DNA of 36,722 bases. Source: Acidobacteriota bacterium (GTDB lineage Bacteria > Acidobacteriota > Vicinamibacteria > Vicinamibacterales > UBA8438). Under the pieces are notes generated by a model. That model made no database searches and had not been told where the DNA came from. It worked only from the letters and a program-made list of their open reading frames with translations. A program made the translations under genes and the position numbers. The stretch is taken from the NCBI GenBank assembly GCA_009861545.1, contig VXME01000163.1, forward strand, positions 1 through 36,722, in the 5' to 3' direction. Below are positions 1 through 36,722 of the stretch, in pieces; the first letter of the stretch is position 1, and the number at the start of each line of letters is the position of its first letter.

Positions 1-1323
1 GAGACGCGGCAGTTCTTCCGCATCATCGACGAGCAGGCCGACCGCATGAGCGCGCTGATCGGCGACCTGCTCGACGCGGGGCGCATCGATGCCGGTACGC
101 TCTCGGTCGCGCCCGAGCCTTCGGCGCTGGGCGAGCTGGTCGAGCAGGCGCGGACTGCGTTCCTCTCCGGCGACAGCCGGCACACCGTGCTCATCGACCT
201 GCCGGCGGACCTGCCCCGCGTGCTGGCCGACCGGGGGCGCATCGTCCAGGTGCTGAACAACCTGCTCGCCAACGCCGCGCGGCACTCCCGGGAGCCCACG
301 CCGATTCGCATCGGGGCGAAGCGCGACGGCATGCACGTCGCAGTCTCGGTCTCGGACGAGGGGCGGGGGATTGCACCGGAGCGCCTGCCGCACCTGTTCC
401 GGAAGTACCCCGCTGCCGGAGACGGTGAGCGCGGTGTCGGAGGTGGGCTGGGGCTCGCCATCTGCAAGGGGCTGGTCGAGGCGCATGGCGGGCGCATCCG
501 GGCCGAGAGCGCCGGGCCGGGTCAGGGCGCGCGCTTTACCTTTACGGTCCCGCTGGCCGGGGAGGTGGCCGCCGTCGCCGGTGCGGCATCGGAGCGGCGC
601 GTGGCGCCGTCGGCGGGCGGGCAGAAGGCGCCGGCGGGCGGGGAGAAGACGCGCATCCTGGTGGTGGACGACGACCCGCAGATGCTGCGCTACCTGCGCG
701 ACGCGCTGCTCGGGGCGGGCTATGCCCCGTTGGTCGCAACCGACCACCAGGAGCTGCCCAATCTACTCGAGACCGAAAAGCCCGCCCTGGTAGTGCTCGA
801 CCTGATCCTGCCCGGGACCGACGGCATCGAGCTGATGGAGACCGTACCCGGTCTCGCTGACCTGCCGGTCATCTTCGTCTCCGCCTACGGGCGCGACGAG
901 ACCATCGCGCGGGCGCTCGAAGCCGGCGCCGAGGACTACGTCGTCAAGCCCTTCTCGCAGACGGAGCTGACGGCGCGCATCGGGGCGGCGCTTCGCCGCC
1001 GCGCCGAGCCCGACCTGTTCGTGCTGGGCGAATTGGCGATCGACTACGCCCACCGGCGGGTCGCCCTCGGCGGTCGCCCGCTGGCGTTGACGGCCACCGA
1101 GTACGAGCTCTTGCGCGTGCTCTCGCTCGGCGCCGGACGGGTCGCGACCTACGAAGCGTTGCTGCGCCAGGTGTGGAGCGGGCGCAGCCACGCCAATCCG
1201 AAGCTCGTGCGCGCTTACGTCCAGCGGCTGCGCCGCAAGCTCGGCGACGACACCGGCGAGCCGACCTACATCCTCACCGAGCGTCGTGTCGGCTACCGCA
1301 TGCCGCGCCCGGAGAAGGCGTAG
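1..1323 (+). CDS. Hybrid histidine kinase fused to an OmpR/KdpE-type response regulator (5' end outside window)
   Basis: The reading frame is open from base 1, so the sensor part and the phospho-accepting His lie upstream of the window. Numbering from the internal Met at base 46: the end of a HisKA helix pair comes first, then an HATPase_c domain (N box around 70-81, DEGRG at 104-108, glycine-rich box around 130-139). A roughly 30-residue Ala/Gly-rich linker leads to a receiver domain at about 203-318 (acidic pocket D208-D210, phospho-acceptor D252, S279, K301) and a winged-helix DNA-binding domain at about 325-420 ending in the usual RRVGYR. The receiver and effector resemble KdpE. Having kinase and DNA-binding output in one chain is the odd point, since these are normally two proteins. 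The domain calls are secure; the signal and target genes are unknown. It converges on the next gene. Confidence 0.9.
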   Translation, partial: ETRQFFRIIDEQADRMSALIGDLLDAGRIDAGTLSVAPEPSALGELVEQARTAFLSGDSRHTVLIDLPADLPRVLADRGRIVQVLNNLLANAARHSREPTPIRIGAKRDGMHVAVSVSDEGRGIAPERLPHLFRKYPAAGDGERGVGGGLGLAICKGLVEAHGGRIRAESAGPGQGARFTFTVPLAGEVAAVAGAASERRVAPSAGGQKAPAGGEKTRILVVDDDPQMLRYLRDALLGAGYAPLVATDHQELPNLLETEKPALVVLDLILPGTDGIELMETVPGLADLPVIFVSAYGRDETIARALEAGAEDYVVKPFSQTELTARIGAALRRRAEPDLFVLGELAIDYAHRRVALGGRPLALTATEYELLRVLSLGAGRVATYEALLRQVWSGRSHANPKLVRAYVQRLRRKLGDDTGEPTYILTERRVGYRMPRPEKA

Positions 1324-1412
1324 CGGGTCGTACCGATTCCCTGCCGGGTTACCTCGTGCGGCCCCACCCGCACATCATCAGCGGCGAGACTTTCACCGAT
1401 CACCCCTTGTCG

Positions 1413-2783
1413 TTACGCGTCGATCTCGTGCATCGGCGTCGTGCTGTTCCCGAAGCGGTCGATCGGCACCCCCATCCGCTGCAGGAGCGACAGGTGCAGG
1501 TTGGCGAGGTCGGTCGGCTCGGCGAACTCGATCGCCCGCCCGCTGTCGATGGTGTCGCCGCCGCGGCCGGCGAGCAGCGTCGGCAGGTCGTCGGGATCGT
1601 GCGCGTTGCCGTCGCCGAGGATCGCGCCGTAGACGATCATGCTGTTGTCGAGCAGCGTCCGGCCGTCCGGCTCCTCGATGGACTTGAGGCGCCCGAGCAG
1701 GTAGGCCACCTGCTCGTGGTGCCAGCGGATGACCTCCAGGTACATCCGCTGCTTCTCCTCGGGGGAGCTCCACGAGGTGACGCCGTCGTCGTCCTCGGTC
1801 TTGCCGGACGCGTTCTTGTAGTGCGACAGCGCGTGCCACGTGCCCTTCACGCCAGGAATGAAGTTGAAGTAGCGGTTCGACTGCCCGTGGTCGAGCATGA
1901 ACGTCACCACGCGCGTCGCGTCGGACCGGAACGCGGCGACCAGCAGGTCCATCATCAGGCGGACATACTCCCCGTGGTCGGACGGGATCCCCGGCTCCGG
2001 GGCCATGAGCGTGTCGGTCAGCGCCTTGTCCCTGCCCATCTCGGTCGAGCGCCGCTCGGAGAACTCGATGCGCCGTTCGAGGGCGCGGATCGAGTCGAAG
2101 TACTCGTCCAGGCGCACTTGGTCGGTCGTGCTGGCGGTTCGGCGGAGGGCTTTCGCGTCCTCGAGCACGGCGTCCATCACCGAGCGGTTGCTCGCTCCGC
2201 CGGACGGGGGCCGGAAGATGCGGTCGAAGACGGCGCGCGGCTCCACCTCGCGCGGCAGCGGCCGGTCCGGCGCCGACCACGAGATGCTGTTGCGCGACAG
2301 CGAGTTTGAGAAGAACCCCTCGCCCCGGGTCGACAGCTCCAGCGACGGCAGCAGCGTCTCCCGCCCGGTGTGCCGGCCGGCGATCTGGTCCGCCGACACG
2401 CCGCCGGCGCTGACCGCCTGCCGGTCGTAGTCGAATCCGGTCAGCCAGGTCGGTGTGCCCCCGACGTGCCCGTTGCCCAGCGGCGTCCAGACGTTGCGCG
2501 GGATGATCAGCTCGTCCTTGAACGGCTCGAACGGACTCATCCACTCGTTCAGCTTCACGATTCGCCCGTCGGGCCCGGTCTCGGCCGGGTGCCACGAGCC
2601 GCGCGCGATCCCGTTCGGGAAGTACAGGTACGCCAGCCGCCGCGCGCCCGCGGCCGCACCGGGAGCCGCCTGCGCGCCTCCGCCGAACGCGGAGACCGGG
2701 CGCATGATGTCGAGCAGCGGCAGCGCCATCGTGGCGCCGATTCCGCGCAGCACGGTCCGCCGGGAGATGCGTCGTGTCGTCAT
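1413..2783 (-). CDS. DUF1552 domain protein, Tat-exported
   Basis: This is a 456-residue protein of the DUF1552 family, which is common in planctomycetes, verrucomicrobia and acidobacteria and usually encoded beside DUF1592/DUF1588 cytochrome proteins. No biochemical role is established. The ATG at 2783 is chosen because a twin-arginine signal (SRRTVLR at residues 7-13, then a short hydrophobic stretch) starts there and a GAGGAA ribosome site lies just upstream. The open frame runs further upstream, but that part does not look like protein. The C-terminal region has the family's LLDNSMIVYG and HDPDDLPTLLAG type segments. Its likely partner, the DUF1592 gene at 4979-6994, is on the same strand but separated by TA and FRG genes. 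The family call is strong; function is unknown. Confidence 0.9.
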   Translation of the reverse strand: MTTRRISRRTVLRGIGATMALPLLDIMRPVSAFGGGAQAAPGAAAGARRLAYLYFPNGIARGSWHPAETGPDGRIVKLNEWMSPFEPFKDELIIPRNVWTPLGNGHVGGTPTWLTGFDYDRQAVSAGGVSADQIAGRHTGRETLLPSLELSTRGEGFFSNSLSRNSISWSAPDRPLPREVEPRAVFDRIFRPPSGGASNRSVMDAVLEDAKALRRTASTTDQVRLDEYFDSIRALERRIEFSERRSTEMGRDKALTDTLMAPEPGIPSDHGEYVRLMMDLLVAAFRSDATRVVTFMLDHGQSNRYFNFIPGVKGTWHALSHYKNASGKTEDDDGVTSWSSPEEKQRMYLEVIRWHHEQVAYLLGRLKSIEEPDGRTLLDNSMIVYGAILGDGNAHDPDDLPTLLAGRGGDTIDSGRAIEFAEPTDLANLHLSLLQRMGVPIDRFGNSTTPMHEIDA

Positions 2784-2830
2784 CGGGTCAGTTCCTCGAT
2801 CCGATCGCGTGTGCTCGTTCCGACTGCCAC

Positions 2831-2836
2831 AGTGTA
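2831..2836 (-). promoter_or_regulatory. Possible -10 element (TACACT) upstream of the DUF1552 gene
   Basis: On the minus strand TACACT lies about 48 bases upstream of the ATG at 2783, inside the gap after brnA. No convincing -35 box is visible at 16-18 bases. It would give the DUF1552 gene its own start site now that it is separated from the DUF1592 gene. This is a weak match and only a candidate. Confidence 0.25.
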
Positions 2837-2893
2837 GATCACGCGCACCCTTATGCGGGTTGCTGCGGTTCAGTGCCGCCGGCACGCCATCGT

Positions 2894-3187
2894 CTACCCG
2901 GCCGGGTGGCCGCCGGGTCTTCCCGGTCGAGTCTCGTCCCGATGCGCCTCGTAGTAGGCGCGCAGGATTGCGTTGATGCGGCTCTGGTATCCCTTGCCCC
3001 GGCCTTTCAGCCACGCAAGCACGTCGCTGTCCAGGCGGATCGTCAGTTGCTGCTTGCGGGGCGGAACCACCACCCGCGCCTTCCGGAAGAAGTCGGAGTC
3101 CAACTCCGGAATATCGGAGTAGTCGATGTCTTCGTCTCGCAGGGCGTCAACGCGCTTCAAGTCGCTCCCGATAGCGTCTGGTTTCAC
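2894..3187 (-). CDS. brnA: BrnA-family antitoxin
   Basis: This 97-residue protein matches the BrnA antitoxin family. The central region from about residue 44 (KQQLTIRLDSDVLAWLKGRG) followed by the KGYQSRINAILRAY segment is the typical ribbon-helix-helix core. The N-terminal half is acidic and is expected to wrap the toxin. In characterised systems BrnA neutralises the BrnT ribonuclease and represses the operon together with it. The start overlaps the end of brnT by 41 bases, which is a long overlap but in the usual toxin-first order of brnTA. The family call is strong. Confidence 0.9.
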   Translation of the reverse strand: MKPDAIGSDLKRVDALRDEDIDYSDIPELDSDFFRKARVVVPPRKQQLTIRLDSDVLAWLKGRGKGYQSRINAILRAYYEAHRDETRPGRPGGHPAG

Positions 3188-3428
3188 GGCTGTTCGCCTT
3201 TCTCATGGAGATCACCCGGGTGCGCCCGCCGCGCGGCGTGTGCGCGATGACCACCGTGCGACCTCTCAGTAGTCCGATCGTGATGAACCTCGGTTCTCCG
3301 TAATCTCGGCGCGTATCCTCGGACGTCACGCAGGAGCCGGCGAGGACCGCCTCGGCGTCGTGGAAGCTGATGCCCTGTCTGGCCAAGTTCTCTCGGCTCT
3401 TGGTTTCGTCCCATTCGTATTCCGCCAT
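3147..3428 (-). CDS. brnT: BrnT-family ribonuclease toxin
   Basis: This is a 93-residue protein of the BrnT family (RelE-like fold mRNA-cleaving toxin). Visible family landmarks are YEWDETKSRENLARQGISF at the N terminus, DTRRDYGEPR in the middle, the GRTVVIAHTPRGGRTRVIS strand pair, and the RKANSRETRRY C terminus with its conserved basic and Tyr residues. It looks full length. The ATG at 3428 follows a weak GCAGG site. It is the first gene of a two-gene operon with brnA, behind a recognisable promoter and palindrome. It sits between the two halves of what is probably one DUF1592/DUF1552 unit. Confidence 0.9.
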   Translation of the reverse strand: MAEYEWDETKSRENLARQGISFHDAEAVLAGSCVTSEDTRRDYGEPRFITIGLLRGRTVVIAHTPRGGRTRVISMRKANSRETRRYRERLEAR

Positions 3429-3437
3429 CCTGCACGC

Positions 3438-3478
3438 TTGTAGCTACAAATGTAGCTGCAGAAAGAGGCTATGGTCAA
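3438..3478 (-). promoter_or_regulatory. brnTA promoter with overlapping palindromic operator
   Basis: On the minus strand TTGACC (3473-3478) and TACATT (3449-3454) are separated by 18 bases, a good sigma-70 type pair just upstream of brnT. A perfect 12-base palindrome TTGTAGCTACAA at 3438-3449 abuts the -10 box, and a second imperfect copy, TGTAGCTGCA, lies at 3451-3460. BrnA/BrnT complexes are known to autorepress their operon in other bacteria, so these are the natural candidate binding sites. The assignment rests on sequence pattern and position only. Confidence 0.6.
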
Positions 3479-3487
3479 GTGACCGAC

Positions 3488-3525
3488 GTTGTCGAGCGGC
3501 GTCCGGCCGTCCGGTTCCACGATGG
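3488..3525 (-). pseudogene. 38-base remnant copy of a DUF1552 gene
   Basis: Bases 3488-3525 match 1644-1681 inside the DUF1552 gene at 35 of 38 positions and on the same strand. Translated on the minus strand the remnant reads IVEPDGRTPLDN, against IEEPDGRTLLDN in the intact gene. Similarity stops abruptly on both sides, and the surrounding frame is not DUF1552-like. It lies immediately upstream of the brnTA promoter. It is most simply a leftover of a rearrangement that placed the TA genes beside or within a DUF1552 gene. Confidence 0.6.
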
Positions 3526-3555
3526 CTGTCTGCTGCCGGCGGGGCGGCGCCACGC

Positions 3556-3573
3556 GAGCTACGAGTGTAGCTC
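3556..3573. promoter_or_regulatory. Inverted repeat sharing the TAGCT core of the brnTA operator
   Basis: GAGCTA and TAGCTC are separated by 6 bases. The core resembles the half sites of the palindrome at 3438-3449. It lies about 105 bases upstream of the ParD-like antitoxin gene on the plus strand, so it could be an operator for that gene or a distal site of the brnTA operator. No function is demonstrated. Confidence 0.3.
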
Positions 3574-3676
3574 CGACCAGCCGGGAACGCGCCGAGAGGC
3601 TCCCTCGACCCCCTTGGTGGTGTCTACCTCACGACTCTGCTCGGCACCTGCTATCCTGATCTCGGGTTCCGTCGCC

Positions 3677-3874
3677 ATGACCGCCAAGGAGACCGCTCGC
3701 GCCGTCTTGGACCGACTACCCGAGGATTGCAGTCTGGACGACGTGCTGTATTACCTGTACGTGGCCCAGACGGTACAGCAGGGGCGGGCCGACGCCGATG
3801 CCGGTCTGACGCTCCCACACGATGAGGTCGAGGCGGAGCTACGTCGGAAATGGCTTCTCGGCGGCGATGCGTAG
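3677..3874 (+). CDS. Small ParD-like antitoxin, orphan
   Basis: This is a 65-residue protein beginning MTAKETARAVLDRLPEDCS and continuing with an acidic helix (DDVLYYLYVAQTVQQGRADAD) and a basic tail. This is the layout of small antitoxins paired with RelE/ParE toxins, in which the first helix-rich half is the dimer part and the C-terminal segment binds toxin. The frame extends upstream to 3479, but that part includes the DUF1552 remnant and is not protein-like, so the ATG at 3677 is chosen. The expected downstream toxin gene is broken, which leaves this antitoxin without a functional partner here. The family is inferred from pattern, not from a strong motif. Confidence 0.6.
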   Translation: MTAKETARAVLDRLPEDCSLDDVLYYLYVAQTVQQGRADADAGLTLPHDEVEAELRRKWLLGGDA

Positions 3875-3996
3875 TCTGGGCGAAGTCCGCGAGGCGCGCC
3901 GCCGGCTTGGCGGCAGCCATCGCCTCGGGGGCGCTGGACGACTTGATCGGCCACATCGCGGGGGACGAGTCGCATCGTAGCCTCCTCTCCTCATGA
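3871..3996 (+). pseudogene. Truncated ParE/RelE-like toxin remnant
   Basis: The frame beginning GTA at 3871 encodes VVWAKSARRAAG, then an alanine-rich helix, LDDLIGHIAGDES and a stop at 3994. ParE-type toxins start with M-x-V-x-W-x-x-S-A-x-x-D-L and continue with a Y/H-I-A-x-D motif, so this resembles the first 40 or so residues of one. The only nearby ATG (3867) is in a different frame, and the C-terminal catalytic half is missing. The position overlapping the antitoxin stop is exactly where the toxin of this module should start. I infer a frameshifted and truncated toxin. Confidence 0.5.
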
Positions 3997-4023
3997 TGGG
4001 TGGTGGAGAGGCGTCGCCAAGTA

Positions 4024-5016
4024 TCACATGTAGTGGGACACGACACCGAGAGTGCCGCGGGGAAGGTCGTTCTCGGTGCAGGCCCTGTCGAGAGTGCTCT
4101 GGATGTCGGGACGGCTGAGCTGCTTCAGAGAATCGTCGTACTCCGGAGCCGGGAACAGGAACCGGGCCGAGAACATGTGACCGCAGAGTGCCCACTGTCG
4201 GGAGTTCGGGAAGCGAACGTGGGCGATACGGTAGGGCTCAAGGTCCTGTTTGCCGCGTGGGTTGCCATCGTCGTCCTGCTTTGCAAGTGACAGGCCGTGC
4301 TGCGCATGTGGTCTGAAGTGTCTTGAGGAGTCGTCACCCCAGAGGTCAACGACTTTCAGCCAGGTTCTTCCTTCCGGGCGAGCGTCGTATATGGAAATAT
4401 AGCCGTGTTCCCTCTCGCTCGTTGTCGCTACGAAACAAGAGCCGCGCGTTTCGAAGTCGTGAGTGGCGAACCAGATCGCGGTGTAGAGGTTGCGTACGAC
4501 GTCGAGCCACGGGGTCCTGATTCCATAATGTTGAAGCACCGCACCCAAGTGCTCTGTTCCTTGCCACCGAGTGCCCCTGAGCGGGGGGTGTAGTTCCTGC
4601 AGTCGGTTCAGAAAGCACTTGTAAGCAGCCCAACGTTGTTCCAATTCGTTTCCGGCGTTCCGAAACAAAGATGGAACCGAGCTCGGAAAACACCGCGTTT
4701 CTCCTCGGAGAAAAACTGGGCGACAGGGGCCACTGCAGAATGCGATAAACGACGCCAAGACGGCCGGATCATCTATCCGTATCTGCGTTGGATTGTCGCT
4801 GCACGGGACTACGACCGAGCCGTCATGCTTATGGTAGTCGTTCTTGAACTTCTGCGCGGGGGTCTGCTGGTCTCTCCGATCGCTCACTTCCGCCATTCTC
4901 CTCTGCAGGTGCCTTTGGTAGTCCTTGATCGTGCTACCGAAAATCAAAAATCGAGGACGAGACCGTTCGCGACGTTCGCTACTGCTTCTTGTACTGGAAC
5001 GGATAGCTGACGACAA
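4024..5016 (-). CDS. FRG domain-containing protein
   Basis: This protein of up to 330 residues contains an FRG domain. The signature appears here as VFLRGE near residue 101-106 followed by PSLFR, and the second block LQHYGIRTPWLDVVRNLYTA at about 161-180 matches the family's QHYG...LD pattern. FRG proteins have no settled biochemical role and are often found in accessory regions. The start is uncertain: the ATG at 5016 overlaps the end of the DUF1592 gene by 38 bases, and a later ATG at 4896 follows an AGAGGAGA sequence very closely. Base composition differs from the neighbours (for example 30 of 60 bases are G or C at 4621-4680), which suggests recent transfer. Confidence 0.8.
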   Translation of the reverse strand: MSSAIRSSTRSSSERRERSRPRFLIFGSTIKDYQRHLQRRMAEVSDRRDQQTPAQKFKNDYHKHDGSVVVPCSDNPTQIRIDDPAVLASFIAFCSGPCRPVFLRGETRCFPSSVPSLFRNAGNELEQRWAAYKCFLNRLQELHPPLRGTRWQGTEHLGAVLQHYGIRTPWLDVVRNLYTAIWFATHDFETRGSCFVATTSEREHGYISIYDARPEGRTWLKVVDLWGDDSSRHFRPHAQHGLSLAKQDDDGNPRGKQDLEPYRIAHVRFPNSRQWALCGHMFSARFLFPAPEYDDSLKQLSRPDIQSTLDRACTENDLPRGTLGVVSHYM

Positions 5017-6994
5017 TCTCCTTCACCAGCGTCTGGAACCGGTAGTCGTCCGCCTCGAGCGCGGCGAGGATCTTCCGCAGGGCCGGCTCGTCGTAGTACT
5101 CGAGCTGGCGGCCGAGGGCGTAGGCGAGCATCTTCGATGCGGTCTGCCGGACGAGGTCGTGGTGGCGTTCCTCGAGGAGCGTGCGCTTCAGGCCGGCCGG
5201 GCCGGCGAACGCGGTGCCGCTCGGTAGCGAGCCGGCGGCCTGGATCGGCGTGTAGGTGTTGCGGTAGAAGCGCTTCTCGGTGAAGACGTTGGTGTCTTCG
5301 ATGATGCGGATCTCGTCGGCTTCCTCCTCGGTCTCCACGCGCTCCCGGAAGTGGTAGCTGTCGCGCCAGCGGCCGAAGTAGTCGAAGTTTTCCAGGCTGA
5401 AGCCGATCGGGTCGATGCGGCTGTGGCAGGCGCTGCACGTGGGATTGCTGGAGTGCATCTCCAGCTTCTCGCGGAAGCTGAGCCGGCGCAGGTCGCCGAG
5501 CTCCTCGGACAGGACGCCCGCGCCCGGCGGCGGGGGCGGGGGCGGGGTGCCGAGCAGCACGTCGAGGATGTAGTGGCCGCGCTTGACCGGGCTCGTGTCC
5601 TTGTAGTTCGACGTCAGGGCCAGGACGCTGCCGTGCCCGAGGTAGCCGCCCCGGTTCGGGTCGTCGAGCGCCACGCGGCGCATGTGCTCGCCCTCTATTC
5701 CCGTCATGTCGTAGAGAGTGGTGGCGAGCTCCTCGTTGACGTAGGTGTAGTCGGCGTCGATGAGCCGGCGGATGGGCTGGTTGTCGCGGACGAGCGACAG
5801 GAAGAACAGCGACGACTCGTCGCGCATCGCCGTCATCAGCGTGTCGGTGCACCACGGGTTGTCGATGGGGTCGAGCCAGATGCGCGAGCCGACGTGCTGG
5901 AAGCCGAGCCACTGGGCGGCGAAGCTGGTGCCGAGGGTGTTGGCTTTCGGGTCGGCCAGCATCCGGTCGACCTGCGCTTCGAGCACGGCCGGGTCGCTCA
6001 GCGCGCCGCGGCGCGCGAGGTCACGGAGCTCGGCGTCCGGCATCGAGGACCACAGGAAGTAGGAGAGGCGCGAGGCCAGGTCCCAGTCGCTGACGCGGTA
6101 GGGCTCACCGTCCGCGGACGCGGGCGGCGTCTCGACGCGCAGCAGGAACTTCGGCGAGATGAGTATCGCCTGCAGGACCACCTTCACGGCGTCCTGGAAC
6201 GCCTCCCCCGCCTCGCGCGCCGCGCGGTACCGGCCGAGCGCCCGCGTCACGTCCGCCTCGCTCGGCGGACGGCGCCAGGCCCGCCCGAGAAAGTGGCGCA
6301 GCACCAACTCGGCCGCTTCCTCGTCGCCGATGCCGCCGCCGGGCCTGGCGATGAACACCAGCTCATGCGCGCGCCGTTCGGCGTCGGTCGCCGGCTCAGA
6401 CGGCAGCATCAGCTCGACGACCCGCTCGGCCGCCGCGATGTAGCGCTCCATCAGCGTCGACTCGAGGAACAAGGTGTTGGCCGTGTTGTCGAAGCCGCTC
6501 GCGCCGACCAGCTCGGCGGGGAAACGGTCGGTGAGGGTGAAGTTCGCGCCGACGAGGTCGCGCAGCGTGTTGTCGAGCTCGCGGTGCGTCAGCCGCTTCA
6601 CCGGCTCGTAGCCCGGGTCGTCGACCGTGGAGTAGTCGAAGTTGTCGATGGAGTCCGACAGCAGGGCGTGGAGCCTCTCGCGCTCGGCGCTGGCGGGCTG
6701 CGGCGCGCCGGCGGGCGGCATCTTGCCTACCTCGACGGCGTCGATCACCCGCGTCCAGGCCTCGCGGTTGCGCACCAGCGGGCGTTGGGCGATCAACCCG
6801 TCGAGATTGACCCCGGCGGTTTGCGTCTCCGGGCCGTGGCAGCCGAAGCAGTACTGCTCCAGCAAGGGGGCCGCGGGATGCGGGGCCCCGTCGTCGACGC
6901 CCGGACCGGCCGTGGTTTGCGCGGACGCGCGCCCCGCGCCTGCCGCGGCAGCGAGGATGAGCGCGAACATGGTGACGCGTTGGAGCGTGCTCAT
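4979..6994 (-). CDS. DUF1592/DUF1588/DUF1585-type c-haem protein (shorter form)
   Basis: This is a 671-residue exported protein. The ATG at 6994 starts a clear Sec signal peptide ending at about ASA-Q. A CFGCH haem-binding motif follows at residues 49-53, then DUF1587 (TVDDPGYEPVKRLTHRELDN region), DUF1595 and DUF1592 (LSYFLWSSMPDAELR), DUF1588 (LGHGSVLALTSNYKDTSPVKRG, with a proline run PPPPPPPG) and a second CSACH motif leading into the C-terminal DUF1585 (FQTLVKEIVVSYPFQY). This is the planctomycete-type cytochrome architecture. It is about 130 residues shorter than the homologue at 8199, mainly because a central beta-rich insert is missing. The VapBC module lies directly upstream and the FRG gene overlaps its end. 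The substrate is unknown. Confidence 0.92.
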   Translation of the reverse strand: MSTLQRVTMFALILAAAAGAGRASAQTTAGPGVDDGAPHPAAPLLEQYCFGCHGPETQTAGVNLDGLIAQRPLVRNREAWTRVIDAVEVGKMPPAGAPQPASAERERLHALLSDSIDNFDYSTVDDPGYEPVKRLTHRELDNTLRDLVGANFTLTDRFPAELVGASGFDNTANTLFLESTLMERYIAAAERVVELMLPSEPATDAERRAHELVFIARPGGGIGDEEAAELVLRHFLGRAWRRPPSEADVTRALGRYRAAREAGEAFQDAVKVVLQAILISPKFLLRVETPPASADGEPYRVSDWDLASRLSYFLWSSMPDAELRDLARRGALSDPAVLEAQVDRMLADPKANTLGTSFAAQWLGFQHVGSRIWLDPIDNPWCTDTLMTAMRDESSLFFLSLVRDNQPIRRLIDADYTYVNEELATTLYDMTGIEGEHMRRVALDDPNRGGYLGHGSVLALTSNYKDTSPVKRGHYILDVLLGTPPPPPPPGAGVLSEELGDLRRLSFREKLEMHSSNPTCSACHSRIDPIGFSLENFDYFGRWRDSYHFRERVETEEEADEIRIIEDTNVFTEKRFYRNTYTPIQAAGSLPSGTAFAGPAGLKRTLLEERHHDLVRQTASKMLAYALGRQLEYYDEPALRKILAALEADDYRFQTLVKEIVVSYPFQYKKQ

Positions 6995-7064
6995 GGCCAA
7001 ATATGTCGGTGGAAGGTGCAACGTTAGCACAGGGCGACCTGTCTGCCTCGCGTCGCGCGTTCCG

Positions 7065-7424
7065 TCAGCGGGCCGCGACGCCAAGCTCGCCTGCGACCGT
7101 CTCGAGGCGCTTGTCGAGGGTCCACAGCACGCATCTCTCCAGGAAGGCGGACGCCAGCAGATGCATGTCGATCCAGCCGAGACCGCGCCCGTGAAGGCGT
7201 CGGCTGCGAACGAGTTGCAGGACTTCCTCGTGTTCCGCCACCTCGGCCTGCGGGAGCGCGGCGAGCAGGTGCAGGAAGTGATCGCGATCGGACAGGGAGC
7301 CGCACGCGAGCTCCCCGACGACGAACGGATGACCTAGCACCATGCCTTCGCGCAGCAGCGTGGCGAGCTCGTGGTCCTCGTTGCGCAGGTGGTCTACCCA
7401 GACCGACGTGTCCGCCAGGATCAT
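7065..7424 (-). CDS. vapC: VapC-type PIN-domain ribonuclease toxin
   Basis: This 119-residue PIN-domain protein starts MILADTSVWVDHLR, with the first catalytic Asp at D5. VGELACGS carries the conserved Glu near residue 38, GRGLGWIDMHLLAS gives the third acidic position, and LWTLDKR near the C terminus gives the fourth. VapC toxins are magnesium-dependent RNases that cut tRNA or rRNA. The start codon overlaps the antitoxin stop by four bases (ATGA at 7421-7424), which indicates translational coupling. The length is close to normal for the family and it appears intact. Confidence 0.92.
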   Translation of the reverse strand: MILADTSVWVDHLRNEDHELATLLREGMVLGHPFVVGELACGSLSDRDHFLHLLAALPQAEVAEHEEVLQLVRSRRLHGRGLGWIDMHLLASAFLERCVLWTLDKRLETVAGELGVAAR

Positions 7425-7906
7425 CGTCCGCCCGACGGCGACCGGCGCCGGGAGATGGGACGCAGGTCCTTCTCGCTGCCGCCCAGGGCCGCCAGCCGGC
7501 GGGCGCTCTCTCGCGCTATCAACGCTTGCAGCCCCTGTCGCACGAGGGAAGTCCTCTCGTCGACACCGGTCAGTCGCGCGGCTTGCCGGATCAACTCGTC
7601 ATCGATGTGGATCGTCGTTCCACGATGGTCCGAATCCGCGTCAACGAACTCGCCCCTGGGACACTCCGGGGGCATCGGGGAGACGATGTCGCCGAGGATA
7701 CGGATCTTGTCCCGATCACGGCCGAAGAACAGACCCGGGGACTTCTCCCGGTACGGCGCCAGCCGCGATACCGGCCGGCCGTTCTTGGTGATGACGATCT
7801 CTTCGCCGCTCTCGGCGACCTCGTCCATGAGCTTGAGGCACTTCGCCTTGAACTCGGACGCCTTGATGGTCCGAGTACCGGTCGAACCGCCGGTATCGGT
7901 CTTCAC
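7421..7906 (-). CDS. Fused Phd/YefM-VapB double antitoxin
   Basis: At 161 residues this is about twice the size of a normal antitoxin. Residues about 13-75 are a complete Phd/YefM antitoxin (TIKASEFKAKCLKLMDEV, then EEIVITKNGRPVSRLAPYRE). Residues about 96-150 are a VapB of the kind paired with this VapC (TTIHIDDELIRQAARLTGV, then SARRLAALGGSE). Both antitoxin types are known partners of PIN toxins, and both are normally free-standing. The single open frame with no stop between them argues for a real fusion. The VapB half is next to vapC and probably neutralises it; the Phd half would add a second DNA-binding and dimerisation unit. Confidence 0.85.
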   Translation of the reverse strand: MKTDTGGSTGTRTIKASEFKAKCLKLMDEVAESGEEIVITKNGRPVSRLAPYREKSPGLFFGRDRDKIRILGDIVSPMPPECPRGEFVDADSDHRGTTIHIDDELIRQAARLTGVDERTSLVRQGLQALIARESARRLAALGGSEKDLRPISRRRSPSGGR

Positions 7907-7944
7907 GATTTGCCTCCCGGAAGCGACATTCGTGCCTCTATCTT

Positions 7945-7972
7945 ACCATGGTCGTGACCATGGTCATATGGT
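7945..7972 (-). promoter_or_regulatory. Triple repeat, probable operator of the fused antitoxin-vapC operon
   Basis: ACCATGGTC occurs at 7945-7953 and again at 7957-7965, starting 12 bases apart, and a degenerate third copy CATATGGT follows at 7965-7972. Each unit is itself nearly palindromic around CCATGG. The array lies 39-66 bases upstream of the antitoxin start at 7906, where TA autoregulation sites are expected. Regular spacing close to one helical turn suits cooperative binding of antitoxin dimers. This is inferred from pattern only. Confidence 0.5.
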
Positions 7973-8113
7973 GGCGGGCGAGTCCGTGTGTCGGGCGAAT
8001 GCTCCGGCGGCGGCAGGACGACTTCTGCCTCTGAGCCGGCTGCGGGGTCGGGTTGCCGCTCGCGCCGGGAAATCCGGACGGAAATCGGGCTAGCGGTCCG
8101 GTCGCCGGGCGTG

Positions 8114-8119
8114 TAGAAT
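8114..8119 (+). promoter_or_regulatory. Possible -10 element (TAGAAT) for the DUF1592-DUF1552 operon
   Basis: TAGAAT stands out in very GC-rich surroundings 80 bases upstream of the ATG at 8199. No good -35 hexamer is visible at the right distance. The 7907-8198 gap between the divergent TA operon and this operon holds this element and the TA operator, and nothing else recognisable. Confidence 0.35.
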
Positions 8120-8198
8120 ACCGCCGAGCGCCGTACTCGAAACCCGGAGGCTGGACTCCCGACAGGGGATACCCGAGGCCTCTTTGAAGGACTGAAGG

Positions 8199-10613
8199 AT
8201 GGCCACCATGCGCCGGCTGAAGTTGCGCTCCGCGGTGATCGTTTGCGTGTCTCTGGCGGCGGGCGCCGTCGGTCCGGCAACGGCGGCCGCGCAGAGTGCT
8301 GCGCCCGGCGAGGCCGTATCCGCCGACCAGGCGGTCGTCCAACGCTACTGCGTCACCTGCCACAACGACCGGCTCGAGACCGGCGGCCTTTCGCTGCAGA
8401 ACGTCGACGTCGCGGACGTCGCGGCGCACCGCGACGTGTGGGAGAAGGTGGTGCGGAAGATGCGCGCCGGCGCGATGCCGCCGCGCCCGCGCCCCCGTCC
8501 GGACGACGCCACCTACGCGCGCGTGCTGGCTTCCATCGAGACGGCCCTGGACGCGGCCGCCGAGGCCACGCCCGACCCCGGCCGCACGGCGACGTTCCGC
8601 CGTATGAACCGGACCGAGTACCAGAACGCCGTGCGCGACATGTTGGACCTCGACATCGACGTCACGGCGCTCCTGCCGCGTGACGACTCCGCTTTCGGGT
8701 TCGACAACGTCAACGCCGGCGGGCTGTCGCCGACCCTGATGGAGCGCTACCTAGCGGCGGCGCGGCGGGTCAGCGGGCTGGCGGTGGGGAGCGACCTGCC
8801 GGCGCCGGGCAGCCGCGTGGTGGTCGTGCCCGCGGACCGCACCCAGGAGGATCACGTCGCCGGCCTGCCGTTCGGCACGCGCGGCGGGACCGCGGTCGAT
8901 CACACGTTTCCCGCCGACGGCGAGTACGAGATCCAGGTCCGGCTGCAGCGGAACCGCAACGAGAACGTCGAGGGGCTGACCGAGCCGCACGACGTGGAGA
9001 TCACCCTCGATGGAGACCGGCTCGCCCTGTTCACCATGGAGCCGAGCCGGAACTACGTCATGCAGGCCAACGCCGCGTACTACGCGGACGAGGGCATCGA
9101 CAATCACCTCAATGTGCGCATCCCCGTGCCGGCGGGACCGCACGTGGTGGGTGCGACCTTCATCAAGAAGAACTCGGCGCTCATCGAGACGACCCGGCAG
9201 CCTTACGACGCCCACTTCAATATGGACCGGCATCCCCGGCAGCAACCGGCGGTGCGGTCGGTATCGATCGTCGGTCCCTTCGATCCGACCGGGGTGGGGG
9301 AGACGCCGAGCCGCGAGCGCATCTTCTCGTGCCGTCCCCCGTCCGAGGCCGCCGACGACGAGGCCGAGGAGTGTGCGACCGCGATCATCGCCGGGCTGGC
9401 GCGGCGCGCCTATCGGCGCCCGGTCACGGTCGACGACCTCGATCAGCTCGTCTCCTTCTATCACCGGGGCTATACCGCGGGCGGCTTCGAGACGGGCATC
9501 GAGACGGCGCTGCGCGCGCTGCTCGCGAGCCCCGAGTTCCTGTTCCGCATCGAGCGCGATCCGGCCGGCGTGGCGCCCGGGGCGCCCTACCGGGTCAGCG
9601 ACCTGGAGTTGGCTTCCCGGCTGTCGTTCTTTCTCTGGAGCAGCGTGCCCGACGACGAGTTGCTCGACATGGCGGCGGCCCGCCGGCTGAGCGACCCGGC
9701 CGTGCTCCGGGCGCAGGTGCGGCGCATGCTGGCCGATCCGCGGGCCGAGACGCTGACGACCAACTTCGCCTCGCAGTGGCTGCATTTGCGGAACCTGGAC
9801 GCGGTGCGGCCGGACGCCCGGCTGTTCCCGGACTTCGACGACAACCTGCGGCAGAGCTTCCGCCGCGAAACGGAGCTGCTGTTCCAGAGTGTCCTCGAAG
9901 AGGACCGCAGCGTCGTCGACCTGCTGACGGCGGAGTACACCTTCGTCAACGAGCGGGTGGCGCGCCACTACGGCTTCCCGGGGGTCTACGGTGACCACTT
10001 CCGGCGCGTGGACCTGCCCGCGGGCAGCCCCCGGGCCGGCCTGCTCGGGCACGGCAGCATCCTCACGGTGACCTCGTACGCCACGCGGACGTCCCCGGTG
10101 CTGCGGGGCAAGTGGATTCTCGAGAACCTGCTCGGGACGCCGCCGCCGGCGCCGCCCGCGAACGTGCCGCCGCTCGACGAGACCCGCTCGAACACGCGCA
10201 TCGTCTCGATGCGCGAGCGGATGGAGGCGCATCGCCAGAATCCGCAGTGCGCCGTCTGCCACCGGATCATGGATCCGGCCGGCCTGTCGATGGAGAACTT
10301 CGACGCCATCGGGCGCTGGCGGGACGTCGAGGGCGGTGCGGCCATCGACGCGGCGGGCAACCTGCCGGGCGGCGAGGACTTCGACGGCGTGGCGGGCCTG
10401 CGCGAAGCGGTGCTCGATCGCCCCGAGGTGTTCGTCGGCACCGTGGCGGAGAAGCTGTTGACCTACGCGCTCGGCCGCGGCCTCGACCACGCCGACGCAC
10501 CGGCGCTTCGCGCGATAACCCGAGCGGCGGCGGCCGACGACTATCGGCTGTCGTCGCTCATCCTCGGCATCGTAGAGAGCACGCCCTTCCAGATGAGGAG
10601 ATCCCAGTCATGA
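8199..10613 (+). CDS. DUF1587/DUF1592/DUF1588/DUF1585 c-haem protein (long form)
   Basis: This is an 804-residue exported protein with a signal peptide ending near residue 32 (ATAAAQ) and a CVTCH haem motif at 51-55. Next come a DUF1587 segment (FRRMNRTEYQNAVRDML) and a central beta-rich insert of roughly 150 residues (about 205-350) that looks like a carbohydrate-binding type module. DUF1595, DUF1592 (LSFFLWSSVPDDELL), DUF1588 (LGHGSILTVTSYATRTSPVLRG) and a CAVCH motif leading into DUF1585 follow. Starts at 8199 and 8208 are both served by GAAGGA sites. The stop overlaps the downstream DUF1552 ATG, so the two are translated together. A periplasmic electron-transfer or oxidative role is likely from the haem motifs; the substrate is unknown. 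Confidence 0.93.
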   Translation: MATMRRLKLRSAVIVCVSLAAGAVGPATAAAQSAAPGEAVSADQAVVQRYCVTCHNDRLETGGLSLQNVDVADVAAHRDVWEKVVRKMRAGAMPPRPRPRPDDATYARVLASIETALDAAAEATPDPGRTATFRRMNRTEYQNAVRDMLDLDIDVTALLPRDDSAFGFDNVNAGGLSPTLMERYLAAARRVSGLAVGSDLPAPGSRVVVVPADRTQEDHVAGLPFGTRGGTAVDHTFPADGEYEIQVRLQRNRNENVEGLTEPHDVEITLDGDRLALFTMEPSRNYVMQANAAYYADEGIDNHLNVRIPVPAGPHVVGATFIKKNSALIETTRQPYDAHFNMDRHPRQQPAVRSVSIVGPFDPTGVGETPSRERIFSCRPPSEAADDEAEECATAIIAGLARRAYRRPVTVDDLDQLVSFYHRGYTAGGFETGIETALRALLASPEFLFRIERDPAGVAPGAPYRVSDLELASRLSFFLWSSVPDDELLDMAAARRLSDPAVLRAQVRRMLADPRAETLTTNFASQWLHLRNLDAVRPDARLFPDFDDNLRQSFRRETELLFQSVLEEDRSVVDLLTAEYTFVNERVARHYGFPGVYGDHFRRVDLPAGSPRAGLLGHGSILTVTSYATRTSPVLRGKWILENLLGTPPPAPPANVPPLDETRSNTRIVSMRERMEAHRQNPQCAVCHRIMDPAGLSMENFDAIGRWRDVEGGAAIDAAGNLPGGEDFDGVAGLREAVLDRPEVFVGTVAEKLLTYALGRGLDHADAPALRAITRAAAADDYRLSSLILGIVESTPFQMRRSQS

Positions 10614-11956
10614 TGATCACGAAGACGGCGCTTCCCCGGCGGACGTTCCTGCGCGGCGTCGGGGCCACCCTGGCGCTCCCGTTGCTGGACGCCATGGTTC
10701 CGGCCGCATCCGCGATGGCGAAGACGGCAGCGGCGGCGCCGCGGCGGCTCGGCTACGTCTACATCCCGATGGGGATGAACCCCGTGCCCTGGACGCCGTC
10801 CGAGGTGGGCAAGCTGACGAAGCTCTCGTCCTCGCTGTCGCCGCTGACGCCGCATCTCGACAACGTGAGCATCATCACCAACCTCGAGATCGACAAGGCG
10901 CACATCTCCGGGAACCACGCGTCGGCGAACTCCTCGTTCCTGACTTGCGTGCGGCCGAAGCGCACCGAGGGCAGCGACTACGTCAACGGGACCTCGGTCG
11001 ACCAGATCGCGGCGCGGCACATCGGCCGCGACACCCCGCTGCCGTCGCTGGAGATCGGGACCGACCTGATCGCGCAGGTCGGCAACTGCGACAACGGGTT
11101 CGCCTGCGTCTACATGAACAGCCTCTCGTGGGCGTCGCCGACCGCCCCGAATCCGACCGAGGCCGACCCGCGCGTCGTCTTCGAGCGGCTCTTCGGCGAC
11201 GGCGGCACACCGGCCGAGCGGCAGGCGGAGCTGAAGACCAACCGCAGCATCCTCGACTGGGTGCTCGACGACATGGCCAGCCTGCAGTCGCAGCTCGGCA
11301 CGAGCGACAAGCACCGGGTGAACGAGTATCTCGACACCGTCCGCGAGGTCGAGCGGCGCATCCAGCGCGCCGAGCAGTCGGCCGCCGGCTCGCCGCTGAG
11401 CGACCTGACCCGTCCGACCAGCGTGCCGGAGGTCTGGGAGGATCACGTCAAGCTGATGTACGACCTGCAGGTGCTGGCCCTGCGCGCCGACCTGACCCGC
11501 GTCATCACGTTCCAGATGGCGCGCGAGGCGAGCACGCGGACCTACCCGCAGATCGGCGTGCCGGAGCCGCATCACCCGACGTCGCACCACGTCGACGACC
11601 CGGAGAAGCTCGCCAAGCTGGCGAAGATCAACCAGTATCACGTCTCGCTCTTCGGCTACCTCGTCGAGAAGCTGAAGACGACCGAGGACGGCGACGGGAC
11701 GTTGCTCGACCACACGACGTACCTGCTCGGCAGCGGGCTCGGCAACCCGAACGTGCACGATCACCGCAACCTGCCCATCGTCGTGGCGCGCGGCGCCGGG
11801 TCGAAGATCAAGGGCGGCCGGCACGTCAAGTACGACGAGCTGACGCCGATGGCGAACCTGCACCTGACGCTGCTCGACGACGCCGGCGTGCACCTCGACG
11901 AGTTCGCCGACAGCACGGGCCACCTCGGCGAAGTGGTCGAACCGCTGTCGCTGTAG
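10610..11956 (+). CDS. DUF1552 domain protein, Tat-exported, coupled to DUF1592 protein
   Basis: This is a 448-residue DUF1552 protein. Translation starts at ATG 10610 (or the adjacent ATG 10613) with GAGGAG nine bases upstream, overlapping the stop of the preceding gene (ATGA). The N terminus is a twin-arginine signal (PRRTFLRG at 9-16, then TLALPLLD). The family segments RRLGYVYIPMGMNP, HISGNHASANSSFLT and HDHRNLPIVVARG are present. Tat export implies folding or cofactor loading in the cytoplasm, whereas its partner goes out by Sec and receives haem in the periplasm. An inverted repeat that could end transcription follows at 11987-12021. Function is unknown. Confidence 0.93.
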   Translation: MMITKTALPRRTFLRGVGATLALPLLDAMVPAASAMAKTAAAAPRRLGYVYIPMGMNPVPWTPSEVGKLTKLSSSLSPLTPHLDNVSIITNLEIDKAHISGNHASANSSFLTCVRPKRTEGSDYVNGTSVDQIAARHIGRDTPLPSLEIGTDLIAQVGNCDNGFACVYMNSLSWASPTAPNPTEADPRVVFERLFGDGGTPAERQAELKTNRSILDWVLDDMASLQSQLGTSDKHRVNEYLDTVREVERRIQRAEQSAAGSPLSDLTRPTSVPEVWEDHVKLMYDLQVLALRADLTRVITFQMAREASTRTYPQIGVPEPHHPTSHHVDDPEKLAKLAKINQYHVSLFGYLVEKLKTTEDGDGTLLDHTTYLLGSGLGNPNVHDHRNLPIVVARGAGSKIKGGRHVKYDELTPMANLHLTLLDDAGVHLDEFADSTGHLGEVVEPLSL

Positions 11957-11986
11957 CGAAGCGGACGGCGGGCGATTGCAGTAACC

Positions 11987-12021
11987 GCGGGCTGTCGGCT
12001 TCGTTCAGGCCGGCAGCCCGC
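11987..12021 (+). terminator. Hairpin after the DUF1592-DUF1552 operon
   Basis: Two 13-base arms (11987-11999 and 12009-12021) pair throughout with one G-T wobble around a 9-base loop. Only a short ATTT stretch follows, so it is not a classical T-tract terminator. It lies between the DUF1552 stop and the ankyrin gene's ribosome site and may end or attenuate transcription. Confidence 0.5.
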
Positions 12022-12044
12022 ATCGTATTTGTGAGGAGCTTCCC

Positions 12045-13538
12045 ATGCACCGCTCAATCCTCTCGTCGGCGGCGTTCGCGTTGATTGCGGTTGCGTCGGC
12101 CGGCTTCGGCCCGGCCGAGGCGGCGGAAGCGGCCGACCCCGGGTTGATCGCCGCGATCAACGCGGTCGACGCGGAAGGCGTGCGCGCGGCGTTGGCACGC
12201 GGCGCCGACGCTACCGCTGCGGATCCCGACGGCACGACGCCGCTGCACTGGGCAGTGCATGCCAACGACGGCGCCATCGTCGGTCTCCTGCTCGAAGCAG
12301 GCGCCGATGCAGCGGCAGCCAACCGTTACGGCGTTCGCCCACTGTCTCTGGCCTGCACGAACGGCAACGCGGCCGTCGTGGAGCTGCTGCTCGATGCCGG
12401 GGCCGACGCGAACACGGCGCTGGCAGAGGGCGAGACGCCCTTGATGACGGCGGCTCGGACCGGTGATCTCGACGTCGTCAGGTTGCTGCTCGAGCGCGGC
12501 GCCGACGTCAACGCGGCCGAGTCCTGGCGCGGGCAGACTGCCCTGATGTGGGCGGCGGCCGAGGGGCACGCGCAGTTGATCCCGGCCATGTTGTCGTACG
12601 GGGCGGATGTCTCTGCACGGTCCGCGAAGGGGTGGACCCCGCTGCTGTTCGCGGTGCGGGAAGGGCGCATCGATGTCGTCCAGACGCTGCTGGAAGCGGG
12701 GGTCGACGTCGAGGAGGCGCTTCCCGTCACCCAGGAGACACGCCGCGGCGGCACCAGCGCCGAGCGCGCGGCCACCGGCCTGAACGCGTTCCTGCTGGCG
12801 GCCGCCAACGCGCACTACGAGCTGGCCGGCCTGCTGGTCGACCGGGGCGCCGACGTCAACGTCGCCTCGCGCGGCTGGACCGCGCTGCACCAGGTCTCGT
12901 GGGTGCGCAAGGCGGGCATCGCCGGCAGCAACAACCCGGCGCCCAAGGGTTCCGGCGCCATGACGAGCCTGGATTTCGTGCGCAAGATCGTGGCCGCGGG
13001 CGCCGACGTGAATGCGCGCGTCGCTGTCCGGCCGCCGGCCGGCATCACGCGCCTCAACTTCCTCGGTGGGACGCCGTTTCTGCTCGCGGCGCGTACCGGA
13101 GACGCCGACCTGATGCGGCTGCTTGCCGAGCTGGGTGCGGACCCGCTGCTCCCGAACGAGGACGACACGACACCGCTCATGGTGGCGGCCGGCGTCGGTA
13201 CTTCCGCGCCGGGCGAGGATCCCGGTACCGAGCCGGAGGTGCTCGAAGCGGTCCAGGTGGCGCTGGAGCTCGGCGGCGACCTGAACGCCATGGACGACAA
13301 CGGCGAGACCGCCATGCACGGCGCCGCCTACAAGCACGTACCCAGCGTGGTGGCGCTGCTGTCCGAGGCGGGCGCCAACGTCGACGTCTGGAACCAACCC
13401 AATTCTCAGGGCTGGACGCCGCTCGACATCGCGGCCGGCGTGCACCGCGGCATGAACATCGTGAGCAGCCCGGCGACCGCCGCCGCCGTTCGCGCGGCGA
13501 TGCAAGCGGCGGGCGTGGCCGTTCCTGTCGGGCAGTAG
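12045..13538 (+). CDS. Secreted ankyrin-repeat protein
   Basis: This 497-residue protein has a Sec signal peptide (hydrophobic core at 6-24, cleavage near AEA) and then about ten ankyrin repeats running almost to the end. Typical repeat cores are DGTTPLHWAVHAND, GETPLMTAARTGD and GQTALMWAAAEGH, each followed by a LLLEAGADV-type helix. The repeat pattern is interrupted around residues 225-245 and 285-305 by loops rich in Gly/Ser/Thr. Ankyrin arrays bind proteins, and no enzymatic domain is present. GAGGAG lies 8-9 bases before the ATG. It follows the DUF1592/DUF1552 pair on the same strand behind a hairpin, so co-regulation is possible. The partner is unknown. Confidence 0.9.
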   Translation: MHRSILSSAAFALIAVASAGFGPAEAAEAADPGLIAAINAVDAEGVRAALARGADATAADPDGTTPLHWAVHANDGAIVGLLLEAGADAAAANRYGVRPLSLACTNGNAAVVELLLDAGADANTALAEGETPLMTAARTGDLDVVRLLLERGADVNAAESWRGQTALMWAAAEGHAQLIPAMLSYGADVSARSAKGWTPLLFAVREGRIDVVQTLLEAGVDVEEALPVTQETRRGGTSAERAATGLNAFLLAAANAHYELAGLLVDRGADVNVASRGWTALHQVSWVRKAGIAGSNNPAPKGSGAMTSLDFVRKIVAAGADVNARVAVRPPAGITRLNFLGGTPFLLAARTGDADLMRLLAELGADPLLPNEDDTTPLMVAAGVGTSAPGEDPGTEPEVLEAVQVALELGGDLNAMDDNGETAMHGAAYKHVPSVVALLSEAGANVDVWNQPNSQGWTPLDIAAGVHRGMNIVSSPATAAAVRAAMQAAGVAVPVGQ

Positions 13539-13546
13539 ACCTCCTG

Positions 13547-13574
13547 ACCTGCGCAGGCACCTGCCTGCGCAGGT
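13547..13574. terminator. Hairpin between convergent ankyrin and lipocalin-like genes
   Basis: A perfect 12-base stem (ACCTGCGCAGGC paired with its complement at 13563-13574) closes on a 4-base loop, nine bases after the ankyrin stop. It can serve both converging genes. No T-tract follows on either strand. Confidence 0.6.
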
Positions 13575-13687
13575 TCATGGAGAGCACGGAGGCCGTAGCG
13601 CACCGGCAAACGCGCGGGGCCATCGATGCGCGGACTTCGGAAGCGGGGCATCTGCCCACGGGCGAGCTCGCGGCGACGGCAGACGCC

Positions 13688-14710
13688 TCACCGACGAAGC
13701 AGTCGCTCCCAGCGGATCGCGGTCACGACTTCCCGGCCCTCGTCGTCCGTTCCTACCGGGGGCCGCAACGTGAGATCGGTGTCGGTCAGCTCGTAGTAGC
13801 GCCGAGCGTCCGTGCCGGTCCCCCGCGGATTCGTGCTCCCGGTCAGATGATGGGTCAGATAGCCCTGATCGCGTGGACCGGGGCAGGTGATGCAGCCCGC
13901 CATCTCGCGCACGGAGAACGGTCCGAAGTAGCTCCCGTAGGTCTCGGTCAGCCGGAGCGCCTCGTCGGCGGTGGGCGAGTCTCCGGCGAACGCCGACCGG
14001 CCGGGGCGCACGAGATGTACCGACATGTGTCCCGACGGCGCGTAGAAGATGTAGCCGGTCTCGTACTGGTCGATCTCGACCGGGAACCCGTCGGTGGTGT
14101 GGCGGGCGACCGAATCGATGCGGTACGCGCCGAAGAGCGCCGTGTGCGTGTCGGTTACCTCGGACTGCGGCAGGTCGGGCTGCCGCACCCACGTCACGAG
14201 CGTCTTCGAACCGTCAGCTCCGGCCGGGGGCTGAAGGGTCAGGCGATCCTCGACAAGGGTGTAGAAGCGCCTGTACTCCGACCCGGCGCCGCGCGGGTCG
14301 AGGCTGGCCTCGACGTGGTGCGTGACGGCTCCCTCGACGTCGTCTACCGTGAACGGTCCGAAGTACGACGTGTAGCTCCCGAACTGCGCCAGCGCCTCGT
14401 CGGCGGTCGGCCCGGCTTCCGAGTACGGCACGCGGTCGGGACGCATGATGGTCACGCCCATGTACCCGGAAGCGTCGTAGATGAGGTAGCCGAGACGGTC
14501 TTCGAGCGGCGCCGCAAGAAGCTCGTCGTCGGCGCTGCGGCGCTCTATGCTCGCCAGTGACCACGTACCTACGAGTTGGCGCTGACCCGCGGACAGGGGC
14601 TCGGCCGCGGATGACCCGGGGGCATCGCCGGGACCGGCGGAACCGCCGCACGCCAGTAGCGCGACGACGAATCCGCCGACCACCAGGAGACGCGTGTAAC
14701 GGCTGGCCAT
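13688..14710 (-). CDS. Lipoprotein with two tandem lipocalin-like domains
   Basis: This is a 340-residue protein. The ATG at 14710 is preferred over 14716 because a GAGGGA site is correctly spaced from it. The N terminus is a lipoprotein signal (hydrophobic stretch ending LLACGG, lipidated Cys at about residue 21). Two copies of a lipocalin-like domain follow. The first, about 44-165, has LVGTWSLASIERR, DASGYMGVTIMRPDR and TSYFGPFTVDDVEG. The second, about 190-320, has LFGAYRIDSVARH, APSGHMSVHLVRPGR and GSYFGPFSVREMAG. The repeats clearly arose by internal duplication. The second domain carries an extra CITCPG loop that could form a disulfide. Such barrels bind small hydrophobic ligands; the ligand is unknown. 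Confidence 0.85.
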   Translation of the reverse strand: MASRYTRLLVVGGFVVALLACGGSAGPGDAPGSSAAEPLSAGQRQLVGTWSLASIERRSADDELLAAPLEDRLGYLIYDASGYMGVTIMRPDRVPYSEAGPTADEALAQFGSYTSYFGPFTVDDVEGAVTHHVEASLDPRGAGSEYRRFYTLVEDRLTLQPPAGADGSKTLVTWVRQPDLPQSEVTDTHTALFGAYRIDSVARHTTDGFPVEIDQYETGYIFYAPSGHMSVHLVRPGRSAFAGDSPTADEALRLTETYGSYFGPFSVREMAGCITCPGPRDQGYLTHHLTGSTNPRGTGTDARRYYELTDTDLTLRPPVGTDDEGREVVTAIRWERLLRR

Positions 14711-14733
14711 GCACATCCCTCACGATGCGTGCG

Positions 14734-14760
14734 GCAGGCTGCTCGCTTCCGGCAGCCTGC
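14734..14760 (-). terminator. Hairpin after the cytochrome c gene
   Basis: Nine-base perfect arms (14734-14742 and 14752-14760) flank a 9-base loop, seven bases beyond the stop of the minus-strand cytochrome gene. It separates the propeller/cupin/cytochrome operon from the lipocalin-like gene that follows on the same strand. Confidence 0.45.
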
Positions 14761-14767
14761 GCCGGTT

Positions 14768-15607
14768 CTATGGCGCAGGCTCCTGGACCCGGCAGGCGGC
14801 CTCCAGGCTCGCCACCGCCGTCACGTTGATCGCGTCCAGCGCGTCGGCGCCGTCCTCACGCCGGATCAGGAACCCCTTGGCCTCGACCCGGTGTCCCTCG
14901 TACGGGTCGGGATCGGGGAAGACGTACATCAGCTCGAACGTGTTGCCTCCGAGCGCCATGGCCTGCGTGAGAGCGAGCACGTCGCCGGACGACGCGTCCG
15001 GGTCGCGCGTGCGGATTGGCTCGCTGCCGTCGGTGACGATCCAGGTGCTATCGTCCCGCGCCAGGCATCCGACCACCTGCACCATGGCGAAGTTCGGCAC
15101 CGCGTCGGGACCGTCCGCGCCGTAGACGAGGATGTCGCCGGCGCGCTCCGCGGTCAGCTCGCCCTCGCCATGCGGGAACTCGTTCACCTCGAGCACGTAG
15201 GCGATGATGTCCACGTAGCCGGTCTCGCCGAGGCTGCCCGATGCGCCCGGCGGCATCGTCCTCGCGCGGGTGAGGACGCCGTCCAGCTTCAGGCCGCCCC
15301 AGTCGCGGATGAAGCTCTCGCCGGCCAGCGGCCGCGCGTTGGCGCCGGACAGATCTTCCCCATGGCACCGGGAGCAGGTCGCCTCGTACAGCTTCTTGCC
15401 GCGCATCGCCTGCTCGGCGGAGTAGACGCCGTCCCAGACAGACGGCTCTTCCGTTTCCTGCGCCGTGGCTGGGTGCGCGCTGAGCGCCAGTGCCCCGACG
15501 CAGGCGGCGACGCCCGCGAACCTCGCCCGCAGGCGGCGGGTCGCGGTGGGGGCGGGCGCGGCCGGTCTCGCCGCGGTCACGTCGTTACCGGCCCAGGTAG
15601 TCGTCAT
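14768..15607 (-). CDS. Periplasmic c-type cytochrome with C-terminal extension
   Basis: This protein of up to 279 residues has an export signal centred on residues 30-48 (cleavage near ATAQ), then a mono-haem cytochrome c domain with CSRCH at 78-82 and a likely axial Met in TMPPG at 117-121. Residues about 165-279 form an additional beta-rich domain (VVGCLARDDSTWIVTDG onward) of unclear role. The ATG at 15607 overlaps the upstream cupin gene by 23 bases; an in-frame GTG at 15580 is an alternative that avoids most of that overlap. It is the last gene of an operon with a PQQ-like propeller protein and a cupin, so it may accept or relay electrons from an exported oxidoreductase. Confidence 0.85.
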   Translation of the reverse strand: MTTTWAGNDVTAARPAAPAPTATRRLRARFAGVAACVGALALSAHPATAQETEEPSVWDGVYSAEQAMRGKKLYEATCSRCHGEDLSGANARPLAGESFIRDWGGLKLDGVLTRARTMPPGASGSLGETGYVDIIAYVLEVNEFPHGEGELTAERAGDILVYGADGPDAVPNFAMVQVVGCLARDDSTWIVTDGSEPIRTRDPDASSGDVLALTQAMALGGNTFELMYVFPDPDPYEGHRVEAKGFLIRREDGADALDAINVTAVASLEAACRVQEPAP

Positions 15608-16022
15608 CGCTGACGGGACCTTCCCAGCTCGTCTGGCCGCTGACGAAGGTGAGCTGAACCATGTGCTGGTCGGGCGCCGCGCCGTGCCAGTGGAGCACGC
15701 CGGGTCCGGCGTAGACCGGGTTGCCGCCGGCCTCCAGGATCTGTATCGGCTCCCCCTGAACCTGGGTGCGGCCCTCGCCTTCTTCGGCCATGATGATCTG
15801 CCAGTTGCCGTGGCTGTGCCAGTTCGACCGTGCGCCGGCTTCGAACCGCAGGCGGACGGCGCGGATGTCCGACGAGTCCGGGCGAGTCGGATCGCCCCCG
15901 ACGAAGTTGCTCTGCGCCGCGGCGACCGCGCCGGAATCCGCGGCGAAGTACAGGACTCCCGCGACGGCGACGAACGCGACGGCGAGACCGAAACGAAGCT
16001 GCATACGGGTTGTCAGCGTCAT
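15585..16022 (-). CDS. Exported cupin-domain protein
   Basis: This is a 145-residue single-domain cupin. The ATG at 16022 is preferred over a GTG at 16031 because GGGAG is well placed only for it. A signal or anchor helix covers about residues 8-37. The metal-binding motifs are WHSHGNWQ (H69, H71, with Q75 in the usual Glu/Gln position) and a second block VLHWHG (H111, H113). An exported cupin may be an enzyme such as a dioxygenase or isomerase, or a binding protein, and the sequence does not decide between these. It lies 39 bases after the propeller gene and overlaps the cytochrome gene, so the three are one operon. Confidence 0.85.
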   Translation of the reverse strand: MTLTTRMQLRFGLAVAFVAVAGVLYFAADSGAVAAAQSNFVGGDPTRPDSSDIRAVRLRFEAGARSNWHSHGNWQIIMAEEGEGRTQVQGEPIQILEAGGNPVYAGPGVLHWHGAAPDQHMVQLTFVSGQTSWEGPVSDDDYLGR

Positions 16023-16061
16023 TCTGCCCACTCCCTTCGAAGACGACGGGCCGCGCCCCGG

Positions 16062-17297
16062 TCAGTCGAGCGTCCAGAGCGCCAGCGTCGAAATATCCTT
16101 GATGAAGAGCCGGTTGCCAACGAGGGTCGGCGCCGTCCAGGTCTCGCTGTCGGCCACCTCGTAGCGCTGCACCGGGCTGAATCCACTGCGGCTGTGGGCC
16201 AGGACGACCAGCTCGGCGTCGTCCTCCAGCGAGAGGATCGTGTCGCCGGACCGGAGAATCGAGGCGTTCTCCGCTTGCCGCGGCGCGCTGGTCCAGAGCA
16301 CCTCGCCGGTATCGAGATCCAGACCGAAGTACTGGCCGCTGTTCAGGTGCGAGAGCCCGTAGAGGACGCCGTCGTTGATGACGCCGTTGGTCATGTGGAG
16401 CCCGACCTCGTCGGTGTGCCAGACGTCCTCGGTGGTCCAGCCGCCTGCGCCCGGGCTGACGCGGAACGCGGTCACGCCGTTGGCGCGGCCGGTCTGAATC
16501 ACCATGTCCTCGTGGAGGAGCGGCGTCTGCGACGTGGTGACGGCCGGCGTCGTGAACGGCCGGCTCCAGAGCAGGGTGCCGGTCTCCGGCGACACGCCGA
16601 CGAAGTGCTCCTGCGTGAAGACGACCACCTGCCGCGTTCCGCCCAGCTCGAACAGCATCGGCGAGCCGTAGGCGGGCCCGTCGCCGTCCCAGCTCCAGCG
16701 CACTGCCCCGGAGGCCGCGTCGAACGCGGTCAACTGACCGTCGTTGTGCCCGCCGACGTGGACGACGACCAGGTCGCCGATCACCAGCGGCGACATCGAG
16801 GTGTGGAAGAGCGGCGTCAGACCGGTGCCGGGAAACTGCCAGAGCTGCTCGCCGCCGGCCGCGTCGAACGCGGTGACGGTGCCGGTCATCCCGTGCGTGA
16901 AGAGACGGCCATCGGCGAAGGTCGGGGTCGACTTCGGACCCGCACGATGCCGCGCGGTCGACGGGTTCATGTTGAACGGCGCCGCGTAGCTCGTCCGCCA
17001 GATCGTCTCGCCCGTCGCCGCGTCGAGCGCGGTCATCACTTCGTCCTCGCCCTGGCGGCTGAACATGTACAGGCGGTCGCCGATCAGCACCGGGCTGGCG
17101 TAGCCGAGTCCGATGTCTACCGACCAGTGCCGTTGCAGCGTGTCCGGCCAGCTCGCCGGCACGTCGAAGGCCGCCGCCACGCCGTCACGCTCCGGGCCGC
17201 GCCACTGGGGCCAGTCCTGCGCCGCCGCGCTCGACACGAAACCGAGCGTCAGCGCCAGAACCGCCGCCGCCATGAACGTGCGCGCGAGATATGTCAT
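16062..17297 (-). CDS. PQQ-like (BamB-type) beta-propeller protein, exported
   Basis: This is a 411-residue protein with a signal peptide (residues 1-26, ending SSAAAQ) followed by DWPQWRGPERDG, the usual opening of acidobacterial and planctomycete PQQ-like repeat proteins. Tryptophan-containing propeller repeats follow (ALDAATGETIW, AFDAAGGEQLW, AFDAASGAVRW, VSPETGTLLW, LDLDTGEVLW). No dehydrogenase active-site region like that of the enzyme at 23397 is visible, so it is probably a structural or sensing propeller. AGGAGA precedes the ATG. It heads the operon with cupin and cytochrome c. A relative lies at 33810. Confidence 0.88.
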   Translation of the reverse strand: MTYLARTFMAAAVLALTLGFVSSAAAQDWPQWRGPERDGVAAAFDVPASWPDTLQRHWSVDIGLGYASPVLIGDRLYMFSRQGEDEVMTALDAATGETIWRTSYAAPFNMNPSTARHRAGPKSTPTFADGRLFTHGMTGTVTAFDAAGGEQLWQFPGTGLTPLFHTSMSPLVIGDLVVVHVGGHNDGQLTAFDAASGAVRWSWDGDGPAYGSPMLFELGGTRQVVVFTQEHFVGVSPETGTLLWSRPFTTPAVTTSQTPLLHEDMVIQTGRANGVTAFRVSPGAGGWTTEDVWHTDEVGLHMTNGVINDGVLYGLSHLNSGQYFGLDLDTGEVLWTSAPRQAENASILRSGDTILSLEDDAELVVLAHSRSGFSPVQRYEVADSETWTAPTLVGNRLFIKDISTLALWTLD

Positions 17298-17350
17298 CGT
17301 CTCCTGCTCCAGATCCTTGTTCCGTGGTCTCCGTTCCCGAAAGCGCCACT

Positions 17351-17356
17351 ATTGTA
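17351..17356 (-). promoter_or_regulatory. Possible -10 element (TACAAT) for the propeller-cupin-cytochrome operon
   Basis: TACAAT on the minus strand lies 54 bases upstream of the ATG at 17297. A -35 box is not obvious. The same hexamer occurs upstream of two other operons in the window (20365 and 31217). Confidence 0.35.
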
Positions 17357-17429
17357 CGAGCATTCGACCGGCGCCGCGAGCACTCCCTTGCCTGCGGAAT
17401 CGCTGGCGGGAGTCGCGCTGCACGGCGGT

Positions 17430-17435
17430 TATACT
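17430..17435 (+). promoter_or_regulatory. Possible -10 element (TATACT) directly ahead of mazE
   Basis: TATACT ends six bases before the mazE ATG at 17442, and no Shine-Dalgarno sequence lies between them. Transcription would begin at or next to the start codon, giving a leaderless mRNA. No clear -35 is seen. Confidence 0.4.
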
Positions 17436-17441
17436 CCTGGT

Positions 17442-17678
17442 ATGAAGACGGCGGTTTCAATCCCGGACGAGATCTTCGAGCAGGCAGAACGACTGGCGGA
17501 GCGCGAGCGCAGGTCGCGGAGCGAGGTGTACAGCGCGGCGCTCCGCGAGTACGTGGCGCGTCACGCGCCGGACGAAGTGACCGACGCCATGAATCGTGTG
17601 TGCGTTGCGGTCGGCAGCGAGTCGGATGCGTTCGCGGCCGCTGCGGCCCGACGCGTCCTGGAGCGCGTCGAGTGGTGA
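17442..17678 (+). CDS. mazE: MazE-type ribbon-helix-helix antitoxin
   Basis: This 78-residue protein begins MKTAVSIPDEIFEQAERLAE, the strand and first helix of a ribbon-helix-helix DNA-binding fold, followed by RRSRSEVYSAALREYVARH. The C-terminal part (about 47-78) is the toxin-binding segment. It overlaps the next gene by the TGA/GTG junction at 17675-17678, as expected for a coupled TA pair. It would neutralise the adjacent MazF and repress the operon. No ribosome site precedes the ATG. An earlier start in the same frame exists far upstream but runs through an unrelated operon on the other strand. Confidence 0.88.
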   Translation: MKTAVSIPDEIFEQAERLAERERRSRSEVYSAALREYVARHAPDEVTDAMNRVCVAVGSESDAFAAAAARRVLERVEW

Positions 17679-18016
17679 TCTCGCAGGGTGAGATCTGGTG
17701 GGCCGATCTTCCGGCGCCGGTCGGATCGGGCCCCGGGTTCCGGCGACCGGTCGTGGTTGTGCAGGGCGATGCCCTGAACCGCAGCCGTCTTGCGACCGCG
17801 GTGTGCGTGCCCCTGACGAGCAACCTGCGATGGGCTGCAGCGCCTGGCAACGTGCTGCTGGCCGCGAGTACGACCGGTCTTCCGCGGGACTCGGTCGCCA
17901 ACGTCTCGCAGGTCGTCGCACTTGACAGGAACGTGTTCGACGAACGCGCCGGCAAGCTCTCGCGGGTCAAGCTCGAGCTGCTGCTGTCGGGCGTCGACGT
18001 CGTCCTGGGTCGTTGA
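17675..18016 (+). CDS. mazF: MazF-family mRNA endoribonuclease toxin
   Basis: This 113-residue MazF/PemK protein has the N-terminal ISQGEIWWADL strand, the GFRRPVVVVQ motif with its conserved Arg, VPLTSNLRWAAAPGN, and GLPRDSVANVSQVVALDR near the active-site groove. All expected blocks are present and the length is normal. Translation starts at GTG 17675 (or the preceding in-frame GTG 17672), overlapping the mazE stop. MazF toxins cleave single-stranded RNA at short specific sequences; the specificity cannot be read from sequence. The next gene begins 18-100 bases downstream on the same strand and could be reached by readthrough. Confidence 0.92.
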   Translation: MISQGEIWWADLPAPVGSGPGFRRPVVVVQGDALNRSRLATAVCVPLTSNLRWAAAPGNVLLAASTTGLPRDSVANVSQVVALDRNVFDERAGKLSRVKLELLLSGVDVVLGR

Positions 18017-18115
18017 CCCAAGAGGAGGATCGCCATGTGGGGATCGCGTCGGTGGCAGTGGGTACGGATCGGAACGCAGTCGAGGTCTCGGCAGGGGGAC
18101 CACAGGAGGTGGACG

Positions 18116-20290
18116 ATGCGGTACGCACGGATCGACCGGCTCGCGACGGCGCTCGTCGTCGCGTTTACGGTTTCGCTCGGCGCGGCGCAGGGCCCCGGGG
18201 AGATGACGGGAGAGGCCGACCTGCGGGGCGTCGTGCGCAGTCCGGCCGGCCCGGAGGCGGGGGTCTGGGTCATTGCCGAGACCGAGGACCTCGACACCCT
18301 GTTCCGCAAGATCGTCGTCACCGGCGACGACGGGCGGTTCCTCGTGCCGGATCTGCCGGATGCCGCCTATCGCGTCTGGGTCCGCGGCTACGGGCTGGTC
18401 GATTCCGAGCCGGTGACTGCCCGGCCCGGCGAGAGCGTGACCCTGGAGGCCGCACCGGCCCCGACGCCGCAGGAGGCGGCCGCGGTCTACCCGGCCAACT
18501 ATTGGTACTCGCTGCTCGAGGTTCCCGCCGCGAGCGAATTCCCCGGCACCGGGCCCGGCGGCAACGGCATCTCGCCGGCGCTCCGCAGCCAGGCCGCCTG
18601 GGTCGACGTCACCAAGCAGGGATGCCAGCTCTGCCACCAGATGGGCAACCGGTTCACGTTCGACATCAGCCACCTCGACGGATTCGACTCCTCGGTCGAG
18701 GCGTGGGATCACCGGGTCGCCTTCGGGCAGCGCGGCGCGCAGATGAGCGGGGTGCTGAACCGGTTCGGGCGCGACCGCGGCCTCGCGATGTTCGCCGACT
18801 GGAGCGACCGCATCGCCGCCGGCGAGGTGCCGGAGGCTCCGCCCCGGCCGCAGGGGGTCGAGCGCAACCTCGTGCTGACCATGTGGGAGTGGGCGGGGGA
18901 GGCCTCCTACGTCCACGACGAGATCACCACCGACAAGCGGCAGCCCACCGTCAACGCCGACGGCCTCGTCTACGGCGTCTCGATCACGGAGGACACGCTG
19001 GTGGTCACCGACACGGCGCGGCACGAATCCATCGAGATTCCCATCCCGCTCCGCGAGCCCACCGAGATGGTGCCGTCGATGTTCCCGACCGCGCCCGGCT
19101 TCGAGCCGTCGCCGTACTGGGGCGACGAGATCATCTTCGACGCGCCGGCCAATCCGCACAACCCGATGATGGACGCGCAGGGCCGGGTCTGGCTGACCTC
19201 CACGATCCGCCGCCACAGCAACCCCGACTGGTGCCGGGAGGGTTCGGCGCATCCGTCCGCGCGCTACTTCCCGGTCGAGCGCAGCGGCCGGCAGATATCC
19301 GTCTACGACCCGGCGACCGAGACGTTCACGCTCATCGACAGTTGCTACGGGACGCACCACCTGCAGTTCGCCGAGGATGAGCGCGACACCCTGTGGTTCA
19401 GCGGCGACTCGAACGTGGTCGGGTGGCTCGATACGAAGCAGTACGACGAGACCGGCAACGAGCAGGCGTCGCAGGGCTGGTGCCCGACCGTGATCGACAC
19501 CAACGGCGACGGGCGGATCACGCGGCCGTGGAACGAGCCGGGCGAGCAGGTCGACCCCGCGCACGATACCCGACTGGGAGGATTCGCCTACGGCATCATC
19601 GCCAACCCGGTGGACGATTCCGCCTGGATCGCCCGGACGGGACCGTTCCCGGGCCGTCTTGTCCGCCTGGACAGGGGCGACAATCCGCCGGAGACGTGCA
19701 TCGCGGAGGTGTACGAGCCGCCGTCCATCGAGAATTCCGGCGTCGACCCGGCGCAGACCGGCCACGCGCCGCGCGGCGTCGACGTCGACCGCAACGGCCT
19801 CATCTGGACCGCGCTTTCCGGCAGCGGGCACATGGCCAGCTTCGACCGCAGCAAGTGCCGCGTCCTGAACGGCCCGGAGGCGACCGGCCAGCACTGTCCG
19901 GAAGGCTGGACGCTGTATCCGACGCCGGGACCGCAGATGAAGGGGGTGACCGACCCCGGCAGCGCCGACTACCACTACTACAACTGGGTCGATCAGTTCG
20001 ACACGCTCGGGTTGGGGACCAACGTGCCGATCGCGCCCGGCTCGGGCTCCGATTCGCTGCTGGCCCTGCTCCCCGAGACCGAAGAATGGGTGGTGTTGCG
20101 GGTGCCGTATCCGCTCGGGTTCTTCGCCCGCGGGCTGGACGGGCGGATCGACGATCCGGACGGCGGCTGGAAGGGGCGCGGGCTCTGGGCCAACTACGGG
20201 TCGAACCTGAACTGGCACATCGAGGGGGGCCAGGGCAGGCGGAGCTCGGTCATCCATTTCCAGCTCCGGCCGGATCCGCTCGCGCAGTGA
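18116..20290 (+). CDS. Exported haem-motif protein: carboxypeptidase-regulatory-like domain plus propeller
   Basis: This is a 724-residue protein. The ATG at 18116 is preferred because a perfect AGGAGGT lies five bases upstream and a signal peptide begins there (hydrophobic core about 10-22). A second in-frame ATG at 18035 also has AGGAGG, but it would bury the signal peptide. Residues about 34-112 form a carboxypeptidase-regulatory-like beta domain (GDDGRFLVPDLPDAAYRVWV). A CQLCH haem motif follows at 170-174. The rest (about 260-715) has virginiamycin B lyase or NHL-like propeller character, with repeated sections such as MMDAQGRVWLTS and DVDRNGLIWTALSG. It has many Cys residues for a periplasmic protein. 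Its function is not known; the haem suggests electron transfer. Confidence 0.82.
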   Translation: MRYARIDRLATALVVAFTVSLGAAQGPGEMTGEADLRGVVRSPAGPEAGVWVIAETEDLDTLFRKIVVTGDDGRFLVPDLPDAAYRVWVRGYGLVDSEPVTARPGESVTLEAAPAPTPQEAAAVYPANYWYSLLEVPAASEFPGTGPGGNGISPALRSQAAWVDVTKQGCQLCHQMGNRFTFDISHLDGFDSSVEAWDHRVAFGQRGAQMSGVLNRFGRDRGLAMFADWSDRIAAGEVPEAPPRPQGVERNLVLTMWEWAGEASYVHDEITTDKRQPTVNADGLVYGVSITEDTLVVTDTARHESIEIPIPLREPTEMVPSMFPTAPGFEPSPYWGDEIIFDAPANPHNPMMDAQGRVWLTSTIRRHSNPDWCREGSAHPSARYFPVERSGRQISVYDPATETFTLIDSCYGTHHLQFAEDERDTLWFSGDSNVVGWLDTKQYDETGNEQASQGWCPTVIDTNGDGRITRPWNEPGEQVDPAHDTRLGGFAYGIIANPVDDSAWIARTGPFPGRLVRLDRGDNPPETCIAEVYEPPSIENSGVDPAQTGHAPRGVDVDRNGLIWTALSGSGHMASFDRSKCRVLNGPEATGQHCPEGWTLYPTPGPQMKGVTDPGSADYHYYNWVDQFDTLGLGTNVPIAPGSGSDSLLALLPETEEWVVLRVPYPLGFFARGLDGRIDDPDGGWKGRGLWANYGSNLNWHIEGGQGRRSSVIHFQLRPDPLAQ

Positions 20291-20364
20291 AGGGCGCAAC
20301 TCGCGCTCGTGTGCGGGGAGCGTGCGTCTCGACCCGGCGGCGGTGCGCCGGGGCCGCACCGGCT

Positions 20365-20370
20365 TACAAT
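20365..20370 (+). promoter_or_regulatory. Possible -10 element (TACAAT) ahead of the first WEGDTLV-family gene
   Basis: TACAAT lies 63 bases before the ATG at 20433, in the only A/T-rich patch of this gap. The -35 region is not recognisable. Confidence 0.35.
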
Positions 20371-20432
20371 TGAGGGCTGATCACACTGCCGCATACATCG
20401 GCGCGGGCGGCCTTACGATCGGGGGGGACGAG

Positions 20433-21440
20433 ATGAGCCATCGAATCTTGACGTGCACGTTCGTAGTAGCGGCGGCGCTCACCGTCGCGGGGGCGGCGCC
20501 CGCGGGCGCCCAGACCGAGCCGCCGCGGACCGCCTGGGGCGCGCCCGACCTCGGGGGCGTCTGGGACTTCCGGAGCATCACCCGCATGGAGCGGCCCGAG
20601 GCGCTGGCCGACAAGGAGTTCCTGACCACGGAGGAGATCGCCGACCTGGAGCAGCAGGCGCTCGACCGCCTGAACAACTTCCTGGACCTGCCGGCGCAGC
20701 GCACCGAGGCGGGCACCAACGTGGACCGGCGGCCGGACGGCGGGAACGGCTCCTACAACCACACTTGGCTCGATCAGGGCCTGGAGGCGGTCGACACGGG
20801 CCGGACCTCCCTGATCGTCGACCCGCCGAACGGACGCTACCCGGCCCTGACGCCGGAGGGGCGGCGCCGCGTCGATGCGTACCGGGAGCACCGGCGCATT
20901 CAGCCGGCCGACTCGTGGCTGGACTTCAGCACCTACGACCGCTGCCTCCTGGGCTTCAACGCCGGGCCGCCGATGACGCCGAGCGCCTACAACAACAACA
21001 TGCAGTTGTTCCAGACGCCGGACCACGTCGCGATCGTCACCGAGATGGTGAACACCGTGCGCATCGTCCCCCTCGACGGGCGTCCCTCGCTGCCCTCGGA
21101 CATGCTGCAGTGGTCGGGCGAGTCGCGCGGGCACTGGGAGGGCGACACGCTGGTCATCGAGACCGCGAACTTCGATCCGCGGCGGCTGTGGCGTTCCACC
21201 ACCGGCAGCATGCACCTGACCGAGCGGTTGACGCGCGTCGACGCGGACACGCTGCGCTACCAGGCCACCGTCAACGATCCACAGACCTGGGAGCGCCCGT
21301 GGACGTTCGAGGTGCCGATGAAGGCGCTCGACGGCGAGAAGTGGGAGTACGCCTGTCACGAGGGACACCACTCGATGCCCCTCATGCTCGGCGGGGCCCG
21401 CGCCCTGGAGGCCAGGGAGGCGGCCGGCGGGCAGCAGTAG
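20433..21440 (+). CDS. Secreted WEGDTLV/YACHE-family protein, copy 1
   Basis: This 335-residue protein has a Sec signal (residues 1-27, ending PAGAQ). It belongs to a family seen five times in this window. Shared landmarks are APDLGGVWDF near the mature N terminus, TSLIVDPPNGRYPALTPEG, DRCLLGFNAGPP, the strand LFQTPDHVAIVTEM, the core RGHWEGDTLVIETANF, LTRVDADTLRYQATVNDP and the C-terminal YACHEGHHSM. The predicted fold is beta-rich. Family members are usually labelled hypothetical, and I know of no assigned activity. The conserved Cys-His-Glu cluster could bind metal or form an active site. The ATG follows a G-rich run and is the only start giving a signal peptide. Confidence 0.85.
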   Translation: MSHRILTCTFVVAAALTVAGAAPAGAQTEPPRTAWGAPDLGGVWDFRSITRMERPEALADKEFLTTEEIADLEQQALDRLNNFLDLPAQRTEAGTNVDRRPDGGNGSYNHTWLDQGLEAVDTGRTSLIVDPPNGRYPALTPEGRRRVDAYREHRRIQPADSWLDFSTYDRCLLGFNAGPPMTPSAYNNNMQLFQTPDHVAIVTEMVNTVRIVPLDGRPSLPSDMLQWSGESRGHWEGDTLVIETANFDPRRLWRSTTGSMHLTERLTRVDADTLRYQATVNDPQTWERPWTFEVPMKALDGEKWEYACHEGHHSMPLMLGGARALEAREAAGGQQ

Positions 21441-21449
21441 ATTGCCGGG

Positions 21450-21485
21450 GGTGCGAGCCGCGGCTCCGGGCCGGCGGCTCGCACC
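21450..21485. terminator. Hairpin between convergent genes at 21440 and 21494
   Basis: Perfect 12-base arms (21450-21461 and 21474-21485) flank a GC-rich 12-base loop in the 53-base gap between two converging stop codons. It can act on both strands. A T-tract is absent. Confidence 0.6.
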
Positions 21486-21493
21486 TTCCACGC

Positions 21494-22456
21494 TCAGTAG
21501 ATCGCGACCGGGGCGACGGTCGACCCGGTGGCGCCTTCGAGCTTCAGCGGCTGCACCACGAACGCGAACTCGTAGACCCCGGCCGAGGCCAGCTCGGCCA
21601 GTCGCATCCGCTCCACCAAGTGGATGCCGTTGACCACCAGCATGATCTGGTGGATCGGCAGCGAGATCTCCGGGTCCGGGTTGGGCGAAACCTCGACCGG
21701 CTGGTTGTCGGCCCCCAGCAGCATCGGATCGTGTTCCACGAGCCACTGCGCCGCCGCGACGCCGATCCCGGGGTTGGTCGCCATGAAGCGGTCGAAATCG
21801 GTGTCCCAGAGCACGCCCCAGCCGGTGTGGATCAGCACCGCGTCGCCCGGTTCCAGCGCCACGCCCTGCCGATCGAGCGCCTGCTGCAGGTCGTCGACCG
21901 TGATCTCGTACGTGTCGGGCAGCATGTCGACGCCCTTGAGGGCCGCCACGTCGATGAGGACGCCGCGTGTCATCAACGTGCCGACGTTCTCGACGCCGAG
22001 CCGCGTGAAGCCGGTCCGCGTCATGACCTCGTTCTGGTCGACGCAGTTGTAGAGGCTGTCGCCGATGGTCTGGTGGGTGAAGCCGTCGAACTGCGTGCCC
22101 ACCTGGCCCATTTCGGCGACGACCAGCTCCTCGTTCGAGCCGCGCCGGTTCGAACCCACGTACGGGCCGGTCGGCTTCACGTAGAGGTCGAAGTGCCGGG
22201 CGCCCAGCGGCATGTCGCTTCTCAGCACCTGTCCGAGCTCGATCACGCGCCCGGTCCGGATCAGCCGCGCGGCCTTGAGCACCGTCGCGGGGCCCATGTG
22301 GTTGGCCGCGCCCCGTTCGTCGCCGGCGCCCCATTTGCTGGGGCAACGCTCCTCGGGCGGCGGCGGCGACCACGACTGGGCGACGGCTGGCGCGGACCCC
22401 GCGAGCAGGGTCGTGAGCGAAACGACGACGATGACGGCTATGCTGGTCAATCGCAT
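21494..22456 (-). CDS. Cyclase-family (kynurenine formamidase-like) hydrolase, exported
   Basis: This is a 320-residue protein of the cyclase/kynurenine-formamidase metal-hydrolase family with a Sec signal (1-27, PAVAQ). The metal-site region reads VGTQFDGFTH at 119-128, with Gln where many members have His, plus D124 and H128. GDAVLIHTGWG near residue 210 and a C-terminal FAFVVQPLKLEGATGS are typical. GGGAGGAG lies five bases before the ATG. Family members hydrolyse amide or lactone bonds; the exported location suggests an extracytoplasmic substrate, which cannot be named. A second family member is at 35248. Confidence 0.88.
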   Translation of the reverse strand: MRLTSIAVIVVVSLTTLLAGSAPAVAQSWSPPPPEERCPSKWGAGDERGAANHMGPATVLKAARLIRTGRVIELGQVLRSDMPLGARHFDLYVKPTGPYVGSNRRGSNEELVVAEMGQVGTQFDGFTHQTIGDSLYNCVDQNEVMTRTGFTRLGVENVGTLMTRGVLIDVAALKGVDMLPDTYEITVDDLQQALDRQGVALEPGDAVLIHTGWGVLWDTDFDRFMATNPGIGVAAAQWLVEHDPMLLGADNQPVEVSPNPDPEISLPIHQIMLVVNGIHLVERMRLAELASAGVYEFAFVVQPLKLEGATGSTVAPVAIY

Positions 22457-22472
22457 GGCTCTCCTCCCGGAG

Positions 22473-22485
22473 CGGAACAGTTCCG
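22473..22485 (-). promoter_or_regulatory. Small perfect inverted repeat in the cyclase leader
   Basis: CGGAA-CAG-TTCCG lies 17-29 bases upstream of the cyclase start, between it and the candidate -10 element. Its position suits an operator, but the arms are only five bases, so chance is possible. Confidence 0.25.
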
Positions 22486-22501
22486 TCTCCGACCGCCGCT
22501 G

Positions 22502-22507
22502 ATTCTA
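22502..22507 (-). promoter_or_regulatory. Possible -10 element (TAGAAT) for the cyclase gene
   Basis: On the minus strand TAGAAT is 46 bases upstream of the start at 22456. No clear -35 is visible. Confidence 0.35.
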
Positions 22508-22595
22508 CTGAACGCGCGGACCGGACGCTCGCGAATGGCGGCACGGAGCCTGCGCACGCGGGCGGCGCCCGGCGGTCCGACCGGAGCGCGCTTGC

Positions 22596-22724
22596 GGCTC
22601 CCATTCCGAGCTGCGCTCGGTCGCCGAGTTCTACGCGGCCGACGATGCGCAGGAGGACTTCGTGCAGGACTTCGTGGAGGCCTGGGCCAAGGGGATGACT
22701 CTGGACCGCTTCGATCCGCGTTGA
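22596..22724 (+). pseudogene. katG: C-terminal remnant of catalase-peroxidase (katG)
   Basis: The frame from 22596 encodes [20 protein letters not shown] followed by [20 protein letters not shown] and a stop at 22722. This matches the extreme C terminus of bifunctional catalase-peroxidases (GSNSELR..AEVYA..D....FV.DFV.AW.KVM.LDRFD). Upstream of the Gly codon the similarity ends at once, and none of the other 700 or so residues is present. There is no start codon or ribosome site in the right place. The 42 codons are still clean, so the deletion was probably recent, or the tail has been carried along with a rearrangement. Confidence 0.75.
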
Positions 22725-23213
22725 TCAGCGCGGGTCGTTCACGGAGAAGTAGTCGTCGATGAACGCATCGACGATCTGCAGCACGACCCGCTGCACTTGC
22801 GGCAGGTTGGCCGTGCCGACGGTTCCCAGCGAGTCCAGGTCCCAGGTGTCGACGAACGCGCGCTCCTGGTTGCCCTCGATGGTGACGAGCTGTTGCAGCG
22901 ACACCCGCGCGAAGTACGCGTACAGGCCGGTCGTGCCCTGGTGCGTCGCCACGCGCACGTAGAGGTCGCCGGCGAGCTGCGATCGGCCCCGCGGCACGCG
23001 CCGCTCCCGGAGGCGCGCCTCGACGGCGGCTTCGATGCCGTCGCGCGTCAGCCCGGCCGCCTCCGCGTCCGGGGCCAGGTCGTCGACGAACACGTTGACC
23101 TCGCGCAGGCCGGTCAGGTACTCGCGTTCGTTCTCGTCCTGGGCGAGAGCCGGAGCGGTGAATCCCGCGACGATGACTATCGTCGCCGCGATGGCGTGAA
23201 GAATCTGCGGCAT
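22725..23213 (-). CDS. Exported small protein of unknown family
   Basis: This is a 162-residue protein with a signal peptide (1-25, PALAQ). The ATG at 23213 has GGAGG eight bases upstream. The mature part reads as an alpha/beta domain: LREVNVFVDDLAPDAEAAGL at the start, a charged helix with EARLRERRVP, then LYVRVATHQG, LYAYFARVSLQQLVTIEG and a C-terminal helix VQRVVLQIVDAFIDDYFSVN. I recognise the general pattern of small exported hypothetical proteins but no named domain. Its stop directly abuts the stop of the katG remnant on the other strand. It is divergent from the PQQ dehydrogenase gene. Confidence 0.75.
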   Translation of the reverse strand: MPQILHAIAATIVIVAGFTAPALAQDENEREYLTGLREVNVFVDDLAPDAEAAGLTRDGIEAAVEARLRERRVPRGRSQLAGDLYVRVATHQGTTGLYAYFARVSLQQLVTIEGNQERAFVDTWDLDSLGTVGTANLPQVQRVVLQIVDAFIDDYFSVNDPR

Positions 23214-23396
23214 GGGTCGTTCCTCCGTTCGTGCGGGCGTCGTCGAGGTCGCGAAGGACGTGCCGGCGTCCGTGGCCGGCGCGTGGCGCTGACGCAGACT
23301 GTCGCCAGCCCGGCGGTGTCGCGGCCCGACGTTCTGGTCCCGCTCATCATATGGGGACATAATGATCCGGTTTTCGTCACAGGGGAGATCGACACG

Positions 23397-25376
23397 ATGA
23401 CGCGATTGCGATGGAGTAGCGCGCTGATCGCCGGGTTGGTGCTGGCCGGACTCGTGAGCGCCGGTGGGGCTTCGGCGCAGGACGGCGGCTGGACGCATTG
23501 GGGCGCCGACGAGGGCAGCACCCGCTATGCGCCGTTCGACCAGATCCACGCAGAGAACTTCGAGAATCTGGAGGTCGCCTGGCTCTGGCGCGGCGACAAC
23601 TACGGGCCGACCGTCGACAACGTCATGCGGTCGACGCCGATCTACGCCGAGGGCAAGCTCTTCGGCGTGGCCGGCTACCGCCGCACCGTCGTCGCCATGG
23701 ACCCGGCGACCGGCGAGACCCTCTGGACCTTCCGCGAGCCGACGACGAAGCGCTGGGAGAACTCCATGCGCAAGAACTACGGGAAGGGCGTCGCCTACGA
23801 GGTCGTGAACGGCGAGGGGCGCATCTACGTCGTGACGCCCGGGTTCTTCCTCCACGCGCTCGACCCCGACACCGGCGACCCGATCGAGAGCTTCGGCAAC
23901 GAGGGCACGGTCGATCTGCTGGCCGATTTCGGCTACGAGTACCATCCGACCGACGGGCTTCCGTCCACCGTCGGCTACATCACCAATTCCTCACCCCCGA
24001 TCGTCGTCAACGGGGTGGTCGTGGTCGGCAACTCGCACGAGCAGGGCTACCGGCAGACGCGCCAGGAGAACGTGCCGGGGCACATCCTGGCCTACGACGC
24101 GGCCAGCGGCGAGCACCTCTGGAAGTTCAACGTGATCCCGCAATCCGAGAGCGAGTTCGGCTTCGACACGTGGGAGAACGACGCCTGGCAGTGGACCGGC
24201 AACGTCTCGGCCTGGGCGCCGCTGTCGGCCGACTCCGACCGCGGCCTCGTCTACGTGGTGACCGACCCGCCGACCAACGACTACTGGGGTGGCTTCCATC
24301 CGGGCGACAACCTGTTCGCGACCAGCATCCTGGCCCTCGACGTGCGCACGGGCCAGCGGGAGTGGCACTTCCAGACCGTGCACCACGACATCTGGAACCG
24401 CGACAACCCGACCGCCCCGAACCTGCTCGACGTCACCATCGACGGGCGTGAGGTGCCGATCCTCGTGCAGACGACCAAGCAGGCGTTCGCCTACGTCTTC
24501 AATCGCGAGACCGGCGAGCCGATCTGGCCCATCGAGGAGCGTCCCGTGCCGCGCGGCCACGTGCCGGGCGAGTGGTACTCGCCGACGCAGCCGTTCCCGA
24601 CGAAGCCGGCCGCGTACGACCTGCAGGACATCACCGCGGACGACCTGATCGACTTCACGCCCGAGCTCCGCGAGCAGGCGCTGGAGATTCTCGACCAGTA
24701 CGAGTACGGCTCGATGTTCACGCCGCCGCTGCACCCCGACAACGACCTCGGCAAGCGGGGGGCGATTCACTGTCCCGGCCCCGGCGGCGGGACCAACATC
24801 ACCGGCGGCACGGCGGCCGACCCGGAGACAGGGATCCTCTACGCGGCGTCGATGACCCTGTGCGCGGCGCCGATCCTGAGCCCCGGCGAGGTGGGGGACG
24901 CCGCCGATCCGAACCCGATCGGCCGCACCGTGGCGAAGTACGCCACCGACAACGGGTTCCTGCAGGGCCCGCAGGGCCTCCCGCTCTTCAAGCCGCCCTA
25001 CGGCCGGATCACCGCCATCGACATGAACACCGGCGACACGCTGTGGACCATCCCCAACGGGGACACGCCGGAGCGGATCCGGAACCACCCGGCCCTGGAA
25101 GGCGTCGATCTCCCGAACACCGGGGTGCGCAGCCAGGCGCTGACGCTGGTGAGCCGGACGCTGCTGATGTACAGCGAGGGGCGCGGCGCCCGGCCGCTGC
25201 TGTACGCGGTGGACAAGACTAACGGTGAGAGGCTCGGGACGGTCGAGATGCCGGCGCCGGCCACCAGCATTCCGATGAGCTACATGCACGAGGGCCGGCA
25301 GTACATCGTCGTTCCCATCGCCGGCGGTTCGGACCGCCTGCCGGGGTCGCTCGTGTCGCTGGCGCTGCCGGAGTAG
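23397..25376 (+). CDS. PQQ-dependent dehydrogenase (quinoprotein glucose dehydrogenase-like)
   Basis: This is a 659-residue exported quinoprotein. The ATG at 23397 has GGGGAG ten bases upstream and starts a Sec signal (cleavage near GASAQ). The mature protein begins WTHWGADEGSTRYAPFDQI, as in membrane glucose dehydrogenase-type enzymes, and has tryptophan-docking propeller repeats (MDPATGETLWTF, LDVRTGQREWHFQ). The active-site region VHHDIWNRDNPTAPNLLD corresponds to the conserved HHD.WD.D.P block of this family. GSMFTPPLHP and the C-terminal SIPMSYMHEGRQYIVVPIAGG are also typical. No cytochrome domain is attached, so electrons must go to a separate carrier or to quinone. The substrate (sugar or alcohol) is not determined. 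Confidence 0.92.
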   Translation: MTRLRWSSALIAGLVLAGLVSAGGASAQDGGWTHWGADEGSTRYAPFDQIHAENFENLEVAWLWRGDNYGPTVDNVMRSTPIYAEGKLFGVAGYRRTVVAMDPATGETLWTFREPTTKRWENSMRKNYGKGVAYEVVNGEGRIYVVTPGFFLHALDPDTGDPIESFGNEGTVDLLADFGYEYHPTDGLPSTVGYITNSSPPIVVNGVVVVGNSHEQGYRQTRQENVPGHILAYDAASGEHLWKFNVIPQSESEFGFDTWENDAWQWTGNVSAWAPLSADSDRGLVYVVTDPPTNDYWGGFHPGDNLFATSILALDVRTGQREWHFQTVHHDIWNRDNPTAPNLLDVTIDGREVPILVQTTKQAFAYVFNRETGEPIWPIEERPVPRGHVPGEWYSPTQPFPTKPAAYDLQDITADDLIDFTPELREQALEILDQYEYGSMFTPPLHPDNDLGKRGAIHCPGPGGGTNITGGTAADPETGILYAASMTLCAAPILSPGEVGDAADPNPIGRTVAKYATDNGFLQGPQGLPLFKPPYGRITAIDMNTGDTLWTIPNGDTPERIRNHPALEGVDLPNTGVRSQALTLVSRTLLMYSEGRGARPLLYAVDKTNGERLGTVEMPAPATSIPMSYMHEGRQYIVVPIAGGSDRLPGSLVSLALPE

Positions 25377-25405
25377 AACAAGTCACCGTGCGTTCGGTGC
25401 GAATG

Positions 25406-25440
25406 GACGGGCGGGTGGCACTGGACGCCACCCGCCCGTC
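25406..25440. terminator. Strong hairpin between convergent PQQ dehydrogenase and CMD genes
   Basis: Perfect 14-base arms (25406-25419 and 25427-25440) enclose a 7-base loop, between the stops at 25376 and 25457. It is suited to ending both converging transcripts. There is no T-tract. Confidence 0.65.
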
Positions 25441-25456
25441 GTCCCGTCCAACGACG

Positions 25457-26119
25457 CTACCGCGGGAACGACAGCAGCCCCGGTTCCACCCCTTCCGGCA
25501 GCGGCGTCCGCGCCGTGTTCATCGCCATCGCCAGCATCTGGTAGTAGCCCAGGATGCCGATGGCGTCGATGACGCCGTTCTCGCCCAGGTGCTCCACCAT
25601 CCGGGCGTAGGTCGGATCGCTGACCTCGTGGTTGCGCAGCAGCTCCATGCAGAAGTCATAGACGGCGGCTTCGTCCCCGGCGAGCTCCGCCGGCCGGCGC
25701 CCGTCGGCCACCGCCTCTATGATGGCGGCGTCGAGCCCCTCGCGCTCGGCGATCGGGGCGTGCACGTACCACTCGTAGTTCTGCGTCCAGTGGCGTGCGG
25801 TGAGCAGGATGACGAACTCGCTGAGGCGCGGCGGCAGGGCGCTGCGGAAACGAACGTAGTCGCCGACGTTGCGGGCGCGGTTCATCATCTCGGGGCTGCG
25901 GAGCAGCACCATGAACGGGCCGCCGAAGCGGTCGGTGTTGCGGGCCGCCTTGAACTCCTCGACGGCGGCCAACTGCTCCGGGGTCATCTGGTCCTCCGAC
26001 AGCGGAGGCATGCGGTTCTGGGCTGTTGCGGTCATGGCGTGTGTCAGGGTCAGCAGCAAGGTGATGACGAGTGCGCCGGCGGCGAAGCGCGGAAACCGAC
26101 GTCGATAGTGAATGTGCAT
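25457..26119 (-). CDS. Exported carboxymuconolactone decarboxylase-like protein
   Basis: This is a 220-residue protein with a signal peptide (about 1-34, ending TATAQ). It is preceded by GAGGA nine bases before the ATG at 26119. The mature part matches the carboxymuconolactone decarboxylase/AhpD-like helical family: FGGPFMVLLRSPEMMNRA, RLSEFVILLTARHWTQNYEW, VHAPIAEREGLD and a final LGYYQMLAMAMNT. The CxxC pair of AhpD peroxidases is absent, so it is not a disulfide reductase; a lyase or binding role is more likely. Export of this family is unusual. It converges on the PQQ dehydrogenase gene. Confidence 0.88.
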   Translation of the reverse strand: MHIHYRRRFPRFAAGALVITLLLTLTHAMTATAQNRMPPLSEDQMTPEQLAAVEEFKAARNTDRFGGPFMVLLRSPEMMNRARNVGDYVRFRSALPPRLSEFVILLTARHWTQNYEWYVHAPIAEREGLDAAIIEAVADGRRPAELAGDEAAVYDFCMELLRNHEVSDPTYARMVEHLGENGVIDAIGILGYYQMLAMAMNTARTPLPEGVEPGLLSFPR

Positions 26120-26129
26120 GGCTCTGTCC

Positions 26130-26287
26130 TCACTTCGAGGCCGCGGCCGGTACGGCGGCGCGGCGGGGCGCATCCGGCGCCATCCGGGGCCGGACGACCC
26201 GATTCCACCACATGATCGCGCTGCTGACGAACAGCACCGGCGGCAGCAGGCCGATCGCGAACCCAGCGTTGCCAGGAGGGCGGCGTC
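26130..26287 (-). pseudogene. C-terminal remnant of a PepSY-associated membrane protein
   Basis: On the minus strand the frame ending with TGA at 26130-26132 encodes FAIGLLPPVLFVSSAIMWWN followed by RVVRPR. This is the characteristic last membrane helix and basic tail of PepSY-associated transmembrane proteins. The helix continues upstream as DAALLATLG only in a different frame, which needs one base to be restored near 26264. The rest of the gene is missing. It ends ten bases upstream of the carboxymuconolactone decarboxylase-like gene. The frameshift plus truncation mark it as a relic. These proteins are often linked to iron uptake. Confidence 0.55.
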
Positions 26288-26411
26288 GACATGACGGGCG
26301 ACTGTACCATGGAGCGCTTGCGCCCGCGCGCGCAGCCGTCTATCGTGATGGATGACGGGCCGGCGGCGCCTCGCCGGACGGTATTCCCACGATGGAGCAC
26401 GGGAGGTTTCG

Positions 26412-27410
26412 ATGAATGGCCGCAGTTTCACGGCATGGGCGGCGCTGGCCGCCGTTCTCGCGCTGGCGCCGGCCGCGGCGTTCGGCCAGGAATATACGGC
26501 GCCCCGCACACCCTTCGGACAGCCCGACCTGTCCGGCATCTGGATGAACAACAGCGCGACGCCGATGGAGCGCCCCGAGCAGCTCGCCGGCAGGGCGACG
26601 CTGTCGGACGAGGAGCTCGCCGAGTTGACGCAGCGGATCGCCGAGTTCCGCGACAACGAGCAGGCCGGGGATCTTCTGGGCGACCGGCTCGTGCAGCAGG
26701 CGCTCGGCAATCCCGAGTTCCAGGACTTCGACGTCATCACCGGCAACTACAACGCGTTCTGGCTGGTGGAGCGCCACCTGGACAACCGGACGTCGCTCAT
26801 CATCGATCCCCCCGACGGGCGCATTCCGGCACTGACGGAGGCGGCCGCGGCCCGCGCGGCCGAGCGTCGAGCCTACGCGGCCGAGCATCCGTCCGACGGC
26901 CCGGAGGATCGCACCCTGGGCGACCGCTGCCTGCACTTCGACGCGCCGCGCATGGGCGCCGGCTACAACAGCTACTTCCAGCTCGTGCAGACGCCGACCC
27001 ACGTGGCGATCTTCCAGGAGATGGGGCACTTCACGCGGGTCATCCCGATCGACGGCCGCCCGCACATCGACGACGACATCCGGCAGTGGGCGGGCGACGC
27101 CCGCGGCCGCTGGGAAGGGGACACGCTGGTCGTCGAAACGCTGAACTACTCGCCGCAGACGCGCTTCAGCGGCGCCACCCAGAACCTGCACCTGGTGGAG
27201 CGCTACACGCGGATCGGCCCCGACGTGCTGCGGCACGAGATCACGCTGAACGACGCCGACACCTGGACGCGGCCGTGGACGGTCGAGCTGCTCCACGAGT
27301 CGACCCTGGATCCCATCTTCGAGTACGCCTGCCACGAAGGGAACTACTCGATGCCCGGCATCCTCGGCGGCGCGCGGCTCGAGGAGCAGGAAGCGGGCGG
27401 CGCCCAGTAG
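26412..27410 (+). CDS. Secreted WEGDTLV/YACHE-family protein, copy 2
   Basis: This is a 332-residue paralogue of the protein at 20433. The ATG at 26412 follows GGGAGG and begins a Sec signal (cleavage near AAFGQ). Landmarks are QPDLSGIWMNN, TSLIIDPPDGRIPALTEA, DRCLHFDAPRMG, LVQTPTHVAIFQEM, IDGRPHIDDDIRQW, RGRWEGDTLVVETLNY, NLHLVERYTRIG and YACHEGNYSMPGILGGARL. It lacks the GFNAGPP loop of copy 1 and has a spacing change there. It converges on the DUF6152 gene with only 15 bases between stops. Function is unknown. The high conservation of the last 20 residues suggests that this end is functional rather than structural filler. Confidence 0.85.
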   Translation: MNGRSFTAWAALAAVLALAPAAAFGQEYTAPRTPFGQPDLSGIWMNNSATPMERPEQLAGRATLSDEELAELTQRIAEFRDNEQAGDLLGDRLVQQALGNPEFQDFDVITGNYNAFWLVERHLDNRTSLIIDPPDGRIPALTEAAAARAAERRAYAAEHPSDGPEDRTLGDRCLHFDAPRMGAGYNSYFQLVQTPTHVAIFQEMGHFTRVIPIDGRPHIDDDIRQWAGDARGRWEGDTLVVETLNYSPQTRFSGATQNLHLVERYTRIGPDVLRHEITLNDADTWTRPWTVELLHESTLDPIFEYACHEGNYSMPGILGGARLEEQEAGGAQ

Positions 27411-27425
27411 CGCCGCGATCGCGCG

Positions 27426-27875
27426 CTAGCGATCCCGCCGCTCGTTGTCGTACGGCGCACCGGTGCCGGACGAGCCCATGAAGAACTTGCGTCCGTCCTC
27501 GAAGGTCAGGTCGCGCGCGTTGGCTCGCGCCGTCCTGTCCTTGCTCTGGTAGCCGTCCACGACCACGACCGTGCCGGGCTGCACGTAGTCCCGCCGCAGG
27601 CCGCGCCGCAGCAGCGTGTTCGGCGTGCCGCCCTCGACCATCCAGACTTCGCTGCTGCCGTCCTCGTTGGTCACTTCCAGGTGGATCCACGTGTGCGGGT
27701 TGACCCACTCCACGCGGACGATGGGGCCGCGGAGCAGGACCGGGCGGTTCGGATCGAATTCGGCGCCGAAGGCGTGGTGGGCTACGACCGGCACGCTGGT
27801 CGCGGCAACCGCGAGCAGGCCGGCGGCGAGCAGGCAGAGGGTGGTGCGTGACGGACGGCGCGGCTTGGTGGTCAT
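27426..27875 (-). CDS. DUF6152 family exported protein
   Basis: This is a 149-residue protein matching DUF6152: a signal peptide ending near VVAHH, then AFGAEFDPNRPVLLRGPIVR, the conserved VEWVNPHTWIHLEV, MVEGGTPNTLLRRGLRRDYV, a VVVVDGYQSKD strand and LTFEDGRKFFMGSSG. This is a small beta-barrel family of unknown function, frequent in acidobacteria. GGAGG lies eight bases before the ATG at 27875. It is the last of a minus-strand series with three WEGDTLV-family genes, 74 bases after the nearest, and is probably co-transcribed with them. Confidence 0.88.
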   Translation of the reverse strand: MTTKPRRPSRTTLCLLAAGLLAVAATSVPVVAHHAFGAEFDPNRPVLLRGPIVRVEWVNPHTWIHLEVTNEDGSSEVWMVEGGTPNTLLRRGLRRDYVQPGTVVVVDGYQSKDRTARANARDLTFEDGRKFFMGSSGTGAPYDNERRDR

Positions 27876-27949
27876 GACGTTTGCCTCCGATTCTCTCTCT
27901 TGGTTCGTTCTCGGTCGTATCTCTCCAAATCCGCTCGATGGCCCGACTC

Positions 27950-29038
27950 CTAGCGAGGCGGCTCGGGGACCCGTCCCTCGCGGACGTCCTGCTCGAGGAT
28001 ACGCGCCCCGCCCAGGATGCCCCGGAACGAGTAGTTGGCCTCGTGGCAGGCGTACTCGTAGACGCGGGTGTCGCTGGCCGGCCAGACGTACTCGCCGGTC
28101 CACGGCGCGGTCCAGACGTTCGGGTCCTCCACCGTGAACCGGTAGAGCAGCGTGTCGGCGTCCAGGCGGGTGAAGCGCTCCACCACGTGGAGATCGCGCG
28201 TCGCCTGCCGCAGCGCGGGCGTGTCGTTGAAGTTGGTGGTGTCGACGACGAGGGTGTCGCCCTCCCAGCGTCCTACGGAATCACCCAGCCAGCTTCGGAT
28301 CTCGGGCGGGGCGTGCTCGGCGTTCATCCGGATCACCCGCGCGTCGTGCACCATCTCGACCAGGATCAGGACATGGTCGTCGGTCTGCACGATGCGCTTC
28401 AGGTTGTTGTAGAGGACCGGCAGCATCGGCGGCCCGCCGGTGGACCCGAAGCCGAGCAGGCAGCGCTCGGCGAGCGGCCGGATCTCGGGGTCGTCGTAGG
28501 GGCCGGGGGCGTCGGGGCCGTTCTCGATCATCCACCACGCCGTGCCCGAGTTCGGACGGCGAAAGCCGGCCAGCTCGGCCTGGCGAGCCCGCGCCGCGTC
28601 GGTCAGCGGCGGCTGCCGGCCGTTGGGCGGGTCGACGATGATCGATGTTCGCCACTGGCCGTCGATCTGGTAGGCGTCGTTGCCCCGGTCGATCCAGAAC
28701 GTGTTGTAGCCGCCGACGTTGCCGGCCGCGCCAGGCGATCCGTCGCCGCCGACGGGCGGCGCCTCGCGGTTGGGGTCGCTCGCCTCGTTGCGGCTGGCGT
28801 TGCGCTCGAACTCCCGGCGGGCGATCTCGGCCGCCTCCTCTTCCGTCAGGAACGCCTTGTCGCCGAAGCGCTCCGGCCGCTGCAGCGGCGTCAGCGTCGC
28901 GATGTCGTAGGTGCCGGACAGGTCCGGGCGGCCGCTGGCGGTGCGGGGAATGTCCGTGGACTGGGCCAACGCGGGCGCGGCCGCCAGGACGGCGATCGCG
29001 CACGCGATCACGGCCGGCGCCCGAAGTCGACTGCGCAT
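27950..29038 (-). CDS. Secreted WEGDTLV/YACHE-family protein, copy 3
   Basis: This is a 362-residue paralogue with a Sec signal (PALAQ). The ATG at 29038 is chosen over 29050 because GGAGGT is correctly spaced only for it. Landmarks are RTASGRPDLSGTYDIATLTP, FLTEEEAAEIA, a Gly-rich GGDGSPGAAGNVGGYNTFW loop, TSIIVDPPNGRQPPLT, ERCLLGFGSTGGPP, RIVQTDDHVLILVEM, GRWEGDTLVVDTTNF and YACHEANYSFRGILGGARI. It lacks the second Gly of the CHEG motif (CHEA). It is a close tandem copy of the gene at 29087, 48 bases away, and long stretches of DNA are identical between them. Function is unknown. Confidence 0.87.
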   Translation of the reverse strand: MRSRLRAPAVIACAIAVLAAAPALAQSTDIPRTASGRPDLSGTYDIATLTPLQRPERFGDKAFLTEEEAAEIARREFERNASRNEASDPNREAPPVGGDGSPGAAGNVGGYNTFWIDRGNDAYQIDGQWRTSIIVDPPNGRQPPLTDAARARQAELAGFRRPNSGTAWWMIENGPDAPGPYDDPEIRPLAERCLLGFGSTGGPPMLPVLYNNLKRIVQTDDHVLILVEMVHDARVIRMNAEHAPPEIRSWLGDSVGRWEGDTLVVDTTNFNDTPALRQATRDLHVVERFTRLDADTLLYRFTVEDPNVWTAPWTGEYVWPASDTRVYEYACHEANYSFRGILGGARILEQDVREGRVPEPPR

Positions 29039-29086
29039 GAGAACCTCCATCGATCGTTCCGATTCCGCCTGCCGACGGCTGTTCCT

Positions 29087-30190
29087 CTACGGCTGGCGCC
29101 CCTCGCGGACGTCCTGCTCGAGGATCCGCGCGCCGCCCAGAATCCCCCGGAACGAGTAGTTCGCCTCGTGACAGGCGTACTCGTAGACCCGGTCACGCGT
29201 GGCCGGCCAGACGTACTCGCCGCTCCACGGTGCGCTCCAGACCGTCGGATCGTCGACGGTGAACTGGTAGAGCAGCGTGTCGGCGTCGATGCGCGTGAAG
29301 CGCTCCACCACGTGCAGGTTGCGGGACGCGCCGCTCAGCGCCGGCGTGTCGGTGAAGTTGGTGGTGTCGACGACCAGCGTGTCGCCCTCCCAGTGGCCGA
29401 CCGAATCGCCCAGCCACTTGCGGATCTCCGGCGGGGCGTGCTCGTCGTTCATCCGGACCACGCGTGCGTCGTGCACCATCTCGACCAGGATCAGGACGTG
29501 GTCGTCGGTCTGCACGATGCGCTTCAGGTTGTTGTAGAGCACCGGCAGCATGGGCGGCCCGGCCGTCGATCCGAAGCCGAGCAGGCAGCGCTCGGCGAGC
29601 GGCCGGATCTCGGGATCGTCGTAGGGGCCGGGGGCGTCGAGCCCGTTCTCGATCATCCACCACGCCGTGCCGCTGTTCGGCCGGAAGAAGCCGGCGGCTT
29701 CGGCCCTGCGCGCCTGCGCCTCGGCGGTCAGCGGCGGCCGGCGGCCGTTCGGCGGATCGGTGAGGATGGACGTCCGCCACTGCCCGTCGATCCGGAACGC
29801 CGAGCTGCCGCGGTCCATCCAGAACGTGTTGTAGCCGCCGACCGCGCCCGCGGCGCCGGTCGATCCGTCACCGCCCACGGGAGGCGCCTCGCTGGGCGGC
29901 GCGCTCTCGATGTTCCGGTCGGGCGGGATGCCGAACACCGCGGCCAGCGCGACCGGCTCGCCCTGGGCGATCGCCGCCGCCTCCTCCTCGCTCAGCGTCA
30001 GGCGGTCGCCGAACTCCACGGGCCTCTCGAGCGGCGTCAACGTCGCGGTGTCGTAGGTGCCCGACAGGTCCGGGCGCCCGCTTGCCGTGCGCGGGATCTC
30101 CTGCGCCTCGATCGTGGCGCCCGCCGCGATCACGAGGCCGAGCGCGAGGGCCGCGCCGGCTGCGATTCCGTGTCGAATTGAACTACCCAT
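29087..30190 (-). CDS. Secreted WEGDTLV/YACHE-family protein, copy 4
   Basis: This is a 367-residue tandem duplicate of copy 3. The signal peptide covers about 1-30 (ATIEAQ) and GGAGA lies just before the ATG. The mature N terminus RTASGRPDLSGTYDTATLTP, the Gly-rich GGDGSTGAAGAVGGYNTFW loop, the QTDDHVLILVEMVHDARVV core, GHWEGDTLVVDTTNF and YACHEANYSFRGILGGARI are shared almost residue for residue. The most divergent part is about residues 75-100, just before the Gly-rich loop. The pair probably arose by recent duplication followed by gene conversion. It is translated in series with copies 3 and 5. Confidence 0.87.
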   Translation of the reverse strand: MGSSIRHGIAAGAALALGLVIAAGATIEAQEIPRTASGRPDLSGTYDTATLTPLERPVEFGDRLTLSEEEAAAIAQGEPVALAAVFGIPPDRNIESAPPSEAPPVGGDGSTGAAGAVGGYNTFWMDRGSSAFRIDGQWRTSILTDPPNGRRPPLTAEAQARRAEAAGFFRPNSGTAWWMIENGLDAPGPYDDPEIRPLAERCLLGFGSTAGPPMLPVLYNNLKRIVQTDDHVLILVEMVHDARVVRMNDEHAPPEIRKWLGDSVGHWEGDTLVVDTTNFTDTPALSGASRNLHVVERFTRIDADTLLYQFTVDDPTVWSAPWSGEYVWPATRDRVYEYACHEANYSFRGILGGARILEQDVREGRQP

Positions 30191-30275
30191 CGGGCTCTCC
30201 CTGCTCTCCGCGTCGAACGTCGTTGACGCCTGCCTGGCGCGGCGTCGTCCGGACCGGCATGGTTTCTGCAGCCTG

Positions 30276-31142
30276 CTAGCGCGGCAGCGGATTTCGGCGA
30301 AGATCGCCGAACAGCAGCTCCTCGACGAACTCGACGCACTTGAAATCCATCAGCCGCGCGCCCGGCTCGATCCGCCGGTAGAGCGGCATGCGGATGGTCC
30401 AGGGCGCGGTGAAGACGTTGGGGTCTTCCATCGTCGCCTCGTACTGGATGTGGTTCGGGCCGATCAGCGTGTAGCGCTCGACGACGCGCAACTGGTTCGT
30501 ATGGTGGCTGCCCGCGCGGTCGAACCAGGTCTGATCGTTCTGGCCGGTCACCTCGACCACCAGCGTGTCGCCTTCCCAGCGGCCCACCGACTGGCCCATC
30601 CACGAGTCGGTCTCGGCCGGTCCGACGTCCTCCAGGTAGATGTCGCGCACGGCTCCGGCGAACTCGTAGGCGATGAACACGTTGTTCTCGTTCTGGAAGA
30701 TCTGGAACGGGAAGGGCATGTAGGTCGCGCGCGGGACGCCCGGCATGTAGCACTTGATCTCCGGGTCGCGGTCGACCCAGGCGGCCTGGTTCTCTTCCTT
30801 CAGGGCGCGGGCCTCGGGCGTGTACGGAATCCGACCGCCGCCCTCGATCACGCCCATGCTGCCCGGCACGGCGCCGACCGCGCCCAGCCGCAGGACCGGC
30901 ACGTCGGGAAGCAGGCTGCGGGGACCCTCCCGAAGCTGCATCGCCGGCCGCGCGATGTGCGGCTCCACGTCGTAGTGCGCTGCGTTCAGCGCCTGCCAGA
31001 TGCCGTTCAGGTCCGGGTTGCCGTTGGACAGCCGCGGCGGCTCGAAGTCCGCCGATTGCGCGGCGACCGGGCCCGCTGCCAGGATGCCGATCCCGGCGAG
31101 AACGGCCGCCGCGGTGAGTATCGTCTTCGTCGCCTTCAACAT
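30276..31142 (-). CDS. Divergent WEGDTLV-family secreted protein, copy 5 (YACHE motif lost)
   Basis: This 288-residue protein has a Sec signal (1-29, PVAAQ). GAGGAG lies 11 bases before the ATG at 31142. It keeps the family core: NPDLNGIWQALN near the mature N terminus, FQIFQNENNVFIAYEF, GRWEGDTLVVEVTGQND, LRVVERYTLIGPNHIQYEAT and FTAPWTIRMPLYRR. The DPPNGR motif is missing and the C terminus is DFKCVEFVEELLFGDLRR instead of the YACHEGNYS ending; one Cys and a Glu remain. This is a separate subfamily. If the Cys-His-Glu cluster is catalytic, this copy should have changed or lost activity. It is the upstream-most of three family genes in a row. Confidence 0.82.
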   Translation of the reverse strand: MLKATKTILTAAAVLAGIGILAAGPVAAQSADFEPPRLSNGNPDLNGIWQALNAAHYDVEPHIARPAMQLREGPRSLLPDVPVLRLGAVGAVPGSMGVIEGGGRIPYTPEARALKEENQAAWVDRDPEIKCYMPGVPRATYMPFPFQIFQNENNVFIAYEFAGAVRDIYLEDVGPAETDSWMGQSVGRWEGDTLVVEVTGQNDQTWFDRAGSHHTNQLRVVERYTLIGPNHIQYEATMEDPNVFTAPWTIRMPLYRRIEPGARLMDFKCVEFVEELLFGDLRRNPLPR

Positions 31143-31216
31143 CACGGTCTGTGCTCCTCCTCGATGCGGACGGCGGCGGGCGGCGCCGGCTTGGGCGGTC
31201 ACCCGGCCCTTGTGGC

Positions 31217-31222
31217 ATTGTA
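31217..31222 (-). promoter_or_regulatory. Possible -10 element (TACAAT) for the WEGDTLV-family operon
   Basis: TACAAT on the minus strand lies 75 bases before the ATG at 31142 and beyond the hairpin that follows the NHL gene, so it could start an operon of copies 5, 4 and 3 plus DUF6152. No -35 is recognised. Confidence 0.35.
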
Positions 31223-31335
31223 CCTGGCTCTCCCGGTCGCGGACCTGCGCCCGCGCGGCGTTCCCCCCGCGAATTCCCGGCCGGCCGGCTCGAATCATGC
31301 GGCCCGTGCGGCGCCGTCTGCGTTTCCGGTTGCCA

Positions 31336-31360
31336 CGGGGCGGGCTGCCGGCCCGCCCCG
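31336..31360 (-). terminator. Hairpin after the NHL-repeat gene
   Basis: Perfect 10-base GC-only arms (31336-31345 and 31351-31360) around a 5-base loop sit 12 bases beyond the NHL stop codon. This supports a transcription boundary between the NHL gene and the family genes downstream. Confidence 0.55.
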
Positions 31361-31371
31361 GCGGGCGCCGC

Positions 31372-32514
31372 TCACTGCTTCACGAAGCGCTGGACTCGCT
31401 TGCCTTCGAGCGTCTCTCCCACGTAGATGTTGCCGCCGGAATCGACGGCGAGACTGTGCGCCGCGGTGAAGCCGCCCGCCCGGTGTCCGCCGAAGCCGAA
31501 CGAATCGACGATGGACAGGTCCTCGCGCGAGATGATCCACACCTTCTGGTTCATCCCGTCGATGTTGTAGAGGTAGCGCTGCTCGGGGTCGGGCGAGAAG
31601 TCGATGTCGAACGCCGAGCCGAAATCGAGGGTCCGCGGGGCGATGAGCACCTCGTCGAGGAAGGTGCCGTCCCGCTGGAACACCTGGATGCGGTCGTTCA
31701 CGCGGTCGCAGACGTAGACCAGCCCGTCCGCCGACAGCGTGGCGCAGTGCACCGGCCGCCCGAACTGCTGCGAAAGCGGCGCGTCCGGATCGTAGGTGTA
31801 GGCGTCGTCGGTGGGGACGTTGCCATAGGCGCCCCAGTGCCGGCGGTACTCGCCGGTGTCGGCGTCGAAGACCGCGACCCGCCGGTTGCCGTAGCCGTCG
31901 GCGATGTAGACCTCGTTGGTCTCGGGGTCGACATCGATCTCGGCCGGCTGGCCGAAATTGGCGAGGTCGTTGCTGCCCTGGCCCTCGCCCTGCGCGCCGA
32001 TCTGCAGCAGGAAACGGCCGTGCCGGGTGAACTTGAGAATCTGGGAGTCGTTGCCGCCGCTGCCCCCCAGCCAGACGTTGTCCAGGTGGTCGATGAAGAT
32101 GCCGTGCTCCGACTGCGGCCACTCGTAGTCGTGGGACGGGCCGCCCCAGGCCTGGACGACGTCGCCGTCCTGGGTGAACTCGATGACCGGCGGGGCCGGG
32201 CGGCAGCACTCCGCGAGCGGCGGGTCGGCGTCGGCGCCCCGCTCCTGCTGGTTGAGGCTGCCGGGCCGGTGGACGATCCAGATGTGGTCGCGCGAATCTA
32301 CCGCCACGCCCACCACGTTGCCGAGCGTCCAGTTGTCCGGGAGCGGCTTGGGCCAGTACGGATCGAAGGCGAAGCCGGCGCCGCCCAGCATGCCGTCGCC
32401 GGACTGGGCGGCGACTCCGGTGGAGGAAGCGCCGCCCGGGGCCGCCGCCACCACGGCGAGCGCCGCGCCGAGCGCACCGAGCAGAAGTCCGTATCCGAGT
32501 CGTCGATAGGTCAT
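31372..32514 (-). CDS. Exported NHL-repeat beta-propeller protein
   Basis: This is a 380-residue protein with an export signal in the first 37 residues. The ATG at 32514 has GAGG eight bases upstream and is preferred over 32526. NHL-type blades follow: NVVGVAVDSRDHIWIVHRPG, SEHGIFIDHLDNVWLGGSGG, GQPAEIDVDPETNEVYIADG, ATLSADGLVYVCDRVNDRIQ and AAHSLAVDSGGNIYVGET. Relatives include peptidyl-alpha-hydroxyglycine lyase-like propellers, but no catalytic residues can be assigned from this alone. It is divergent from the dehydrogenase gene at 32731. It probably acts as a binding or lyase propeller in the periplasm. Confidence 0.87.
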   Translation of the reverse strand: MTYRRLGYGLLLGALGAALAVVAAAPGGASSTGVAAQSGDGMLGGAGFAFDPYWPKPLPDNWTLGNVVGVAVDSRDHIWIVHRPGSLNQQERGADADPPLAECCRPAPPVIEFTQDGDVVQAWGGPSHDYEWPQSEHGIFIDHLDNVWLGGSGGNDSQILKFTRHGRFLLQIGAQGEGQGSNDLANFGQPAEIDVDPETNEVYIADGYGNRRVAVFDADTGEYRRHWGAYGNVPTDDAYTYDPDAPLSQQFGRPVHCATLSADGLVYVCDRVNDRIQVFQRDGTFLDEVLIAPRTLDFGSAFDIDFSPDPEQRYLYNIDGMNQKVWIISREDLSIVDSFGFGGHRAGGFTAAHSLAVDSGGNIYVGETLEGKRVQRFVKQ

Positions 32515-32730
32515 GGTCTGCCTCATTGCTGTCGTCCGTCGAGGTGGGCGCGCGACGCCGCCGCCGCGTCCATCGGCGGCGCGTGACGTCGATGGCGAGT
32601 CGGTGTCCTGCCGCGCATTCGGTAGCCGTGTTGCCGAACTCACTCTAATACAGTCCGGCGCGCCGCGCCCCGATTTTGTACGCTGGCCACGTGGCGGCGG
32701 CCGGCGCCGTCCGGATCGGAGGAGTCGACC

Positions 32731-33603
32731 ATGCGAGTCGGATTCATCGGGCTGGGCGTGATGGGGCGCTCGATGGCCCTCAACCTGCTGCGGGGGCGCC
32801 ACGAGCTGACGGTCTATGCCCGGCGACCCGCGTCGCTCGCACCGCTGATCGAGCGCGGCGCCGCGACCGCCGAGACGCCGGCGGCGCTGGCCGCCGACTG
32901 CGACGCGGTCTTCACCATGCTGACCGGCACCCCGGACGTCGAGCAGGTCCTGCTGGGCGACGCCGGCGTCGTGCACGGGGCCCGGTCCGGCACGGTGGTC
33001 ATCGACACCAGCACCATCGATCCGACCGCGACCCGCGGGATCGCCGACCGGCTGGCGGAACGCGGCGTCGACATGCTCGACGCGCCGGTGTCGGGCGGCC
33101 CCCACGGCGCGCGCGACGCGACCCTTTCGATCATGGTCGGCGGAAAGGCGGACGTGCTCGACCGCGCCCGGCCGCTGTTCGACTGCATCGGCACCAAGGT
33201 GCTCCACATGGGGGATCACGGCGCCGGACAGGGGACGAAGGCGTGCCACCAGCTCCTGCTGCTGGTCACCGCGCAGGGGGTCGCCGAGGCGTTGGCGCTG
33301 GCCCGCCGCGCCGGCCTCGACGCGGGGAGGGTCCGGGAGGCGATGCTGCAGGGCATGGCGTCCAGCCGCGTGCTCGACTTCTTCGGCGACCGAATGGCGC
33401 GCCGCGACTTCGACGCCGGCATCGAGAGCCGGCTGTACCACAAGGATCTCGACATCGTGCTGAACCTGGCGCACGACCTGGGCGTCTCGCTGCCGGCCGG
33501 CGCCGTGACCATGCAGTTCATCAACGGGCTCCACGGGCGGGGCCGGGGACGCGACGACCTGTCGGCGCTGATCACGCTGGTGGAGGAACTCGGAGCGGAG
33601 TGA
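32731..33603 (+). CDS. NAD(P)-dependent beta-hydroxyacid dehydrogenase (3-hydroxyisobutyrate dehydrogenase family)
   Basis: This 290-residue cytoplasmic enzyme has no signal peptide. The Rossmann motif GLGVMG is at residues 7-12, the cofactor-specificity segment YARRP at 29-33 (two Arg favour NADP), the substrate motif DAPVSGG at 117-123, and the catalytic Lys at 170 in GAGQGTK. The position four residues after that Lys, usually Asn, is Gln174, and the preceding residue is His173. KDLDIVLNLAHDLG near 238-251 is typical of the C-terminal helical domain. GGAGG precedes the ATG. It could be a hydroxyisobutyrate, tartronate-semialdehyde or succinic-semialdehyde type reductase; the exact substrate is open. 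Confidence 0.9.
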   Translation: MRVGFIGLGVMGRSMALNLLRGRHELTVYARRPASLAPLIERGAATAETPAALAADCDAVFTMLTGTPDVEQVLLGDAGVVHGARSGTVVIDTSTIDPTATRGIADRLAERGVDMLDAPVSGGPHGARDATLSIMVGGKADVLDRARPLFDCIGTKVLHMGDHGAGQGTKACHQLLLLVTAQGVAEALALARRAGLDAGRVREAMLQGMASSRVLDFFGDRMARRDFDAGIESRLYHKDLDIVLNLAHDLGVSLPAGAVTMQFINGLHGRGRGRDDLSALITLVEELGAE

Positions 33604-33638
33604 GTCGAGGGTGCCGGGGTGCACGGTCGTGTGGGCGG

Positions 33639-33655
33639 AAGCATGTGTCATGCTT
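33639..33655. repeat. Inverted repeat in the gap before the second PQQ-like gene
   Basis: AAGCATG and CATGCTT are separated by three bases. It lies in the 206-base gap 33604-33809, which otherwise holds no gene I can support. The arms could be an operator or a leftover of lost DNA. Confidence 0.3.
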
Positions 33656-33809
33656 GTGCTCCTCGCGCATCCCGGTCGGCGCGTGGATATCGAGGAACTA
33701 CGACAAGCTCTCGAGGAACTCGGCGATGCAACAGATGCCACAGCCTTCACCTTCGGCCTCGCCCCTGCAGGGCGGGGTTGCCCGGTTCGGCCCTCGGGGA
33801 CCGGACCCC

Positions 33810-35171
33810 GTGGAAAGCACCTCGCACCCGGCGCGCCTCCAGCACGGCCGGCTCTTGATGCTGGCCGCGGCGCTCCTCTGCATCGCGGTGCCCGGCATCG
33901 TCGCGGCCGACGACTGGCCGGAGTACCGCGGCGCCGGGCGCCAGGGTGTCTGGACCGAGACCGGCATCCTCGAGGAGTTCCCTCCCGGCGGGTTGTCGTT
34001 CACTTGGCGTGTCCCCATCCATGACGGCTACGCGGGTCCGGCCGTGGCCGGCGGGCGGGTCTTCGTCATCGATGCGCGCTCCGCCGGCGGAGGCGGCATG
34101 CGGATGATCGAGCGGGTGCTCTGCCTCGACGAGGAGACCGGCGAGACGTTGTGGAGCCGCGAGTGGGAGGCCGACTACGCGGGGCTCCAACCGCTGTACG
34201 CCATCGGCCCGCGCGCCACGCCGACCGTGGACGGGGACCGCGTCTACGTGCAGGGAGCGATGGGCCGGCTGCTTGCGCTCGATGTCGCCACCGGCGCCAT
34301 CCTGTGGTCGAAGGACTATGTCGCCGACCTGGGAGCCGAGGTGCCGGCGTGGGGGATGGCCGGGGCGCCGCTCGGCGAGGGCGATCTGCTGATCTGCCTC
34401 GCCGGCGCGGAGCCGGACGGGAAGGTGATCGCGTTCGACAAGCACACCGGCGCGGAGGTGTGGCGCGCGCTCCCGTCCGACTGGGAGCCGGGCTACAACG
34501 CGCCTGTCGTCTTCGACGCCGGCGGCGTCCGGCAGCTCGTCGTCTGGCATCCGCGTGCGATCACGTCGCTCGACCCCCGGACCGGTGAGCGATACTGGGA
34601 GGTTCCGTTCGACGTCCGGCTCGGCGTGACCATCGCGTCGCCGGTGCGGGGCGGTCCCTACCTGCTGGTCTCGTCCTTCTTCAACGGGTCGCGTATGCTG
34701 CGTCTGAACCTCGACCGCCCGGACGCCTCGCTCGTCTGGCGCAGCGAGGACAGCAACGAGGTCGACACCGACAAGCTGCACTCGATGATCGGGACGCCGG
34801 TCATCGACGGCGACTACCTCTACGGGATCGACAGCTACGGCGAGCTTCGCTGCATCGACGTGCGGACCGGGGAGCGGCTGTGGGAGAGCCAGGCGCTGAC
34901 CGTCGAACGCGCGCGGCAGGCGACCGCCTTCTTCGTGCGCAACGGCGACCGCTACTTCATCAACAACGATCGCGGCGAGCTGATCATCGCGCGGTTCGCG
35001 CCGGACGGGCTCGAGGTCGTCAGCCGCACCCACCTGCTCGAGCCGACCTCGCCGGTCCCGCGGCGGCGCGAGCTCGGCGCGGTGCTCTGGTCGTACCCCG
35101 CGTACGCGAACCGGCACATCGTCGCGCGCAACGGACGGGAGATCGTCCGCGCCTCGCTCGCGGCCCGGTAG
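33810..35171 (+). CDS. PQQ-like beta-propeller protein, exported
   Basis: This protein has about 453 residues when started at the GTG at 33810. That start gives a basic N terminus before the hydrophobic stretch MLAAALLCIAVPGIVA; the ATG at 33858 would leave no positive N-region, and an ATG at 33726 is also in frame. The mature protein opens DDWPEYRGAGRQGVW, like the gene at 16062, and has propeller repeats (LDEETGETLW, LDVATGAILW, FDKHTGAEVW, LDPRTGERYW, IDVRTGERLW). The last third contains NDRGELIIARFAPDG, common in PQQ-binding-like repeat proteins. There are no haem or dehydrogenase signatures, so a binding role is likely. The start codon is the uncertain part. Confidence 0.85.
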   Translation: MESTSHPARLQHGRLLMLAAALLCIAVPGIVAADDWPEYRGAGRQGVWTETGILEEFPPGGLSFTWRVPIHDGYAGPAVAGGRVFVIDARSAGGGGMRMIERVLCLDEETGETLWSREWEADYAGLQPLYAIGPRATPTVDGDRVYVQGAMGRLLALDVATGAILWSKDYVADLGAEVPAWGMAGAPLGEGDLLICLAGAEPDGKVIAFDKHTGAEVWRALPSDWEPGYNAPVVFDAGGVRQLVVWHPRAITSLDPRTGERYWEVPFDVRLGVTIASPVRGGPYLLVSSFFNGSRMLRLNLDRPDASLVWRSEDSNEVDTDKLHSMIGTPVIDGDYLYGIDSYGELRCIDVRTGERLWESQALTVERARQATAFFVRNGDRYFINNDRGELIIARFAPDGLEVVSRTHLLEPTSPVPRRRELGAVLWSYPAYANRHIVARNGREIVRASLAAR

Positions 35172-35247
35172 CGGCGCCGGCGGAACTCCCCGGTCCGGCC
35201 GTAGCATGCAGCACGTGCCGGTGAACGCGCACTTGAGGAGGGATGAA

Positions 35248-36255
35248 ATGAAGAACTGGATGACCGGCGCGGTCGCAGTCGCAGCCTTGGCGCTGGTTCT
35301 CGCGGCGGCAGGACGGCCGACGGTAACGGCCCAGGAATCGTCCGCGCCGCCGCTCGTGAGCCAGGAGCAGTTCGATCGCTGGCTCACCGAGCTCTCCAAC
35401 TGGGGCCGCTGGGGCCCGGACGACGAGCTGGGCATGGCGAATCTGATCACGCCGGCCAAGCGCGCCGCCGCCGCGGCGCTGGTCAGTGAGGGGTTCACGG
35501 TGTCGCTGGCGTCGAACGCGCAGAACTACGTGAGCGCCGATGTGCCCTGCCCGGTCGAGTGGTCGATGTCGCGCGCCACCCGCACGGGCGCCAGCGATAC
35601 GATCGCCTACCCCTGCATCCACGGCCCCGGCACCACGCACCTCGACGCCTTCGCGCATGTCTTCTTCGACGGCAAGATGTGGAACGGGTACGACGTGGAC
35701 GGGCTGGTCACGATGGAGGAGGGCGCCAAGAAGAACTCCATCATGGTCGTGAAGGACGGCCTCGTCACGCGCGGCGTCCTCTACGACATCCCGCGGCTGA
35801 AGGGCGTGCCGTGGCTCGAGCCGGGCACGCGCATCACGGTAGAGGACCTGGAGGCGTGGGAGGAGATGGCCGGCGTGAGAGTCGGTCCCGGCGATGCATT
35901 CCTCATTCGCTGGGGGCGCTGGGCCCGTCAGGATGCGCTGGGGCCGTTCGACACCGGCCGCGAGGCGGCCGGCCTGGACAACAACGTGATCCCGTGGCTG
36001 AAGGAGCGGGACGTGGCCATCGCGGGCTGGGAGACGCCCGGTTACGCGCCGCAGCCGGAAGGGGACCTGCCGCGCACCGCGCTCCACAACTTCGCGCTGA
36101 CGATCCTGGGTATCCAGGTGCTCGACCGCGCGGATTTTCAGGCGCTGGCCAATGCCGCCGCCGAGCGCAACCGCTGGGAGTTCATGCTGACCATTGCGAC
36201 GCTGCGGATTCCGAACGGCACCGGCTCGCCGGTCAATCCGATCGCCTTGTTCTGA
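35248..36255 (+). CDS. Cyclase-family (kynurenine formamidase-like) hydrolase, exported
   Basis: This is a 335-residue metal-dependent hydrolase of the cyclase family. The ATG at 35248 follows AGGAGGG and gives a Sec signal (1-29, TVTAQ). The metal-binding motif is complete: HGPGTTHLDAFAH at 125-137, with His125, His131, Asp133 and His137. TRGVLYDIPRLKGV near 185, GDAFLIRWGRW and a C-terminal IATLRIPNGTGSPVNPIA are typical. Compared with the cyclase at 21494 it keeps the central His, so the two paralogues probably differ in metal coordination or substrate. It ends before a strong hairpin. Confidence 0.9.
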   Translation: MKNWMTGAVAVAALALVLAAAGRPTVTAQESSAPPLVSQEQFDRWLTELSNWGRWGPDDELGMANLITPAKRAAAAALVSEGFTVSLASNAQNYVSADVPCPVEWSMSRATRTGASDTIAYPCIHGPGTTHLDAFAHVFFDGKMWNGYDVDGLVTMEEGAKKNSIMVVKDGLVTRGVLYDIPRLKGVPWLEPGTRITVEDLEAWEEMAGVRVGPGDAFLIRWGRWARQDALGPFDTGREAAGLDNNVIPWLKERDVAIAGWETPGYAPQPEGDLPRTALHNFALTILGIQVLDRADFQALANAAAERNRWEFMLTIATLRIPNGTGSPVNPIALF

Positions 36256-36279
36256 TGCGCGCGGCGTGCTGAACGAGGA

Positions 36280-36315
36280 AAGGGCGGCTGATCGAGCCGT
36301 TGATCAGCCGCCCTT
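36280..36315. terminator. Bidirectional hairpin terminator between cyclase and DUF1552 genes
   Basis: Perfect 14-base arms (36280-36293 and 36302-36315) surround an 8-base loop, placed between the converging stops at 36255 and 36353. A-rich sequence precedes the left arm (GAGGAAA), so on the minus strand there is a short T-rich tail. This is the best terminator in the window. Confidence 0.7.
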
Positions 36316-36352
36316 CGATTGTACGCCCCGGCGCCCTTCGCGGGACGCCGGA

Positions 36353-36722
36353 TCAGTTCGTGGCGGTCGCCACCCCCGACAACTCCTCGAGCTGCTCGCC
36401 GGTGCTGTCGCCGAACTTCTCCGTCGGCACGCCCAGCGAGTTCAGCAGCGTCAACTGCAGGTTGGTCAGCCGCTGGGTCCGGTCCGGGTACTTTACGTGG
36501 CGCCCGCCCTGGATCTGGCCCGCGCCGCCGCCGGCCAGCAGGATCGGCAGGTTGCGGATGTCGTGCCGATTGCCCTCGCTGATGGCGCTGCCGTAGAGGA
36601 TGACCACGTTGTCGAGCAGCGAGCCGTCGCCGTCCGGCGTCTCGGCGAGCCGGTCGAGGTAGTAGGCGAACAGCGACGTGTGGTACGCGTTGATCTTCCG
36701 CAGGGCGGCGATCTTCGTCTCG
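36353..36722 (-). CDS. DUF1552 domain protein, C-terminal part (5' end outside window)
   Basis: The minus-strand frame is open from the right edge of the window to the stop at 36353 and gives the last 122 or so residues of a DUF1552 protein. Typical segments are KIAALRKINAYHTSLFAYYL, DGDGSLLDNVVILYGS, HDIRNLPILLAGG and GGRHVKYPDRTQRLTNLQLT. It is a third DUF1552 gene in 36 kb. Its N terminus, Tat signal and any DUF1592 partner must lie beyond the window. The last 20 residues (LGVPTEKFGDSTGEQLEEL) match the ends of the other two. Confidence 0.9.
   Translation of the reverse strand, partial: ETKIAALRKINAYHTSLFAYYLDRLAETPDGDGSLLDNVVILYGSAISEGNRHDIRNLPILLAGGGAGQIQGGRHVKYPDRTQRLTNLQLTLLNSLGVPTEKFGDSTGEQLEELSGVATATN

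Follow-up and report, generated by a model that had tools for sequence, protein, structure and literature searches.

A Phd/YefM-VapB fusion antitoxin upstream of vapC in Acidobacteriota, best read as partner swapping caught part-way

INTRODUCTION

Type II antitoxins bind DNA with an N-terminal fold and the toxin with a C-terminal tail, and they have swapped toxins many times. The intermediate steps of this partner swapping are, to our knowledge, rarely visible. Makarova and colleagues listed PIN toxins with antitoxins of the PHD and RHH types and described antitoxins with added DNA-binding domains; composite antitoxins include COG2442 fused to a winged HTH (Rv2018) and HicB fused to RHH or Xre (PMC2701414). 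TASmania describes how antitoxin and toxin families pair in a mix-and-match manner (PMC6504116), and according to the NetFlax paper (PanA, Phd-C), fusion or exchange of neutralising segments is a plausible partner-swapping route (PMC10440598). In a limited literature search that covered chimeric, hybrid, fused and tandem antitoxins, no fusion of Phd with VapB was found.

The locus described here resembles two kinds of module. Phd/YefM-PIN (VapBC-like) modules of sponge symbionts (genomes G003, G011 and G019) have a Phd that is 81 to 85% identical to the Phd half of the fusion (91% in G013) and the same operator and promoter layout, but their Phd is a solo protein of ~94 amino acids, paired with another PIN toxin that is absent from the fusion locus; this partner of solo Phd is called PIN1 below. 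VapB (PF09957)-VapC modules of Acidobacteriota (G010, G011 and G023) have the same gene order, with 68 to 71% identity for VapB and ~65% for VapC, but possess their own VapB start codon and a TGCATA/ATGCATATG element, both of which are lost in the fusion, where Phd stands in front. In many sponge-symbiont phyla, Phd is normally accompanied by PIN1, whereas VapB-VapC travels separately.

RESULTS

One reading frame contains a Phd/YefM and a VapB domain

The window, the whole stretch of 36,722 nucleotides that was analysed, comes from an uncultured species of Acidobacteriota designated G000; G001, likewise uncultured, G002 and G003 belong to the same genus. A single frame of 161 codons, with GTG as the start codon, encodes a Phd/YefM domain and, after it, a VapB domain, and lies upstream of an intact vapC gene. 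The features of this operon are as follows.

7421-7906, minus strand: fusion antitoxin, 161 amino acids (reading frame, Pfam domains and same architecture in G001)
7664-7906, minus strand: Phd/YefM half, residues 1 to 81, C-terminal tail lost (PF02604; alignment with solo Phd proteins, that of G003 among them)
7628-7663, minus strand: junction segment, residues 82 to 93, CPRGEFVDADSD, carried by no relative
7424-7627, minus strand: VapB half, residues 94 to 161, with the RHH strand including TT, two helices and a GGSE..L.P..RRR tail (PF09957; alignment with solo VapB)
7913-7917, minus strand: Shine-Dalgarno sequence GGAGG of the fusion gene (from the sequence)
7065-7424, minus strand: VapC PIN toxin, 119 amino acids, intact (PF01850; pN/pS versus G001; acidic positions)

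Both domains matched Pfam above the gathering cut-offs, PF02604 (Phd/YefM) at residues 12 to 54 with 36.5 bits (cut-off, 29.8) and PF09957 (VapB) at residues 97 to 137 with 48.7 bits (cut-off, 23.4). The fusion gene overlaps vapC by the four bases ATGA at 7421-7424, a VapB-type placement directly before vapC. The original prediction of Phd/YefM and VapB in one 161-residue frame, coupled to one VapC, is thus borne out. It had also taken both antitoxins to be complete, which is true of VapB apart from the former start, where ATG has become CGT (solo VapB relatives start with HMRTTLNIDD; the match covers profile positions 3 to 43 of 47), but not of Phd. Alignment with solo Phd proteins revealed that the Phd tail is absent after residue 81 (SPMPPE); in G003, this tail reads WYAKADDSDEDLF, and the solo Phd ends with GDIVSPMPPEWYAKADDSDEDLF. 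VapC matched PF01850 with 40.6 bits (cut-off, 23.6), and its acidic residues D5, E38, D86 and D104 are all present. PADLOC gave no match, and no relative of VapC or PIN1 was found in the PDB at an E value of 0.01.

A source for the 36-base junction segment was sought, but only weak matches, to two PIN1 relatives and the 5' end of phd, were obtained (uncorrected p, 0.01 to 0.04). In the predicted monomer models, a disordered linker joins the Phd core to two VapB helices; overall confidence was low (pTM, 0.30 to 0.32). Internal translation starts for VapB alone were considered and rejected; the in-frame codons ATG78 and TTG105 both lack a Shine-Dalgarno sequence.

A second fusion and an unfused relative at the same place

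The two-domain architecture was sought in 100 related genomes and was indeed found in G001, in synteny, between the same two divergent flanking genes. The G001 fusion is 83% identical over residues 9 to 161, and its VapC is 89% identical to that of G000. The junctions, however, are different: G000 reads SPMPPE/CPRGEFVDADSDHRGTTIHIDDE and G001 reads SPMPPEWYEKADDSDEE/LVREAARL. G001 keeps the Phd tail (WYEKADDSDE) and has no VapB DNA-binding strand, whereas G000 is the reverse. All 16 solo VapB proteins compared share the TT pair of the RHH strand, which is present in G000 but deleted in G001, where the PF09957 match starts at profile position 8. Both fusions retain the VapB helices and the GGSE..L.P..RRR tail.

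At the syntenic place, G003 has an unfused Phd of 94 amino acids, its own PIN1 and, ~30 bases on, a remnant of vapC (L010:2208-2318) that comprises the C-terminal third, contains a 5-base frameshift and diverges at a raised rate (dN, 0.20; dS, 0.6 versus G000). This arrangement gives good support to the earlier suggestion that the fusion is a deletion scar joining neighbouring modules. In G005, of another genus of the same family, the flanking genes are only ~170 bases apart and the island is absent. In G002, the module is missing and the flanking genes have no close orthologues, so this genome is uninformative. The public records WTFV01000134.1 and CATQHX010000052.1 are identical to the G001 and G003 sequences and are therefore not counted as extra cases.

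7030-8110, no strand assigned: toxin-antitoxin island, approximate extent, between two divergent DUF1592-family genes (empty site in G005)

The flanking divergent genes (window positions 4979-7000 and 8199-10613) encode DUF1592/1588/1585/1595/1587 domains, a family with ~22 to 42 copies per related genome. Synonymous divergence was lower in vapB and vapC than in phd, but separate histories of VapB/VapC and Phd were rejected as an explanation, since the flanking genes on both sides show the same regional pattern.

In a genome fragmented into 174 contigs, two frames might have been merged by a sequencing or assembly error. Since the independently assembled second species has a fusion at the same place and the unfused relative carries, in place of the junction, ~400 bases of toxin gene, such an error is very unlikely, and no single base change gives either junction.

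The fusion is rare

No further fusion was found among the best 80 loci of a scan of ~85,000 species, where Phd homologues were solo and mostly followed by PIN1, or in a sample of 396 genomes of the phylum. No plasmid record covers 80% of the fusion. An intact four-gene tandem of Phd, PIN1, VapB and VapC was not found in any genome sampled. Long matches suggestive of tandem Phd and VapB in G350, L005 and L033 turned out to be ordinary Phd-PIN or spurious alignments. The fusion is real, rare and restricted to one genus.

Other arrangements were seen as well. In Nitrospira/Nitrospirales (L095:4004-5337, L115:7-1534 and L104:401-1321), a Phd relative adjoins a VapB-VapC relative (47 to 49% identity) on the opposite strand, with PIN1 accompanying Phd in L095 and L115; the two module families therefore lie side by side elsewhere too. 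Tandem phd genes are present in L041:4028-4574, L044:307-871, L079:3589-4117, L109:4010-5469 and L110:4010-5467; in L041 and L044, a single PIN1 gene follows two phd copies, the antitoxin having been duplicated within this module family. In L042, L045, L053, L059, L064, L065 and L108, no PIN1 was detected next to the Phd homologue.

The Phd operator is kept and the VapB element is lost

Upstream of the fusion gene lies the following element.

7945-7967, no strand assigned: Phd-type operator ACCATGGTCGTGACCATGGTCAT, within a sigma-70-like promoter (core common to Phd upstream regions; kept in G000, G001 and G003)

The core ACCATGGT was present in 76 of 106 upstream regions of Phd relatives. The operator has the form ACCATGG...GACCATGGT and in Phd-PIN1 loci sits between a -35-like TTGACC/TGACC and a -10-like element. 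Solo vapB genes have, in place of the Phd operator, a TGCATA...ATGCATATG element around the start. This element and the VapB start ATG are missing from both fusions, whereas the Phd promoter and operator are kept in both. A composite operator, as had been proposed, is not supported: of the two operators only that of Phd is left, that of VapB having been lost, and G001 is without the VapB DNA-binding strand.

Selection on the operon

In a comparison of G000 with G001, the Phd half had a pN/pS of 0.10 (p = 1e-8) and VapC one of 0.33 (p = 0.0005); VapB and VapC taken together gave 0.41 (p = 0.0009). The Phd half and VapC are under purifying selection, and the locus is therefore more than a dead scar. 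For the VapB part alone, the value was 0.62, which was not significant over 57 codons; this weak constraint counts against the explanation favoured below, as do the low confidence of the monomer models and the failure to find an intact four-gene tandem.

DISCUSSION

An ancestral array of the order Phd, PIN1, VapB, VapC is indicated by the shared neighbours, by the vapC remnant that follows PIN1 in G003 and by the unoccupied site in G005. An ancestor of the genus would have carried the Phd-PIN1 and VapB-VapC modules in tandem, inserted between the two flanking genes, and a different piece was likely lost in each of three lineages. In the G000 lineage, a deletion would have removed PIN1 entirely, together with the end of phd and the promoter, operator and start of vapB, and would have joined the antitoxins in frame; in the G001 lineage, a separate deletion with other end points would have had the same outcome. 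Since the junctions are mutually exclusive, two independent in-frame deletions, and hence two fusion events rather than one, are the simplest account. A single ancestral in-frame fusion of whole Phd with whole VapB, trimmed differently later in G000 and G001, would fit the finding that the same partners are joined at the same place, both times in frame, in species of one genus. It would, however, need three deletions instead of two, and no species with the long fusion was found among the 100 related genomes, the best 80 loci of the scan or the 396 genomes of the phylum; we regard it as possible but rather unlikely.

The fusion would act as a single antitoxin for VapC. With the N-terminal DNA-binding and C-terminal toxin-binding layout of type II antitoxins, the likeliest working is that dimers formed by the Phd half repress the operon at the remaining Phd operator, while the VapB half binds and blocks VapC via its C-terminal tail. 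This division of labour is the most probable one by analogy. A decaying locus, with the fusion as a non-functional deletion scar kept by chance, would fit the weak constraint on the VapB part and the complete loss of VapBC in G003. But comparison of the two species reveals purifying selection on Phd and VapC, the acidic residues of VapC, the operator, the Shine-Dalgarno sequence and the ATGA coupling are all kept, and an active VapC is not expected to last without an antitoxin; chance persistence therefore appears unlikely. The original prediction had also raised neutralisation of a second toxin: besides the adjacent VapC, the fusion would bind a PIN or Doc toxin of Phd type encoded elsewhere in the genome. 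The genome does encode other PIN toxins, and the Phd tail is kept in G001. An orphan Phd-type PIN toxin was sought, but PIN1 is absent at the locus, its closest relative in the genome of the window is only 39% identical, and the Phd tail, the usual neutralising part, is lost in G000. In the absence of a close PIN1 and of the tail, neutralisation of a second toxin is unlikely for G000, and a bifunctional antitoxin seems to us highly improbable. The G001 fusion might bind a PIN1 arriving from outside. The genome of the window has no close VapB paralogue.

Taken as a whole, the best explanation is a tandem ancestor, separate in-frame deletions and a chimeric antitoxin in which Phd represses and the VapB tail neutralises, to which we assign a probability of roughly 0.72. 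It is doubtful that in G000 both DNA-binding and dimerising folds, Phd and RHH, are active in one chain, so that chains or higher-order complexes might bridge operators; if they were, G001 would already be reduced to the Phd fold alone. We know of no type II system with such an operator-bridging layout of two active folds.

The fusion is like the known composite antitoxins (PMC2701414) in being an antitoxin with an added DNA-binding domain, but both of its parts are antitoxins, from two different families, and a sister species still has the donor arrangement. As in the partner swapping described for PanA and Phd-C, a neutralising segment is joined to another DNA-binding domain, but the Phd-VapB event can be read from close relatives, apparently twice (PMC10440598). 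To judge from the sequences, the DNA-binding part of Phd now appears to run the operon of VapB's toxin, and the fusion is best read as partner swapping caught part-way, with novelty as a variant rather than as a kind. At one locus, across related species, the donor module, the lost toxin, the remnant of a second toxin and two junctions are preserved, and the swapping route thereby becomes testable by comparing natural forms. The findings suggest that, once the VapB promoter was lost, in-frame fusion was the way to retain control of VapC; this would account for the origin of two different fusions.
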